A DNA stretch of 48,642 bases from a virus: positions 1-48,642 of the IMG/VR virus record IMGVR_UViG_3300020027_000012; one strand, written 5' to 3'. Position 1 is the stretch's first letter. Each line of letters starts with the position of its first letter. The translations under genes were made by a program, and so were the position numbers. The notes below the pieces were generated by a model that saw nothing but the letters and a program-made list of their open reading frames with translations, did not search any database and was not told the origin of the DNA. Shown here piece after piece: positions 1-48,642 of this stretch.

Positions 1-17
1 CGCACTTCACAGTTGTG

Positions 18-224
18 TCACTCCGCCGCGTCTGATGCGCACCACACGTAGCCCTTGCCGTCGCGTGTTGGCCTAAGCGCCCCTCGCTGACCATCTGGGA
101 GAACCACGTGGCACGCGCCGTATAGCCACCGCTGCTCACTGCAGCCGAGTGCGCGCGCCATCACTTCGAGCTCGGTGGTAGTGGTGCATTGGCAGAGCAA
201 GTATAACAATGAAACCCGCGTCAT
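18..224 (-). CDS. hypothetical protein (68 aa)
   Basis: I do not recognise this protein. The ATG at 224 overlaps the TGA of the upstream gene as ATGA, which fixes the start; the longer upstream reading is ignored. The N-terminus (TRVSLLYLLCQC) is hydrophobic and is followed by a small soluble part containing GCSEQRWLYGACHVVLPDGQ. It is the last gene seen in the leftward operon, and transcription probably continues past the window edge. The product could be a small membrane-associated protein, but nothing identifies a function. Confidence 0.55.
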   Translation of the reverse strand: MTRVSLLYLLCQCTTTTELEVMARALGCSEQRWLYGACHVVLPDGQRGALRPTRDGKGYVWCASDAAE

Positions 225-400
225 TCGCGTGGCTCGTGTTCGGTGCAACCAAAGTCCTCGTCGGTCAGGATGTAGCGCACGTAGCCGCCATCCCAGCCAG
301 TCTTGAGTTCGACCTCGACCTTGTCGCCCATCTTCACGGAACACCGTCCCTGATCGTGAAGCTCACCAGTCCAATGCTTACACGTCTTGCAGCGATTCAC
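221..400 (-). CDS. small zinc-ribbon-like protein (59 aa)
   Basis: The GTG start at 400 overlaps the upstream TGA as GTGA. The protein opens with CKTCKHW, has a third Cys near GRCS and a late Cys and His near GCTEHEP. This spacing fits a small zinc-binding ribbon common in phage accessory proteins. The role is unknown. It is translationally coupled to both neighbours. Confidence 0.6.
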   Translation of the reverse strand: MNRCKTCKHWTGELHDQGRCSVKMGDKVEVELKTGWDGGYVRYILTDEDFGCTEHEPRE

Positions 401-777
401 GTCCCATCCTCCGCGCACTTCAAACACTGATACGTCAGCACGCCGGCTTTGAACGTGGTCGGCACCGTCTCGCCGCAGCGCGGGCATGGGCTTAGGGTGG
501 AGGTGGATTGGAAGCGGGTGGAGGGTTGGGGCTCGGCCTTTTCGATTGCGGCGCGGAGGGTGTCGCCTGCCGCGCGCCCGCTCTCGAGGAGGACGAGCGC
601 TTGGTTTATTGAGGTGTGCAGCCTTTCCAACTCGGCCGCTAGTTCGGGCAGGAGCGCGTGTGCGGCCTCGCCGAACTTACGGACTGAGACCAAACCTTCG
701 GTGCGCGCACTGTATTCGTCTCTCAGCCGCAAGCACTCGGCCAAGCGCTCGGACAGGCTGCGGGGAGGAGGGGTCAT
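397..777 (-). CDS. coiled-coil protein with C-terminal zinc ribbon (126 aa)
   Basis: The ATG at 777 overlaps the upstream TGA (ATGA). Residues about 5-85 are charged and helical with heptad-like leucines (LSERLAECLRLRDEY, LPELAAELERLH). The C-terminus has CPRCGETV followed later by CLKC, a CxxC...CxxC zinc ribbon. The layout suggests a small DNA- or protein-binding accessory factor, but I do not know the family. Confidence 0.65.
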   Translation of the reverse strand: MTPPPRSLSERLAECLRLRDEYSARTEGLVSVRKFGEAAHALLPELAAELERLHTSINQALVLLESGRAAGDTLRAAIEKAEPQPSTRFQSTSTLSPCPRCGETVPTTFKAGVLTYQCLKCAEDGT

Positions 778-1004
778 AGTTCGTCCCAACTTGCTTCGAG
801 GAGTTCGTCTTCTTCATCTGAGACGTCGATGTTCTCGCGCTCCCACCAAATCAACCAGCACGTGCAGTTTCGATGCGGCCTGGACGTTGAGAAAAACGGC
901 GGCTTTGCTTCCGCGCGATACTCCTTGTGGATGAGACAAGGCACGGTGTAGGTACCGTCTGGCATAACTAACATCGTCATGCGCCGGGTGCTCAGTGGTT
1001 TCAC
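774..1004 (-). CDS. hypothetical protein (76 aa)
   Basis: The GTG start at 1004 overlaps the previous TGA as GTGA. The middle contains Cys and His residues (PCLIHKEY, RPHRNCTCW) that could bind a metal, and the C-terminus is strongly acidic (DVSDEEDELLE). No family is recognised. It lies inside the tightly coupled leftward operon of small genes. Confidence 0.55.
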   Translation of the reverse strand: MKPLSTRRMTMLVMPDGTYTVPCLIHKEYRAEAKPPFFSTSRPHRNCTCWLIWWERENIDVSDEEDELLEASWDEL

Positions 1005-1306
1005 GTCCCTGTCCTTTCGCTAGCCGCACGCGCGGCGGTGATGGCGGTGCGGAGATTTGCAAGTGCTGGTCTCAGCATGCCGTCGTGGTAGATCTTGTGC
1101 ACCGCGTCCGCCGCCTCGATCAAGTCCTTGAGCTTGCGGATGTACCCGCCCGTCGTCGCGGCGATCGCTGTTTCGCGTTCGCTGCTTTCTTTCAGACGTG
1201 TCTGCAGGTCCTGGAGTTTGGTCGCTAGGGCGTCGTTTTCGGCTTGAAGCTCTATGCGAGCGCACTCGTATCCCGCGTACCAGTCTGATCCTGTTGGTTG
1301 ACTCAC
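1001..1306 (-). CDS. coiled-coil protein (101 aa)
   Basis: The GTG start at 1306 gives a GTGA overlap with the upstream gene. Residues about 15-50 form a strong coiled coil (ARIELQAENDALATKLQDLQ). The second half contains LKDLIEAADAVHKI followed by a helix ending in LRTAITAARA. The same LxxLxEAA element occurs in the right-arm genes at 29327, 29655 and 30615, so these look like members of one phage paralogue family. The function is unknown. Confidence 0.6.
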   Translation of the reverse strand: MSQPTGSDWYAGYECARIELQAENDALATKLQDLQTRLKESSERETAIAATTGGYIRKLKDLIEAADAVHKIYHDGMLRPALANLRTAITAARAASERTGT

Positions 1307-1749
1307 GACCTGTCCTCCCCTTCATTCTCAGGCACGGACGAGGCCTCGAGGGCGGCTTTCATGTCGCGGAACACGCCGACAGAAACCCTGCCTTCGTTCT
1401 TGCACACCTCGTCAAAGAGCTTGTGCGCCGCGGCGGCCAGGGTCATGTACCGGGACTGGAGTTTGGTCAGCCTGGCCCGCAAGGTGTCGCGCACCGCGAG
1501 CCCCTGCATGCTGCACTCGTGTTCATGCGCCAGTTCTGCTTGGTGAGCATCGAACTCCTCTTGAATGCTCTCCGCTCGCCCGCGCTCGTACCCGGCTTTG
1601 TCGGCCGCTGCGCGTTCGGAGAGGATGAGATCTTCCGCCTCTAATATGTGTATGCGCACCATCAAATCCTCGCCCACGTACGGTGCTAACGACGGGATGT
1701 GTCCGACCTCGATGGACCTGTGCTCGCGCTCGTTCTTGTCGTCTGTCAT
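1303..1749 (-). CDS. coiled-coil protein (148 aa)
   Basis: The ATG at 1749 overlaps the upstream TGA (ATGA). The N-terminal 30 residues are followed by a long helical region rich in Glu, Ala and Arg (residues about 35-115, with LEAEDLILSERAAADKAGYE and LAVRDTLRARLTKLQ). The C-terminal part, with EGRVSVGVFRDMKAALEA, resembles the tails of its coiled-coil neighbours. It is probably another member of the same accessory group. No enzymatic motif is visible. Confidence 0.6.
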   Translation of the reverse strand: MTDDKNEREHRSIEVGHIPSLAPYVGEDLMVRIHILEAEDLILSERAAADKAGYERGRAESIQEEFDAHQAELAHEHECSMQGLAVRDTLRARLTKLQSRYMTLAAAAHKLFDEVCKNEGRVSVGVFRDMKAALEASSVPENEGEDRS

Positions 1750-2543
1750 TGGATCGCTTCTTTCAACAAATCGCAGAGGTTACCGATGGAGTCTGTGTCC
1801 ATCGTCTCGTTGGTCGTGTATGCCTCTTCCAGATTCTCAACGAGAGAGCGTACACGCACGCGCAACCTCTCAATCTCGTCCTCCGCGCGGTGCAATGCCA
1901 TTTGCATGCGCAGCATCTCGGGACCGTTGCCGGGTACTGCAGCTCGCTGCAGCCTCTCAATCTCAGCCTGACACTCGGCCCGGGTTGCGGCGCGTTCGGA
2001 GAGGAGCGTGTTCGCGATATCGCATGCGAGTTGTGTCCCGGGCTGCGCTATCTTGTATGCCTCCCGTGAGCAGTGCGCGCGTTCGTTGTTCGCTTGTTCC
2101 GCCTCGCTCGCCTCGGGCTGGGTCGGGGGCTGGCGTGCTTGTAGGTCTCTAACCATGTCCGGAACGACGCGGTGCGCCGCGAACAAGAAGTCTCGAGTGG
2201 CTTGCTGCATCTCTGGGTCAAGTGAATCCGGCCCAGGCAACTCATACGCGTGAGGGCCGTGAGGGAAACGCAACGTACATGCCTCTCGCAACGCGAGAAT
2301 CTCGTCCAGTGTTTTGGCCGAGTTCCAACCTGTCGGGTACTTGTCCCCGCTCTCGCGCGAGGCCTCGATTGCTGCGGCGCTCACCCTGCCGAAATAGCGG
2401 AGCAACACCTCTCGCGCATCCGCATCCTGAGAGTCCAGGATCTCATTGGTGTCGAGCTGCGGGTAGCAGTCCACGATATCGTTGATCGCGTCCTCGGCCG
2501 CTTGCTCCATGTCCGCTTGTCCCGGAGTCTTCACTTCACCCAC
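1746..2543 (-). CDS. hypothetical helical protein (265 aa)
   Basis: The GTG at 2543 is chosen because GGAGG lies six bases upstream and the start overlaps the previous stop by eight bases (GTGGGTGA). The N-terminal half contains DAINDIVDCYPQLDTNEI, and the middle resembles short domains repeated in phage accessory proteins (WNSAKTLDEILALREACTLR). The second half is a coiled coil (LLSERAATRAECQAEIERLQ, AEDEIERLRVRVRSLVENLE). It is the largest protein in the far-left operon. I do not recognise its function. Confidence 0.6.
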   Translation of the reverse strand: MGEVKTPGQADMEQAAEDAINDIVDCYPQLDTNEILDSQDADAREVLLRYFGRVSAAAIEASRESGDKYPTGWNSAKTLDEILALREACTLRFPHGPHAYELPGPDSLDPEMQQATRDFLFAAHRVVPDMVRDLQARQPPTQPEASEAEQANNERAHCSREAYKIAQPGTQLACDIANTLLSERAATRAECQAEIERLQRAAVPGNGPEMLRMQMALHRAEDEIERLRVRVRSLVENLEEAYTTNETMDTDSIGNLCDLLKEAIQ

Positions 2544-2811
2544 GATGCACCTCCACCTTGAAGCCGTGTTTGTCCAAGAAGTCACGGCCTGCGACGCTCA
2601 ACCGGAAGCCTCGACGCCATCGCTCTGGCTGAAGCAAGAAGCCGTCCTCGTCGCATAACGCAACGAGGCCAGCGCTCTCAACCAATCCGCGTGCAACCAA
2701 CACGCGGACGGTTCGGAGTGTGACCGAGCGTCCTGTGACAAGCGCGCCGAAGTGCTTCACGCCCCAAGCGATTGTCCGTAAGGCGTCGAGTTGGCCAGGG
2801 GTAATCGTCAT
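2536..2811 (-). CDS. winged-helix-like protein (91 aa)
   Basis: The ATG at 2811 overlaps the upstream TGA (ATGA). The order MTITPGQLDALRTIAWGV, a Thr/Arg-rich helix (SVTLRTVRVLVARGLVES) and a two-strand wing ending in RLSVAGRDFLDKHGF matches small winged-helix folds, in which RxLVxRGLV is the typical end of the recognition helix. It may bind DNA or a partner protein. It sits beside the HNH and attP region, which does not settle the role. Confidence 0.5.
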   Translation of the reverse strand: MTITPGQLDALRTIAWGVKHFGALVTGRSVTLRTVRVLVARGLVESAGLVALCDEDGFLLQPERWRRGFRLSVAGRDFLDKHGFKVEVHRG

Positions 2812-2990
2812 ACCCGCTCCACCCCACCGGCGGAGAGGTCGTCGACCAGCGCAGAGTTCGGAACCTTGATCTCGTCGCAGTCGCAGAGGCCGTCGACGTG
2901 CGCGGCGTAATGGCCACCGGAGTGATCGGCATCGTCGTACGAACCATCGTACTCAGAGCCGTACCAGGAGAATGGGATGCGTCGGGTCAC
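2808..2990 (-). CDS. hypothetical acidic protein (60 aa)
   Basis: The GTG at 2990 is preferred over an ATG at 3002 because GGAGG lies five bases before it and it makes a GTGA overlap with the HNH stop. The protein is rich in Asp, Tyr and Gly (YGSEYDGSYDDADHSGGHY) and has a LCDCDE motif. No family is recognised. Confidence 0.55.
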   Translation of the reverse strand: MTRRIPFSWYGSEYDGSYDDADHSGGHYAAHVDGLCDCDEIKVPNSALVDDLSAGGVERV

Positions 2991-3499
2991 GGCAGCCTCC
3001 ATGACTCATCCGCGGTCAACTGCTCATCGCGCAGCCGCCGAAGCTTGTGGTTCGCCGACTCCTGCTTCCGCTGCCGACCCTTGGCGTGCATGTCCCGCAT
3101 GTTGTCCGCGTGCGTACCGACGAACAGATGAGCAGGGTTACAGCAGGGCGGGTTGTCGCATTCGTGCAACACCTTGAGGCCGTCAGGGATCGGACCCTTC
3201 GTCAACTCGTAGGCGAGCCGGTGGCTGAGTTCCTTCCGGCGGTCACCGGTTGAGGCCGAGCCGAGCCGGAAGTGACCGTAGCCGGCGGTGCAACAACCAG
3301 CCGTCCAGGACCAACAGTCTCGCGGTCCGCGCCGGTCGACCCTGGACCAGAAGCGAGTGAGTATCCCGGCATTTACCGGAAGTGGGGCGCACCCAGTTGG
3401 GATCGAACCAACCACCGTCGGCTTAGAAGGCCGAGGGTGAGCATCAGCCGCGCACGACTTATCGTCTTGAATCGACTGGGCTTTCTTACGTATTGTCAT
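2987..3499 (-). CDS. HNH endonuclease
   Basis: Residues 85-145 carry an HNH_3-type core: HRLAYELTKGPIPDG, then H112 in VLHECDN, then CCNPAHLFVGTHADN with the expected Asn and His. Such proteins are metal-dependent nicking or cutting nucleases, often near phage integration or packaging genes. The frame is open from the ATG at 3499, which overlaps the integrase stop, but residues about 20-45 are just the translation of the tRNA-like attP core. The native N-terminus probably lies near residue 45, where no ATG, GTG or TTG exists in frame. Integration would cut the ORF between its first residues and the nuclease domain. The nuclease call is firm; the start is not. Confidence 0.75.
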   Translation of the reverse strand: MTIRKKAQSIQDDKSCAADAHPRPSKPTVVGSIPTGCAPLPVNAGILTRFWSRVDRRGPRDCWSWTAGCCTAGYGHFRLGSASTGDRRKELSHRLAYELTKGPIPDGLKVLHECDNPPCCNPAHLFVGTHADNMRDMHAKGRQRKQESANHKLRRLRDEQLTADESWRLP

Positions 3500-3527
3500 C
3501 GCGCGCTCCCGGTTTACTTCCGGTAAA
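3372..3527. other. attP: attP region with integrase arm-type inverted repeats
   Basis: A partial tRNA (3388-3434) lies directly downstream of int, between two inverted 12-mers: TTTACCGGAAGT at 3372-3383 and ACTTCCGGTAAA at 3516-3527. A partial copy, CCGGAAGTG, recurs near 3266-3274. Tyrosine integrases of temperate phages commonly use the 3' half of a tRNA gene as the crossover identity block and flank it with arm sites. Phage genes on both sides show an unintegrated attP rather than attL or attR. Exact core limits cannot be set without the host attB. Confidence 0.75.
3388..3434 (-). tRNA. 3' half of tRNA-Arg(TCT), attP identity block (not a functional gene)
   Basis: On the minus strand the anticodon stem TCGGC/GCCGA encloses the loop CTTCTAA (anticodon TCT). 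A five-base variable loop follows, then the T stem GTTGG/CCAAC around TTCGATC, then a seven-base acceptor strand TGGGTGC and discriminator G. No D arm or matching 5' acceptor strand (GCACCCA) is found upstream, so only the 3' half is present. The fragment would restore the host tRNA when the phage integrates. Confidence 0.8.
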
Positions 3528-4682
3528 AGGTCTGTCTTCCACGGCGTTGTGGAGGTTGTCAGAAGTGAGCGCCGCGTAGTGCCGCTCGGTCACCGCGATG
3601 CTGGAGTGCCCAAGCCAGCGCTTGATCTCATGCAGCGTGAACGCGCGCGTCCAGGTGCCTTGAGCCAGGTGGCATCCGCACGTGTGGCGGAGCGCATGGA
3701 ACGTCACCTCGGATCGGATGCCGGCTTCGCTCGCCCAACCGGTATCAATCACCAGCTTCTTGCCGACGCGTCTGCGCTTGTCGCGCCAGCCGGCTGTGTA
3801 GCTTTCACCATGGCACCGGCCGTCGTCGCGGGGGAACACGAGGCCAGCGATTGGAGTGGTGCTATGCGACGCCCTCCGGCGCGCAGTGCCCTCGAGCGCT
3901 GGTGGCAGTAGCGGAACATCCCGCCTCGACGTCGGCGTCTTGCAGGGGCCGTTGTAGCTGCGACGCACGCGCAACTCGGGTCGTTTCCCATCGACCGTGA
4001 CGTCTTGCCAGCGCAGCCCCCACAGCTCATCGAGCCGGAGACCGGAGTAGATGGCGATGGAAAAAACGGCGCGCTGCATCGGTGGTAGTTCGAGCTCGAA
4101 CAGACTGGCAATCTCGCGGACCGACGCGTGAACAATCAACTGGCCATCGCGCTCAGTCACTTCCTGACGCGGCAGTTTCACGAGTCGTGCGGGATTCGGA
4201 GCACTCATCTTGCCAGCAATGATGGCGTCGTCGAGGCAAAGCTTCAGCAATTTGAGCGAGTTTTCCAGCACTCTCCGCCCTACCCGCCTGTTCGTTGTGC
4301 GCGTCGCATCACCGCGGATCGGAGCGAGTGCTTTCTTCTCGGACAGTTCGCCGATCCACTCTTGAATCACACGAGGCGACAGGCGTTTGATCGGCCAGTC
4401 GAAGAACTTGGCGGTCGCGACGTGCGCGCGCCAGACGCTGCGCTCCTTCGCAAACGACCGTGACCGCTTCCGGTTACGCGCTGCAATCTCGCGGTCGTCG
4501 ATCCACTTGCCCGCAAACAACGCGAGCGCTTCAGGTGCACGGCCGGTGTCTTCCTCAAGCGCTGTGTTCAAGCGCTTGGCTGCCAGCACTCGGGTCGCGA
4601 ATGTTCCAAGGAACTCGCCTGCTAACTCGACCTCGAAGCGTCCGTTTCGTTCCCGGATGTACCCCTTGCGAAGTCTACCCAC
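3486..4682 (-). CDS. int: tyrosine recombinase / phage integrase
   Basis: The 398-residue protein has the tyrosine recombinase catalytic set: R216 in SGLRLDELWGL, K248 in GPCKTP, H329xxR332 in FHALRHTCG, H359 in WLGHSS and nucleophile Y369 in ERHYAAL. The N-terminal 60 residues form an AP2-like arm-binding domain, followed by a SAM-like core-binding domain at about 65-170. It should catalyse integration and excision at the adjacent attP. The GTG start at 4682 overlaps the upstream stop by eight bases. The next gene downstream lies across attP, as in many temperate phages. Confidence 0.93.
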   Translation of the reverse strand: MGRLRKGYIRERNGRFEVELAGEFLGTFATRVLAAKRLNTALEEDTGRAPEALALFAGKWIDDREIAARNRKRSRSFAKERSVWRAHVATAKFFDWPIKRLSPRVIQEWIGELSEKKALAPIRGDATRTTNRRVGRRVLENSLKLLKLCLDDAIIAGKMSAPNPARLVKLPRQEVTERDGQLIVHASVREIASLFELELPPMQRAVFSIAIYSGLRLDELWGLRWQDVTVDGKRPELRVRRSYNGPCKTPTSRRDVPLLPPALEGTARRRASHSTTPIAGLVFPRDDGRCHGESYTAGWRDKRRRVGKKLVIDTGWASEAGIRSEVTFHALRHTCGCHLAQGTWTRAFTLHEIKRWLGHSSIAVTERHYAALTSDNLHNAVEDRPFTGSKPGARDDNT

Positions 4683-4866
4683 GATGTCCGCGAACGATGC
4701 GCCATGCCCTCAGCGCCGTGTGGTCCTCAAGAGTCGGCTTCACGTCCGCGTCATTGGCAGGAACCTGGTCGGCGGTCAACTCCGCGTGCATCTTCTCGAT
4801 GCGCTCGAGCAGCCGCTTCGCCAGCGCGCGCAGTTCCTCCACCTCGCCAGCGCGCTCGGGCTTCAC
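4675..4866 (-). CDS. hypothetical protein (63 aa)
   Basis: The GTG at 4866 makes a GTGA overlap with the upstream gene. The N-terminal 30 residues form a charged helix (GEVEELRALAKRLLERIEKM) and the C-terminus is basic (LRAWRIVRGHRG). Position directly before int would suit an excisionase or integrase accessory factor, but no winged-helix or MerR-like excisionase signature is visible, so that is only a possibility. Confidence 0.55.
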   Translation of the reverse strand: MKPERAGEVEELRALAKRLLERIEKMHAELTADQVPANDADVKPTLEDHTALRAWRIVRGHRG

Positions 4867-5183
4867 CAGAGTTCCTCGCTGAACAACGACGACCGCGTAG
4901 ACACGGTCTGTCCATTTGCGCGTGCCATGTCAGCGGCTTCTTCGCGCGTCAAGAATCGCCCTTCATCCGTGACGAAACCTTGCACGTGCTCGCGTTCTCG
5001 AATCTGCAGGTGCGGCAGGCACTGATACAACATGTGCATCACGTGGCAGTGGCGACACGGCCAATGCAGTTGGTACACAACCGTCTTGGCTTTGATGGCC
5101 ACGCCGGTGATGTGTTCGACGCCGCGCTTCTCGAGGTCCTGCTGCACCTCGTGAACGTGCCTGTCCATGCCGGGGACGAGCAT
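4863..5183 (-). CDS. conserved phage hypothetical protein (106 aa)
   Basis: The ATG at 5183 overlaps the upstream stop (TAATG). The middle has a metal-binding-like cluster (WPCRHCHVMHML). The C-terminal part, QGFVTDEGRFLTREEAADMA, resembles a short motif in many phage proteins of unknown role in which a GF(V/L)T...GRF strand is followed by a REEA helix. Residues 20-45 (VEHITGVAIKAKTVVYQL) look like paired strands. I assign no function. Confidence 0.65.
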   Translation of the reverse strand: MLVPGMDRHVHEVQQDLEKRGVEHITGVAIKAKTVVYQLHWPCRHCHVMHMLYQCLPHLQIREREHVQGFVTDEGRFLTREEAADMARANGQTVSTRSSLFSEELW

Positions 5184-5491
5184 TACTTCTTCGCCTTCTT
5201 CTTCGCCGCATCAACCGCGCGCGTCTCAGTCTCGTGCGGGCCGCAGTAGCAGTCGGCACCCATGTCGGTCCGGATGATGGCGTACCAGCCTTGCGCGAAG
5301 TCCTCGTCGCCATGCATGTACGCGGTGTCGATCTGCGGATCGGTGTAACGCGGCGTCGGATGCGCCACCTTCCAACACGCCCAATGCCAGTAGCCGTTCG
5401 GCAGGTTGAACTCGCCGTCGACCGGTTGCTTGCAGTGCTCGCAGTTGGTGTTGGGCCCACCGCCGAAGTTGACGCGGATGACGTTGCTCAT
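5183..5491 (-). CDS. LIM/zinc-ribbon-like protein (102 aa)
   Basis: The ATG at 5491 overlaps the upstream gene (ATGA). The N-terminal part CEHCKQPVDGE...WHWACW has the CxxC...HxxC spacing of a single LIM-like zinc finger. A second Cys pair (DCYCGPHET) lies near residue 80, and the tail is Lys-rich (AKKKAKK). It is probably a small zinc-binding accessory protein. Confidence 0.6.
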   Translation of the reverse strand: MSNVIRVNFGGGPNTNCEHCKQPVDGEFNLPNGYWHWACWKVAHPTPRYTDPQIDTAYMHGDEDFAQGWYAIIRTDMGADCYCGPHETETRAVDAAKKKAKK

Positions 5492-5796
5492 ACCTCAACC
5501 CCCTTCACAGCCAACTCCAACTCCAGCGCGGCGCGAGTCCAGCGGCCGGGCTCGAGCTCGTCGTTGGCCTTCCACCTTGCGAGGAGGGATTCGATGCGGG
5601 CGAGCGCGGCGAACACAGCCACAGCATCCGCACCCCACTTGCTGACCATGCCATCGGCCCAGCGTGCGTGACTCTCGACCTCTCCACGTAGCCAGCGCAC
5701 CTCAGCCTGCAGCACTGGCACGGCCTCGTCGGCAGCGACACCAGCCCACCGATGACGCATCGCCTCGTCTACCCGCTCCTTCGTCGGCCTCTCCAT
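5488..5796 (-). CDS. hypothetical protein, RPTKE paralogue A (102 aa)
   Basis: The ATG at 5796 overlaps the stop of the next gene as TGATG. It begins MERPTKERVDEAM and is followed by helical segments (VPVLQAEVRWLRGEVESHAR). The neighbour at 5796-6203 begins MSRPTKEQVDQAL and has the same helix order, so the two are tandem paralogues that have diverged. The C-termini also match in style (LELAVKGVEV against LETALKGGA). The function is unknown. Confidence 0.6.
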   Translation of the reverse strand: MERPTKERVDEAMRHRWAGVAADEAVPVLQAEVRWLRGEVESHARWADGMVSKWGADAVAVFAALARIESLLARWKANDELEPGRWTRAALELELAVKGVEV

Positions 5797-6203
5797 CACG
5801 CACCACCCTTCAGCGCAGTCTCGAGGTCTTCGGCGTCTGACTTCAGCGTCGCCGCTATCCCGTCCGCATACGTTGACCCGTGCGCTAGCTTGCGTGCTTC
5901 GCGCCACTTCGCCGGCAACGCTTCGACGCGGGCGATGGTGGCGTGCAGACCAACTTCCCGCGCGACTGACGCATTCAGCAGACTACACGCTGCTTGATAC
6001 GCCTCGCCACGTAGCAAGACATCGTACGCACCGCGCAGTTCGTCCAACTCGTCCCGCAGCGCGCGCACTTCGGCAGCGAGTACATCAACGTCCCACTGCG
6101 AGTGCATACCATCCATCGGCATGAAGCTCTCCGACTCGTCCAGGAAATCCGAGTTGCAACTACGTAGCGCTTGATCCACCTGTTCCTTCGTTGGCCTGCT
6201 CAC
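5796..6203 (-). CDS. hypothetical protein, RPTKE paralogue B (135 aa)
   Basis: The GTG at 6203 makes a GTGA overlap. The N-terminus RPTKEQVDQALR is shared with the next gene, and a coiled coil follows (LAAEVRALRDELDELRGAYD). Near the C-terminus LPAKWREARKL matches the WKAN element of paralogue A in position. Tandem duplication is the simplest explanation. Proteins with this layout are common phage accessory genes without a known role. Confidence 0.6.
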   Translation of the reverse strand: MSRPTKEQVDQALRSCNSDFLDESESFMPMDGMHSQWDVDVLAAEVRALRDELDELRGAYDVLLRGEAYQAACSLLNASVAREVGLHATIARVEALPAKWREARKLAHGSTYADGIAATLKSDAEDLETALKGGA

Positions 6204-6616
6204 GACGCCACCCGCCTCTCCTGCTCAACAGCTTCCGCGAGCCTCGCCCTCAACTTCGCGACGCGAGACTTCGCTGCCAGAACTCGGCGACACGTCCTGC
6301 ACCGTCGAGCGCCGTCGTTACGCTGGTACGAGTTCTCGTCCGTGAGCTCGTGGCCGCGCATGCAAGCCGTACGCTGCTGCGATCGTCCGGGAAAAACTCT
6401 CAACGGAACTGTGCGAACGAGGGCTTCCTTCGGCACCAGTTCAGCTTTCGTAGCAGCAGCTAGCACGATTCGTGACACCCGCGCTGCTTCATCGCTCCTC
6501 ATGATCACGGCCGTCTGCACGCACCGGCGCGCCATCGTGAGCATGCTGTGTAGCCACAACACTTCTTCCGGTCTGAACGACACCGCAAAGCGCGGTCGAC
6601 TGTTAGGTGTTGGCAT
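6200..6616 (-). CDS. zinc-finger protein, HNH-like C-GH-CxxC type (138 aa)
   Basis: The ATG at 6616 is chosen because it overlaps the upstream stop by 14 bases; the longer reading would run through that gene. Residues 1-80 are helical (SFRPEEVLWLHSMLTMARRC). The second half has CMRGHELTDENSY...RRCRTCRR, a CxxGHxL...N...CxxC zinc finger seen alone or in HNH-type phage proteins. The upstream gene carries the same finger, so the pair are likely duplicates of a DNA-binding module. Confidence 0.65.
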   Translation of the reverse strand: MPTPNSRPRFAVSFRPEEVLWLHSMLTMARRCVQTAVIMRSDEAARVSRIVLAAATKAELVPKEALVRTVPLRVFPGRSQQRTACMRGHELTDENSYQRNDGARRCRTCRRVLAAKSRVAKLRARLAEAVEQERRVAS

Positions 6617-6908
6617 TTGTAGACTCCTGTTGCTGACGGTGCGGAGAGAACGGTCCGAGGTGCTTGCGTTTGATGATGTGGTCGCACTGCTCAACGCGAT
6701 CGGCTGCGTGGTGGAAGCCGTTCTCACGCAGCCACGTGACGATGCGGCGCCGCTCGTACGCGTGATGACCGGCAGCCGACCGCTTGTTGCGTAGCTGCTC
6801 GCATGCACGACACGTCCGGTACGTCTTGGCCGGCGTCACCCGAACGCGTGTGTTCTTCTCGGTGAACTCGTGGCCGTATTTGCAGTGCGTCTTGTCGCCG
6901 TTGAGCAT
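6603..6908 (-). CDS. zinc-finger protein, C-GH-CxxC type (101 aa)
   Basis: The protein starts at the ATG at 6908, 20 bases after the SSB-like gene. Residues 9-38 contain CKYGHEFTEKN...YRTCRACEQ, the same CxxGH...N...CxxC finger as its downstream neighbour. The remainder includes ERRRIVTWLRENGFHHAADRV. It is probably a nucleic-acid-binding accessory protein. A true HNH catalytic His pair is not evident, so a nuclease call is not made. Confidence 0.65.
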   Translation of the reverse strand: MLNGDKTHCKYGHEFTEKNTRVRVTPAKTYRTCRACEQLRNKRSAAGHHAYERRRIVTWLRENGFHHAADRVEQCDHIIKRKHLGPFSPHRQQQESTNANT

Positions 6909-6928
6909 GACTTGAACTCCTTGCTGAT

Positions 6929-7474
6929 TCAGAACGGAATGTCGTCGTCATCGTGCGGTGGCGCTTCATCGCGGCGAGTCGGCGGCATGCGCGACTGCTG
7001 CTGCCGCTGTTGCGTGCTCGGGCTGCGCGGAGTAGGGGCCGACTGTTTGGCCGCTCCCGGCGTCTTGGTCTTGTGCGACAAGACAAGACCCTTCATGCGC
7101 TGTGAGAACGCGCGCGCCTCGCCGTCGTTCATCGGCGCCTTCAACGCGAGTCCACCAGGCCCGTTGATCCACTTGACCTTCAACTGGATCTTGCCCTCGT
7201 ACTCCTCCTCATCGAGCACGATGCGGACTTCCTTTTCGCCTAGGCCCTTCAGGTCGAATAGGTCGTCGCCTTCCCAACCGAGCAGCCGCAACGACTCGAG
7301 TGTGCGTTCGACCGCGTTCTCCGAGAAGTAACCGTACCAAGTGATGGTCTCACCTTGGAAGCCTTCATCCAGCACCTCGAGTTGGACAGCGACCTGCTCC
7401 TTGCCGCCGCCCGTGTACCCGAGCGCACCGGTCAATGCGCGTGCCTTGAAGTTGCCCTTTACCAAGTTGCTCAT
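6929..7474 (-). CDS. SSB-like single-strand DNA-binding protein (DUF669-like)
   Basis: The ATG at 7474 overlaps the upstream TGA (ATGA). Residues 1-115 are beta-rich (VKGNFKARALTGALGYTGGG, VAVQLEVLDEGF, VRIVLDEEEYEGKIQLKVKW), consistent with an OB-like fold. A disordered Gln/Pro/Arg linker follows, and the protein ends in DDDDIPF, the acidic, hydrophobic-tipped tail that SSB proteins use to recruit partners. It is the first gene of a recombination cassette with the Sak4-like ATPase and the Cas4-like nuclease. It should coat ssDNA during phage replication or recombination. Confidence 0.75.
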   Translation of the reverse strand: MSNLVKGNFKARALTGALGYTGGGKEQVAVQLEVLDEGFQGETITWYGYFSENAVERTLESLRLLGWEGDDLFDLKGLGEKEVRIVLDEEEYEGKIQLKVKWINGPGGLALKAPMNDGEARAFSQRMKGLVLSHKTKTPGAAKQSAPTPRSPSTQQRQQQSRMPPTRRDEAPPHDDDDIPF

Positions 7475-8430
7475 TGCGCCGTCTCCTTGTTCACAGATGC
7501 CGAGAGTTTGTTTGCGATACGTGCGAGTTCGGCGGCGTCGTCGCCAGCCGTCTTGAGAGCTGCAGCGACCTTCGCTTTGAGCGCGTCATCCGCGGTCGCG
7601 AGCATCAGGTCGATGCGCTGTTTGATGATTGCCGGATCGCCGGGGCGATGTGCCGCCACTGCTTCTGCGAAGGCATCCCAGTCGAGCGGCAACGTCTCCG
7701 GCAAGTCGTATCGGTTCTTCGCATCGAAGGCTGCGCGACGCTGCGTGTGGATGACGCGAGCGCCAGTCGAAATACCCTTCGTGCGACCGTTCGCTTCGTG
7801 TGTGAACGTCTCGTAGTTGCCGAATAACACACAGTCAGCCCACTGCTTGAGTAGGCCAGCGGCCTTGGCGTTGAGCGACATCTCGTAGCGGTCGTAGTCG
7901 CCGGTCTCTTCCGGGTTCTTGAACGTCTTCACCCATGAGTGGGCGAGCACGATGATGTTCATCGAACGTTCATTGCGCGCATGCTCGAAGCGACTCAGCA
8001 ACAGCCGCCACTGCTCGAGCGCTGCGGTATAGCCTTTGCCAAACCCGAATGCTTCGATGTCAGTTTTGCCGCCGGCTTTACACACCGCAGCCCAGCACAT
8101 GGGCTCAGCCCAGTCAGCCGTGTCTAACACGATTGTCTTGAACTCATTCTCGGTCGAGGTGAGTTCGTCGACTGACTCGATGATGTCTCGCCACGTCGAC
8201 ACGTTTGGCATGCGAGCAACGTCGAGTTGTGCGGTGCCATCCTCTGCGCCGATGAAGATCGGCGACGGCGCACGCGACGCGAAAGTCGACTTGCCTAGGC
8301 CGTCTGTTGCGTAGAGCACGACGCGGATCGGCTTCTCGATACGGCCGCGCACAACTGCTGCAAGCCGGTTTCGGTTCTGTGTTGGTTGCGTAGGTGACGG
8401 TGGTGATTCTTTTGGTTCTGGTTTTCCCAT
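7471..8430 (-). CDS. Sak4-like RecA-fold phage ATPase (AAA_24)
   Basis: The 319-residue protein has a Walker A-like loop at 40-49 (YATDGLGKST; Ala41 replaces the usual first Gly), a Walker B region in FKTIVLDTADW and a sensor-like strand NIIVLAHSWV. This layout matches phage nucleotide-binding proteins related to Sak4 and Rad51, which help pair single strands alongside an SSB. The ATG at 8430 has AGGAGG upstream. SSB-like and Cas4-like genes on either side support a recombination role. Confidence 0.82.
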   Translation of the reverse strand: MGKPEPKESPPSPTQPTQNRNRLAAVVRGRIEKPIRVVLYATDGLGKSTFASRAPSPIFIGAEDGTAQLDVARMPNVSTWRDIIESVDELTSTENEFKTIVLDTADWAEPMCWAAVCKAGGKTDIEAFGFGKGYTAALEQWRLLLSRFEHARNERSMNIIVLAHSWVKTFKNPEETGDYDRYEMSLNAKAAGLLKQWADCVLFGNYETFTHEANGRTKGISTGARVIHTQRRAAFDAKNRYDLPETLPLDWDAFAEAVAAHRPGDPAIIKQRIDLMLATADDALKAKVAAALKTAGDDAAELARIANKLSASVNKETAQ

Positions 8431-8460
8431 GTGTCAGCCCTCCTCTTTCGGGCGCGTAAC

Positions 8461-9456
8461 TCAAGCCGCGTAGGCGGCGTCGTCTGTCAGTTCCTCGTGT
8501 ACGTTGTCTGTGTGTCGGAATCTGGTGGTGTCATCGAGCGCCGCGGTGCCGGTGCAGACGTCGAAGAAGTCGCACATGCGGCCGTACCGCTCGCAGCTGT
8601 CTGGGTTGCGTGGCCACTGGCCGCTCAACTGCGACTCGCGGTACATGCGAGACACCTGCCACCGGTCGAAGGCTGCGTCGCGTTCCTCACTCTCGAGGCG
8701 AACCACTACGCCGCGTTGGTAGTAGCGGTCTGGCGACTCCAGGATCGCCGCTCGCACTCGTAGCGTGTACTCCTCGGGTGTTTCGTCGGCTTCGCGCTGA
8801 GTGGCGTACAGCGCGCCGGCCTTGGTGTATTTGCGGTCCGCTGCCGGCGTGGCTTTGAGCGGCTTCAGCTTGGGCTTGCCGAGCACATCGTAGACGCAGC
8901 CAGCCACGTCGTACCCGAGCTCGCGAGCGCCCGCGTAGTAGGTAGAGATTTGCGGGTCGAGCGTAAGCCGCTTCCAGTACGTCGACCCGAGTCCGATGTC
9001 CGTTGACGACGTCTTGTGCTCAACCTTGTAGACGCGGCCATCGCGCTGGTCGCGCACGATGACGTCCAACTTGCCACCCAGCTGCCACGTTCGTGACGGC
9101 GCGTTTGTATCTGGGTTAACGAGCGGCGCGCGGAACTCCTTCTCCACTGCGATCACTTCGTACGGCCCATCGCACCACCGCGCTTCGTACCCACGCATCA
9201 TCTCTGTTGCTCGCGCCAACACAAACGGATCGGCTTCGTAAGCCATCGCCTCAAGCGCAGCCGACAGCCTGTCGGCACCACTCTGCACGGCTTGCCACCA
9301 GTGCTCGAGCCCGGCATGGACCAGCGTACCGAAGTCAAGCGACTCTGCGTCGGACGCTGCTCTGTAGCCCAACTCGTAAGACAACTCAGCCTCGCGCTGA
9401 CATCTGCGGAAGCAGCGCATCTGACTGTTAGTTAGCACTGGTAGCCTGGTTGTCAT
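8461..9456 (-). CDS. Cas4/RecB-like PD-(D/E)XK nuclease with Fe-S Cys set
   Basis: The catalytic core is visible as D131 in LGGKLDVIV and E146xK148 in VEHKTS. Cys residues at the N-terminus (C15, C19) and three near the C-terminus (DSCERYGRMCDFFDVC) match the four-Cys iron-sulphur arrangement of Cas4/AddB-type nucleases. It probably resects DNA ends for the Sak4/SSB-like pathway. The ATG at 9456 follows the previous TAG directly. The 331-residue length is usual for the phage PDDEXK_1 group. Confidence 0.85.
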   Translation of the reverse strand: MTTRLPVLTNSQMRCFRRCQREAELSYELGYRAASDAESLDFGTLVHAGLEHWWQAVQSGADRLSAALEAMAYEADPFVLARATEMMRGYEARWCDGPYEVIAVEKEFRAPLVNPDTNAPSRTWQLGGKLDVIVRDQRDGRVYKVEHKTSSTDIGLGSTYWKRLTLDPQISTYYAGARELGYDVAGCVYDVLGKPKLKPLKATPAADRKYTKAGALYATQREADETPEEYTLRVRAAILESPDRYYQRGVVVRLESEERDAAFDRWQVSRMYRESQLSGQWPRNPDSCERYGRMCDFFDVCTGTAALDDTTRFRHTDNVHEELTDDAAYAA

Positions 9457-9633
9457 CTACTTCTTCTTCGCGCGCGTCCGCTTCTGGGGAAGAAGCGCCT
9501 TACAGTCCTCGAGTCGCTTCGCCACTTCGGCGTCGACAACGCGCTTCAGTTCCGCCAGCGTGCCAGTCGGCAGGTCGGCAATCTCATCCGCGCCGTACGC
9601 GTCGAACTTGTCTTCTGAAATCGAGTCAACCAT
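9457..9633 (-). CDS. hypothetical protein (58 aa)
   Basis: The ATG at 9633 overlaps the stop of the XRE gene (TGATG). The protein is a short charged helix pair (TGTLAELKRVVDAEVAKRLE) with a strongly basic tail (KRTRAKKK). It may bind nucleic acid or a partner of the nuclease next to it. No family is recognised. Confidence 0.55.
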   Translation of the reverse strand: MVDSISEDKFDAYGADEIADLPTGTLAELKRVVDAEVAKRLEDCKALLPQKRTRAKKK

Positions 9634-9845
9634 CACAACCCCAGCAGCTTGTTCGGCGTGATGCCGGTGCGGCTGCAAATCCGCGCCAACGTTTCGACGC
9701 TGATGCTGCGCTCGCCACGCTCGATGTCCGACAAGAAGCCGCGCGTCAGCCCGATGTCGTAGGCGAAGTCCTCTTGCGTCATGCGGTGACGCTTGCGGAA
9801 CTTCGCGATGCTATTGCCAATCGTTGCGTTGAGTTTCGTGTCCAT
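9633..9845 (-). CDS. XRE-family HTH regulator (70 aa)
   Basis: The whole protein is one Cro/CI-type HTH domain: IAKFRKRHRMTQEDFAYDIG, then the recognition helix LTRGFLSDIERGERSISVETLARI. It lacks any C-terminal dimerisation domain, so it resembles stand-alone Cro-like regulators. It follows a 202-base gap with a strong inverted repeat and heads the recombination cassette, so it may control that block separately from the main immunity switch. Confidence 0.85.
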   Translation of the reverse strand: MDTKLNATIGNSIAKFRKRHRMTQEDFAYDIGLTRGFLSDIERGERSISVETLARICSRTGITPNKLLGL

Positions 9846-10047
9846 GTACTTCTCCGTGTGTCAGCAGCCAAACGAAACGTGACTGGTGTTTCAGTGGGTT
9901 GATGCGACCCGTCTCGCAATCTCTGCGAGCACCATGCCGGTCACGTCTCATTTCGATGCTGAGTTCTGGGTAACGGGGACGGCTGCCGTTTCCAGGGGCG
10001 CAGGAAAGACTTCCAGCAACCGTCCCCATAAGTGTGTCAGCCCCGTG
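9846..10047. promoter_or_regulatory. 202-base gap with nested inverted repeats
   Basis: This is the only sizeable gap in the left arm. GGGGACGG at 9975-9982 pairs with CCGTCCCC at 10020-10027, and TTTCC/GGAAA pairs inside the loop. There is no T-run, so a simple intrinsic terminator is unlikely. The 10-mer GTGTGTCAGC occurs at both ends (9856-9865 and 10032-10041). An attenuator, small RNA or operator for the XRE gene would fit. No convincing protein gene was found here. Confidence 0.45.
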
Positions 10048-10407
10048 TTAGTCCTTGTCGAAGCACCGGATGCATTCGCCGATGCGCGTCTTGTGGCAGA
10101 GTGCAATCTGGTCACCCGGGTGAATCTCACCGCCGCACGTGTCGCAGTTTGTCCAACACTTCGACTGCCTCACCTCGATGAGAATGTCAGGCAGGTCGCC
10201 CTCGGCGGTCAGTTCAGCGATGGCTTGCTCAGCGTCGGCGCGATACAGGCTCCGGAAGAGCAGGTTTCGGAAGATGCGCGCTTCTGCGTCGGGGTCGTGC
10301 TGTAGCGTAGGCTCGCACTTCGCCAGACCGCGGAGGTTCGAGGTGGCGCGTTTGATCTGCATACGCAACCGTTTGGCAGGCGTGAGTTGGATGACGATAG
10401 CGGTCAT
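10048..10407 (-). CDS. zinc-ribbon protein (119 aa)
   Basis: The ATG at 10407 overlaps the upstream gene (ATGA). The N-terminal 80 residues are helical and basic (AKRLRMQIKRATSNLRGLAK). The C-terminal part CWTNCDTCGGEIHPGD...CIRCFDKD holds two CxxC pairs of a treble-clef-like ribbon. It is an accessory protein of unknown role. Confidence 0.6.
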   Translation of the reverse strand: MTAIVIQLTPAKRLRMQIKRATSNLRGLAKCEPTLQHDPDAEARIFRNLLFRSLYRADAEQAIAELTAEGDLPDILIEVRQSKCWTNCDTCGGEIHPGDQIALCHKTRIGECIRCFDKD

Positions 10408-10832
10408 GGCGCTTCCTCCACTTCGAACGTGACGAATGGCGCGATGGCCTGTTGCTGCTTCGCGGTCAGAAATCCGCAGCCCTGCTCGATCATGCGCTTC
10501 GCTTCAGCGAGTCCGAGGTTGCTCGTCTCGCGCAACCCCTTGATGGCTTGAATCTTCTGCAAGCCAACTTGCCATCTGCAGAGCGGGGCTGGCTCTCGTG
10601 ACATGCTGTTGGTTACGTTGATGGGCGCCGGCTCCCGCTTCGCATGCGCGCACATGGCGTCGAGCAACTGACGGCGTTCAGCGTCGCACGCAGCGAGCCT
10701 CGTGTTCGCATCACCGAGCAACCGGTGGTTCTCATTGCTCGACCGTATTGCGGCCAAGCACTTAGCCTGCATCTCGTTGAATCTGCGCTTGAGGTCGCGC
10801 AACTGCGTCTCTGCCGATGGTTGCTTACCCAT
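10404..10832 (-). CDS. coiled-coil protein with ribosomal L7/L12-like C-terminal domain (142 aa)
   Basis: The ATG at 10832 overlaps the upstream stop by eight bases. Residues 1-60 are a coiled coil (LRDLKRRFNEMQAKCLAAIR). Residues about 95-125 (QKIQAIKGLRETSNLGLAEA, then KRMIEQG) match the ribosomal L7/L12 C-terminal domain, whose core is IKxxRExTxLGLxEAK. In the ribosome that domain contacts GTPase factors. Copies in phages have no firm role. The domain assignment rests on this motif alone. Confidence 0.65.
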   Translation of the reverse strand: MGKQPSAETQLRDLKRRFNEMQAKCLAAIRSSNENHRLLGDANTRLAACDAERRQLLDAMCAHAKREPAPINVTNSMSREPAPLCRWQVGLQKIQAIKGLRETSNLGLAEAKRMIEQGCGFLTAKQQQAIAPFVTFEVEEAP

Positions 10833-11022
10833 TTCGAAACTCCACCTGGTAATCGACCTCAACCGTCAACGTTTCTGGAACGCCGTGGCCGCGCTTCACA
10901 TCGACGCCGAGCAACACCTTCAGCCGGTGCATGGCGGCGATCGCAGTCTCGACTCTGACGTGCGTGTCGTAGAACAGTTCGAGCTCTACGCGGGCTTGGG
11001 CCAACCGTTGGGCCGGTGTCAC
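10825..11022 (-). CDS. hypothetical protein (65 aa)
   Basis: GTG codons exist in frame at 11028 and 11022. The latter is chosen because it overlaps the upstream TGA as GTGA, the rule in this operon. The protein has a helical first half (AQRLAQARVELELFYDTHV) and a beta-like second half (ETLTVEVDYQVEFRNG). The function is unknown. Confidence 0.55.
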   Translation of the reverse strand: MTPAQRLAQARVELELFYDTHVRVETAIAAMHRLKVLLGVDVKRGHGVPETLTVEVDYQVEFRNG

Positions 11023-11405
11023 GTACACACATCCGGCTTGGCGCTTTCGTCGTAGGTCAGGAGGTAGTGGATGGTTCGCATCCCTGCCTTGTCAGTTACC
11101 CGGTAACGCTTGCGGCCGTCGCGACTCACCTCACGAAGCGCGTGGTCCAGCTTCGAGACAACTGATGACGGGCACGACAAGACCCGGATGTCACGGAATG
11201 GGTTTGTGTAGTAAGTGGTGTTGCGTTTGTAGTCTTCGTACGTCCACTTGAGTGCGACGCGGAGTTTGTTCTTGAAGTCCACCAACGTCTTCTTTTCGTC
11301 GGCCGCATGCTTCGCGACCAACTTCTTGTCGAGCGCTACCGCCCACGAACGACGCGCCTCGAGCGCATCCAACAACCCTTGCTTGCTGTACGAGAAATCC
11401 ATCAT
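11019..11405 (-). CDS. hypothetical protein (128 aa)
   Basis: The ATG at 11405 overlaps the upstream TGA (ATGA). The N-terminal 60 residues are Lys-rich helices (LDALEARRSWAVALDKKLVA) and the C-terminal part has alternating strands (RYRVTDKAGMRTIHYLLTYD). No motif gives a function. A protein of this layout could be a small DNA-associated accessory factor. Confidence 0.6.
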   Translation of the reverse strand: MMDFSYSKQGLLDALEARRSWAVALDKKLVAKHAADEKKTLVDFKNKLRVALKWTYEDYKRNTTYYTNPFRDIRVLSCPSSVVSKLDHALREVSRDGRKRYRVTDKAGMRTIHYLLTYDESAKPDVCT

Positions 11406-11674
11406 CCCACCTCCGCATTCGCGACCGCGGACGATGTCTGCTCGAGCGATTCAGGCTCGTCGTGCAACTCGGCGGTGAAGTTGCGGAACGCTTCGTCAGC
11501 GCTCACGCCGTCGACGAGGATGCTGCCGCCTTCCTTGAAGGACACGTAAACCTCCCACGTCGTGTCAGGCCCTTGCTTCGTGCGCTCAGTCTTCACCGCG
11601 ATGCTGAAGCGCTGGCCGGACTCGAGTTGAGCGGCGACTTTGTTGAAGAGGTCGGCGTATGAGAGATCAGCCAC
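11402..11674 (-). CDS. hypothetical protein (90 aa)
   Basis: The GTG at 11674 overlaps the upstream stop by eight bases. Residues 17-60 form a predicted three-strand sheet (RFSIAVKTERT, TWEVYVSFKEGGSILVDG), followed by an acidic tail. The family is unknown. It is translationally linked to both neighbours. Confidence 0.55.
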   Translation of the reverse strand: MADLSYADLFNKVAAQLESGQRFSIAVKTERTKQGPDTTWEVYVSFKEGGSILVDGVSADEAFRNFTAELHDEPESLEQTSSAVANAEVG

Positions 11675-11936
11675 GGTCGTACTCCAGGTCTGCGGCGTTC
11701 ACCGCGATGGTTGCAATCTGTTTGGCGTCCTTCGCTCCAGCCGCGACGGCTCGCAGTGCGCGGAGATACAGCAGTCGTTCCTCTCGCAGCGCTTGGTCGA
11801 TGTCGCCCCGAAGTGCAGCGCCGCCGATTTTGATGAGTGCCTGTCGCGCTTCAGTCGGCGTGATGGCGCCGCGCTCGTTTTGGGGTCGACCTTCGAGACG
11901 CGCGATGCTGGCGAGTAGCTGGTCGATGTTGCTCAC
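11667..11936 (-). CDS. hypothetical helical protein (89 aa)
   Basis: The GTG at 11936 makes a GTGA overlap. The protein is mostly helix (NIDQLLASIARLEGRP, ITPTEARQALIKIGGAALRG, LLYLRALRAVAAGAKDAKQI). No signature identifies it. Confidence 0.55.
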   Translation of the reverse strand: MSNIDQLLASIARLEGRPQNERGAITPTEARQALIKIGGAALRGDIDQALREERLLYLRALRAVAAGAKDAKQIATIAVNAADLEYDRG

Positions 11937-12151
11937 TTGGTCGGCTCCACCGCTGACCACCCAGTCTTGGTGTCGTACTCGGCTCGCTTAGACTTTCGCA
12001 GCGCCTGCAGTGCGTGGTCTACTTCTCTGTAACGTCTGCTGCGACTGCGATCGAACAGCTCGTGATCCTGCAGTGAATCGGTGATGTGCCGAAGTCTGAC
12101 GGCTGCACCGCTGGCGATGAGTCTCAGCACAACGTCAGTCTTGTGACTCAC
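11933..12151 (-). CDS. small winged-helix-like protein (72 aa)
   Basis: The GTG at 12151 makes a GTGA overlap. VVLRLIASGAAVRLRHITDS, the helix YREVDHALQALRKSKRAEYD and the end strand TKTGWSAVEP match a minimal winged helix, in which the Arg/Lys-rich third helix precedes a wing. It may regulate transcription within the leftward operon. The evidence is pattern only. Confidence 0.5.
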   Translation of the reverse strand: MSHKTDVVLRLIASGAAVRLRHITDSLQDHELFDRSRSRRYREVDHALQALRKSKRAEYDTKTGWSAVEPTK

Positions 12152-12363
12152 AGCCGCCCCCCAATCTTGATCTCATACCCGACGGCCATAGCAGTCGCCC
12201 ACGGTGAGGTGAGCAGCGCGGACATCACCACGTCGTCGGTCGTCTGCAGCCGCGCGAAGATGTGCTCGACGCGCTGGTCCAACTCGGGGTCTGGTGTGTC
12301 CAGGTCGAGTGACTGTAAGACTTCGTGCTCGAAGGCGTCGTGCTCGGTGATGCGGTAAGTCAT
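12148..12363 (-). CDS. hypothetical protein (71 aa)
   Basis: The ATG at 12363 overlaps the upstream TGA (ATGA). It is acidic and helical (DAFEHEVLQSLDLDTPDPEL, RVEHIFARLQTTDDVVMSAL) with a short C-terminal strand (VGYEIKIGGRL). The function is unknown. Confidence 0.55.
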   Translation of the reverse strand: MTYRITEHDAFEHEVLQSLDLDTPDPELDQRVEHIFARLQTTDDVVMSALLTSPWATAMAVGYEIKIGGRL

Positions 12364-12530
12364 TTGCCGCGAGCCTCCATGATCTTGAGATCCCAGTACC
12401 GCTCGAGCGCGGCGTCGTCTTTCGCGACACGCGCCTCGCATTCGCACTCCGGTTCCCAGTGGTCGACCTCGCCGTCGTCGCCGAGAATCTCTGCGTACAC
12501 CTCGTCGCAGTACGAGCACTTGACGCTCAC
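12360..12530 (-). CDS. small zinc-binding-like protein (56 aa)
   Basis: The GTG at 12530 overlaps the upstream TGA (GTGA). It begins VSVKCSYCDEVYAE and has CECE near the middle, giving a CxxC...CxC cluster, then a charged C-terminal helix. It is probably a small zinc ribbon. The role is unknown. Confidence 0.55.
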   Translation of the reverse strand: MSVKCSYCDEVYAEILGDDGEVDHWEPECECEARVAKDDAALERYWDLKIMEARGK

Positions 12531-12727
12531 GTCGGCACCTCCAACTCCTCGGTCCACGCTCCAGCGGTCGGCCTGATCGCGACCTTCCATCCGTTCGCCT
12601 GCATGAAGAACTTCGCCGAGCACGCCGAGTTGTCACCAGCGAACACGTCGCGGTGGACCTCACACTTCACGAGGCGGCCGAACTCGTTGATCTTGAAGCC
12701 GATGACGCGGTAGCTGCGTGGTGTCAC
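12527..12727 (-). CDS. hypothetical protein (66 aa)
   Basis: The GTG at 12727 makes a GTGA overlap. The protein reads as alternating strands (SYRVIGFKINEFGRLVKCEV, NGWKVAIRP). It has two Cys residues, but no clear metal motif. No family is recognised. Confidence 0.5.
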   Translation of the reverse strand: MTPRSYRVIGFKINEFGRLVKCEVHRDVFAGDNSACSAKFFMQANGWKVAIRPTAGAWTEELEVPT

Positions 12728-12957
12728 TTGCCGCCTCCGAAGACGCCGTACGCGCCGGACTTCTGGTAGCCAGCGGTCCGGCGGACGTGGCGCATCGACT
12801 CTTCGAGTTCGGCAGCGCGATCTGCGTCGCGTTCTGCACGAGCGAGGTTGATGTTGCCGAACTTGTCCATCGCGATTCCCACGATGTTGTCGTCAGCGTC
12901 ATTACCCAACTCACACAGCGTCAGGTACATGAGCTGCGAGTATTGGAGAGCGGTCAC
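12724..12957 (-). CDS. hypothetical protein (77 aa)
   Basis: The GTG at 12957 makes a GTGA overlap. It has an N-terminal helix (LQYSQLMYLTLCELGNDADD), a short strand and a charged helix (ARAERDADRAAELEESMRHV), then a Gly-rich end (YGVFGGGK). The function is unknown. Confidence 0.5.
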   Translation of the reverse strand: MTALQYSQLMYLTLCELGNDADDNIVGIAMDKFGNINLARAERDADRAAELEESMRHVRRTAGYQKSGAYGVFGGGK

Positions 12958-13085
12958 TTCGCCACCGCCTGCTCGAGCCGCGCCTTGGCAATCGCTAACG
13001 CTGCTTCCACAACGTCACGCGTCAACTCCTGAGACTCACGCGCCTTCGCCAACGCCACACGCACTCGGATACTCGTCGTGTTCAC
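12954..13085 (-). CDS. first gene of the leftward operon, helical protein (43 aa)
   Basis: The GTG at 13085 is chosen because it lies downstream of the predicted leftward promoter (13132-13160) and has AGGGG a few bases before it; the only earlier in-frame start would precede the promoter. The product is Arg/Ala-rich helix (SIRVRVALAKARESQELTRD). Short first genes of this type often act as leader peptides or regulators, but nothing shows this directly. Confidence 0.5.
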   Translation of the reverse strand: MNTTSIRVRVALAKARESQELTRDVVEAALAIAKARLEQAVAK

Positions 13086-13131
13086 TTGCGCCCCTGCTCC
13101 CCGTCTCGAACTCTCGTTCTTGACAAGACTC

Positions 13132-13160
13132 AAGTTAGCGCTGTCCTTGCGAGACGTCAA
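13132..13160 (-). promoter_or_regulatory. leftward promoter of the early left operon (PL-like)
   Basis: On the minus strand TTGACG (13160-13155) and TAACTT (13137-13132) are 17 bases apart, close to the sigma-70 consensus. Transcription would start near 13125 and run through the coupled gene set down to 18. The spacer contains CTTGCG and the -10 side CAAGTT, matching half-sites of the operator at 14623-14653. A short palindrome, TCTTGACAAGA, follows at 13118-13128. Confidence 0.6.
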
Positions 13161-13217
13161 GGAGTGTCAGCAAGTTCTTCGGCCCGTGCGGTCCGCCACT
13201 GGTTGCGGACGTGGCGC

Positions 13218-13250
13218 AAATGCCTGAAGCTATGAGGCATTCCTGGAGGG
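13218..13250 (+). promoter_or_regulatory. stem-loop and ribosome binding site before the lipoprotein gene
   Basis: AATGCCT (13219-13225) pairs with AGGCATT (13235-13241), leaving a nine-base loop. A strong GGAGGG follows at 13245-13250, six bases before the ATG at 13257. The stem could insulate or control the ribosome site. No clear -10/-35 pair for this gene was seen in the 100 bases upstream. Confidence 0.4.
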
Positions 13251-13256
13251 TCCTGG

Positions 13257-13619
13257 ATGCCGAAAAAACTACTCGCCACGCTGGCCATGCTCGCCGCTAT
13301 TGGCTGCCGGGACACCGAGCCGACAGACGATGCTGGCGATATTGCGCGACGCTACACGTGCTTTGACGGCGACTACATCGTCACAGTGGACGATGACATC
13401 ACGACCAGTGCGACGTGCTCAACCGTTGTGAACGGCAAGACAGAGCACGGACATGTCGACATCGACACCGCGATTGCGACCGATGCGAAATGCGAAGTCG
13501 CCGGCACGCTGTACGAACTCTTCCCACCAGCGGCAAGTCAGAGCGACAACACAAAGCACGACCTGATCAGGCTCGACGATCGATGCGTCGTGTATGACCG
13601 TAACACCAACGCCGAGTGA
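13257..13619 (+). CDS. predicted lipoprotein (120 aa), possible lysogenic conversion gene
   Basis: The N-terminus is a lipoprotein signal: a Lys-Lys n-region, a hydrophobic stretch (LLATLAMLAA) and an IGC lipobox at Cys17. The mature part is acidic with four further Cys residues that may form disulphides. Its place between the leftward promoter and the repressor genes, on the opposite strand to the left arm, is typical of genes expressed from a prophage, such as surface exclusion proteins. That role is inference; the family is not recognised. Confidence 0.7.
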   Translation: MPKKLLATLAMLAAIGCRDTEPTDDAGDIARRYTCFDGDYIVTVDDDITTSATCSTVVNGKTEHGHVDIDTAIATDAKCEVAGTLYELFPPAASQSDNTKHDLIRLDDRCVVYDRNTNAE

Positions 13620-13698
13620 CTAGCCATCGTGGACTACAGATGTAGCCGCTGTGTCACCTAGTATATACATACCGTTTGATTCCGGCCTGTGACACGCT
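13620..13698. other. short gap between lipoprotein and ImmA-like gene
   Basis: The interval contains an AT-rich patch (AGTATATACATACC near 13660-13673) that could serve as an extended -10 on either strand, and no good -35. No gene is seen. Confidence 0.3.
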
Positions 13699-13728
13699 CC
13701 ACCCCTGACGTGCATTGACCAGGGGTGG
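13699..13728 (+). promoter_or_regulatory. hairpin that covers the ribosome site of the ImmA-like gene
   Basis: CCACCCCTG (13699-13707) pairs perfectly with CAGGGGTGG (13720-13728) across a 12-base loop. The 3' strand contains the AGGGG ribosome site and ends two bases before the ATG at 13731. Folding would hide the site, so expression may depend on unfolding or on starting transcription within the stem. Confidence 0.5.
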
Positions 13729-13730
13729 GA

Positions 13731-14186
13731 ATGTTTGAGAGTGAAACCAACGTACTGGCAGCGTGGATTTACAGACACTCCAAAGTCGTCGGAGTGCCGG
13801 CTCCACTAACGATGGCACTCGAGCTGGGGCTGCAGCTGATCGCTCTTCCAGTAGGCGGAGGCGCCACACTCGTAGGAGAGTCAATCATCTGGGATCCAAC
13901 AACCCGGCTCTCACGGCAGCAAGCCCTCGTACTCAGAGAGATGTGCCGATGGGTGCTGCGCGAGCACGGGTTGCAGAACGACACAGACGAAGGAACTAGC
14001 CTCGCGGTCGCCTTCAACTCTTACGCTTCGCGGCGCTTGAACGTCCGCCAACTGGCGGCTCGCGTTCCTGACTCTTCGCAATACCGCCGCCCGCTCGTGA
14101 AGGCTTCCTCTTCTTCTTCATCACCAGCAAACCATCACCCTGTTTTGCGGAGCGGAACGCACCCCGCTTTGCCTCGGTCGCGATAG
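13731..14186 (+). CDS. ImmA/IrrE-like protein lacking the HEXXH motif (151 aa)
   Basis: The order of segments (VLAAWIYRHSKVVGVPAPLT, LGLQLIALPVGGGATLVGES, IIWDPTTRLSRQQALVLREM, CRWVLREHGLQNDTDEG) follows ImmA/IrrE proteins that sit next to phage repressors. The expected zinc motif HExxH is replaced by REMCR at the same place, so it should not be an active metalloprotease. It may act as a structural anti-repressor or sensor. ATG 13731 is preferred to GTG 13725. The last 57 codons overlap the convergent regulator gene and read as low-complexity Ser/Pro sequence. Confidence 0.55.
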   Translation: MFESETNVLAAWIYRHSKVVGVPAPLTMALELGLQLIALPVGGGATLVGESIIWDPTTRLSRQQALVLREMCRWVLREHGLQNDTDEGTSLAVAFNSYASRRLNVRQLAARVPDSSQYRRPLVKASSSSSSPANHHPVLRSGTHPALPRSR

Positions 14187-14598
14187 ACGTGTCTGCGGTC
14201 TCGCGTTGGGGCTCACTCTGGTATTTCTTCCAAGCCGCCTCCATGACATCGAGCAGTTCGTTCTTCGCGCTCGACGGTGACTTTTCCCTCGGACCGCTGA
14301 ACGGGTCGCCGCGCGTTAGGTAGGACCTGTACGTGGGTGGCGGCTTGTTGCCTTCCGGATCGTCGACGAAGTAGCACGGCAGGATCCCCGTCTTGTGCCA
14401 AATCTTCGAAACAAGTTCGAGGTTTATGGTGACTGTCTCGCCCTGTCGGACCTTTGACAATGTGCCCTCGTCCACACCAAGAGCTGCCTTCATGGCTCGC
14501 TGAAGCCCGCTCTTCTTCGGCCACGATGTCGGCGGAATCCTGGTCGCGTCGTGCAGCAGCTGCACCAGCCGCTCAGCAGCAAGCTCTTTCAAATCCAT
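14014..14598 (-). CDS. HTH regulator, candidate CI-like repressor (194 aa)
   Basis: The ATG at 14598 lies just beside the operator. Residues about 27-75 form an HTH (LQRAMKAALGVDEGTLSKVR, then TINLELVSKIWHKTGILPCY). The C-terminal half is basic and disordered (MKKKRKPSRAGGG). It has no S24 peptidase-type autocleavage motif (no Ala-Gly/Ser/Lys set), so SOS cleavage is not expected; the nearby ImmA-like protein may replace it. It is transcribed towards, and overlaps by 173 bases, the ImmA-like gene. Repressor identity rests on position and HTH. Confidence 0.65.
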   Translation of the reverse strand: MDLKELAAERLVQLLHDATRIPPTSWPKKSGLQRAMKAALGVDEGTLSKVRQGETVTINLELVSKIWHKTGILPCYFVDDPEGNKPPPTYRSYLTRGDPFSGPREKSPSSAKNELLDVMEAAWKKYQSEPQRETADTSIATEAKRGAFRSAKQGDGLLVMKKKRKPSRAGGGIAKSQEREPPVGGRSSAAKRKS

Positions 14599-14622
14599 GA
14601 CTTGGGATTCTGCCACAGCAAT

Positions 14623-14653
14623 ACTTGCGGGTCTTCCTTGACAGTCCGCAAGT
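14623..14653. promoter_or_regulatory. inverted-repeat operator between divergent regulators
   Basis: ACTTGCGG at 14623-14630 and CCGCAAGT at 14646-14653 are perfect inverted 8-mers separated by 15 bases, so their centres lie 23 bases, about two helical turns, apart. The right half falls in the spacer of the rightward promoter, and the left half is near the start of the leftward regulator message. Related half-sites occur within the PL-like promoter at 13131-13151. Confidence 0.6.
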
Positions 14654-14667
14654 TTGAGGCCTATGTT
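14638..14667 (+). promoter_or_regulatory. rightward promoter for the 85-aa XRE regulator
   Basis: TTGACA (14638-14643) and TATGTT (14662-14667) are 18 bases apart. Initiation about seven bases later puts the transcript start at the ATG at 14676, so the message may be leaderless or nearly so, as for lambda cI from PRM. No ribosome site is present between promoter and start. Confidence 0.6.
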
Positions 14668-14675
14668 TCCGGTCG

Positions 14676-14933
14676 ATGGATGCTGCAGCGAAGTTGAAGA
14701 CATGGCGTGTAGAGCGCGACTACACGCTCGAAGATGTCGGCCGAGTCGTTGGGTGTGACTTCACGACAATCTCGAAGATTGAGAACCGCTGGCAGCATCC
14801 TGGCTTGGGCCTCGCGTTGAAGCTGGAGAAGGCGTTCTGCATTCCGGTCGAGACGTGGAGCAAGAGTCGGCTGAAGCGGTCGCCGAAGCGCAAGCGCGCC
14901 AAGGCGCGCGACTCTGACGCTCCACCCGCTTAG
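14676..14933 (+). CDS. XRE-family HTH regulator, Cro- or CI-like (85 aa)
   Basis: Residues 5-62 are a single HTH_3 domain: KLKTWRVERDYTLEDVGRVV, then the recognition helix region CDFTTISKIENRWQHPGLGL. A basic tail follows (KRSPKRKRAK). It faces the 194-aa regulator across the operator, the usual layout of a lysis/lysogeny switch. The small size and rightward direction suggest Cro, while the possibly leaderless transcript resembles cI expression, so the roles of the two could be reversed. Confidence 0.75.
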   Translation: MDAAAKLKTWRVERDYTLEDVGRVVGCDFTTISKIENRWQHPGLGLALKLEKAFCIPVETWSKSRLKRSPKRKRAKARDSDAPPA

Positions 14934-15049
14934 TCATTTCCACGCGATCCATTCTGACTGAATGGGATGCGACTGCCAGTTACATCCACAGAACATTTTT
15001 CGCACAGCGTTGCTGACAGGTCTCGTTTCAAATCTGAAGGTTGTCGCGA
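14934..15049. promoter_or_regulatory. gap with inverted repeat upstream of the right operon
   Basis: ATCCATTC and GAATGGGAT (about 14948-14969) form an imperfect stem with a five-base loop and no T-run. It could be a weak terminator or an operator. A GAAGG ribosome site lies just before the ATG at 15050. I could not identify a convincing promoter here. Confidence 0.35.
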
Positions 15050-15502
15050 ATGAGTAAGGCACACACGGAAGCTAATACCCACACATCTGGGGTGCCAGCT
15101 GAAATCGATGTGGTAGTCGATTCAAGGTCCATCGCCTTGACTGTGAAGTCGCGTATTGCCAGGCGCGCGCGGATGAAGCTTGGTCACCTGACTGACGACG
15201 CGATTGCGGCGGCGACTCACACCAGTCGGACGACGGTTGTTAGGTGGCGCGACTCTGAGCGTGAAGACGCGATGTCGATTCGGCACATGGTGTACGCGCC
15301 TCAGGAACTGGTAGACGAATGGATCTCACAGCTTGCAGTCGAGCGTCAGAAGCTGGGGTTTGCTACCCGCCGCTGGACGGCGACTGATGACGAGAAGGCT
15401 GCGCACCTTTCGCCCGAGCTCGAAGCTGCAATCGCTCGCGCAAAGGCTGGAGCACTCGAGGTGACCAACGTCATCGCGAAGATGCGCGGCAATCGCCGCT
15501 GA
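15050..15502 (+). CDS. HTH-containing regulator (150 aa)
   Basis: ATG 15050 with GAAGG upstream is preferred to an in-frame TTG nine bases earlier. Residues about 45-80 (LTDDAIAAATHTSRTTVVRW) look like a helix-turn-helix, followed by RHMVYAPQELVDEWISQL. The C-terminus is helical (ELEAAIARAKAGALEVTNVI). Its place as first gene of the right early operon suits a CII- or replication-control-like regulator, but no family match is claimed. Confidence 0.6.
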   Translation: MSKAHTEANTHTSGVPAEIDVVVDSRSIALTVKSRIARRARMKLGHLTDDAIAAATHTSRTTVVRWRDSEREDAMSIRHMVYAPQELVDEWISQLAVERQKLGFATRRWTATDDEKAAHLSPELEAAIARAKAGALEVTNVIAKMRGNRR

Positions 15503-15529
15503 CACGCAGTCTCTTACTCGGGGTGTTGT

Positions 15530-15742
15530 ATGCCGACATTGATTGGTCTCTCTCCTGTGTCCGCAGTCTCACGCGAAGAACTCAACCTGCTGTACGACGC
15601 CACTGACCACTGGCGCGACCGCATCTGCCATCGCTACCAGTTGTCGCAACAGCAACGTCGCGACGCACTGGTCAGCCATTCCGAGATCGTGCGCGGTGAG
15701 AAGCACGACCGGATGGATGAGATCATGCGGGGTGGGCGGTGA
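15530..15742 (+). CDS. hypothetical protein (70 aa)
   Basis: The ATG at 15530 follows a GGGGTG ribosome site. The protein is helical with several Arg and His residues (LYDATDHWRDRICHRYQLSQ, RRDALVSHSEIVRGEK). No family is recognised. Its stop overlaps the next start as GTGA. Confidence 0.55.
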   Translation: MPTLIGLSPVSAVSREELNLLYDATDHWRDRICHRYQLSQQQRRDALVSHSEIVRGEKHDRMDEIMRGGR

Positions 15743-15873
15743 CCTGGTTGCTCGTACCCGCCTACTTCGGCGTCGTCTACGTCATCGCTCGCACAACCGT
15801 GTGGCTGCAGGGTTGGGCGGCTAAGCGCGCGTTGGAGTTGGATGAGCGGGCGGATGAGGAGAGTTGGTTGTGA
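15739..15873 (+). CDS. small membrane protein (44 aa)
   Basis: The GTG at 15739 overlaps the previous TGA. Residues 3-22 form one membrane-spanning segment (WLLVPAYFGVVYVIARTTVW), followed by a charged cytoplasmic-type tail (LELDERADEESWL). The gene is short but has coupling overlaps on both sides. It may be a phage membrane accessory protein of unknown role. Confidence 0.5.
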   Translation: MTWLLVPAYFGVVYVIARTTVWLQGWAAKRALELDERADEESWL

Positions 15874-16148
15874 ATCTACACGCTACAGAAGACGGTTCGG
15901 CGTGCGACGCATGCCTGTCGTGCGCGCACTGCGCGACTAAGGGCTCTGACTCCTGCGCACAGTTCTGTGCCCATGTGAATCGCATTGCCACGCATGTGCC
16001 GAGTGAAGACGAGATCGCCGCGGCGTTGAAATGGTTTGCTGACTACGCGCCCTTGCCGCAGCCGCAGTCGATGCACAGCCACGGCTTGGTGCTCGCCTCG
16101 GTTGTACGGCGCATCCGGGCTCAGGGGGCTACATGCTCGCAGAAGTAG
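15870..16148 (+). CDS. Cys-rich protein (92 aa)
   Basis: The GTG at 15870 makes a GTGA overlap. Residues 12-35 hold seven Cys residues (CDACLSCAHCATKG, CAQFCAH), a strong metal-binding or iron-sulphur candidate. The rest is helical (DEIAAALKWFADYAPLPQPQ). Spacing does not match a standard ferredoxin. The function is unknown. Confidence 0.55.
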   Translation: MNLHATEDGSACDACLSCAHCATKGSDSCAQFCAHVNRIATHVPSEDEIAAALKWFADYAPLPQPQSMHSHGLVLASVVRRIRAQGATCSQK

Positions 16149-16663
16149 CCGGCGTGCTCACTGGTGCTGCGTTTGTTTGGTTTGGCATCTGCCTGCACAA
16201 GCCACTGCTGCAACTGCGGCGTGCCGACGGCGTGCTCTACCTGACGCGTTGGTCGTTCGTTGACTACCGATGGGCGCCGTTCAACATCTACCTGCACCGC
16301 ATCGACGCACCGGACCCGGACCGGCATCTGCACAACCATCCGTGGAACGCGATCGTGTTCGTATTCAGTTGGCGCGGGTATTGGCAGGACGAGTTTGGAT
16401 ACAACACCGGCCGCTCACACGGTGACCGCGTCGAGGTTGTTCGTAAGCGCGTGCGCTTCATCAACCGACTCGGCAGCTACTACCACCGCATCTCCGTGAT
16501 TGCACCGGGCACCTGGACCCTTTGCATCACCACTGGATACAGACGTCAGTGGGGATTCAACGTCGATGGTGAGCACGTCCACTGGAAGACGTACGTGGAC
16601 ACGTATCAGAAGGAAGTGATGTCAGCAGTCGGGGTTGTGAGCGGCCAGAGGATTGAGCCGTGA
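16133..16663 (+). CDS. cupin-like protein with N-terminal membrane segment (176 aa)
   Basis: Residues 4-20 are hydrophobic (EVAGVLTGAAFVWFGICL). The body has a cupin-type metal site: DRHLHNHPWNAIVFVFSWRG supplies the HxH...H cluster and YYHRISVIAPGTWTLCIT the second cupin strand pair. Cupins bind small molecules or act on sugars or amino acids; phage versions have no settled role. The ATG at 16133 overlaps the previous gene by 16 bases. The membrane segment is unusual for the fold. Confidence 0.6.
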   Translation: MLAEVAGVLTGAAFVWFGICLHKPLLQLRRADGVLYLTRWSFVDYRWAPFNIYLHRIDAPDPDRHLHNHPWNAIVFVFSWRGYWQDEFGYNTGRSHGDRVEVVRKRVRFINRLGSYYHRISVIAPGTWTLCITTGYRRQWGFNVDGEHVHWKTYVDTYQKEVMSAVGVVSGQRIEP

Positions 16664-17382
16664 AGCGTCAGATCGCAGAGACTGACGTCGCCGAAGTCAT
16701 GGTCGCATGGCTGCAGTCGATGCAGTGGGACGTGTACCAAGAGGTCACGCTCAACGGATGCGTCGCCGATATCGTGGCAACTCAGGGTCCTCTCGTCTGG
16801 ATTCTTGAATGCAAGACTAGCTTCGGCATTGCCGTGCTCGGGCAAGCTTGGGAGTGGCGTCTGCTTGGCCGCGCCCACTTCGTCAGCATCGTTGTGCCGT
16901 CACGCCGCAATCACACCGGCGGTCGACTCGAACGCGAGATGTTGGATTACACGGGCATCGGTATGCATTGTGTCCGGTCTCCAGAGACCGCCTGTGGTCT
17001 GCGCTATGCAGTTACACACGAACGCAACCCATCTCTGATGCGCCGCGCTCCACTGGTCGACGACACCCGTGACAAGCTTCGTGAGCAGCACAAGACGTTT
17101 GCCAAGGCCGGCAACAATCACGGTGATAGGTGGACGCCGTTCGCCGATACGTGTTCGCAGTTGGCAGAGTTTGTTCGCCGCAATCCTGGCTGCACGCTGA
17201 AGCAGGGCATCACTTCGATCAAGCACCACTACAGCAGCTACCCAGCCGCGTCCGGTGCGCTTCGGAAATGGATCGATAAGGGCATCGCTGCAGGCGTCTC
17301 GCTTCGGCGTGACGGCAAGGCGCTGACGTTGCATCCGGCGACGGCGCCTGTGCCTGACGCGCCATTCGGAGTTGCGCTATGA
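16660..17382 (+). CDS. PD-(D/E)XK nuclease-like protein (240 aa)
   Basis: Residues 8-60 show the restriction-endonuclease fold: a helix (VAEVMVAWLQSMQWDVYQEV), then ADIVA with Asp and ILECKTS with the ExK pair (E50, K52). The C-terminal half contains TPFADTCSQLAEFVRRNPGC, resembling a small HTH-like module. It could repair or degrade DNA. A methyltransferase follows two genes later, which raises the possibility of a linked modification/cleavage pair. The GTG start makes a GTGA overlap. Confidence 0.6.
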   Translation: MKRQIAETDVAEVMVAWLQSMQWDVYQEVTLNGCVADIVATQGPLVWILECKTSFGIAVLGQAWEWRLLGRAHFVSIVVPSRRNHTGGRLEREMLDYTGIGMHCVRSPETACGLRYAVTHERNPSLMRRAPLVDDTRDKLREQHKTFAKAGNNHGDRWTPFADTCSQLAEFVRRNPGCTLKQGITSIKHHYSSYPAASGALRKWIDKGIAAGVSLRRDGKALTLHPATAPVPDAPFGVAL

Positions 17383-17576
17383 AGACGTACGGAGGCCCGC
17401 GCCCGCAAGACGGATGTGTATGCCCTCTTTGCGCTCGACTGCGCGCTAACCTGCGTGAAGGCGAGGAGTTGGACCTCGCCCAAGCCGACACGTTGCCGCC
17501 CGCCGAGACGACGAAGCAGCAGACCACCTACTGGCTCGAGCGACTCCAGGATGAACTGCGGCGGAGGGGGATATGA
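17379..17576 (+). CDS. small zinc-motif protein (65 aa)
   Basis: The ATG overlaps the previous TGA (ATGA). The N-terminal GCVCPLCARLRANLRE has a CxCxxC cluster; the rest is helical (YWLERLQDELRRRGI). It is an accessory protein of unknown role between the nuclease-like and methyltransferase genes. Confidence 0.55.
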   Translation: MKTYGGPRPQDGCVCPLCARLRANLREGEELDLAQADTLPPAETTKQQTTYWLERLQDELRRRGI

Positions 17577-17809
17577 GTGACATCGAAGTTGTCCGTCAAG
17601 AGAACGCTCAGCTCCGCGCCGCACTGGCGATGGTGCGGCAAGCGTTTGAGTTCGGCGACGGCCGTACTGCTGTGTGCCGGGTGCGTTCAATCTTCAGAAA
17701 ACTAGACGAAGCCGCCCGGAACGTCGGCGTCTTCAAGATGGCAGATGAGGTGCTCATTCAACGCGTCGAGTCACTGGAAGAACGCGTCGCTCGTTTGGAG
17801 GATATGTGA
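17573..17809 (+). CDS. coiled-coil protein (78 aa)
   Basis: The ATG overlaps the previous TGA (ATGA). It starts and ends with heptad-like helices (VVRQENAQLRAALAMVRQAF; IQRVESLEERVARLEDM). It is one of several small coiled-coil proteins in this phage and probably mediates oligomerisation. No specific function is visible. Confidence 0.55.
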   Translation: MSDIEVVRQENAQLRAALAMVRQAFEFGDGRTAVCRVRSIFRKLDEAARNVGVFKMADEVLIQRVESLEERVARLEDM

Positions 17810-18609
17810 GTGACATCGATCTGCGACTCGGGCGTTGGGAAGATGTGTTGGCTGACGTCGAGTGCGATGCGTTGATTACGGATCCGCCGTATAGCGCGCG
17901 TACTCACGAAGCCTACTCGCCACGAACAGACGTCCTCACCGCTTGTGAGCGCGATGCAAAATGGTCGGCGCGTGGTGGTAAGCGTCGGACGTTGGACTAC
18001 GAGACGTGGAACGACGATCAGATCGCTGAGGCCGCTGAAAACTGGTCGCGTATGTGCCGTGGTTGGATTGTTGTGTTCTGCGATCACGTCATCGCTCGTG
18101 TTTGGGAATCAGAGTTACAGCGTTATGGCCGCTATGTGTTCTCACCTTTGGCGGCAGTTGAGCCTGGTTCACGAGTGCGATTAGCAGGGGATGGACCCAG
18201 TCAGTGGTCGACGTGGATAGTCACTGCCAGACCTCGTACGATGCCGTGGTGTAAGTGGGGAACATTGCCGGGCGCGTACGTGGTGCCAGAAGGCAACAGT
18301 GGACAGAAGTCAAAGGTTGTCACCGGTGGCAAACCACTGTGGCTCATGCAACGCCTAGTCGCCGACTACTCCCGCCCCGGGGATCTCATCTGCGACCCGT
18401 GCGCTGGCGGAGCGACCACGCTACTGGCTGCGGCTATCGAGGGTCGTCGCGCCATCGGGGCTGAGATGGACCCGGTCACTCACGCGAAGGCAACTAAGCG
18501 CCTCGCACGTGGCTACACGCCGGTGATGTTTCAGACCGAGCGCGAGCCGATCGATCCGAAGTCTCAAGAGTCGTTGTTCGATGGCAGTAGCAGTAAGGCT
18601 GGTGGTTGA
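17806..18609 (+). CDS. DNA N6-adenine or N4-cytosine methyltransferase
   Basis: The catalytic motif DPPY is at residues 26-29 (DALITDPPYSAR). The SAM-binding motif follows late, at about 193-220 (GDLICDPCAGGATTLLAAA, ending GAEMD), so motif IV precedes motif I as in beta-class enzymes. A target-recognition segment lies between. It likely methylates phage DNA against host restriction, or forms a system with the PD-(D/E)XK protein upstream. The GTG at 17806 makes a GTGA overlap. Confidence 0.85.
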   Translation: MSDIDLRLGRWEDVLADVECDALITDPPYSARTHEAYSPRTDVLTACERDAKWSARGGKRRTLDYETWNDDQIAEAAENWSRMCRGWIVVFCDHVIARVWESELQRYGRYVFSPLAAVEPGSRVRLAGDGPSQWSTWIVTARPRTMPWCKWGTLPGAYVVPEGNSGQKSKVVTGGKPLWLMQRLVADYSRPGDLICDPCAGGATTLLAAAIEGRRAIGAEMDPVTHAKATKRLARGYTPVMFQTEREPIDPKSQESLFDGSSSKAGG

Positions 18610-19431
18610 ATGGCCTGGGGTCGTATGGATGACAAGTTCCACCGCAACCGTAAGGTGCGTGAACTTCGGCGTTCCAAGGGTGGCAAGGAAGCGCTCGCCG
18701 ACTGGACGTTCTGGTGGTCCTGGTGCCTCGACGATCCGGAACTCACTGGCATCGTGCCACTCGACGAACTCTCAGGCTCGGACCTGAAGTCAGCGGAGTT
18801 GTTGGTGAAGGCCGGACTATGGGACCGTGTTGAAGGCGGCTACAAGTTCCATGACTTCCACGAGTACAACCCAACGCGTGAGAAGATTGCGAAGAAGCGG
18901 GATGCCGATCGCGAGCGAATCGCCAGCAAGAAACCTCATTCAGTTGAGACAGAACCGGTAAGCGAATCGCATCCGATTCGCACGCGAGTCGCAAACGATT
19001 CGCAAGCGAACGACGTGCGATTCGCTGGCGACTCGCCTCCACGCGACGCGCACGCGCGTCCCAACCCATCCCAACCCATCCCAGAGAGTGAGAGCGCGCT
19101 CGCCGAGATTTCCGACCGCAGCCTCGTGTGGGCCAGGCTCGGGAAAATCTATCAGGAAGTGTACGACGCCGAGCAAGAGGGCGCTCGCAACCCGAGGCTC
19201 TACGACGAGCAGCGGATTCTTTCTTCAGACTCAAAGCAGTTCCGGAAACTCGTCGAGCTCGTGAAGACCGAGGCTAAGCGCTCAGGCATCGGCGAGAGAC
19301 AAGTCTTCGTAGCAGCCGCTCAAGCGTTCCTGCGTGACCCGAGGCAGCGCGAGAAGGGCCTCGTCCTCGAGTTCTTCACCCGCGACTTCACTCTGTACGT
19401 CGACCGCTCGGACATCGAGGCCGCCTCGTGA
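18610..19431 (+). CDS. replication initiator-like protein with internal origin
   Basis: The N-terminal 95 residues (AWGRMDDKFHRNRKVREL, WTFWWSWCLDDPELTG, LDELSGSDLKSAELLVKAGL) form the winged-helix domain of phage replisome organisers. A disordered Pro/Ser/Asp linker at about 115-165 is encoded by the 11-bp iterons. The C-terminal helical domain (SKQFRKLVELVKTEAKRSGI) may contact the helicase. It should bind the origin and load the DnaB-type helicase encoded next, with which it overlaps (GTGA). The layout resembles lambda O. Confidence 0.75.
   Translation: MAWGRMDDKFHRNRKVRELRRSKGGKEALADWTFWWSWCLDDPELTGIVPLDELSGSDLKSAELLVKAGLWDRVEGGYKFHDFHEYNPTREKIAKKRDADRERIASKKPHSVETEPVSESHPIRTRVANDSQANDVRFAGDSPPRDAHARPNPSQPIPESESALAEISDRSLVWARLGKIYQEVYDAEQEGARNPRLYDEQRILSSDSKQFRKLVELVKTEAKRSGIGERQVFVAAAQAFLRDPRQREKGLVLEFFTRDFTLYVDRSDIEAAS
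18963..19039. repeat. ori: 11-bp iterons, candidate replication origin
   Basis: Seven contiguous 11-base units start at 18963, 18974, 18985, 18996, 19007, 19018 and 19029. Six share the core CGANTCGC and the one at 19007 is degenerate. Two further copies lie near 18906 and 18916. Eleven bases is not a multiple of three, so the encoded protein is not repetitive and the repeat must be kept at DNA level. One helical turn per unit suits side-by-side initiator binding. CCAACCCATC follows twice at 19061-19080. Confidence 0.75.
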
Positions 19432-20711
19432 GCGGCGTTCCCTGCACAGACCCGGCGTCCGAATCGCTCTACCTCCGAAGCTGCATCGGGGTCACAGCGC
19501 GGCCGCAGCACGACCATATGAGCGACTACGAGTCGCGGCTCGACCCGCGAGACTTCTTCGTCGACACCCATCGCGGCGTCTGTGAGCTGCTCTGGAGTCG
19601 GGTCGACGCCAAGCAGGCCGTGTGGAAGCACGAACTGAAACTCGCCGCTCCGAAGCTGGCAGACGTCATAGACGCGATGCTCAACGATGCCGGTGAGCGG
19701 GAGCAGAAGGCAGGCCCGATTGCCGACCACCTCCGCGCGCTGGCTCGCCGTCGCCGGAAGTACGAGGCGCTGTCTCGCGCGGCCGCGGCGCTGGCTGACG
19801 GCGACGAGGGCGCGGCCGACGAGCACATCGCGAGCGTCGCGTCGGAGCAAACCGAGCAGCGCACCAATGAATACATGAGCGCCAGTCAGACGGTGCGAGC
19901 GGCGGCGGAAGAAGAGAAAGCGTCACGGTCGGAGGGATTCAACCGGCGCACTGGCTTTCCGATCGTCGACAACGCGGTCGGCAACCTAAGAGCCAAGACG
20001 ATGACGATCGTCGGCGGCACGACGGGCGCCGGTAAGAGCTCGCTGATGCTGGCTGCGGCGCTCAAGCAGGCGCGGCGCGGCGTGCCGGTCGGCATCGTGT
20101 CGATCGAGGATGCTGAGTCAGTGTGGGGCGAGCGGCTGTACTCCGAGATCCAGAACGAGAGCATCGCCGAAGTAACCGATGCGAAGATCGAGGAAGCCGC
20201 GAAGCAAGCTGAGTTGCTAGGCGTTCACTTCGCGTACGAACTCGGGCGTCCGCTGAAGGACGCGCTGCGCGCCATCAGGCACCTCGTCCGGAAGAACGGC
20301 TGCCAGGTCATCTATGTCGACTACCTCCAGGCGCTGAACGACCCACAGAAGTCGGAGCGCCGGCACTTCATCGCAAACGCTGCGGCGAAGCTGAAGGCTC
20401 AGTGCCAGGAGTTGGGCGCGTCGCTTGTGCTCGCCTCACAACTCTCGCGGCCGAGCAAAGAGAAGCCGTTCGGCGAGGTGTTCATGAACGACCTGAAGGA
20501 GAGCGGCGACATTGAGAACATGGCGGAGATAGTCATGTTGCTGTGGAAGAACGGCGACAAGGACACGTCACTCACTCTCGGCAAGATCGTCAAGGTGAAG
20601 TGGTCAGCGGCTCGACCGCGCTTCCAGATTCAACGCAACCAACACGGCAACGTGGTCGGGTTGTCAGAGCCAGTCGACCAACGCAGCCCGTACGACAGGG
20701 ATTCGATATGA
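19428..20711 (+). CDS. DnaB-type replicative helicase
   Basis: Residues 30-150 are the helical N-terminal DnaB domain. The RecA-like motor has Walker A at 196-204 (GGTTGAGKSS), Walker B at 293-300 (CQVIYVDYLQAL), the DnaB-type LVLASQLSRPSKEKP and an arginine-finger region (FMNDLKESGDIENMAEIVML). It should unwind DNA at the phage fork as a hexamer, loaded by the initiator upstream. The GTG start at 19428 is coupled to that gene. The 427-residue length is normal. Confidence 0.9.
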   Translation: MSGVPCTDPASESLYLRSCIGVTARPQHDHMSDYESRLDPRDFFVDTHRGVCELLWSRVDAKQAVWKHELKLAAPKLADVIDAMLNDAGEREQKAGPIADHLRALARRRRKYEALSRAAAALADGDEGAADEHIASVASEQTEQRTNEYMSASQTVRAAAEEEKASRSEGFNRRTGFPIVDNAVGNLRAKTMTIVGGTTGAGKSSLMLAAALKQARRGVPVGIVSIEDAESVWGERLYSEIQNESIAEVTDAKIEEAAKQAELLGVHFAYELGRPLKDALRAIRHLVRKNGCQVIYVDYLQALNDPQKSERRHFIANAAAKLKAQCQELGASLVLASQLSRPSKEKPFGEVFMNDLKESGDIENMAEIVMLLWKNGDKDTSLTLGKIVKVKWSAARPRFQIQRNQHGNVVGLSEPVDQRSPYDRDSI

Positions 20712-21031
20712 GTCGGACCGACGTACTCCTCGATGTGAACTGGCACGGCCGCGAGACCGAGAGCGGCAACGTCATCTACGGCTGGCATCTCGGTAGCGTG
20801 TGCGTGATCGAAACTGTCATCGACGACTTCAGTCGTCTCGAGGTCTACGTCTCACATCCGGATCCTGAGTCCGAGGCCGGCGCGATCGTTCTCCACTGGG
20901 CTGTGTTCGACACACGCGCCGAGGCGATGCAGCGACATGACGTGCTCGTGAAAGAACTCAGAGAAGTTGGAGAGCACGGGATGTACGCGCGCCTGTTTGA
21001 GAGCGTGTCGGAAGCGAAGGCAGCATCGTGA
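20708..21031 (+). CDS. hypothetical protein (107 aa)
   Basis: The ATG at 20708 overlaps the helicase stop (ATGA). The protein has alternating strands (DVLLDVNWHGRE, NVIYGWHLGSVCVIETVIDD, RLEVYVSHP) and a C-terminal helix (AEAMQRHDVLVKELREVGEH). The family is not recognised. Position beside the helicase would suit a replication accessory factor. Confidence 0.6.
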   Translation: MSRTDVLLDVNWHGRETESGNVIYGWHLGSVCVIETVIDDFSRLEVYVSHPDPESEAGAIVLHWAVFDTRAEAMQRHDVLVKELREVGEHGMYARLFESVSEAKAAS

Positions 21032-21219
21032 TCTGCATCCGCTGTTGCAAGCAGGAGTTGTTCGTCGGGCATTCGTGCACGGACGACTCCGCGCCATGCT
21101 CAGTCTGCGGCCGCTCACGCGTGGTCGAAGTTGTGCTGCATGACGATCGCGGATTCTTGTCGATCACACACAAGTGCATCGGCTGCCTTGGGCCTAACCA
21201 AAACAAATCGGGGTGGTAA
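21028..21219 (+). CDS. zinc-ribbon protein (63 aa)
   Basis: The GTG at 21028 makes a GTGA overlap. CIRCCKQELFVGHSC, then CSVCGRSRVVEVV and CIGCLG give three CxxC pairs, enough for two small zinc sites. It ends four codons after the last pair. The role is unknown. Confidence 0.6.
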   Translation: MICIRCCKQELFVGHSCTDDSAPCSVCGRSRVVEVVLHDDRGFLSITHKCIGCLGPNQNKSGW

Positions 21220-22089
21220 GTGACAGAAGTATTGAACGTGGACGTAACGGCTGATAGTCAACACATTGTGTATCGCAGTCGGGGAGTGACACTGTTCGAC
21301 GAAGGTGAGCCAGCGCCTGGTGAGAAGCGTAAGCGCACACGCGTGTCGGCGCGGATCGACCGGTCGCATTGGGAGGCGGAGTACGATCACCGCTTCGTCG
21401 CGACGCGCAGTATTCACAACTCGAATCCCAAGGCGAAGGTGTTCGGCAACTTGGATGCGCGGTTCTCTCAGGTCGAGGTTGAGCGTAGGCACAAAGCGAA
21501 GATGAAGACGCAGCCTGCTCGCGACTACTTTGAGATGGGCGGGTCCAAGCGATACAGCAAGGCCGAAGTTACGGCGGCCATGACGCATGGCAAATGGCGA
21601 CTGGTCGACCTCATCGAGTACGGCAGTCACGACGCGGTGAAGGTCAGAGCTGTCTGCGAAGGTGGCTTCTGCGACGGGCCGGCCAAGCACTTCACTGCAG
21701 GCGAGTGGTTGGGCGCGGTGATTCGGCCGTCGTGTCTGAAGTGCAAGACGAGTCAGCGGCGTAACGATGACGTAGAGCAGATGAAGCGCGACGTACACCT
21801 GACTCACGGCGCCTACTCGTTTGTGGGATTCGAGACTACGCAAAGGAGCGATGTCGAGTTCCTTCGACGTGTCGTCGGTAGGTGCAACGGTCCGCGGTGT
21901 GGAGGTCGTACGAGGCTGTTCCTGTTTGCGGCGTGGCAGACCGGTAGCGAAGGCCGACTCGGCTGCAACAAGTGCACTGGACGAGTGCGTAGTCAGAGAG
22001 CACGTGCGACCCGCGAGTTGCGTGAAGGTGAGCCGTGTCAGCTGGACCTTGCGGCGAATGAGATGCGTGCGGAAGAGAGTGCGGCATGA
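21220..22089 (+). CDS. unknown protein with two zinc-ribbon modules (289 aa)
   Basis: The GTG at 21220 directly follows the previous TAA. The N-terminal 150 residues are basic and contain GGSKRYSKAEVTAAMTHGKW. Two modules of the same form follow: CEGGFC...CLKC near 147-175 and CNGPRC...CNKC near 223-255, each CxxxxC then CxxC. The duplication suggests a nucleic-acid-binding protein. I do not know the family. It is one of the larger unassigned early genes. Confidence 0.65.
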   Translation: MTEVLNVDVTADSQHIVYRSRGVTLFDEGEPAPGEKRKRTRVSARIDRSHWEAEYDHRFVATRSIHNSNPKAKVFGNLDARFSQVEVERRHKAKMKTQPARDYFEMGGSKRYSKAEVTAAMTHGKWRLVDLIEYGSHDAVKVRAVCEGGFCDGPAKHFTAGEWLGAVIRPSCLKCKTSQRRNDDVEQMKRDVHLTHGAYSFVGFETTQRSDVEFLRRVVGRCNGPRCGGRTRLFLFAAWQTGSEGRLGCNKCTGRVRSQRARATRELREGEPCQLDLAANEMRAEESAA

Positions 22090-22346
22090 CGTTCACCTGT
22101 CGAGAATGCAACGAAGATATCAGTGTGATCGACGGTTTGGATCCAGCTGACTACTGCAACGCTTGCGTGCATACGGTGCTTGACCAACTGGTAGCGGACC
22201 ACAAAGCGCTGCGTGCGGCGGCTGTTGGTCTGCGTGCTCGGTTCGGGCCACCGGCTGCAGCATCAATGGATGGGCCTGGTGAAACAGAGAAGTTGCAGCG
22301 AGCGCTGAAGCACTTCGACGCTACGCTCGTGAAGGTAACGCGATGA
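22086..22346 (+). CDS. zinc-finger and helix protein (86 aa)
   Basis: The ATG overlaps the previous TGA (ATGA). TCRECNEDISV and YCNACVH give a CxxC...CxxC ribbon in the first 30 residues, followed by a helical region (LDQLVADHKALRAAAVGLRA). Its layout resembles several other accessory genes in the window. The function is unknown. Confidence 0.55.
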   Translation: MTFTCRECNEDISVIDGLDPADYCNACVHTVLDQLVADHKALRAAAVGLRARFGPPAAASMDGPGETEKLQRALKHFDATLVKVTR

Positions 22347-22885
22347 CCGCCTACGACGAATCCATGGCCGCACTGGTGAATCGACTGGACGGGTTGGAAG
22401 CCGACCTCGCGGCGAGTGAGTCGCGCATCCGTACGCTCGAAGTAGTGGAGCCCAAGGCTGGGCCCGACGTCATCATCGAGATTTACAAACGACTCGAGGC
22501 GCTGGAACTGAACCAGTCAGCAGCGTTCGCAGCCTCGAAGATTACACTCGAGAAGCACGAGGAGCGGCAGCGAGTGTGTCGTTGGCACGCGACTCGAGAC
22601 GCCGCGTTGCCCGAAGCCATGCGCATGCTGGTCGGACTCAATGATGACCACGAGGCAGCCAACCGAGCGCACAGCATCGCAGCCATCCACGCCGACCGTG
22701 CGCACGGACCACTGGTCGCGACTGAGCGTTCTTGGGTTGAGAAGTTCAGTGAGGAATACGTAAACCACGTCAACGCGCTGGTGAAAGCGGCCAAGCGCGC
22801 GCGTAACAATCTCAGGCATCGCGACAGGCCAGGCGAAGCGAACGACCTGGACGGCGCCCTCAAACCATTCGGTTGGCACAAGTGA
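22343..22885 (+). CDS. coiled-coil protein (180 aa)
   Basis: The ATG overlaps the previous TGA (ATGA). Residues 5-60 are a coiled coil (MAALVNRLDGLEADLAASES, EIYKRLEALELNQSAAFAAS). The C-terminal half is helical with many Arg, His and Ala residues (FSEEYVNHVNALVKAAKRAR). No motif identifies a function. Confidence 0.6.
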   Translation: MTAYDESMAALVNRLDGLEADLAASESRIRTLEVVEPKAGPDVIIEIYKRLEALELNQSAAFAASKITLEKHEERQRVCRWHATRDAALPEAMRMLVGLNDDHEAANRAHSIAAIHADRAHGPLVATERSWVEKFSEEYVNHVNALVKAAKRARNNLRHRDRPGEANDLDGALKPFGWHK

Positions 22886-23376
22886 CCGCGCTGAAGACCA
22901 AGCGCAGCGTCGAACTCGACGTCACTTGTTTCATAAAGCCTAGTGCTTCGATCCTGGATCCTCATCCGGCGGAAGTGCACATCACCCTGGGCGTGTACCT
23001 CAAGAGCCAGGCGCGCATGTCCAACGGTTGGATGGCTGTTTACGGTCGCACGCAGACAACGCGTCGTCGCGTGATGAAGGCGCTGGCAGAGGTGCCAGGT
23101 TGCGGGCCGATGAATGGACTAGGTCACGTCGGACTCTGGCTCGATGGCACACCAAACCATATCCGCTTCGTTCGACTGGCACCGCGCACCCTCGACACGG
23201 ACAACTTGGCAACAGCGTTCAAACCGATCCGCGACCAGGTGTGTTGTTGGTTGGCAGGTGAGAACACGACGACGGCGCGGGCGAATGACGGCAAGCGCAG
23301 TGGGTACACGTTCGACTACGGACAGCAGCAACAGGATGCTTACGGCATTCGCATCGAGATGAGAGTAACGCAATGA
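22882..23376 (+). CDS. rusA: RusA-type Holliday junction resolvase
   Basis: The signature LAPRTLDTDNLATAFKPIRD at 99-118 carries the RusA acidic set (D105, D107, D118). It is preceded by a beta sheet and followed by a short acidic strand region (GYTFDYGQQQ). RusA enzymes resolve four-way DNA junctions during phage recombination and before packaging. GTG 22882 overlaps the upstream TGA and is preferred to a TTG nine bases earlier. The 164-residue length is typical or slightly long. Confidence 0.82.
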   Translation: MTALKTKRSVELDVTCFIKPSASILDPHPAEVHITLGVYLKSQARMSNGWMAVYGRTQTTRRRVMKALAEVPGCGPMNGLGHVGLWLDGTPNHIRFVRLAPRTLDTDNLATAFKPIRDQVCCWLAGENTTTARANDGKRSGYTFDYGQQQQDAYGIRIEMRVTQ

Positions 23377-23975
23377 CGTCGTACTTGGACTCAGCTTACA
23401 CAACGAACCCAAACACACGTTTCGTGCAAGCGGACTGGAACGAGTTGATCCATGCCGCTGCTCGCACCGAACGTGCGTTCCGTGAACGTGGCGATGCGCG
23501 TGAGGCTGATCAGATTGCCATCTACCGCAACCTGTTCGTTCACTCCGCGCAACGTCACCTGGACCGCATCGTGTCCAGCAACGGCAATGGCCACACCAAC
23601 GGCCACACCAAAGACTCGACGGTTGTAACCGAGCTTCCAGGTTTAGGCTTGGCGGCGTCTGAGGATTCAACCGTGAACGGCCAGACACCAGCCGACGAGA
23701 AAGGTGTTTTGCAGGACAGCGGCCGTGGTGATGCGCTTCCCCCCGAGCCCCCCACGGTCGCTGTACCGAGCATCGAGGACCGCATCCAGACTCTCATCGC
23801 GCAGATGGAGCATGCGATGACGCAGCACCCTGACCACCAGGGCTACGAGGTCGCGTTGAAGATGCTCCACCGCGGCCGCACGTTGGCGCGTGAGGGCAAG
23901 CTGGAGTTGGCGGAGAGGCAGTTCAGGGCGGCGAGTAATGCGGCCGACAAGGCAGAGGCGAGGGAATACACATGA
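23373..23975 (+). CDS. hypothetical protein (200 aa)
   Basis: The ATG overlaps the RusA stop (ATGA). A helical N-terminal domain (WNELIHAAARTERAFRERGD) is joined by a disordered linker (NGNGHTNGHTKD, LPPEPPTVAVP) to a C-terminal helical hairpin (EVALKMLHRGRTLAREGKLE, ERQFRAASNAADKAEA). The ending resembles a tetratricopeptide-like pair. The function is unknown. Confidence 0.6.
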   Translation: MTSYLDSAYTTNPNTRFVQADWNELIHAAARTERAFRERGDAREADQIAIYRNLFVHSAQRHLDRIVSSNGNGHTNGHTKDSTVVTELPGLGLAASEDSTVNGQTPADEKGVLQDSGRGDALPPEPPTVAVPSIEDRIQTLIAQMEHAMTQHPDHQGYEVALKMLHRGRTLAREGKLELAERQFRAASNAADKAEAREYT

Positions 23976-24337
23976 GAACGATCACGACTCACCACACGAA
24001 CGAGTGCAACAAAGCCATCACGTTGGATGCGGACGATCGCAACGAGAACGGCGTCACCCAGAACTACTACGCCAGTTGGCACGAAGTCGACGACTCGACC
24101 ATGACGATCGACATCCCGTTCCAGTACGGGCCGATCAAAGAGGTCGGCACGAACGGCCTTACGCTCGAGGTGTTACTGTCAATCGCAGCCGACCAACTTG
24201 AGGGTTATCAGTCGAGTCCGTACGCCAACAAGTACAACGCTACCGCGCTCGATCACATCCGAGCGGCGGCGTACACACTCGAGTTACGCACGAAGGAACG
24301 CGAAGCCCGCGGCGTCGAAGGGACACACAAGCTGTGA
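23972..24337 (+). CDS. conserved phage protein, RGVEGT family (121 aa)
   Basis: The ATG overlaps the previous TGA (ATGA). The core FQYGPIKEVGTNGLTLEVLL is followed by a helical pair and the ending RTKEREARGVEGTHKL. I recognise this pattern (FQxGPIxExGxNGxxxExLL ... RGVEGT) from small proteins in many unrelated tailed phages, where the role is generally unassigned. Residues 1-40 are variable strands. Confidence 0.65.
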   Translation: MRTITTHHTNECNKAITLDADDRNENGVTQNYYASWHEVDDSTMTIDIPFQYGPIKEVGTNGLTLEVLLSIAADQLEGYQSSPYANKYNATALDHIRAAAYTLELRTKEREARGVEGTHKL

Positions 24338-24900
24338 CCCAGATAGATTGGCTACTCCCAACGCTCGTGAGCGTCGCTATGGTTGTGGCTTGTGGTGAAC
24401 GTATGACAAGCCACATCGGAGCGATACTGGCGCAGTTGGCTGACGACCAGAAGTTCATCATCGAGAATGGCGGTAGCCAGTTGCAAACGCGCGTCGTGCT
24501 TGTGCATCCAGATGCCAAGCTGCCCGCGTATGCACACGAAGGCGACAGTGGCGCCGACCTGGCATCGGTTGTGAACCACTACATCCCGGCCGGCGGTTGG
24601 CTGAAGATTCCACTCGGGGTTGCGATCCAACTGAGCCCAGGATTCGAAGCGCAGGTACGACCTCGGTCATCGCTATCCGCCAACGGAATCGTGTGCGCGT
24701 TCGGCACGATCGACCAGGGATACACCGGCGAGTTGTCGGCCGTGCTCTACAACCTCACTCCACATGAGTACGAGGTGAAGGCTGGTCAACGTGTGTGCCA
24801 GTTGGTGATTGCTCCGGTCGCGCGCGTAACGTTCGTAGAGGCCGAGTCATTGGATGCAACCGAACGCGGTGACAACGGTTGGGGGAGCAGCGGCACGTGA
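24334..24900 (+). CDS. dut: dUTP diphosphatase with N-terminal hydrophobic extension
   Basis: All five trimeric dUTPase motifs are present: EGDSGAD (69-75), RPRSSLSANGI (109-119), GTIDQGYTGELSAVLYN (124-140), GQRVCQLV (151-158) and RGDNGWGSSGT (178-188). The enzyme hydrolyses dUTP to dUMP and keeps uracil out of phage DNA. About 50 residues precede the catalytic domain, including a hydrophobic stretch at 6-19 (WLLPTLVSVAMVVA), an unusual extension. The GTG start makes a GTGA overlap; an internal ATG at 24403 could give a soluble form. Confidence 0.9.
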   Translation: MTQIDWLLPTLVSVAMVVACGERMTSHIGAILAQLADDQKFIIENGGSQLQTRVVLVHPDAKLPAYAHEGDSGADLASVVNHYIPAGGWLKIPLGVAIQLSPGFEAQVRPRSSLSANGIVCAFGTIDQGYTGELSAVLYNLTPHEYEVKAGQRVCQLVIAPVARVTFVEAESLDATERGDNGWGSSGT

Positions 24901-25073
24901 CCGTCGCACTCGCCATCGCAACCGTGCCTACTCGCCTCATCGACATGCGCGACGCCGCCCTCGACGACCTACGCGATCAACTCGAGGATGCGCGTGCCGA
25001 TCGCGACCGGGCTCAGGCGCGGTGCAGGGAGTTGGAGATGAGGTTGGATGCGATACGGGAGGTAGTGCGATGA
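24897..25073 (+). CDS. coiled-coil protein (58 aa)
   Basis: The GTG at 24897 overlaps the dUTPase stop (GTGA). Residues 15-58 form one coiled coil (DDLRDQLEDARADRDRAQAR, LEMRLDAIREVV). It belongs to the small coiled-coil group of this phage. The function is unknown. Confidence 0.55.
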   Translation: MTVALAIATVPTRLIDMRDAALDDLRDQLEDARADRDRAQARCRELEMRLDAIREVVR

Positions 25074-25252
25074 GTGACTGGCGCAGCAACTGGAAGCAGC
25101 CACGGCCGATGCGCGAGTGCGAGGTATGCGACGGCAACGGCGTCGTCGACCTCATCGGATTTGGTATGGTGGTCTGCGACGTCTGTATCGGCAGGGGCAT
25201 GGTCGACCTGTCAGCAGAACCGAATCCTTGCATCGAGTTGGGCCAGGATTGA
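25070..25252 (+). CDS. DnaJ-type zinc-finger protein (60 aa)
   Basis: The ATG overlaps the previous TGA (ATGA). CEVCDGNG and CDVCIGRG form a CxxCxGxG pair as in the zinc domain of DnaJ and many small phage proteins. It may aid protein folding or bind a partner. The role is unknown. Confidence 0.6.
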   Translation: MSDWRSNWKQPRPMRECEVCDGNGVVDLIGFGMVVCDVCIGRGMVDLSAEPNPCIELGQD

Positions 25253-25821
25253 TGACCACCCTCCGCGACTTCAAGGCCGGCCGGAAGAAGCAGGGCTGCG
25301 TCGCGTGCGGTGCCAAGCCGTACTACCAGACTCCATGGCGCACATGGCTCGACGGCAACTGCAAGGCGTGCGGCGCGAGCAAGGGCAAACAGCGGCACCT
25401 AGGCGGTCGCAAGAGCGAGGCTGTCCGTGCTGAGGATGCAACGCTCGACGCGATGCTGACCAAAGTCGTCGAGGCGCGTGGGGCCGAGATGACGGTGATC
25501 GCTGAGCCAATCAGCCAGGTCATCGCCAAGCCAACGCGCAACACGAAGGCGTCTGACAGGCTGGCCACTGAGGCTGCCTGGCAGGCCGGTCACGAGCGTA
25601 AGATGGCAGCGCTGCGTCGGCTAGGGCTGGACGACAGGCCGGAAGAGCGGACGCCAGCTGGAGCTCGCAGTGAGATCCGCGCCCGTGACATCGCGACGGC
25701 TGAGGCTAAGCGGTGTCCGCGGAGTGAGTTGCTGGACGCGGCTCGTAGCGGGTGTGAGTACGCGGCGTGGCAGGCGGATGGGTTGTTTGAGAACTGGGCG
25801 AAGGAACAGAGGACGGGATGA
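25252..25821 (+). CDS. zinc-finger protein with helical tail (189 aa)
   Basis: The ATG at 25252 overlaps the previous stop (TGATG), so the longer upstream reading is rejected. Residues 8-40 hold CVACGAKPYYQ and CKACGAS, a CxxC...CxxC ribbon. The remainder is helical and basic (AWQAGHERKMAALRRLGLDD) and ends with Cys/Trp-containing helices. It is probably a nucleic-acid-binding accessory protein. Confidence 0.6.
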   Translation: MTTLRDFKAGRKKQGCVACGAKPYYQTPWRTWLDGNCKACGASKGKQRHLGGRKSEAVRAEDATLDAMLTKVVEARGAEMTVIAEPISQVIAKPTRNTKASDRLATEAAWQAGHERKMAALRRLGLDDRPEERTPAGARSEIRARDIATAEAKRCPRSELLDAARSGCEYAAWQADGLFENWAKEQRTG

Positions 25822-26117
25822 AGTGTACAGGTGCGCCGAGTGACGACCCGCATGCTATCGCGCTGCTGCGCCTCATGGAGGACATCTCCGAAAGCCACTA
25901 CTGCGCCGGCTGGTTGATGGGCTTGGAACGTGATTTGTTTCGCATCACGTTCTGCGATGGCGATCCGAACTACGGCATGGACGAGGTCTCCGTTGGCCGA
26001 CGCCAGCAACTCAAGCGGTTGGCGGAAGTCAGTGAGTCATGGTGGGTGTGGGACGAAGACGACCCAGAGATCAAGCGCATCACCCTCGATGAAGCCAAGT
26101 CGAGGTACGGGAAGTGA
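25818..26117 (+). CDS. hypothetical protein (99 aa)
   Basis: The ATG overlaps the previous TGA (ATGA). ALLRLMEDISESHYCAGWLM and a C-terminal helix end a protein with several Trp residues (SESWWVWDEDDPE). The helix with YCAGW resembles a short motif in phage proteins of unknown role. No function is assigned. Confidence 0.55.
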   Translation: MKCTGAPSDDPHAIALLRLMEDISESHYCAGWLMGLERDLFRITFCDGDPNYGMDEVSVGRRQQLKRLAEVSESWWVWDEDDPEIKRITLDEAKSRYGK

Positions 26118-26308
26118 CCACCTGGCACGAACACGACACCGCGGACTACAGTCCATTGCCGGCACGACTCTTCATCGCCAGCCGTGCAGCTGCCGATGCG
26201 ATCGAGCAGTGGCTCCAGCGCGACTGCGATGCCGGCGACGATGAACTGTTGCGCGAGGCTCGTGAGTACGATGATCGCGGGTGGTTGAGCCCGGTGGTGG
26301 AGGCGTGA
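26114..26308 (+). CDS. hypothetical acidic protein (64 aa)
   Basis: The GTG start overlaps the previous TGA (GTGA). The protein has a helical centre (RAAADAIEQWLQRDCDAGDD) and an acidic second half. No family is recognised. Confidence 0.5.
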   Translation: MTTWHEHDTADYSPLPARLFIASRAAADAIEQWLQRDCDAGDDELLREAREYDDRGWLSPVVEA

Positions 26309-26544
26309 CTCGCAGCGTCAAGGGCGCGCCGAGTTGTCCCGCGCGCAAGTGTGACTGGTTCGGCGGCAAGGCATCGGGCGCGCATCGCGTTGCCAGACAG
26401 TCGCCTCTCGTTGACCCTGACCTGGAACCTGGTGACTGCGGATGTTGCCCAGAGATGACCGCGCAGGAAATCGAGTACGACAAGGTCGAGCGCGACTGGG
26501 CGGCGTGGATGGACGAGCAGAGTTGGGACGACTACGTCGATTGA
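26305..26544 (+). CDS. hypothetical Cys-rich protein (79 aa)
   Basis: The GTG at 26305 overlaps the previous TGA (GTGA). Cys residues lie in SCPARKCDWF and CGCCPEM, a possible metal site. The C-terminus is acidic with three Trp residues (DWAAWMDEQSWDDYVD). The function is unknown. Confidence 0.5.
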   Translation: MTRSVKGAPSCPARKCDWFGGKASGAHRVARQSPLVDPDLEPGDCGCCPEMTAQEIEYDKVERDWAAWMDEQSWDDYVD

Positions 26545-26786
26545 TCTCCCCCTCCCACTTCGACCACGCGGCCTACGCCGAACGCATGGAAGCGATGCCG
26601 CCTCGGATGCGAGCAGTCATCGAGCGCGTGTGCATGGGCCAACCGCTGCCGTCTATCGCCGCCGAGATGGCAATCTCGATCGAGACGGTACGCAAGCATA
26701 TCCGGGCCGGGATAGAGCGTTGTGGAGTCAGAGGGGGGCAGCGTCGTCTGGTCGCGTGGCTGTTGCTGGGAGTCAGATGCGCCTGA
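26541..26786 (+). CDS. LuxR/sigma-region-4-like HTH protein (81 aa)
   Basis: The only start that keeps the coupling rule is TTG 26541, whose TTGA overlaps the previous stop; ATG 26586 is an alternative. Residues 20-60 have the GerE-type order (PRMRAVIERVCMGQPLPSIA, AEMAISIETVRKHIRAGIER), in which ETVRKHI is the recognition helix. It lacks a receiver or ligand domain. It may regulate late transcription, as it precedes the later part of the right arm. Confidence 0.6.
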   Translation: MISPSHFDHAAYAERMEAMPPRMRAVIERVCMGQPLPSIAAEMAISIETVRKHIRAGIERCGVRGGQRRLVAWLLLGVRCA

Positions 26787-27064
26787 ATCGCAACGACCAC
26801 CCGTTCCCGCGTCGAGTCGTCAACCCGCACACGCACTATCCCGGGGAGCGCGTCGGCCAGTACGTGCTCTGGTGGAGTTCGGAAGAGGCGTTGGGTGTGC
26901 TACCGCGGCCACGGCAAGGCATGCTCAAACGCCGAACGTCGGCGAAGGCACGCTCAGCATGGTTCACGTCGCCAGTACGCAGGCACGACGTCTCATGCTC
27001 AATGACATCGCCGGACCGCGCAGAAGGCGCGAGTGACAGCATCGGTGGCGACCCGCGAAACTGA
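26777..27064 (+). CDS. hypothetical basic protein (95 aa)
   Basis: The ATG at 26777 overlaps the upstream stop by ten bases. The first 45 residues look genuine (NPHTHYPGERVGQYVLWWSS); the second half is Arg/Ser-rich (KRRTSAKARSAWFTSPVRRH). Low-complexity composition weakens the call. The function is unknown. Confidence 0.45.
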   Translation: MRLNRNDHPFPRRVVNPHTHYPGERVGQYVLWWSSEEALGVLPRPRQGMLKRRTSAKARSAWFTSPVRRHDVSCSMTSPDRAEGASDSIGGDPRN

Positions 27065-27190
27065 CACGGCTGACAAACACGCCCCGTGACACGAACGCTC
27101 TGCCGCTGATGGCGTCTGAGTGATTGCGTGGTGTTAGGTGTCGGCACACAGATTGCCTAGCCGCCCTCAACGGGGCGAGTGGAGGCAACG
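27065..27190. promoter_or_regulatory. gap with hairpin and ribosome site
   Basis: CGCCC and GGGCG (27160s-27170s) form a short stem before GGAGG at 27181-27185, which serves the GTG at 27191. The gap breaks the chain of overlapping genes and may hold a promoter, though no good -10/-35 pair was found. Confidence 0.35.
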
Positions 27191-27391
27191 GTGAGAGAAC
27201 AACTGATCACGGTCGATGGACATGTCGCGCTGGTGATGGAACTCGGGAGGCATTCGGACGTTCGGCAGTGGTGCATGCGGGAGAAGTTCGGTGTGGCAGG
27301 GCTCGAAGGTGTGGATGAAGACGGGCGGATGTACCGGCTCGAACTTCACGAACCTGAGGTCGGTGAGTTCGAGGGCTACGACGCGGAGTGA
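27191..27391 (+). CDS. hypothetical protein (66 aa)
   Basis: GTG 27191 is chosen because GGAGG lies five bases upstream; a GTG at 27179 would put the site inside the gene. The protein has strands (EQLITVDGHVALVMELGRHS) and an acidic tail (EPEVGEFEGYDAE). The family is unknown. Confidence 0.55.
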   Translation: MREQLITVDGHVALVMELGRHSDVRQWCMREKFGVAGLEGVDEDGRMYRLELHEPEVGEFEGYDAE

Positions 27392-27456
27392 ACGGCAGCA
27401 CTCACGTGACGCCGCCGCGCAGCCGAGAAGTACCGCTGCCGGCGACGCCACTGTGA
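27388..27456 (+). CDS. possible microprotein (22 aa)
   Basis: GTG 27388 overlaps the previous TGA (GTGA) and the stop overlaps the next start in the same way. The product VNGSTHVTPPRSREVPLPAT is Pro/Arg-rich. Only the coupling pattern supports it. Confidence 0.25.
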   Translation: MNGSTHVTPPRSREVPLPATPL

Positions 27457-27521
27457 CGGACCCACCTTGTGGGTGTCAGGTGTGTGGTATCAGCAAGCCC
27501 GAAGTGTGGCTGCCGCACTGA
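27453..27521 (+). CDS. possible Cys-containing microprotein (22 aa)
   Basis: GTG 27453 overlaps the previous TGA. The product contains CGCQVCGISKPEVW, a CxCxxC cluster similar to the small zinc proteins of this phage, which gives it slightly more weight than its neighbour. It could also be the surviving end of a longer gene. Confidence 0.3.
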   Translation: MTDPPCGCQVCGISKPEVWLPH

Positions 27522-27545
27522 TCGCTGAGACTTCACGCTGCAGGT

Positions 27546-27806
27546 GTGTCGCGTTGCATACCGCCTCCTGCTCCGAGCTCTGTCTCAAACGACAACGGGC
27601 TTGAGGAACGCGTCGAGCGGCTGAAGGCAAGGCTTCACACCAGTGTCCCGGCCAACGAGACGAGCCCTCACTTGACCGAGCAGTACGCCGAGTGGAGCGA
27701 CTACGGCAACCGTGAGATGTGGGTCGACCTGTACACGCGCCTGAAGAAGTCAGAGCGCAGTGGTCGTACAGGTGCGTCGCGTAGAAAGCGACGGGCGACG
27801 CGGTGA
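27546..27806 (+). CDS. hypothetical protein (86 aa)
   Basis: The GTG at 27546 is the first usable start, and the stop overlaps the methyltransferase start (GTGA). Residues 15-75 are helical and charged (LEERVERLKARLHTS, GNREMWVDLYTRLKKSERSG) with a basic end (SRRKRRATR). It may assist the methyltransferase. No family is recognised. Confidence 0.5.
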   Translation: MSRCIPPPAPSSVSNDNGLEERVERLKARLHTSVPANETSPHLTEQYAEWSDYGNREMWVDLYTRLKKSERSGRTGASRRKRRATR

Positions 27807-28681
27807 AGATCGGTTCACTCTTCAGCGGCATCGGTGGCCTTGAACTCGGCCTTGAATGGTCCGGACTTGGCGAGACTGTCTGGCAAGTCGAGTTCGATGA
27901 AGGTTGCCGAGCCGTGCTTGCTCAGCACTGGCCCAACGCTACGAGGTTCACGGATGTCAGGTCAGTCGGCGCAACTAACCTTGGACCTGTCGACCTCATC
28001 TGCGGAGGCTTCCCATGCCAAGACGTCAGTTCGGCCGGCAAGAGAACTGGCCTTAGCGGTACTCGCAGCGGCCTCTGGTTTGAGTACCTGCGAATCGTTC
28101 GAGAGTTACACCCGGACTGGGTCGTGGTCGAGAATGTCGCCAGCGGAGCGTCTCGCTGGACTGATGCCGTGCTCACAGGGTTGGGCGAGCAAGGCTATGC
28201 ATGCCTACCGGTCCCGGTTAGCGCGGCTGAGGTTGGAGCTCCACACCTCCGGCGACGAATCTTCGTTGTTGCCCACTCTAACGCGCGTGGGGAACTTGCT
28301 GGCGCCATCGCAGAAATGGCCGTCGCACCGGAACCTTCTGCCAACGCTGACAGCGAACTCGTACGGCAGCAATCAGGGTGGCGCGGCAGGTCGTGCAGGC
28401 CCGGTCCGACCGAGCCTGCAGACAATCGCGAAGCAGAGGCTCTTGCCGACGCTCACGAGGAGCGATGCGACGGGTGGTCTAGGGCATTACGGCGAAGGCT
28501 CGCCAAACCTAAGGACAGTGGTTGGTTGCGCGCTCAGCCCGACATGGTGCGAGTGGTTTCAAGGACTGCCGGAGAACTGGACAAGCGCAATGCCAGCGCG
28601 CGGATCAAAGCGTTAGGAAACGCAGTAGTTCCGCAGTGTGCAGAAGTTGTCGGCTGGGTCATCCGTGAGTTGTCGGCATGA
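27803..28681 (+). CDS. dcm: C5-cytosine DNA methyltransferase
   Basis: The main motifs are in order: I at 5-13 (SLFSGIGGLELGL), IV with catalytic Cys72 (GGFPCQDVSSAGKRTG), VI ENV at 110-112, VIII (RRRIFVVAHSN) near 150-160 and the final IX/X region (ALGNAVVPQCAEVVGWVI). It transfers a methyl group to C5 of cytosine, probably to protect phage DNA from host enzymes. The variable recognition part (161-260) is short and unusual, and the +1 frame over this stretch is also open. The 292-residue length is on the short side. Confidence 0.88.
   Translation: MKIGSLFSGIGGLELGLEWSGLGETVWQVEFDEGCRAVLAQHWPNATRFTDVRSVGATNLGPVDLICGGFPCQDVSSAGKRTGLSGTRSGLWFEYLRIVRELHPDWVVVENVASGASRWTDAVLTGLGEQGYACLPVPVSAAEVGAPHLRRRIFVVAHSNARGELAGAIAEMAVAPEPSANADSELVRQQSGWRGRSCRPGPTEPADNREAEALADAHEERCDGWSRALRRRLAKPKDSGWLRAQPDMVRVVSRTAGELDKRNASARIKALGNAVVPQCAEVVGWVIRELSA
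27834..28616 (+). other. 260-codon open second frame inside the C5 methyltransferase
   Basis: The +1 frame of the methyltransferase gene is open for 260 codons. Its product repeats LLPTLT three times (LLPTLTRVGNLL, LLPTLTANSYGSNQGG, LLPTLTRSDATGG) and ends with SPTWCEWFQGLPENWT. From memory, phage proteins annotated near methyltransferases show LPTPTA repeats and an NPxWxEWLMGFPxGW ending. GC-rich genes often leave a second frame open, so a separate product is not shown. Confidence 0.35.
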
Positions 28682-29199
28682 CGTCCGATTGCACTCAAGC
28701 CCCAGCGGATTCATCCGTTCTATGTTGTATGCGCGATGTAATCTGGATGTACGCTGTTTGTATTCTCAGTGGTTGTGGTCCGTCGTTTGGGCATGAGAGC
28801 GCCGATGAGCAGTGGTCCGACGACCCACGTAGCGCATCCATAATCGCTCAGGAAATCTACGAGATTGAGCACGGCCCGTTGCGTCAGCAGTGTGTGGAAG
28901 ACGCCGAGTTGGCAGAGTTCGTGCCGATGGATCCTGGTGCACTGGGCGTACAGTGCGGGTTCGAGCGCAACGGCGTCGTCGCGTGCTTCTACAAGTACGA
29001 CCTGCATGGTCCGCGGTTCGCCATCCTCACCACGTACGCCGATAACAAGCAGACTCAAGTGCATGAGTTCATGCACTACATGCTGTCGTGTGGCGCCGCT
29101 GACTCACATGCGTCGGACCCGATGCACGACGGCGCTGTGTGGCTGCACTTCGATGACGCGGCGGAACAGATGCATCAGACGGCTGAGCGGAGGGAGTGA
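28678..29199 (+). CDS. predicted lipoprotein with HEXXH metallopeptidase-like motif (173 aa)
   Basis: The ATG at 28678 overlaps the methyltransferase stop; a second ATG at 28729 would place a compact signal peptide (MRDVIWMYAVCILSGC) at the N-terminus with an LSGC lipobox. The C-terminal part has VHEFMHYMLSCGAADSHASD, in which HEFMH is the zinc-peptidase motif, and several Cys residues for disulphides. It is probably exported and surface-anchored. A role in prophage surface change is possible but not shown. Confidence 0.6.
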   Translation: MTSDCTQAPADSSVLCCMRDVIWMYAVCILSGCGPSFGHESADEQWSDDPRSASIIAQEIYEIEHGPLRQQCVEDAELAEFVPMDPGALGVQCGFERNGVVACFYKYDLHGPRFAILTTYADNKQTQVHEFMHYMLSCGAADSHASDPMHDGAVWLHFDDAAEQMHQTAERRE

Positions 29200-29201
29200 G
29201 A

Positions 29202-29330
29202 ATGCCTGAACGCATGTACGACTATTCACTGTTAGTCCTGAGCCTAGTGTTGGCCTGGGTCTGTCTGTTGCCGGCCTGCTCGAGCGTGGTTGACGTCGAG
29301 GGTCGGCCTAAGTTGGTGGTGCGTAGATGA
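29202..29330 (+). CDS. small predicted lipoprotein (42 aa)
   Basis: The ATG at 29202 lies just after the preceding stop, with GGAG upstream. The signal segment (YSLLVLSLVLAWVCLLPAC) ends in a LPAC lipobox, leaving a mature peptide of about 17 residues. It pairs with the lipoprotein metallopeptidase upstream. Size alone recalls Rz1 spanin subunits, but Pro content is low and no Rz partner overlaps, so that is unlikely. Confidence 0.55.
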   Translation: MPERMYDYSLLVLSLVLAWVCLLPACSSVVDVEGRPKLVVRR

Positions 29331-29560
29331 ACAAGGAACTACGCGACGCGCTGAACATCCTACGGCAGCCGACGCCGGAGACTAAGATGACGCACGGCTT
29401 TCAGAAGCCATCGACAGAGGTCACCATCACACGCGATCGATACGAGGCGTACCAGGCCTGCGAGACAAAACTCAAGGACTTGATCGAGGCGGCGGAGGTT
29501 GCGGCAGACGCACTGGACAGCGCTGAACTCGGCGCCGCAATCGAAAAGGCACGCAAGTGA
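29327..29560 (+). CDS. helical protein, LxxLxEAA family (77 aa)
   Basis: The ATG overlaps the previous TGA (ATGA). The C-terminal region TKLKDLIEAAEVAADAL and the ending IEKARK resemble 1001-1306, 29655-30036 and 30615-30923. The N-terminus (LRDALNILRQPTPE) is distinct. The function is unknown. Confidence 0.55.
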   Translation: MNKELRDALNILRQPTPETKMTHGFQKPSTEVTITRDRYEAYQACETKLKDLIEAAEVAADALDSAELGAAIEKARK

Positions 29561-29658
29561 CTCACGACCAAGCCTCAGCGCTGCTCATGATTCTGGCCTG
29601 CACGAACATGCTGCTCGCTATGATCGCCATCACTCTTATGGTGCGGAAGCTCCGATGA
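29557..29658 (+). CDS. small membrane protein (33 aa)
   Basis: The GTG overlaps the previous TGA (GTGA) and the stop overlaps the next start (ATGA). Residues 8-28 form a single membrane segment (ALLMILACTNMLLAMIAITL) with a short basic tail (RKLR). Coupling on both sides supports it. Confidence 0.45.
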   Translation: MTHDQASALLMILACTNMLLAMIAITLMVRKLR

Positions 29659-30036
29659 CCAAGCGAACTGAGAACTGTGAGACGTGTGAGGCGTTGAGGG
29701 CGGAGTTGTCATGCGCGTACCCCGCTGCCTCTATGCCCGAAGAATACCGAAAACTCCGCGCTGAGAACGAACAGCTGCAGGCGCGGTGCGTCGATCTCGA
29801 GGGGGGTTGCGCACTCGCGGCTCAAGAAGGTTGAGCGAGTCGGCGCCGACAACGAGCGGCTGCGGGCGAAGGTAACAACGCTGCTGCAACTCGGCACCGA
29901 GGTCGCTGTATGCGCTCGGCTGCACGGCCAGCTCACCGAGCTGCGGGAGGCGGCGGCGAAGTTCCTCGTGACGCCGTACTCAGCCGACAGCCAGCGCGAG
30001 TTCCGCGCCGTGCTCGCCAAGCTGCCGCTAGGATGA
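29655..30036 (+). pseudogene. coiled-coil protein interrupted by a +1 frame change
   Basis: The frame from ATG 29655 encodes CETCEALRAELS and a coiled coil (EENEQLQARCVDLEG-like), then stops at 29834. The +1 frame continues the coiled coil (KKVERVGADNERLRAKVTTL) and ends LTELREAAAKFLVTPYSADS...FRAVLAKLPLG, matching the gene at 30615. No ATG, GTG or TTG exists in the +1 frame upstream. Removing one G of the six-G run at 29801-29806 joins the two. Mutation, sequence error or +1 frameshifting are all possible. Confidence 0.65.
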
Positions 30037-30161
30037 CCACCTCCCACTGGCTTCTCATCTGCATCGGCGTCGCTGCTCTGCTGACAGGCCGACCGATCTT
30101 CACACCCGATCGCGTGACTTGCCGAGGTATGACACCTGACTGTGTGCACCTACGCGACTAA
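30033..30161 (+). CDS. small membrane or secreted protein (42 aa)
   Basis: The ATG at 30033 overlaps the stop of the frame-broken gene (ATGA). A hydrophobic N-terminus (HWLLICIGVAALLTG) is followed by a short tail with two Cys residues (TCRGMTPDCVH), which could form a disulphide outside the membrane. The function is unknown. Confidence 0.5.
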   Translation: MTTSHWLLICIGVAALLTGRPIFTPDRVTCRGMTPDCVHLRD

Positions 30162-30195
30162 CACACTTGACCATTCTGACGTGACGTAACACGCT

Positions 30196-30615
30196 ATGCG
30201 ACATGAGGCCTATGTGAAGCCGACACCGGTGCGGACTCGTCAGCTGATGGTTGAGCAGGGTAAGCGCGTCGCCAATGCAGCCAGGTCAAGGCACAACCTG
30301 AAGTTCGAAGCGATTGCTTCAGCGATTGACCTGCGACTGTCGTGCACGAAGCGCAAGTTCAGCGTTGACTCTCGCGAACAGCAACTCACGTACGGCGACC
30401 TGTTCATGCTCGCCAAGGACCCTGAGACGGCCGCGATGGTGAGAGAGATGTTGGCGCCCATCCTCGCCATTACCGACCCGCAGAACCTCAGGCTGGTGGA
30501 CATCGAGGCCATGTGCAGATCGGTCACGGGCGCGAGTACGGTGCTGGCCTTCTTGCGACCGACGATCGACGCGGTGATGCCGCTGATGAATGTGACGACT
30601 ACGGAGGCGGAGTGA
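30196..30615 (+). CDS. hypothetical protein (139 aa)
   Basis: The ATG at 30196 follows a 34-base gap. The protein is helical and starts basic (RTRQLMVEQGKRVANAARSR). It contains LSCTKRKFSVDSREQQLTYG and a C-terminal helical region (VLAFLRPTIDAVMPLMNVTT). No motif is recognised. Confidence 0.55.
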   Translation: MRHEAYVKPTPVRTRQLMVEQGKRVANAARSRHNLKFEAIASAIDLRLSCTKRKFSVDSREQQLTYGDLFMLAKDPETAAMVREMLAPILAITDPQNLRLVDIEAMCRSVTGASTVLAFLRPTIDAVMPLMNVTTTEAE

Positions 30616-30923
30616 TGGCTGACACGTGCGACTACATGCAGACCGACACGCGTAAAGAGTTGGAGCGGGTGCGGGCGGAGTTGGATGAAGCCAAGGGCTA
30701 CCTCGGCCGGCTGTTCCTGCACTACGCGCCGCAGTGCGAACTACAGCCGACGCTGATTGGCATCTGCACGCAGATCGACAACTGCATGATGCAGATCAAA
30801 GACCTCACCGAGCTGCGCGAGGCGGCGTCTGTAGTGCTGACGTTTGCGAGACGCGACCTGCGCCTTGGTAAGCTTCAGGCGACGCGTGATTTGGAGGCTG
30901 TGCTCGCCAAGGTGCGTCCATGA
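30615..30923 (+). CDS. helical protein, LxxLxEAA family (102 aa)
   Basis: ATG 30615 overlaps the previous TGA; a GTG three bases earlier is also possible. The N-terminal half is a coiled coil (DTRKELERVRAELDEAKGYL). The ending DLTELREAASVVL...DLEAVLAKVRP matches the frame-broken gene at 29655-30036 closely, so the two share ancestry. The function is unknown. Confidence 0.6.
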   Translation: MADTCDYMQTDTRKELERVRAELDEAKGYLGRLFLHYAPQCELQPTLIGICTQIDNCMMQIKDLTELREAASVVLTFARRDLRLGKLQATRDLEAVLAKVRP

Positions 30924-31171
30924 CTCGCAAGTACCAGCAACGCATCGACACTGCCGGCTGTGTGAACGGCAGGAACGGCGTCGACAGAGCGGCGCCTCAC
31001 CACGCATGGGTCGTGAGGCGCACTGCCGTCGACGAGGAGGGCTACGTCGAGATCAACCGTGTCTGCCTAGCCTGTCGAGAAGAGTCGTCGCACCTCGTCA
31101 CGCAGACGCTGTTCATGGGCATCCAACTCGAGCACCTGTGGATGGTGCCGGATGTGAGGCTGGGCGTATGA
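30920..31171 (+). CDS. zinc-ribbon-like protein (83 aa)
   Basis: The ATG overlaps the previous TGA (ATGA). CVNGRNGVDRAAPHHAW and VCLACREESSH provide Cys and His residues for a ribbon, with strands between (AVDEEGYVEINRVCLACR). The function is unknown. Confidence 0.55.
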   Translation: MTRKYQQRIDTAGCVNGRNGVDRAAPHHAWVVRRTAVDEEGYVEINRVCLACREESSHLVTQTLFMGIQLEHLWMVPDVRLGV

Positions 31172-31404
31172 GCGAGTTCGTGCCAACGCTCTATCTGTGT
31201 AGATGGTGGGCAGCAACTCGCCCGACAGGCAGCCGAGTCGGTTCGCAGATTGATGGAGACAGTATGAACACCGCAAGCTGGTTTGACCTCCGCCGCCGAT
31301 GGATGAATCTCGCCGTCAACTACTACTGGGTGTCCTTCGTGGACGAGTGGACTGCACGTCGTTGGGCTGCCAGTGAGTGGGAAGCAGGGTGGCCACAACC
31401 ATGA
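31168..31404 (+). CDS. hypothetical Trp-rich protein (78 aa)
   Basis: The ATG at 31168 overlaps the previous TGA (ATGA). The protein is rich in Trp and Arg (YLCRWWAATRPTGSRVG; FDLRRRWMNLAVNYYWVSFV). A membrane-surface helix is possible. The function is unknown. Confidence 0.5.
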   Translation: MSEFVPTLYLCRWWAATRPTGSRVGSQIDGDSMNTASWFDLRRRWMNLAVNYYWVSFVDEWTARRWAASEWEAGWPQP

Positions 31405-31652
31405 TCCGCCTCACCCGTGACCTCCTGCTAGGCGCAGCGCTGATGGCCACCGGATACGCTCTGACGCGCATCGGACGGTGGATGCAGGGGAAGCCGCGTC
31501 AGCAGGGTGGTGAGTATCCTGTGCCGATTACGACTGCTGAGCAGTGGCGTCAGCGTGATGCACGTAAGGTCGCGGAACGTGAGCACGTGCTGCGTGAACG
31601 CGAAGAGTGGCTAGGGTTGGCAGTCAAGCACGATTCGGGGAGGTGGAACTAA
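31401..31652 (+). CDS. membrane-anchored coiled-coil protein (83 aa)
   Basis: The ATG at 31401 overlaps the previous TGA (ATGA). Residues 8-24 span the membrane (LLLGAALMATGYALTRI), followed by a basic stretch and a charged coiled coil (DARKVAEREHVLREREEWLG). The layout recalls small phage inner-membrane proteins. No function can be assigned. Confidence 0.55.
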   Translation: MIRLTRDLLLGAALMATGYALTRIGRWMQGKPRQQGGEYPVPITTAEQWRQRDARKVAEREHVLREREEWLGLAVKHDSGRWN

Positions 31653-31861
31653 TGGGCAACGACGGCAAAGACAACGTCGTGTTCCTGGCGTTCAGCAACC
31701 CAGCCCTAGACGCCGACACGGTTAGGCTGACCGCGTGTAGGCTGTGCAAGAACAAGGCGTTCTCATTGGTCTACGCGGGCGACCAGGACGACCAGTATCC
31801 AGTGCTGCGATGTACCGCCTGCAACAACGCATGCGGTAAAGTGGGGTGGGTGAACGAATGA
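31652..31861 (+). CDS. zinc-ribbon protein (69 aa)
   Basis: The ATG at 31652 overlaps the previous stop (TAATG). CRLCKNKAFSLVY and CTACNNACGKVGW give a two-knuckle zinc ribbon like those in RNA polymerase subunits. It may bind nucleic acid. It is coupled to the next gene by ATGA. Confidence 0.6.
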   Translation: MGNDGKDNVVFLAFSNPALDADTVRLTACRLCKNKAFSLVYAGDQDDQYPVLRCTACNNACGKVGWVNE

Positions 31862-32556
31862 CAACCAAGCGCCAGCAACCATGGGCAATGGCCTCGCTAC
31901 GACACCGTCAGACGCCGAGGAAGTATCGGGAGGTGGGCCCTATCGGGGATGCCTACAAAGCGTGTCCAGTGCGTTACGCCGACAGTCAGTGGCAGCAGGT
32001 GACTTGCCCGGGCTGCGGCTACCACTCGTGCAGTTGCGAGACGTTCAGCGGCGCATCACGCCCAGCGCTGAAGCCTCAGTTGCCGATCACGCTCGACAAG
32101 AGCAACGTGGTCCACTGCTACCCGCACGACGAGTCTTGGGATCGGCTGACAGGCACAGGATGCATTCGATGCCAAGCCGAGAAGCGCGAGCCGAGGCGCT
32201 ACCAGATCTGCTGGACGCACAACCTGTGGAGCTTCGACTCCGCCGACACCTGTGCGTTGTGCACCATCATCAACTTCAAGGCCAAGTCAGCGGCAAGGGC
32301 TGCATTGGTGCAGGCCGATATGCAGCCGGTGATGTTGAGTCCCGAGTCGCTGAAGGCAGCGATCGAGAAGATCAAGGCCATTGGTGACCGTGATGGCTTG
32401 GGACCGGCAGCGTTGAGACCATCGCCGCCGACAGTCAGAGGCGGTTATCAGTGCACCAAGTGCCAAGCCGGTCAGCCGTGCTTTTACACGACGGTCTTGA
32501 ACCTGAGCGAGGCCTGCTGTGAACTGCAGTCAGAGTCAGGAGCCGGCGACAGATAG
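31858..32556 (+). CDS. multi-zinc-cluster protein (232 aa)
   Basis: The ATG at 31858 overlaps the previous TGA. Four Cys/His clusters follow in order: CPGCGYHSCSCE, CYPHDESW...CIRCQ, CWTHNLWS...CALC and a C-terminal CTKCQAGQPC. Basic segments lie between. It is the last sizeable early gene before the terminase block. It looks like a nucleic-acid-binding protein; no family is recognised. Confidence 0.6.
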   Translation: MTTKRQQPWAMASLRHRQTPRKYREVGPIGDAYKACPVRYADSQWQQVTCPGCGYHSCSCETFSGASRPALKPQLPITLDKSNVVHCYPHDESWDRLTGTGCIRCQAEKREPRRYQICWTHNLWSFDSADTCALCTIINFKAKSAARAALVQADMQPVMLSPESLKAAIEKIKAIGDRDGLGPAALRPSPPTVRGGYQCTKCQAGQPCFYTTVLNLSEACCELQSESGAGDR

Positions 32557-32608
32557 GTAGTCTGTTTGGCTTTCGCTGTCTGAATATCCTGAGAGTAGCA
32601 CGGAACTG
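32557..32608. promoter_or_regulatory. gap upstream of the late block
   Basis: This 52-base gap breaks the coupled gene chain. It has an AT-rich patch (CTGAATATCC) that could act as a -10, but the -35 is poor. It is a plausible place for a late promoter; no gene is seen. Confidence 0.3.
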
Positions 32609-32878
32609 ATGTCAGACTCAAGACGCGGTGTGTGCAACCAGAACGCGTTCGAGTGTTGGAGCGATGCTGAGTTGAAGGCGATGGGATTGGTTCTACCACG
32701 CTATCGCCGCGAGATGGTTATGGAAGCTGCTCAAGAGCGAACACGTGTGAGTCGACAGCGCAAACGCCCAGCGCTGCAACAATCGCTTGTGTCACCCGAC
32801 AAGCGTGCGCCCGAGCACGATCCCGCAATGGGTGACCCTCGGTTCCCGAGACGCAGGCAGAACGAGCACCACCCCTAA
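32609..32878 (+). CDS. hypothetical basic protein (89 aa)
   Basis: The ATG at 32609 has a purine-rich stretch upstream. The first half is helical (AFECWSDAELKAMGLVLPRY; RREMVMEAAQERTRVSRQRK) and the second half is Pro/Arg-rich and disordered. It may be a small DNA-associated protein ahead of the packaging genes. The function is unknown. Confidence 0.5.
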   Translation: MSDSRRGVCNQNAFECWSDAELKAMGLVLPRYRREMVMEAAQERTRVSRQRKRPALQQSLVSPDKRAPEHDPAMGDPRFPRRRQNEHHP

Positions 32879-32911
32879 CCTCGCGCCCACGCGCGCGCGA
32901 CCCTATGACGT

Positions 32912-33439
32912 ATGCCGCGACCATCAGTCTACAGTGTCCCACTACACGAGGTCTTCATCGAGAAGCTCGGGAAGCTGAACGGCTTTGTGCGTCCGGCCTG
33001 CGACGCGTGCGGCATCAACCGCTCGACGATGCTGCGCTGGCTCAACCGTGGTCGGCTTGGGGAAGAGCCGTACGCTCAGTTGCTGGCGGATGTGTTGTCA
33101 GTGCAGGCAAGCAAGGGCGAGTTGCGGATGGCCACGGTCGAGGCGCATGCGCTTGCGGATCCAGGCACAGCCAGGTGGCTTGCCGAACGAACACTCCCTG
33201 CCGAGCTCGGGTTGCGGGACAAGGTAGAGGCTGCGGTGGTCGAGCGGCTCGAGGGGTTACTCGAAGCGTTGGGTGCCGAGTGCGATGCTATAGACCCGAC
33301 TGGTCGTACCAGTGACAACCTACGACGAGCTGCCGCCCGACTCCAAGGAGGCTCTACGGAACTGGAGCCAGAAGAGTCGATCGACACGGATGCTGAGGTC
33401 GTCGAGCCACGACAACTATCATCCGGGGATACCGAGTAG
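32912..33439 (+). CDS. terS: terminase small subunit (predicted)
   Basis: The N-terminal 60 residues contain an HTH (VRPACDACGINRSTMLRWLN) of the kind terminase small subunits use to bind the packaging site, then a helical oligomerisation region (AKLLADVLSVQASKGEL-like; AVVERLEGLLEALGAE). An acidic C-terminus (EPEESIDTDAEVVEP) could contact the large subunit. The gene lies directly before, and overlaps by 128 bases, the large subunit. Position is the main support. Confidence 0.7.
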   Translation: MPRPSVYSVPLHEVFIEKLGKLNGFVRPACDACGINRSTMLRWLNRGRLGEEPYAQLLADVLSVQASKGELRMATVEAHALADPGTARWLAERTLPAELGLRDKVEAAVVERLEGLLEALGAECDAIDPTGRTSDNLRRAAARLQGGSTELEPEESIDTDAEVVEPRQLSSGDTE

Positions 33440-34973
33440 TTACGTCGAGTTCGTGACCGTCGTGCTCGGTGTCAAGCTGTCACCTGAGCAGCGTGTGCTG
33501 TGTGCCGTGTGCTTCGATGGTGTCGAGCCGAAGGAACTGCACGGCGCCGACCGCTCGATAGCGCATCAGTTGTTCGGTGACGTCGAGGCGGTGCCGAAGA
33601 TGGCACGCGCTGTCATCACGGCGCTCATCGGCGCACGGTCAGGCAAGTCGTACCTGTTCAGCCTGAGGCTGCTGCATCTTGCGTTCATCTGTGCACTGCG
33701 GACGCTGGCGCCGGGTGAGCAGGCGTTTGGTTTGTTGGTGGCGCCAGACATGCGGCTCGCGCGTGGTGACCTGCGGTACGTCGCTGGCGCTGCGCACGCG
33801 GCTCCGTTGTTGGCTGGCATGATCATCGCCGAGACAACTGACGCTCTCACGTTCCGGCGTGCTGATGGCAGGGTGGTCACGATCGAGTGCTTGCCTGCAA
33901 CGCGCGGTGGTAGCGCTGTCCGTGGCCGGTCGTTGTTCGCGGCGTTCCTGGACGAGGCCGCGTTCTTCCGCGACTCGAACTTCGTGGTCAACGATGACGA
34001 GGTCTACAAGGCCATTGCTCCACGTGTCACGGCGGACGGACAGTTCCTCATTGCCTCGACGCCTTGGGCTGAAGCGGGCCTGCTCTACGAGCTCTTCAAG
34101 TCCAACCACGGTCAGCCCCAGACCAGCCTATCCGCGCATGCGACCACGGAGATGCTCCGCTCTGACAGCCCCGAGATACTCGAGCAGGTCGAGCGCGAGC
34201 GCATCAACGACCCAGAGAATGCACGGCGCGAGTTCGACGCCCAGCCAATGGGCGGCGGCGCTGTTCACTTCTTCGACCCGGCCGCACTGGCTGCGTGCAT
34301 CGACGAGTCACTTCCGGCCATCTCCGCCCGCTCCAACGTCTTCGAGCGCGCATGCATGGGGCTCGACACCGGCTTCCGCAAGAACCCCTCAGGTGGCGTT
34401 GTAGTGCGCGAGCGAAGCGACAAGACTCTGCTCGTGTCCGAGTGCGTTGAGATCACGCCGCCGAAGGGCGGACGCTTGGTGCCGAGCGAGACGATGAAGG
34501 CGTTGATGGAGCGTGCCAAGTTTCACTACTGCACTCAGGTAGTCGCGGACCAGCACTACATCGAAACGGTGCGCGAGTACACGGGCAGCTTGACGCTCGT
34601 CGAAGCGCCGTCAGTACCCGCCGAAGCATACGTGGCCACACGTGACGCGATCGCTGAAGGCCGGGTGCGCATCTCGGCTCAGCATCAACGGCTCATCTCG
34701 CAACTGCGAGAGGTGGTCTCTAAGCCCACTGCCGGCGGTAACATCAGCATCTCGTCACCGAACCGCGGGACAAGTCACGGCGACGTTGCTAGTGCGTTCG
34801 TGCTGGCAGTGTGGAAGATTGCGCAGGCTGGTACGACCGCGTTGAAGGGTGAAGCCGCCCGCAGCCAGACATCCCGCAACCTCGACGAGCACGACCCGAT
34901 GGAGCATAGGCGTAGAGCTCTGGATAACCAGGGTGGTGGTACGGTGAGACGGATACGTGGGCCTTTGGATTGA
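33312..34973 (+). CDS. terL: terminase large subunit
   Basis: The ATPase half has a Walker A-type loop at 107-113 (GARSGKSYL) and a Walker B with catalytic Glu (LFAAFLDEAAFF, 208-219). The RNase H-like nuclease half begins with the Asp of CMGLDTGFRKNPSGG, with later acidic residues (VADQHY and GDVASAFVLAVW). The enzyme drives DNA into the prohead and cuts it. GTG 33312 gives 553 residues and a long overlap with terS; ATG 33390 is a plausible shorter start. Confidence 0.88.
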   Translation: MTTYDELPPDSKEALRNWSQKSRSTRMLRSSSHDNYHPGIPSSYVEFVTVVLGVKLSPEQRVLCAVCFDGVEPKELHGADRSIAHQLFGDVEAVPKMARAVITALIGARSGKSYLFSLRLLHLAFICALRTLAPGEQAFGLLVAPDMRLARGDLRYVAGAAHAAPLLAGMIIAETTDALTFRRADGRVVTIECLPATRGGSAVRGRSLFAAFLDEAAFFRDSNFVVNDDEVYKAIAPRVTADGQFLIASTPWAEAGLLYELFKSNHGQPQTSLSAHATTEMLRSDSPEILEQVERERINDPENARREFDAQPMGGGAVHFFDPAALAACIDESLPAISARSNVFERACMGLDTGFRKNPSGGVVVRERSDKTLLVSECVEITPPKGGRLVPSETMKALMERAKFHYCTQVVADQHYIETVREYTGSLTLVEAPSVPAEAYVATRDAIAEGRVRISAQHQRLISQLREVVSKPTAGGNISISSPNRGTSHGDVASAFVLAVWKIAQAGTTALKGEAARSQTSRNLDEHDPMEHRRRALDNQGGGTVRRIRGPLD

Positions 34974-34982
34974 AGGTGAGAC

Positions 34983-35510
34983 ATGACCAAGAAGAAAGTT
35001 GACGTGGCACAGGAGTTGGCAGCGTTGATAGGCGACAAGCCACGGCCGACCAGTGACAACCCGATGGTGGATGCGTTCATCGCGCAAGCGGTGTTCAAGC
35101 AGGATGTCTTTGTGCAGCCACCTGGCTACGACGCTCTGTCAGAGCTCGGCAAGGCTGAGTACGAGAGGACGGGCAAGATGCCAACGACTGCCACGCCGCA
35201 ACCGTTACTATCCGAGGCCCAACACAACGCGCTGCTACAGGCGCAGATCGAAGACCTCGCACGCGAGTACGGCGAGCTGTTCGGTAAGCAGCCTCAGGCA
35301 CCAGCGCCGCTGTTTGCGCCGAATGTGGAAGACGCGCCACGCACCGAGGCTGAAGGACTGCAAATGTACGTTCAACGCCTTATCGACATGCAACACGCCC
35401 GCGCCGCCGCCGGCAAAGGCCAGTCCACGCCCTGGCAGAACGCTCAAGCCCACCTCCGCAAAGCCATCGAATGCATCGAGCAGCAGTCCGAGGCTGACAG
35501 CAAACCCTGA
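34983..35510 (+). CDS. hypothetical protein between terminase and portal (175 aa)
   Basis: The ATG at 34983 has AAGGTGAG upstream. The protein is helical and Gln/Ala/Pro-rich (VAQELAALIGDKPRPTSDNP; LLSEAQHNALLQAQIEDLAR; LRKAIECIEQQSEADSKP). It may be a virion or packaging accessory protein. No family is recognised. Confidence 0.6.
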   Translation: MTKKKVDVAQELAALIGDKPRPTSDNPMVDAFIAQAVFKQDVFVQPPGYDALSELGKAEYERTGKMPTTATPQPLLSEAQHNALLQAQIEDLAREYGELFGKQPQAPAPLFAPNVEDAPRTEAEGLQMYVQRLIDMQHARAAAGKGQSTPWQNAQAHLRKAIECIEQQSEADSKP

Positions 35511-35559
35511 TACCGCTTCGTCCCTATCTGCGGTGTGAGAGAGGCACGCACTATCAGGC

Positions 35560-37299
35560 GTGGCATTCTCGCCAGCGGTTCCACACGTCCCGTCGCAAGA
35601 CGCTGAGCCGCCGCGTTCGCCGCCCCGCCGTCCACACGGTCAAGTCGCTCCGGTCAAGCAGTCGGAGCGCTTCCGCATCCCCGGTCGGTTCGGTGACATC
35701 TCAGCGTCCCGACTGACCGGCATCTTGTGGACGCTCGACCGCGGCTACCTCGAAGACTGGGCCGACCTCGTCGAGTACGCGATCAGCAGCGATGCCGATC
35801 TGCAGTCGATGTATACGACCACGATCACGCGCATCACGCAGGCGACGTGGAAGGTCATCCCGAACAAGTACGGTAACCAGTCCGACGCCAAGCTCGCAGC
35901 TGAGTTGTGCAACGAGCAGCTTGGCCGGTTGCAAGGCTGGCGTCTGGCGAAGACCACGCTCTTGCATGCCATCGGCCTCGGCTACCAGCCGATGGAAAAA
36001 GAGTGGGCTGAGCCGAACAGCGTCGACCGTAAGAACTTCGTGCGCGCGCTGCACTTCAGGCACGCTCATCGGTTCAGGCTGGACACGCAGTACAAGTACA
36101 GGCTGTACGATCGAGGCAGCGACGCCAACCTGCTGAAACATTCGCCGTACGGCAAGGTGCTCGACCCCAACCGGTGGATCGTCCACAAGCACCAAGCAGT
36201 AGCGGGGTACGCGACTACGGCCGGTCTGATGCGTGCCGGCATCTGGACGTGGATGTTCAAGCGCTGGGCTGAGAAGGGTTACGTCCGCGTGCTCGAGCGG
36301 AACGGCGCCCCGTACATCTACTTCCAGTGCACCGACGATACGCCGCAAGCGGTGCGCGACAAGATGGTCGAGTTCCTCGAGGACCTGCACACCGAGAAGG
36401 CTGCAGTAGTCGAGGGCGGCGGGAGTCTCCAAGTGATCCCCGGCGCTGCCATCACCGGCACGCCACTGCACGAGCTCTACCTCAACAAGGCCAACGCGTC
36501 GTTCGCCAAGTTGTGGCTCGGCTCGTCCGACCTGACAGACCCAGGGGCGAACGGCTCGAACGCTGCAGTCAACACACGTGCTGGCGTAACAGCCGACCCG
36601 CGCATGGTGGCGTACGGGCTCGAGCTCGGCGAGACCGTGAGCGACCAGCTGTTCAAGCAGGTGCTCGAGATGAACCGCCATTTGTTCGGCGGCAGGCTTG
36701 CCCCGGTACCGACGTACGAAGCGAACACCGCGAGTGACGAGGTGCAGGTCGACAAGCAGGACCTGGCTGAGCAAAGCGGTGGCAGCATCACGGTTGGCGC
36801 ACTCGACGATACGCTCGACACGGGTACTCCTGATCCGATGGCGGCCGGCGACGCTGCAGCCGCGGCAAGCGGTGGCATTCAACCCGTGGCGGCATCGGCA
36901 GAGAAGGCAGCAGACACAGCGCTCAATGGCGCGCAGGTCGCGTCGATGAAGGACCTCGTTATCGCCGCAGCCACAGGCCAGATGCCGCGTGACTCGGCGA
37001 AGGCCATTATCAAACGCGCGTTCCAAATGGACGATGCCGCCGCCGACGAGGTGCTCGGTTCGATTGGCAAAGGCTTCCAGCCTGACGCAACCCCTGACCC
37101 AGAGGGGGTGCCGATGACGGCCTCGGACCCAAAAGCGCTGTCGACATTGGCGGCGTCCGAGTCAGCGCCGAAACGGAAGCGCTCGACCCGCAAGCCAGTA
37201 GCGTCGTCATTGGCCCAGACGACTTTGCCGATTTCATCGCACTCAGCGAGAGTGCTCGCCGAGACGCTTCGCGGCGTATCGGACGACCCGGAACACTAA
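35560..37299 (+). CDS. portal protein (DUF935, Mu gp29-like)
   Basis: The body (residues about 45-430) follows the DUF935 portal pattern: LTGILWTLDRGYLEDWADLV, TITRITQATWKVIPNKYG, NRWIVHKHQAVAGYATTAGL, VVEGGGSLQVIPG and GANGSNAAVNTRAGVTADPR. It is followed by NGAQVASMKDLVIAAATGQM. Portals form the dodecameric vertex for DNA entry and tail joining. The last 65 residues look out of frame: the expected DUF935-type C-terminus is instead encoded in the -1 frame from 37098 and continues into the next gene. GTG 35560 is the only usable start. Confidence 0.87.
   Translation: MAFSPAVPHVPSQDAEPPRSPPRRPHGQVAPVKQSERFRIPGRFGDISASRLTGILWTLDRGYLEDWADLVEYAISSDADLQSMYTTTITRITQATWKVIPNKYGNQSDAKLAAELCNEQLGRLQGWRLAKTTLLHAIGLGYQPMEKEWAEPNSVDRKNFVRALHFRHAHRFRLDTQYKYRLYDRGSDANLLKHSPYGKVLDPNRWIVHKHQAVAGYATTAGLMRAGIWTWMFKRWAEKGYVRVLERNGAPYIYFQCTDDTPQAVRDKMVEFLEDLHTEKAAVVEGGGSLQVIPGAAITGTPLHELYLNKANASFAKLWLGSSDLTDPGANGSNAAVNTRAGVTADPRMVAYGLELGETVSDQLFKQVLEMNRHLFGGRLAPVPTYEANTASDEVQVDKQDLAEQSGGSITVGALDDTLDTGTPDPMAAGDAAAAASGGIQPVAASAEKAADTALNGAQVASMKDLVIAAATGQMPRDSAKAIIKRAFQMDDAAADEVLGSIGKGFQPDATPDPEGVPMTASDPKALSTLAASESAPKRKRSTRKPVASSLAQTTLPISSHSARVLAETLRGVSDDPEH
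37098..37299 (+). other. portal/gpF overlap with G5 run, candidate -1 frameshift
   Basis: Both the portal frame and the -1 frame are open here. At the G-run 37104-37108 (GAG GGG GTG in the portal frame) a -1 slip would re-pair GGG with GGG. The -1 frame reads DPQASSVVIGPDDFADFIAL and on into ASIVRKAGSIEALDATLKG, a DUF935 C-terminal pattern. It has no ATG, GTG or TTG until 37311. A missing G in the sequence would give the same picture. Confidence 0.55.
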
Positions 37300-37310
37300 T
37301 CGTTCGTGGC

Positions 37311-39077
37311 GTGCGTGAGGCTGCTGATGCGCTGGTCGACGCGCGCGGTGAACTCGCATCCATCGTTCGCAAGGCGGGCAGCATCGAGGCGCTGGACGCG
37401 ACGCTGAAGGGTTGGCATCCGAACACCGATAGCTGGGAACAACTCGGCGACAGCATCTTCATCCCGGCCGTGATGAGTGACCTCGCCGGCCAGTTGATGG
37501 TGCGCGGATCCGAAGCGCACACGATCCAACTCGACGACAAGGACAAGCCGCCCTTCCTCGACCTGCCGTGGGATGAGGCGATCGCGGAGTTCAAGGCACG
37601 CGGCATCCTCAAGCCGACTGAACTCTCGACGCTGCTCAAAGACTACGGCCAGCGCGCGGACAAAGCGCGGCAGTTGATGCTGGCTCAGGTGCAAGGCTTC
37701 GTGCGCACCGAGCTCGAGAAGAGCCTGACCGAGGGCGGCACGTTCAAGCAGTTCGCTCAGCGCATCGACGAGGGTGGCGCGACGTTTGGCATCAGCGCGG
37801 ATGACCCGGCGTACCTCAACATGGTGTTCCGTACAAACGTGCAGAGCGCGTACGGAGCCGGTCGCTACCGAGCGATGACTGATCCGGATGTGATGGACGA
37901 GCGGCCGTACTCGGAACTGCGTACTGCCGGTGACGGTCGTGTGCGTGAGGAGCACGAAGCCGGCGAAGGCACTGTGACCCTCATTGGTTCACCAGCGTTC
38001 CGCCTATGCTCGTGTCCACTCGGCTTTAGTTGCAGGTGCTGTCAGGTCACACTGACGCGAGATGAGTTAGCGGGCCGTCATGTCATCGAAGATGTGGCGG
38101 ACCTACCCGCTGGATTCAAACCAACACCTGGATTCGAAGGGCCGCCGGTAGCCAAGATCAACGCGCTCACACCGAAGCTCGCACCCGTGCTGCAGCAGAA
38201 GCCGTTGCCTGTGCCAAACGTACCGATTGCTTCGCCTGTGGTAGCGCCAGCGGCGGTGGCAGAACCGAAGCGTGCCGAGCCTAAGGTCGAGGCGCCTGTT
38301 CCCCCGTCCAAAACCCTGCCAACAGCACCTGCGCCAGAGCGCAAGCCGAAGACGCTGCCCGTGGCGAAGCAGCCCAAGCCGGTGCCAGCTGCGGCGGCGG
38401 AGCCGGAAGCAGCCCCCACAAAGCAGGAGCCTCCAAGCGTCAGGCTAGGGCCGAATGCTGAGAAGGTGTTCGGGAAGCAACTCAGCGACAAGGACATAGA
38501 CGAACTTGTTGGACAGAACGCCAAGCTACCGGACGGGTATTCGGTCAAGGTAATACTTCATGATCTCGACGTGTCTGTGTCAGGAGATATCCGCGATGCT
38601 AGCGGCGTGAGCGTCGGGTCTTTCCATCGTATCTTCGAGAGGAAGAATGGAGAGTTGATCGTCCATCATAACTACCTGCAACTACAGGATAGCGAGCAGG
38701 GCAAGGGGATTGGAGCGGCGATATTCAACGCGCAGGTCGACTCCTACGAGAAGCACGGTGTTGCAAAGGTGGAACTCGCCGCAGCCTCAGTCGGCAAATA
38801 CGCGTGGACGAAGGCCGGCTTCGACTGGCACGCTGACGAAGACTTCGGAGACGGCGCGATTGACCACTTCGTACGAGCTAAGGACTGGTTGAAGGAGGAC
38901 TTGCGCGCGCTTGGCCTTTCGGCGAAGGCAACTACCAAGATTCTTACCAACGTGAAAACGCCACAGGACCTGTCGCGAGTTGAGTACAAGGGTGAGAAGG
39001 TGGGCAAGAGCGTGCTGCTCAGCTACGATGAGATCATTCAGATGAGTCAGACTCCGGCCAAGATCAAACGTCTATGA
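37311..39077 (+). CDS. Mu gpF-like minor head protein fused to a GNAT-like domain
   Basis: Residues 1-65 repeat the DUF935 portal C-terminus. Residues about 80-250 match SPP1 gp7/Mu gpF minor head proteins (FLDLPWDEAIAEFKARG, NMVFRTNVQSAYGAGRYRAM, YSELRTAGDGRVREEHEAGE). A Pro/Ala/Lys linker covers 275-380. Residues 385-545 contain LQLQDSEQGKGIGAAIFNAQ and VGKYAWTKAGFDW, the acetyl-CoA loop and end of a GNAT fold. The head part helps assembly; the GNAT-like part may modify a phage or host target. GTG 37311 lacks a clear ribosome site, so translation may come from frameshifting. Confidence 0.8.
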   Translation: MREAADALVDARGELASIVRKAGSIEALDATLKGWHPNTDSWEQLGDSIFIPAVMSDLAGQLMVRGSEAHTIQLDDKDKPPFLDLPWDEAIAEFKARGILKPTELSTLLKDYGQRADKARQLMLAQVQGFVRTELEKSLTEGGTFKQFAQRIDEGGATFGISADDPAYLNMVFRTNVQSAYGAGRYRAMTDPDVMDERPYSELRTAGDGRVREEHEAGEGTVTLIGSPAFRLCSCPLGFSCRCCQVTLTRDELAGRHVIEDVADLPAGFKPTPGFEGPPVAKINALTPKLAPVLQQKPLPVPNVPIASPVVAPAAVAEPKRAEPKVEAPVPPSKTLPTAPAPERKPKTLPVAKQPKPVPAAAAEPEAAPTKQEPPSVRLGPNAEKVFGKQLSDKDIDELVGQNAKLPDGYSVKVILHDLDVSVSGDIRDASGVSVGSFHRIFERKNGELIVHHNYLQLQDSEQGKGIGAAIFNAQVDSYEKHGVAKVELAAASVGKYAWTKAGFDWHADEDFGDGAIDHFVRAKDWLKEDLRALGLSAKATTKILTNVKTPQDLSRVEYKGEKVGKSVLLSYDEIIQMSQTPAKIKRL

Positions 39078-39250
39078 CAACGACGCCACTGCCGCCGCCG
39101 CCAGAGAAGAACGGGTTTGACGCCTTGCTCGAGGAGTTTGCCGACTCACTACCCGGGCAAGAGTACGACGACAACGGAGACCCAGTGCCGGCGCAGATTC
39201 CATTGGCCAGTGATGAACTCCCAGACACCATGATACCCGTTCGTCCCTAG
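39074..39250 (+). CDS. hypothetical acidic protein (58 aa)
   Basis: The ATG at 39074 overlaps the gpF-like stop (ATGA). It has a Pro run (TTTPLPPPPEK), a short helix (FDALLEEFADSLPG) and an acidic disordered part. It may be a head accessory peptide. The function is unknown. Confidence 0.5.
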   Translation: MTTTPLPPPPEKNGFDALLEEFADSLPGQEYDDNGDPVPAQIPLASDELPDTMIPVRP

Positions 39251-39289
39251 TTCCTAGTACACCGGCGCCCGTACCTTCCACGTGAAGGA

Positions 39290-40597
39290 ATGTCAGACGG
39301 CGCTACGTTGCACGCGTTCACTGTCGACGGGGTCAAGTACCTGTCGAGCCTGTATGCGTTGAGCGCGAAAGACCTCGGCGACGTTGAGGCCGACGGCACC
39401 GTTCCTGTCTGGAAGCACATTGCTTCAGTGGGCGAATACGAGGGCCACCCGAGCGGCGGCTTCAAGTTCACCGAGGCGGCCTTCGATCAGATCGTCCGGA
39501 ACTTCGAGGCGCGCGAGACACCGCTCAACGTCGACTACGAGCATCAGACGTTCAACCGCGCGCTCAAAGGCCGCATTGAATCGGCCGGGTGGATCTCACA
39601 CCTCGAGTTGCGTGAGAACGACCAGGAGCTGTGGGCCCTACTCAGCCTGTTGCCCGACGCTGTTGACGCCGTTCGCGCCAAGCAGATTCGCCAGTGCTCA
39701 CCGGTGATCGTACCGGAAGGCACGGACCGTCAGACGAAAGAGGATATCGGCTTCGAGCTGCGTTCACTCGCGCTCACCAATGACCCGTTCCTCGACGGGC
39801 TCCATCCGTTCCAACTCACAAGGATCGCCGCGATGACCGAAGACGAGCAGAAGAAGGCTGACGAAGCCGCAGCGGCGAAGGCCAAGGAAGACGACGACGC
39901 GAAGGCCAAGAAGCTGGCAGAGGGTGGCGGCGCGGCTGACGCGTTCGTTGCTTCACTCGCCGACGCTTCAGGCTCGGACGTCGACACCGTGTTGGCCGTG
40001 CTCACCGAGAACCAGGACATGCTGGTCAAGGCGATCCAAGACGCGATCGAAAAGGGCGGCACACCGGCGGAAAACTCCGACAACCGGCAGATGCGCGCGA
40101 TGACGATCACTGTCGGCACGACGAAGCCGGCCAAGAGTGACGCGCTCAAGATTGCGATGGACCACAAGGACTCGCAGATCCGCGCACTCTCACAAGAGCT
40201 CGCGACCGTGAAGTCCACCGTTGATGGCTTCGTGCAAGCGAAGCTGACTGCCGAGGCGGCCGCTGTAGAAGCTGGCATCAACGCCAAGGTCAAGTCGCTC
40301 CAGGAATCCGGCGTCATCGGCAAGACCGACCAGGCGTTCAAGGACGCGGTCAAGATTCTGAAACTCGACCCCGAGTTGTTCGAGCGCACCTACACGATGG
40401 CGATTCCGCCGACCGGCCTCGAAGGCGACGGCGTCGATCCGGTGATCGAGTCAGGCACCAACGGCAAGCCGCTGTTGATGTCGCAACTCGACCACCGCCA
40501 GAAGGCCCAGTTCACCGCGCTGCGTGTGTACGGGAAGTCCGAGCAAGAAGCACTCGAGTACATCGCCAAGAAGGCGGCGGCGTCGCAAGTCAACTGA
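39290..40597 (+). CDS. Mu gpI-like prohead protease with scaffold domain
   Basis: Residues 1-180 match the Mu protein I protease family: WKHIASVGEYEGHPSGGFKF, FDQIVRNFEARETPLNVDYE, HQTFNRALKGRIESAGWISH and QCSPVIVPEGTDRQTKEDIG. Residues 182-435 form a Lys/Glu/Ala-rich scaffold (EDEQKKADEAAAAKAKEDDD). The protease matures the prohead and removes the scaffold. The major capsid gene lies two genes downstream. ATG 39290 has GAAGGA almost touching it, so ribosome spacing is unusually short. Confidence 0.85.
   Translation: MSDGATLHAFTVDGVKYLSSLYALSAKDLGDVEADGTVPVWKHIASVGEYEGHPSGGFKFTEAAFDQIVRNFEARETPLNVDYEHQTFNRALKGRIESAGWISHLELRENDQELWALLSLLPDAVDAVRAKQIRQCSPVIVPEGTDRQTKEDIGFELRSLALTNDPFLDGLHPFQLTRIAAMTEDEQKKADEAAAAKAKEDDDAKAKKLAEGGGAADAFVASLADASGSDVDTVLAVLTENQDMLVKAIQDAIEKGGTPAENSDNRQMRAMTITVGTTKPAKSDALKIAMDHKDSQIRALSQELATVKSTVDGFVQAKLTAEAAAVEAGINAKVKSLQESGVIGKTDQAFKDAVKILKLDPELFERTYTMAIPPTGLEGDGVDPVIESGTNGKPLLMSQLDHRQKAQFTALRVYGKSEQEALEYIAKKAAASQVN
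39833..40597 (+). CDS. nested scaffold protein from internal start (Mu gpZ-like)
   Basis: ATG 39833 is in frame within the protease gene, with AAGGA eight bases upstream (39820-39824), exactly where the protease domain ends and the charged scaffold begins. In Mu the scaffold Z is made from an in-frame internal start of gene I, so the same arrangement is expected here. It would give a 254-residue scaffold. Confidence 0.6.
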   Translation: MTEDEQKKADEAAAAKAKEDDDAKAKKLAEGGGAADAFVASLADASGSDVDTVLAVLTENQDMLVKAIQDAIEKGGTPAENSDNRQMRAMTITVGTTKPAKSDALKIAMDHKDSQIRALSQELATVKSTVDGFVQAKLTAEAAAVEAGINAKVKSLQESGVIGKTDQAFKDAVKILKLDPELFERTYTMAIPPTGLEGDGVDPVIESGTNGKPLLMSQLDHRQKAQFTALRVYGKSEQEALEYIAKKAAASQVN

Positions 40598-40638
40598 GAT
40601 TCTGTGCCGCCACTGGCGGCTGAAAGGTTCACGTCACC

Positions 40639-41097
40639 ATGGCTCTCACTGCACACCGCAAACCGAAGACGCGTATCCGGGACAAGGTTATCCCAGGCGC
40701 GCGCTTGATTGAGTCCGATGCACTGGTGTTCATCGGATCGCTCTTGGTCGCTGACGCGACGACGGGCCTATCGAAGGTGGCAGCTGACGGCGGCGCAGGC
40801 GCGACCATCTTCCTCGGCATCTGCACAGGCTTCGACTACCTGACCGGCCCACTCACTGACTCGGCTGTTGTCGGCAACGGAACGATCGTCGCCGAGTACG
40901 AGACCGGTCATGAAGTGCTCTTGCCAAAAGAGTCCTCGGTGACCGCGGCCGACAACGGTAAGGCGGCCTACTGCTTCACCGACGACACGGTCACTGACGC
41001 GACTACGGCCGGTCCCGGCTGCGGTCTGCTGCTTGAAGTCGAAGGCTCATCGATCTGGGTTCGACTCGGAGCGAACGCGTTGCCTCTCGCAACCTGA
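40639..41097 (+). CDS. head decoration-like protein (152 aa)
   Basis: The protein is beta-rich with Gly/Thr/Ala repeats (VFIGSLLVADATTGLSKVAA; GNGTIVAEYETGHEVLLPKE; LLLEVEGSSIWVRLGANALP). It sits between scaffold and major capsid genes, where many phages encode a DUF2190-like decoration or stabilising protein. ATG 40639 has GAAAGG upstream. The role is inferred from fold and position. Confidence 0.65.
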   Translation: MALTAHRKPKTRIRDKVIPGARLIESDALVFIGSLLVADATTGLSKVAADGGAGATIFLGICTGFDYLTGPLTDSAVVGNGTIVAEYETGHEVLLPKESSVTAADNGKAAYCFTDDTVTDATTAGPGCGLLLEVEGSSIWVRLGANALPLAT

Positions 41098-41132
41098 TCT
41101 CAACCTGTTTCTGAACTCGGAGAACAAGAGCA

Positions 41133-42122
41133 ATGGGTACCTCACTAGCACTCGAAGCCGGACTCGCATCAAGCAATACGGCGTTCGATGTCGGCTATCA
41201 AGATTACTTCGCCGGCAAGAAGTTGCCTGGCATGCACCAGTACTACTGCGGCGAGTCGCCGATGACCACCGAGACCAAGCGGTGGGATTGGTTGGCGAAC
41301 TACCCGCTGATGGAGCGCTGGATCGGAGCGCGCAAGTTCTCGTACCTCCGCGAGTACAACTTCCAGATCACACTCGGTCCGGCGTGGGTCCAGACGATTC
41401 CGTTCAAGCGGCGTCAGATGGAAACCGGCGATCAGTTGGGTGTGATTGCTGAGGGCATCAAGAACTTCCTCAGCGCACAGACCGGCATCTACGACAAGAA
41501 CGCGTTTGATGTGTTCTTCTCGAACACCGGCGCAGGCCCGACCGGCTTCGACGGTGTGCCGATCTTCTCAACGTCGCATCCGCACGGGCCGAGCGGCAAC
41601 CAGTCGAACCTGTCGGCTACTACCAATCTGTCCGCGGCGTCACTGGAGACGGTCGATGTTGCCATGCGCGGCCTCCGACTCGAGAACGGTGAGCCTGCAG
41701 GCGTAGACCCTGACACGCTCATCGTTGGCCCAGCGTTGGCCAACCGAGCGATCGCGTTGTGTGGCGCAAACGCTGACCTTCGTGTCGTCGCGGTCAACGC
41801 GAGCGGCGCGGAAGTTCCTGCCGCGTCTACCGCTGTTGCGGCAGTTGCGACAACGAACATCTTCAAGGGTCGCTACACCGTCATCGTCGACAACCGCCGC
41901 CCTGCCTCAGGCCCCGGCGCGTACTACTGGGAGCTGCGCGACAGCAAGCTGCCGCCCCCTGTGATGCGTCACGTCTACCGCGCGCCTGAGCCGCACCACC
42001 AGGACCAGATGGGTTCGTTCTGCCGATTCATCAACGACGAGTTCTGGTTCGGGATCGAAGGCGACTGGACGACCGAAGCTGGCTTCCCGTTCGGCACGCA
42101 CCGCGCGACCGGCACCGCCTGA
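41133..42122 (+). CDS. major capsid protein (Mu gpT-like)
   Basis: The 329-residue protein has features of Mu gpT-type capsid proteins: PMTTETKRWDWLANYPLMER, ARKFSYLREYNFQITLGPAW, DGVPIFSTSHPHGPSGNQSN, and VDPDTLIVGPALANRAIAL. A C-terminal ERDWTTEAGFPFG-like segment (IEGDWTTEAGFPFG) ends the fold. It should form the icosahedral shell on the HK97 fold. Scaffold/protease and decoration genes upstream support this. Confidence 0.88.
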   Translation: MGTSLALEAGLASSNTAFDVGYQDYFAGKKLPGMHQYYCGESPMTTETKRWDWLANYPLMERWIGARKFSYLREYNFQITLGPAWVQTIPFKRRQMETGDQLGVIAEGIKNFLSAQTGIYDKNAFDVFFSNTGAGPTGFDGVPIFSTSHPHGPSGNQSNLSATTNLSAASLETVDVAMRGLRLENGEPAGVDPDTLIVGPALANRAIALCGANADLRVVAVNASGAEVPAASTAVAAVATTNIFKGRYTVIVDNRRPASGPGAYYWELRDSKLPPPVMRHVYRAPEPHHQDQMGSFCRFINDEFWFGIEGDWTTEAGFPFGTHRATGTA

Positions 42123-42147
42123 TTGAACTGAACTGAGGACACACACA

Positions 42148-42789
42148 ATGACCGAGCCAGCAGCACTCACGGTGGATGAAGTTTCACCGGTAACTGACAA
42201 GCCGGAAACGATTCCGGCTGGCAAAGACCCGAGCCTGATGGTGGTCGAGATCGACTGCCGGGTGATGGCGCAAGTCATCCCCGGCGGGCTGATCGCCTAC
42301 CAAGGAATCCACCGCTACCGACTGCAGAAGCACTTCTTGCCCGTGCTGCAAGGTCAGCTCATCACCGATCACGATCGCGCAGAACTGGCTCGATGCACCG
42401 AGGTGCACGACAGGCTGCTCAACAAATACATCGAAGACAACATGGGTCGGCTCGATGGTGTGCAGAAGCAACTGAAGGACCAGGAGCTCCGCTCACGCTA
42501 CGGCGGGTCACCAGAGTTGTTGTTCACACAACACAACGTCGGGCGCTCAATCCCTCCGTTCAATCGCGTCACTGTGATCGAGGAAGGCATCCCGGCTCCG
42601 AAGGACGAGGCCGTGATGCAGCGCGCCAAAGAAACCGCCGAGCTCGTCAAGGGCGTTGTTGGTGGCGGTAACTCGACCGAGCTCAGCGCTGCGTTCGCAG
42701 CGGCATTCGTCGCCGGCATCAAGCAGCTTGTCGCAGAGGGCGTGCTCTCTGCTGGCAGCGGCAACCAGACTCAGAACCAAAAGCGCTGA
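42148..42789 (+). CDS. hypothetical structural-region protein (213 aa)
   Basis: The ATG at 42148 follows the capsid gene by 25 bases. Residues 25-110 include VEIDCRVMAQVIPGGLIAYQ and a helical region (DRLLNKYIEDNMGRLDGVQK). The second half has AELVKGVVGGGNSTELSAAF and a Gln-rich end. It lies where head-completion or accessory head proteins are usual. No family is recognised. Confidence 0.6.
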   Translation: MTEPAALTVDEVSPVTDKPETIPAGKDPSLMVVEIDCRVMAQVIPGGLIAYQGIHRYRLQKHFLPVLQGQLITDHDRAELARCTEVHDRLLNKYIEDNMGRLDGVQKQLKDQELRSRYGGSPELLFTQHNVGRSIPPFNRVTVIEEGIPAPKDEAVMQRAKETAELVKGVVGGGNSTELSAAFAAAFVAGIKQLVAEGVLSAGSGNQTQNQKR

Positions 42790-42801
42790 CCGTGGAGGAT
42801 C

Positions 42802-43233
42802 GTGGTGGCAGACCGGTACATCGACGTTGCGTACGTGGACACGTGCATCGACCGCACGGTCCGCGAATCGCTCATCGGTGACGAGGCTGCCGCGGACGAG
42901 CTCCTTCGGCTGATCGAGCGCAAGACCTCATTCGTCAAAGGGTACCTGCGGAACTCGGGCTACACATGCCCGGCGACTCAGGACCCAGCGGACATCGAAG
43001 ACGACGTCGTCAAGGACGCGGTCATGTGCCTCGTGTGGGAGGCGCTGTCGTTCAAGCCTAACAACTCGCTGCCGCTGCCTGAGAACTGGGCGACTGGTAC
43101 GTACAGGCTCGCGCTCGAAGGCATCCTGTCCGGCACGGTTCAACTCAGCCTGCCGCAGTCGACGAAGAACGCGCCGGGTGGAATCACTGTCGGCTCGAGC
43201 GTGTCACGCGCAACAGACCTGACGGGGTGGTGA
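42802..43233 (+). CDS. head-tail connector (Mu gp36/DUF1320-like)
   Basis: GGAGG at 42794-42798 precedes two GTG codons at 42802 and 42805; the second has better spacing. The protein has the size and helical layout of Mu gp36-type connectors (AYVDTCIDRTVRESLIGDEA; VVKDAVMCLVWEALSFKPNN; YRLALEGILSGTVQL). These sit under the portal. The gpG-like gene follows two bases after it. Confidence 0.65.
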   Translation: MVADRYIDVAYVDTCIDRTVRESLIGDEAAADELLRLIERKTSFVKGYLRNSGYTCPATQDPADIEDDVVKDAVMCLVWEALSFKPNNSLPLPENWATGTYRLALEGILSGTVQLSLPQSTKNAPGGITVGSSVSRATDLTGW

Positions 43234-43234
43234 G

Positions 43235-43777
43235 ATGATCACTATCGAGACGACAGGACTGGACCAGACCATCGCGGCACTGAAGGCGAAGTCGGCCAAG
43301 ATCAAGAACCTCGAGCCGGCCTACAAGCGGGCGGCTGCCGAGTTCGTGAAGAAGACCGACGACTCGTTTCAGAACTCGAAGGGCTACGACGGTGAGGCGT
43401 GGGAACCACTCACGCAGTCGACCATCGACAAGCGCGTCCGATCGCTCAAGGCGGCCAACAAGCGTGGCAAGTCCGGCAAGTTGACGAAGGGTGCACAAGC
43501 ATTCCGCTCGAAGCTGATGGCTCCAGGCGGCATCAAGCCACTCGTCGACACGGCTCGCGCACGCAACTCGTGTCACGCGACGACGAGCAAAGACGGCATC
43601 GACTGGAGTGCGGTCGGCTACCTCGGCTACCACATGGGTGGCTCGGCTGACGGCAAGCTGCCGAAGCGCAACCCGTCGCCGTTCGAGTGGAACGGGTCGG
43701 CGTGGATCCTACGCGAGTCAGCCAAGGCGTCGCTGTTCAAGTACGTGACGGCTCACATCTACGGCGGCTCGGCATGA
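43235..43777 (+). CDS. virion morphogenesis protein (Mu gpG-like tail completion)
   Basis: GLDQTIAALKAKSAKIKNLE, then DGEAWEPLTQSTIDKRVRSL and a basic stretch (KRGKSGKLTKG), followed by strands (DWSAVGYLGYHMGG), match the phage virion morphogenesis family (Mu gpG/HK97 gp10-like), which joins head and tail. ATG 43235 follows the connector stop. The ATGA overlap with the next gene marks its end. Confidence 0.75.
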   Translation: MITIETTGLDQTIAALKAKSAKIKNLEPAYKRAAAEFVKKTDDSFQNSKGYDGEAWEPLTQSTIDKRVRSLKAANKRGKSGKLTKGAQAFRSKLMAPGGIKPLVDTARARNSCHATTSKDGIDWSAVGYLGYHMGGSADGKLPKRNPSPFEWNGSAWILRESAKASLFKYVTAHIYGGSA

Positions 43778-44325
43778 GCTACCAGCAATCGGCTGCGATT
43801 CGAACCGCCATCACCGAGTTGCTACGCGGCAGCATCGGGTCGGTCCGCATCGTGCCGATGAACCTGTTCGAGCCCGGCGTGTTCACCGGACAGCCGAAGG
43901 TGGCTCAGCAGAGCAAGGCGATCGACCATCGCTTCGTGCACCGCTTCGACCTGGTCATCACTGGCCTCGGCCGCAACGCAGCCACACCTCAGAGCGTCAA
44001 GTCTTCGTACCGCATCGAGCAGTACAGCGTCATCGTCAACATCACGACGCGGCTCAAAGCAGTCACATTGGATGCTGAGCGGGAAGAACAGCGCGCGCGT
44101 GTGATGGGCGACAGTGACGTTGCTGTCCAAGCGCTCAACTACCCGAACAACCTGCTCGCGACTAACGGCGCGCAGTTGACCGGTATCGTGAGCGGGATGC
44201 TCAAAGGCGCTGGTGACTTGAGTTCGCCCGTCTGGGAACTCGTCGAAGAGAACTGGGAGCAGCACTTGTTGCGCTCGCGAATCGTCGCTGAGGCGACTGT
44301 CATCCAACAACAGGCGGTAGCGTGA
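43774..44325 (+). CDS. tail terminator-like protein (183 aa)
   Basis: The ATG at 43774 overlaps the gpG-like stop (ATGA). The N-terminal helix (AAIRTAITELLRGSIGSVRI) and strands (FDLVITGLGRN; YSVIVNITTRL) fit the alpha/beta fold of tail terminators such as lambda gpU. Position between the gpG-like protein and tail tube supports that. The sequence itself is not a clear family match. Confidence 0.6.
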   Translation: MSYQQSAAIRTAITELLRGSIGSVRIVPMNLFEPGVFTGQPKVAQQSKAIDHRFVHRFDLVITGLGRNAATPQSVKSSYRIEQYSVIVNITTRLKAVTLDAEREEQRARVMGDSDVAVQALNYPNNLLATNGAQLTGIVSGMLKGAGDLSSPVWELVEENWEQHLLRSRIVAEATVIQQQAVA

Positions 44326-45584
44326 CGATAACCGTTCAGAACGTCGGGCGCGTACGCCACATCTTTGAAGGCAACGGCTCCTTCGCTGTCGAGCAATCGA
44401 TCGATGGATTCTTCGAGTGCGCTCTGGTTGAAGGCTCGAGCACGCTCGTGATGGACCGGCCGATGGAGTCGCCGAAACTGCTGCAGCAATACCTTCACGG
44501 CTACCCGTCGAAGGTGTTCATGCCGAAGCGGGCAAGCCTCAGCTTCTCGACGCCGATGCGCGGCGTGACTGGTCGAGCTGGGAGCGAAGAAACGCACGGC
44601 TCATCAGGCATCTACGAGTGCTACCCGTTCCTGGTTTCGTTCGGTAACCTGTCGTCAGGCACCGGCACGACCATCGCGACCACGTCCAGCACAACCGTTC
44701 TGAACGTGACCAGTGCGGCTGGGTTGCTGCCTGGCCAGGCGGTTGGGTTGGCGACTGGCGTTGGTGGTGCTCTAGAGTTCCGCGAGATCAAGTCCATCGC
44801 GACCAACGCGGTCACGCTGAAGCTGGCGCTGACAGGCGCTCCGGCCAACGACTCTGTCGTGTACGCATCCAGCACGTTCTATCTCGCTGCCGTTGATGGC
44901 GGCACTACGCTGTCGCTCCAGACGGTCGTAGAGGGGCTCGGCACCATCGACCGATGGTTGCTCAAAGGCGGTCAGATCTCGGCACCACCAGCCTTCAAAC
45001 TGGCGCCAGGAACCATTCCTACGATCGACTGGGCGTGGCAGTACGCGCAGCACCTGCGGGCAGACGGCACTGAGACAACGATGAACCTGAACACCGCGTT
45101 GGCGGATCAGAACTACGCCGACACCAGCATCAACGCTGTGATGGATTCGGAGTTCAGGCTGACACCTCACGCATCGTCAGTGCTGGCCGGAACGAACGTT
45201 GACGCGAGTGAAATCAACGTTGTACCGAATATCGCGTTCGAGCCTCACATCACGCCCGGTGGAACGAACAACATCAAGCAGTGGGTGCCGTCGCGTGTCG
45301 ACGGTCCGCCGGTCACCGCCAACTTTCTCGTGCCCTACGAAGGCGTCACGTGGAGAACGGCTCGTGATGCTGAGACTCCATTCGCGCTGACCTACCAAGT
45401 AGGTAGTTCGGTAGCTAACGGCGGCTTCATGATTTCCGTTCCACACGTTGTTGTCGACAACTTCCAACGAGAAGCTGTTGGCGGACTGGCTGGTCAGCGC
45501 GTATCACTGTATGCGCGACCTGACGACCAGACGAGCGGCACTTCGCTGCTGTCGAAGAGCCCCCTGAAAATCAGTTTCTTCTGA
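44322..45584 (+). CDS. major tail tube protein
   Basis: The 420-residue protein is beta-rich (RVRHIFEGNGSFAVEQSIDG; MPKRASLSFSTPMRGVTGRA; TVEGLGTIDRWLLKGGQ-like strands). It has an inserted Ser/Thr-rich immunoglobulin-like part (TTIATTSSTTVLNVTSAAGL) that may decorate the tail surface. It precedes the frameshifted chaperone genes, the standard position of a tail tube gene in siphophages. GTG 44322 makes a GTGA overlap. Confidence 0.75.
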   Translation: MTITVQNVGRVRHIFEGNGSFAVEQSIDGFFECALVEGSSTLVMDRPMESPKLLQQYLHGYPSKVFMPKRASLSFSTPMRGVTGRAGSEETHGSSGIYECYPFLVSFGNLSSGTGTTIATTSSTTVLNVTSAAGLLPGQAVGLATGVGGALEFREIKSIATNAVTLKLALTGAPANDSVVYASSTFYLAAVDGGTTLSLQTVVEGLGTIDRWLLKGGQISAPPAFKLAPGTIPTIDWAWQYAQHLRADGTETTMNLNTALADQNYADTSINAVMDSEFRLTPHASSVLAGTNVDASEINVVPNIAFEPHITPGGTNNIKQWVPSRVDGPPVTANFLVPYEGVTWRTARDAETPFALTYQVGSSVANGGFMISVPHVVVDNFQREAVGGLAGQRVSLYARPDDQTSGTSLLSKSPLKISFF

Positions 45585-45591
45585 GGCGTTT

Positions 45592-46176
45592 ATGCGTAAC
45601 GAACGATTCAAAGCCTGGGCTGTGACATGCGACGAAGCGATCGACACTGAGTCGATCGACTTCGATGTCATGAAGGAATACGTCGAGACGCGTGACATCA
45701 AACTCATCGCTCAGTACGTCAAGCCCGGCATGAAGCCGATCACCTATCACGTCCGCGCCGTGCACCACTCGATGTGGGAAGGCTACGTGATGGCTGGTGG
45801 CGACCACGAATCGGTCAAGTATCGCCGCGCATTCATGTGCGGCATCGACCGTGTTGAGGATCTGCCGAGCAAGGATGGCACGACCATCACGCTCGAACCG
45901 AAGCTCAAGATCGGCGCGATCAAGGTGTTCACTGAGGATGAGATCAACGACCGGTTCGCTCCGAGCGAAGTGCTCGAGATTGGGTCGGTGATCTTCCAAC
46001 ACTCTTTTTTGCCCCTGAGGAATACGCTCACCTGGGAGCTGCCGCGTATGTGTGTCGCACTGTTGGCAGACCGGAAGTTCCTATCTGTGGATGCGAGCCT
46101 GAGCACTGCCGCGACAACGACCAGCGCGACGCCCTCAAGCACAACCGTAACGACACCGGAGACAGCGAGCGCCTGA
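45592..46176 (+). CDS. tail assembly chaperone G (short form)
   Basis: The N-terminal 137 residues (FKAWAVTCDEAIDTESIDFD; MKEYVETRDIKLIAQYVKPG; ITLEPKLKIGAIKVFTEDEI) form the conserved part. The zero frame ends in a Ser/Thr-rich tail (TTTSATPSSTTVTTPETASA) after T TTT TTG at 46005-46011. Such pairs lie between the tail tube and tape measure and help fold the tape measure. ATG 45592 has GAGG upstream. Confidence 0.85.
   Translation: MRNERFKAWAVTCDEAIDTESIDFDVMKEYVETRDIKLIAQYVKPGMKPITYHVRAVHHSMWEGYVMAGGDHESVKYRRAFMCGIDRVEDLPSKDGTTITLEPKLKIGAIKVFTEDEINDRFAPSEVLEIGSVIFQHSFLPLRNTLTWELPRMCVALLADRKFLSVDASLSTAATTTSATPSSTTVTTPETASA
46005..46011 (+). promoter_or_regulatory. slippery heptamer for -1 ribosomal frameshift
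   Basis: T TTT TTG is in the correct phase (TCT TTT TTG in the zero frame). A -1 slip gives TTT TTT GCC CCT GAG and continues as APEEYAHLGAAAYVCRTVGR, open to 46553. This is the classic XXXYYYZ site of siphophage tail chaperone genes. Confidence 0.9.
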
Positions 46177-46553
46177 GACAAGGTCGCCGCCGGGTGCGGC
46201 TCTCGTACCTCTGTGACTGCGCTGGTGAGCGACCCATAGGACGAGAAGCCGACAAGATGACCGAGTCGATTCGAGGAGTGGTGCAGGAGATGACGGGCAT
46301 AGAACCTGTCAGTTGTCCGTGGCGCGCGTTCTCTTATCCGCTCGTGACCGACGTCCTCAAAGCCTTCCAGTTCTTCGAGTCCGGCAACCTGAACGTTGCC
46401 CTGCCCGAGCCGAGCCACAAGCTTGTCGAGGCGCTGGGCTTCTGGAGTCAGGTCAATAACCGCCTGCAGTCCAAGCAGATGGAGTTGGACATCGCGAAGC
46501 GCAAGGCCGAGGCGACGGCGACTCAGCAAGAAGCACAGACGAGGCGCCGGTGA
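46011..46553 (+). CDS. tail assembly chaperone T part (made as GT by frameshift)
   Basis: This is the -1 frame extension of the chaperone; the mature GT product is residues 1-140 of G plus this part. It contains a Cys/His-rich segment (RPEVPICGCEPEHCRDNDQR), GIEPVSCPWRAFSYPLVTDV and a charged C-terminal helix (NRLQSKQMELDIAKRKAEAT) that may bind the tape measure. An independent start (GTG 46050) exists but is not needed. The stop overlaps the tape-measure GTG. Confidence 0.82.
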   Translation, partial: APEEYAHLGAAAYVCRTVGRPEVPICGCEPEHCRDNDQRDALKHNRNDTGDSERLRQGRRRVRLSYLCDCAGERPIGREADKMTESIRGVVQEMTGIEPVSCPWRAFSYPLVTDVLKAFQFFESGNLNVALPEPSHKLVEALGFWSQVNNRLQSKQMELDIAKRKAEATATQQEAQTRRR

Positions 46554-48265
46554 GTGACAGCGAGATCAAGGTCAAGGTTGGCTTCGACGGCGCGACGCAA
46601 GCGGCTGCGCAAGTCGACAAGCTAACAACGTCCCTCGAGCGGCAGCGCAAGACGCAGCAGATGATCTCTGCGACGACTGCGCAGATTCAGAAGCAGAACG
46701 TCGTCGACGCGCTGAAGAAAGAAGCTGAGGCGGTCAATGGTGTAACCGCGGCGCTGCAGAAGAATCAGCAGGCGGCACGGCAGGCAGCACAGGCTGTCGA
46801 AAGCGTAGGAGTCAACAGTCAGGCGTTGCGGCAACGGTTGTCACCTGCAGCCGCACTCGTCGGCAACCTGAGCAACCAGTTCTCCGTACTGATGCCAGGC
46901 GCCAGCGGCGCGACGAAGGCGCTGCAAGTGTTCGGCATGGCCGGCAGCCAGATGCTGGGCGTGCTTGGCGGCGGGCCGGGCGTACTCATCGGCGGACTTG
47001 TTGCCGGTATCGGCGCGCTAGCGACGTACATGGCTTCTGCGAAGACAGAGGCAGACGAGCTTGCCAAGTCGACCGAGGCCAACGCGAAAGCGATGGGCAC
47101 GTACCTCGACCGCATCGACGCGCTTCGGTCCAAAGTCAGCGCTGCGTACGACCAGAAGAAGAACAACCAGGATATCCGTAGCCGCATCCTATCCGGTGAG
47201 GAACAGAATCCTGACTCCATCGCGAAGGAGTTGGAGACTCAACGCGCTCGCTTGAAGGACCCGTACTACACAGGCGCGGAGAAAGAAGCCCGCGCTCTCT
47301 CGCTGCGAACCGGTGACCCGTCGATGGGAGACGCGTTGCTCGACACGCGCAAGGGTGAAGCGCGCGCCATCCTCAACGACATCGCTGAGATCAAGAAGCG
47401 CCTGAAGGACGCGCAAGGCAACCTCGAACTGATCAAGCAGCAGAAGAGCAACAAGCTAGACGTCGAAGGCGACATCGTTGCAGCTGGTGGTTTGCCGGAG
47501 AGTCCGAAGGACACATCAGAGAAGGACACTGCTGACTTCGCCAAGAGCATGGCGCTGCGCGAGAGCCGTCAAGAGCAATACGAAGATATGGTCAAGGCGT
47601 CCGAGGATCGGATTGCTGAGTACACACGGCAGCAGCATCAGAACACGGTTAACGACGCGATGCTCAAGGTCAAAGACCAGGTCACCGCAAACAACGCTGC
47701 CATCGACGAAGGCCTGAAGATTGAACTCGATGCGCGCGCAGCAAAAGACACACAGATAAAGCAGAGCCAGGACAAGCTTGCCAAGGAACACTCGGTCTAC
47801 CAGGACCTTGCGATCCAAGGCTCACAGATAGTTGCCGGTTCAGCGATCAAGTCATTCCAAGCAATGGCGAAAGGTCAGAAGGCCCAGATAGGGATGGTCC
47901 TCGAAGGCGTCGGCGATCAGGCTGTGGCCATGGGCACGATGACGATCTTCGACGGTCTCGCCAAGTCCATCATGTTCGACGCGCGTGGCCCGGCGCTGCT
48001 CGGGATCGGCGCTGCTGAAGTCGCATTCGGCATCGGGCTCGGCGCTGCTGGCTCACGTGCCCCCGGTGGCTCCTCCGCTGGTGGCGCACCGGCATCGGCC
48101 AACCCTCTCGGCGCCAACCCTTACAGCAACCCGACGTCGCCGGTGAATCAGGACAAAGGTCCCACCATCATCAACATCAACATGCCGACCGTGGTGTCAC
48201 CGTCTCCCGAAGATGGCCGGCGCATTCAAGAAGCACTCGACGCCAAGATGCGTGTGTACGGCTGA
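46550..48265 (+). CDS. tape measure protein
   Basis: The 571-residue protein has long helical, Gln/Ala/Lys-rich regions (AAAQVDKLTTSLERQRKTQQ), a hydrophobic segment near 140-162 (GVLGGGPGVLIGGLVAGIGA) and Gly/Ala-rich hydrophobic parts near the C-terminus (GPALLGIGAAEVAFGIGLGA). It sets tail length; at about 0.15 nm per residue the tail would be some 85 nm (family rule, not measured). GTG 46550 makes a GTGA overlap with the chaperone. Confidence 0.85.
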   Translation: MSDSEIKVKVGFDGATQAAAQVDKLTTSLERQRKTQQMISATTAQIQKQNVVDALKKEAEAVNGVTAALQKNQQAARQAAQAVESVGVNSQALRQRLSPAAALVGNLSNQFSVLMPGASGATKALQVFGMAGSQMLGVLGGGPGVLIGGLVAGIGALATYMASAKTEADELAKSTEANAKAMGTYLDRIDALRSKVSAAYDQKKNNQDIRSRILSGEEQNPDSIAKELETQRARLKDPYYTGAEKEARALSLRTGDPSMGDALLDTRKGEARAILNDIAEIKKRLKDAQGNLELIKQQKSNKLDVEGDIVAAGGLPESPKDTSEKDTADFAKSMALRESRQEQYEDMVKASEDRIAEYTRQQHQNTVNDAMLKVKDQVTANNAAIDEGLKIELDARAAKDTQIKQSQDKLAKEHSVYQDLAIQGSQIVAGSAIKSFQAMAKGQKAQIGMVLEGVGDQAVAMGTMTIFDGLAKSIMFDARGPALLGIGAAEVAFGIGLGAAGSRAPGGSSAGGAPASANPLGANPYSNPTSPVNQDKGPTIININMPTVVSPSPEDGRRIQEALDAKMRVYG

Positions 48266-48642
48266 TGACGATGGCGTACTTCAGCAGCTTCGACGTGTCA
48301 CGGATCGGCGCATCAACCATCACGTTGAGCACACCCGGCGAGTCGAACATCTCGGTCAACATCGCGACGATGAAGTCGCCGGTGTCGCTGGGAGAGACCG
48401 CGTACAACACGGTGTTCAACCACGTCGTGTCACGTGACTGGCCAGGCTTCGGGCCCGACCTGGACTTCCCGCTGCTGTTCAAGTCGTACAGCTTCATGGT
48501 CGCGGTGCAGCTGTACCTCCGCTCCGCCGCGTCGACTGCGACGTGGACGTCGCCGAACTCGATCGCGCTATCGATCAACACGACGACGTGGCACCTGACG
48601 ATTGCGTACCCGACGGGGCTCACAGCAATCACGTTCGGCACC
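48265..48642 (+). CDS. tail protein, partial at right edge (126 codons seen)
   Basis: The ATG at 48265 overlaps the tape-measure TGA (TGATG) and the frame stays open to the window edge. The visible part is beta-rich (TMAYFSSFDVSRIGASTITL; PDLDFPLLFKSYSFMVAVQL), typical of distal tail proteins that follow the tape measure. The product is incomplete, so the assignment is by position. Confidence 0.65.
   Translation, partial: MTMAYFSSFDVSRIGASTITLSTPGESNISVNIATMKSPVSLGETAYNTVFNHVVSRDWPGFGPDLDFPLLFKSYSFMVAVQLYLRSAASTATWTSPNSIALSINTTTWHLTIAYPTGLTAITFGT

Follow-up and report, generated by a model that had tools for sequence, protein, structure and literature searches.

Programmed -1 ribosomal frameshifting near the end of a viral portal gene very probably yields two products, a portal of 579 aa and a portal-MuF fusion of 1172 aa. 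The locus lies in the window, i.e., the whole stretch of 48,642 nucleotides that we analysed, which comes from an IMG/VR virus record. A first-pass annotation had proposed a programmed -1 frameshift creating a portal-gpF fusion. Comparison strongly supports this part of the proposal, but not the placing of the slip at a run of five Gs (G5).

Portal and gpF in two overlapping frames

In the window, the portal and gpF frames overlap, gpF being in the -1 frame relative to the portal. The features of the region are the following:

35560-37299, + strand: portal gene read in the zero frame (frame 1), with a Mu-type core (profile match to PF06074, E 3.3e-38; PHROG 113) and a length of 579 aa when counted from the listed GTG
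37098-39077, + strand: -1 frame (frame 0), encoding the portal C-terminal domain, then gpF/MuF, with a GNAT-like domain at the C-terminal end
37102-37110, + strand: Shine-Dalgarno (SD)-like element GAGGGGGTG, probable upstream stimulator, which includes the G5 run (37104-37108) and is predicted to pair with the 16S 3' tail
37128-37134, + strand: C_CCA_AAA (CCCAAAA), a slippery heptamer at which the -1 slip would probably take place; the overlap contains no other perfect X_XXY_YYZ in frame
37135-37299, + strand: alternative portal tail in the zero frame, made when no slip occurs (54 aa by translation, then a stop)
37218-37520, + strand: displaced portal C-terminal domain, -1 frame, from conservation, hhalign (over 37290-37520) and a confident helical model
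37701-38042, + strand: gpF/MuF domain, -1 frame (PF04233, E 3.3e-11; PHROG 220, E 4e-27)
38673-38855, + strand: GNAT-like domain at the C-terminal end of MuF (PF13673, E 0.002, under the curated cut-off)

The first-pass annotation had read this layout correctly: the portal stops at 37299 in frame 1, frame 0 is open from 37098, and from there it contains no ATG, GTG or TTG until GTG 37311, the portal C-terminal domain being joined to gpF/MuF without an intervening start codon. The G5 run is likewise located where it had been placed. Codon-usage scores reveal a gradual hand-over: frame 1 is clearly coding up to ~37100 and frame 0 from ~37300, both are weakly positive at ~37120-37180, and frame 2 is negative throughout the overlap region. 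The listed start of the portal, GTG 35560, has no SD-like sequence and the true start may therefore be elsewhere; the product sizes of 579 and 1172 aa assume that this GTG is used.

The usual portal C-terminal domain is absent from the portal's own frame and is found in the -1 frame, where a portal-like C-terminus had already been noticed in the first pass. The similarity of gpF to proteins of other phages starts at ~37575. Upstream of this position, the -1 frame encodes a helical domain (DDFADFIAL...SDLAGQLMVRG), whose conservation among 12 relatives begins at DDFADF, i.e., before GTG 37311. When the -1-frame peptides of 12 relatives were compared with the C-termini of 61 ordinary Mu-like portals, hhalign gave an E-value of 4.6e-6 and a probability of 86.5%, and the frame-1 portal tails had no match in the same comparison. 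Because the -1-frame profile matches ordinary portals while the frame-1 tails match nothing, the portal C-terminal domain has moved into the gpF frame. This identity, drawn from sequence profiles, is firm for the window's family only: in the Spirochaete-type and other groups, the displaced domain matches ordinary portal C-termini weakly (hhalign, E 0.0019, probability 14%), and hhalign detected no significant similarity between the displaced domain of the window's family and those of the other groups. Searching a phage collection by tblastn with the displaced domain region alone returned chance hits only. The predicted model of the whole -1-frame region has a mean pLDDT of 84 and is poor only in its first 23 residues; Foldseek found no significant match to it in the PDB, and in BFVD it retrieved MuF proteins together with some entries labelled as portal or protease, which may be fusions. 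The end of the MuF protein (38439-39077) consists of a proline-rich linker and the GNAT-like domain, whose PF13673 match is below cut-off.

Conservation of the layout among relatives

Single-protein scans found no relatives with the portal and one distant locus with gpF, so that alignments were needed to find relatives. An alignment-based scan provided five relatives at 34-46% identity, and later scans more. The family set comprises 36 loci, namely the window, 11 relatives and 24 distinct later ones, which constitute a held-out test because they were found after the pattern had been formulated on the earlier loci. This last scan gave 29 new contigs (24 after removal of near-copies), and 29/29 showed the heptamer together with the two-frame layout. 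Wherever a family relative has both genes, gpF overlaps the portal in the -1 frame, and neither there nor in the window do portal and MuF form one uninterrupted ORF. The two-frame layout is thus conserved throughout the family; a G5 run, whose conservation the first-pass annotation had suggested checking along with that of the layout, is not kept in all relatives.

The slippery heptamer and its SD-like element

At the place homologous to the window's CCCAAAA, 36/36 family loci carry C_CCA_AAA or C_CCT_TTN (C_CC[A/T]_[AAA/TTN]). Among 4609 window codons, only two in-frame heptamers of this kind occur, including the tail-chaperone candidate described below; the 2767 upstream portal codons contain none. 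The encoded residues vary (Pro-Lys, Pro-Phe or Pro-Leu) while Pro is invariably encoded by CCT or CCA, which together represent 26% of the Pro codons in family portals, and the base preceding this codon is C in every family locus; this points to a constraint acting on the nucleotides. Several heptamer types are already present among diverged family members. Since the 36 loci include close relatives, the heptamer counts are not independent and multiplying their probabilities would overstate the case. Taken with this caution, CCCAAAA at 37128-37134 is probably the -1 slip site.

In E. coli dnaX, an SD-like sequence upstream of the slippery site stimulates -1 frameshifting. A strong SD-like element is present within 30 nt upstream of the heptamer in 34/36 family loci, the exceptions, where it is weak, being L009 and L263. 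Its distance to the heptamer is 8-21 nt, mostly 13, the window's 17 nt being farther than usual. The duplex energy of GAGGGGGTG with the 16S 3' tail is -12.1 kcal/mol, which beats every control window of the same gene, and the family mean is -10.2 vs -3.8 kcal/mol in control windows (P = 3e-9 on 14 diverged loci). The element is translated in different phases: the window has EGV, many relatives have GGA, and VEA, QEA or PEV occur elsewhere. It often uses codons that are rare there, e.g., GGA (34/940 glycine codons). As GAGGGGGTG spans the G5 run and matches the family's anti-SD-binding element, this run is most likely a part of the stimulator and not the slip site. A downstream RNA structure 3' of the heptamer is unsupported in pseudoknot-free modelling (mean z -0.43).

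A survey of portal/gpF pairs

The survey covered 139 non-redundant portal/gpF pairs, which we sorted into classes, as well as 10 single-ORF fusions. The -1 pairs with at least 50 aa between the portal stop and the gpF core form the displaced-domain class, and 52 of its 54 loci have a perfect in-frame heptamer in the overlap, vs 7.7 expected from codon shuffling. The corresponding counts are 0/26 for ordinary -1 overlaps (Fisher P = 5e-19 for the difference between the two classes, relatedness being ignored) and 2/46 for +1 overlaps, vs 4.6 expected. Of the two displaced-domain loci that lack a heptamer, one, L055, possesses an ATG of its own at the portal stop.

On a gpF tree, the frameshift type occupies three main clades. 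One is the window's family. The second comprises mainly Spirochaete prophages, with members from Thermodesulfobacteriota and Nitrospirota, and carries A or T runs; the third, with A runs, contains RR1-B, RcapMu, RcWaterboi and EBPR siphovirus 4, and includes isolated Rhodobacter and Rhizobium phages. No SD-like enrichment was found in these A/T-run groups. Single-ORF portal-MuF fusions are scattered over the tree (L022, L050, L057, L068, L069, L091, L101, L108, L132 and L143). The tree was built quickly, and because its deep forks are weak and some of its branches long, it cannot fix the number of origins of the frameshift type. The Spirochaete-type prophages of loci L094-L119 and L181-L198, mainly from Treponema, share the displaced layout together with long A or T runs.

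Alternative explanations

The main alternative raised by the first-pass annotation was a sequencing or assembly error, the true gene being a single in-frame portal-gpF fusion from which a G is missing. Single-ORF fusions do occur (10 loci), and two close loci of one Spirochaeta MAG are one A apart, A9 with two frames in L106:3729 and A10 with one frame in L108:1914, a difference that is either a true frameshift/fusion switch or an error. However, the same -1 layout has been recovered from many independent metagenomes, in every family relative with both genes, the heptamer is present in every case, and the coding signal across the overlap is mixed, with no abrupt switch of frame. The missing-G alternative is refuted by this conservation, its probability being next to negligible, and, judged by the loci compared, the two-frame layout is genuine. 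A slip at the G5 run itself would profit from a -1 frame that is open at that point, but GAG GGG GTG does not have the form X_XXY_YYZ and the relatives retain the SD-like element and the counterpart of CCCAAAA (36/36) rather than the G5 run, which makes this site extremely improbable.

Two further explanations leave aside ribosomal slippage. The C-terminal domain and MuF could form a separate protein, translated by an independent or coupled start from GTG 37311, which lies 11 nt past the portal stop, just as L055 uses its own ATG for the domain plus gpF. Against this, no SD-like sequence precedes GTG 37311, the conserved -1 domain begins upstream of it, and among relatives the first start codon is found anywhere from 3 to 106 codons past the heptamer (102 in L012, where it falls within the domain); moreover, such a start would account for neither the heptamer nor the SD-like element. 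We regard it as quite unlikely to be the source of the domain, although a start at GTG 37311 may give a minor extra product. Alternatively, the RNA polymerase could add or drop a base at the site. The A8-A9 runs of RcapMu, RcWaterboi, EBPR4 and RR1-B and the A or T runs of most Spirochaete-type loci speak for such transcriptional slippage, which is possible at these runs. But the site of the window's family is CCCAAAA or CCCTTTN and never a long run, and its SD-like element indicates the ribosome; for the window, this explanation is exceedingly unlikely.

Proposed mechanism and its meaning

According to the programmed -1 frameshift model, ribosomes translating the portal mRNA would arrive at C_CCA_AAA while the upstream GAGGGGGTG pairs with the tail of the 16S rRNA, and some of them would slip back by one base. 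Without the slip, translation would give the 579-aa portal missing its usual C-terminal domain. With it, the product would reach 1172 aa, i.e., 525 aa of portal followed by 647 aa with the portal C-terminal domain, MuF and the GNAT-like domain. The predicted fusion junction is ...TASDPK/SAVDIGGVR... (the slash marking the junction), with SAVDIGGVR as the -1-specific tryptic peptide and a missed-cleavage peptide that would contain TASDPKSAVDIGGVR. Because portals assemble as rings, which are dodecamers in well-studied tailed phages, the rate of slipping would set the number of portal subunits with a covalently attached MuF. What the comparison shows is the layout, the heptamer and the SD-like element with their conservation, as well as the homology of the displaced domain to portal C-termini. 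We infer from this that ribosomes slip, how often they would do so, what part the SD-like element would play and how many fused subunits a virion would hold.

Frameshifting could thereby act as a copy-number control at the portal vertex, with perhaps one or few fused subunits per ring; the C-terminal domain would hold MuF and be absent from the other subunits, and the arrangement would have several origins and would have brought along MuF cargo, e.g., the GNAT-like domain. We consider the chances for and against this broader scenario to be evenly balanced. To our knowledge, how MuF copy numbers are set is not generally known. Portal rings are symmetric, yet MuF is present in few copies (SPP1, PMC6316719). 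If true, the fusion of MuF to a fraction of the portal subunits by frameshifting would explain these numbers directly and in a way that can be tested. The portal C-terminal domain might then serve MuF instead of the ring, and the portal/gpF genes would be incompletely annotated in several phage groups, including the isolated RcapMu, RcWaterboi and RR1-B. The window's family, with its SD-like element and C_CC[A/T]_[AAA/TTN] at near-fixed spacing, offers a ready comparison set for studies of frameshifting.

Comparison with known systems

In tailed phages, tail chaperones as well as capsid and tail proteins are known to be produced by frameshifting (PMC5009743, PMC6316719, PMC4378225), and single-ORF portal-MuF fusions are known as well. 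A frameshift at the portal gene is apparently new: within the open-access literature, to which our search was mostly confined, we found no paper describing a portal-MuF frameshift, and the texts consulted (PMC5009743, PMC6316719) name no portal among the frameshift-extended virion proteins.

In the tail-assembly chaperones of the lambda G/GT type (Xu, Hendrix and Duda 2004, as cited in PMC4378225 and PMC6316719), a -1 slip on an X_XXY_YYZ site near the end of the first gene lengthens a minor share of the product of a structural-assembly gene, and the window would do likewise. The gene pair differs, being portal and MuF here, and the window has a separate tail candidate, T_TTT_TTG at 46005. This candidate belongs to a probable tail-assembly chaperone pair (45592-46553) with its own -1 site (46005-46011) and a -1 frame open over 45942-46553. 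The frameshift-extended capsid and tail proteins of T7/T3, A2, PSA and SPP1 (gp17.1*) (PMC5009743, PMC6316719) are similar in that the frameshift appends a C-terminal domain to a fraction of the copies of a virion protein; unlike them, the window's extension holds a whole second gene, MuF. With E. coli dnaX the window shares an SD-like element, here a candidate stimulator, upstream of the slippery heptamer, whereas dnaX also has a downstream hairpin and its frameshift gives a shorter product.

The closest earlier hint that we found is the GenBank record of RcapMu (JN190960; L201, 18571-21524), whose genes 36/37 have the same layout as the window. It notes that the portal is 'shorter than related mu-like phages; possible +1 frameshift would allow readthrough', and sees no good ribosome-binding site for the start of MuF. 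The frames show a -1 and not the annotated +1 relation, with A_AAA_AAA at the A-run, and RcapMu has no SD-like element, unlike the window's family.

A C-terminal GNAT-like domain makes the window's MuF resemble those MuF proteins that carry C-terminal cargo domains. In the single-ORF fusions of Microbacterium phage clusters EA3, EA5, EA8 and EB (PMC7302621), portal and MuF are covalently linked, as predicted for the window, but there every portal copy bears MuF, while in the window only shifted ribosomes would make the fusion. Finally, the SPP1 MuF protein gp7 enters the procapsid in few copies by binding strongly to the portal gp6 (PMC6316719); these are two separate proteins held by a strong non-covalent interaction, where the window is predicted to use a covalent link.
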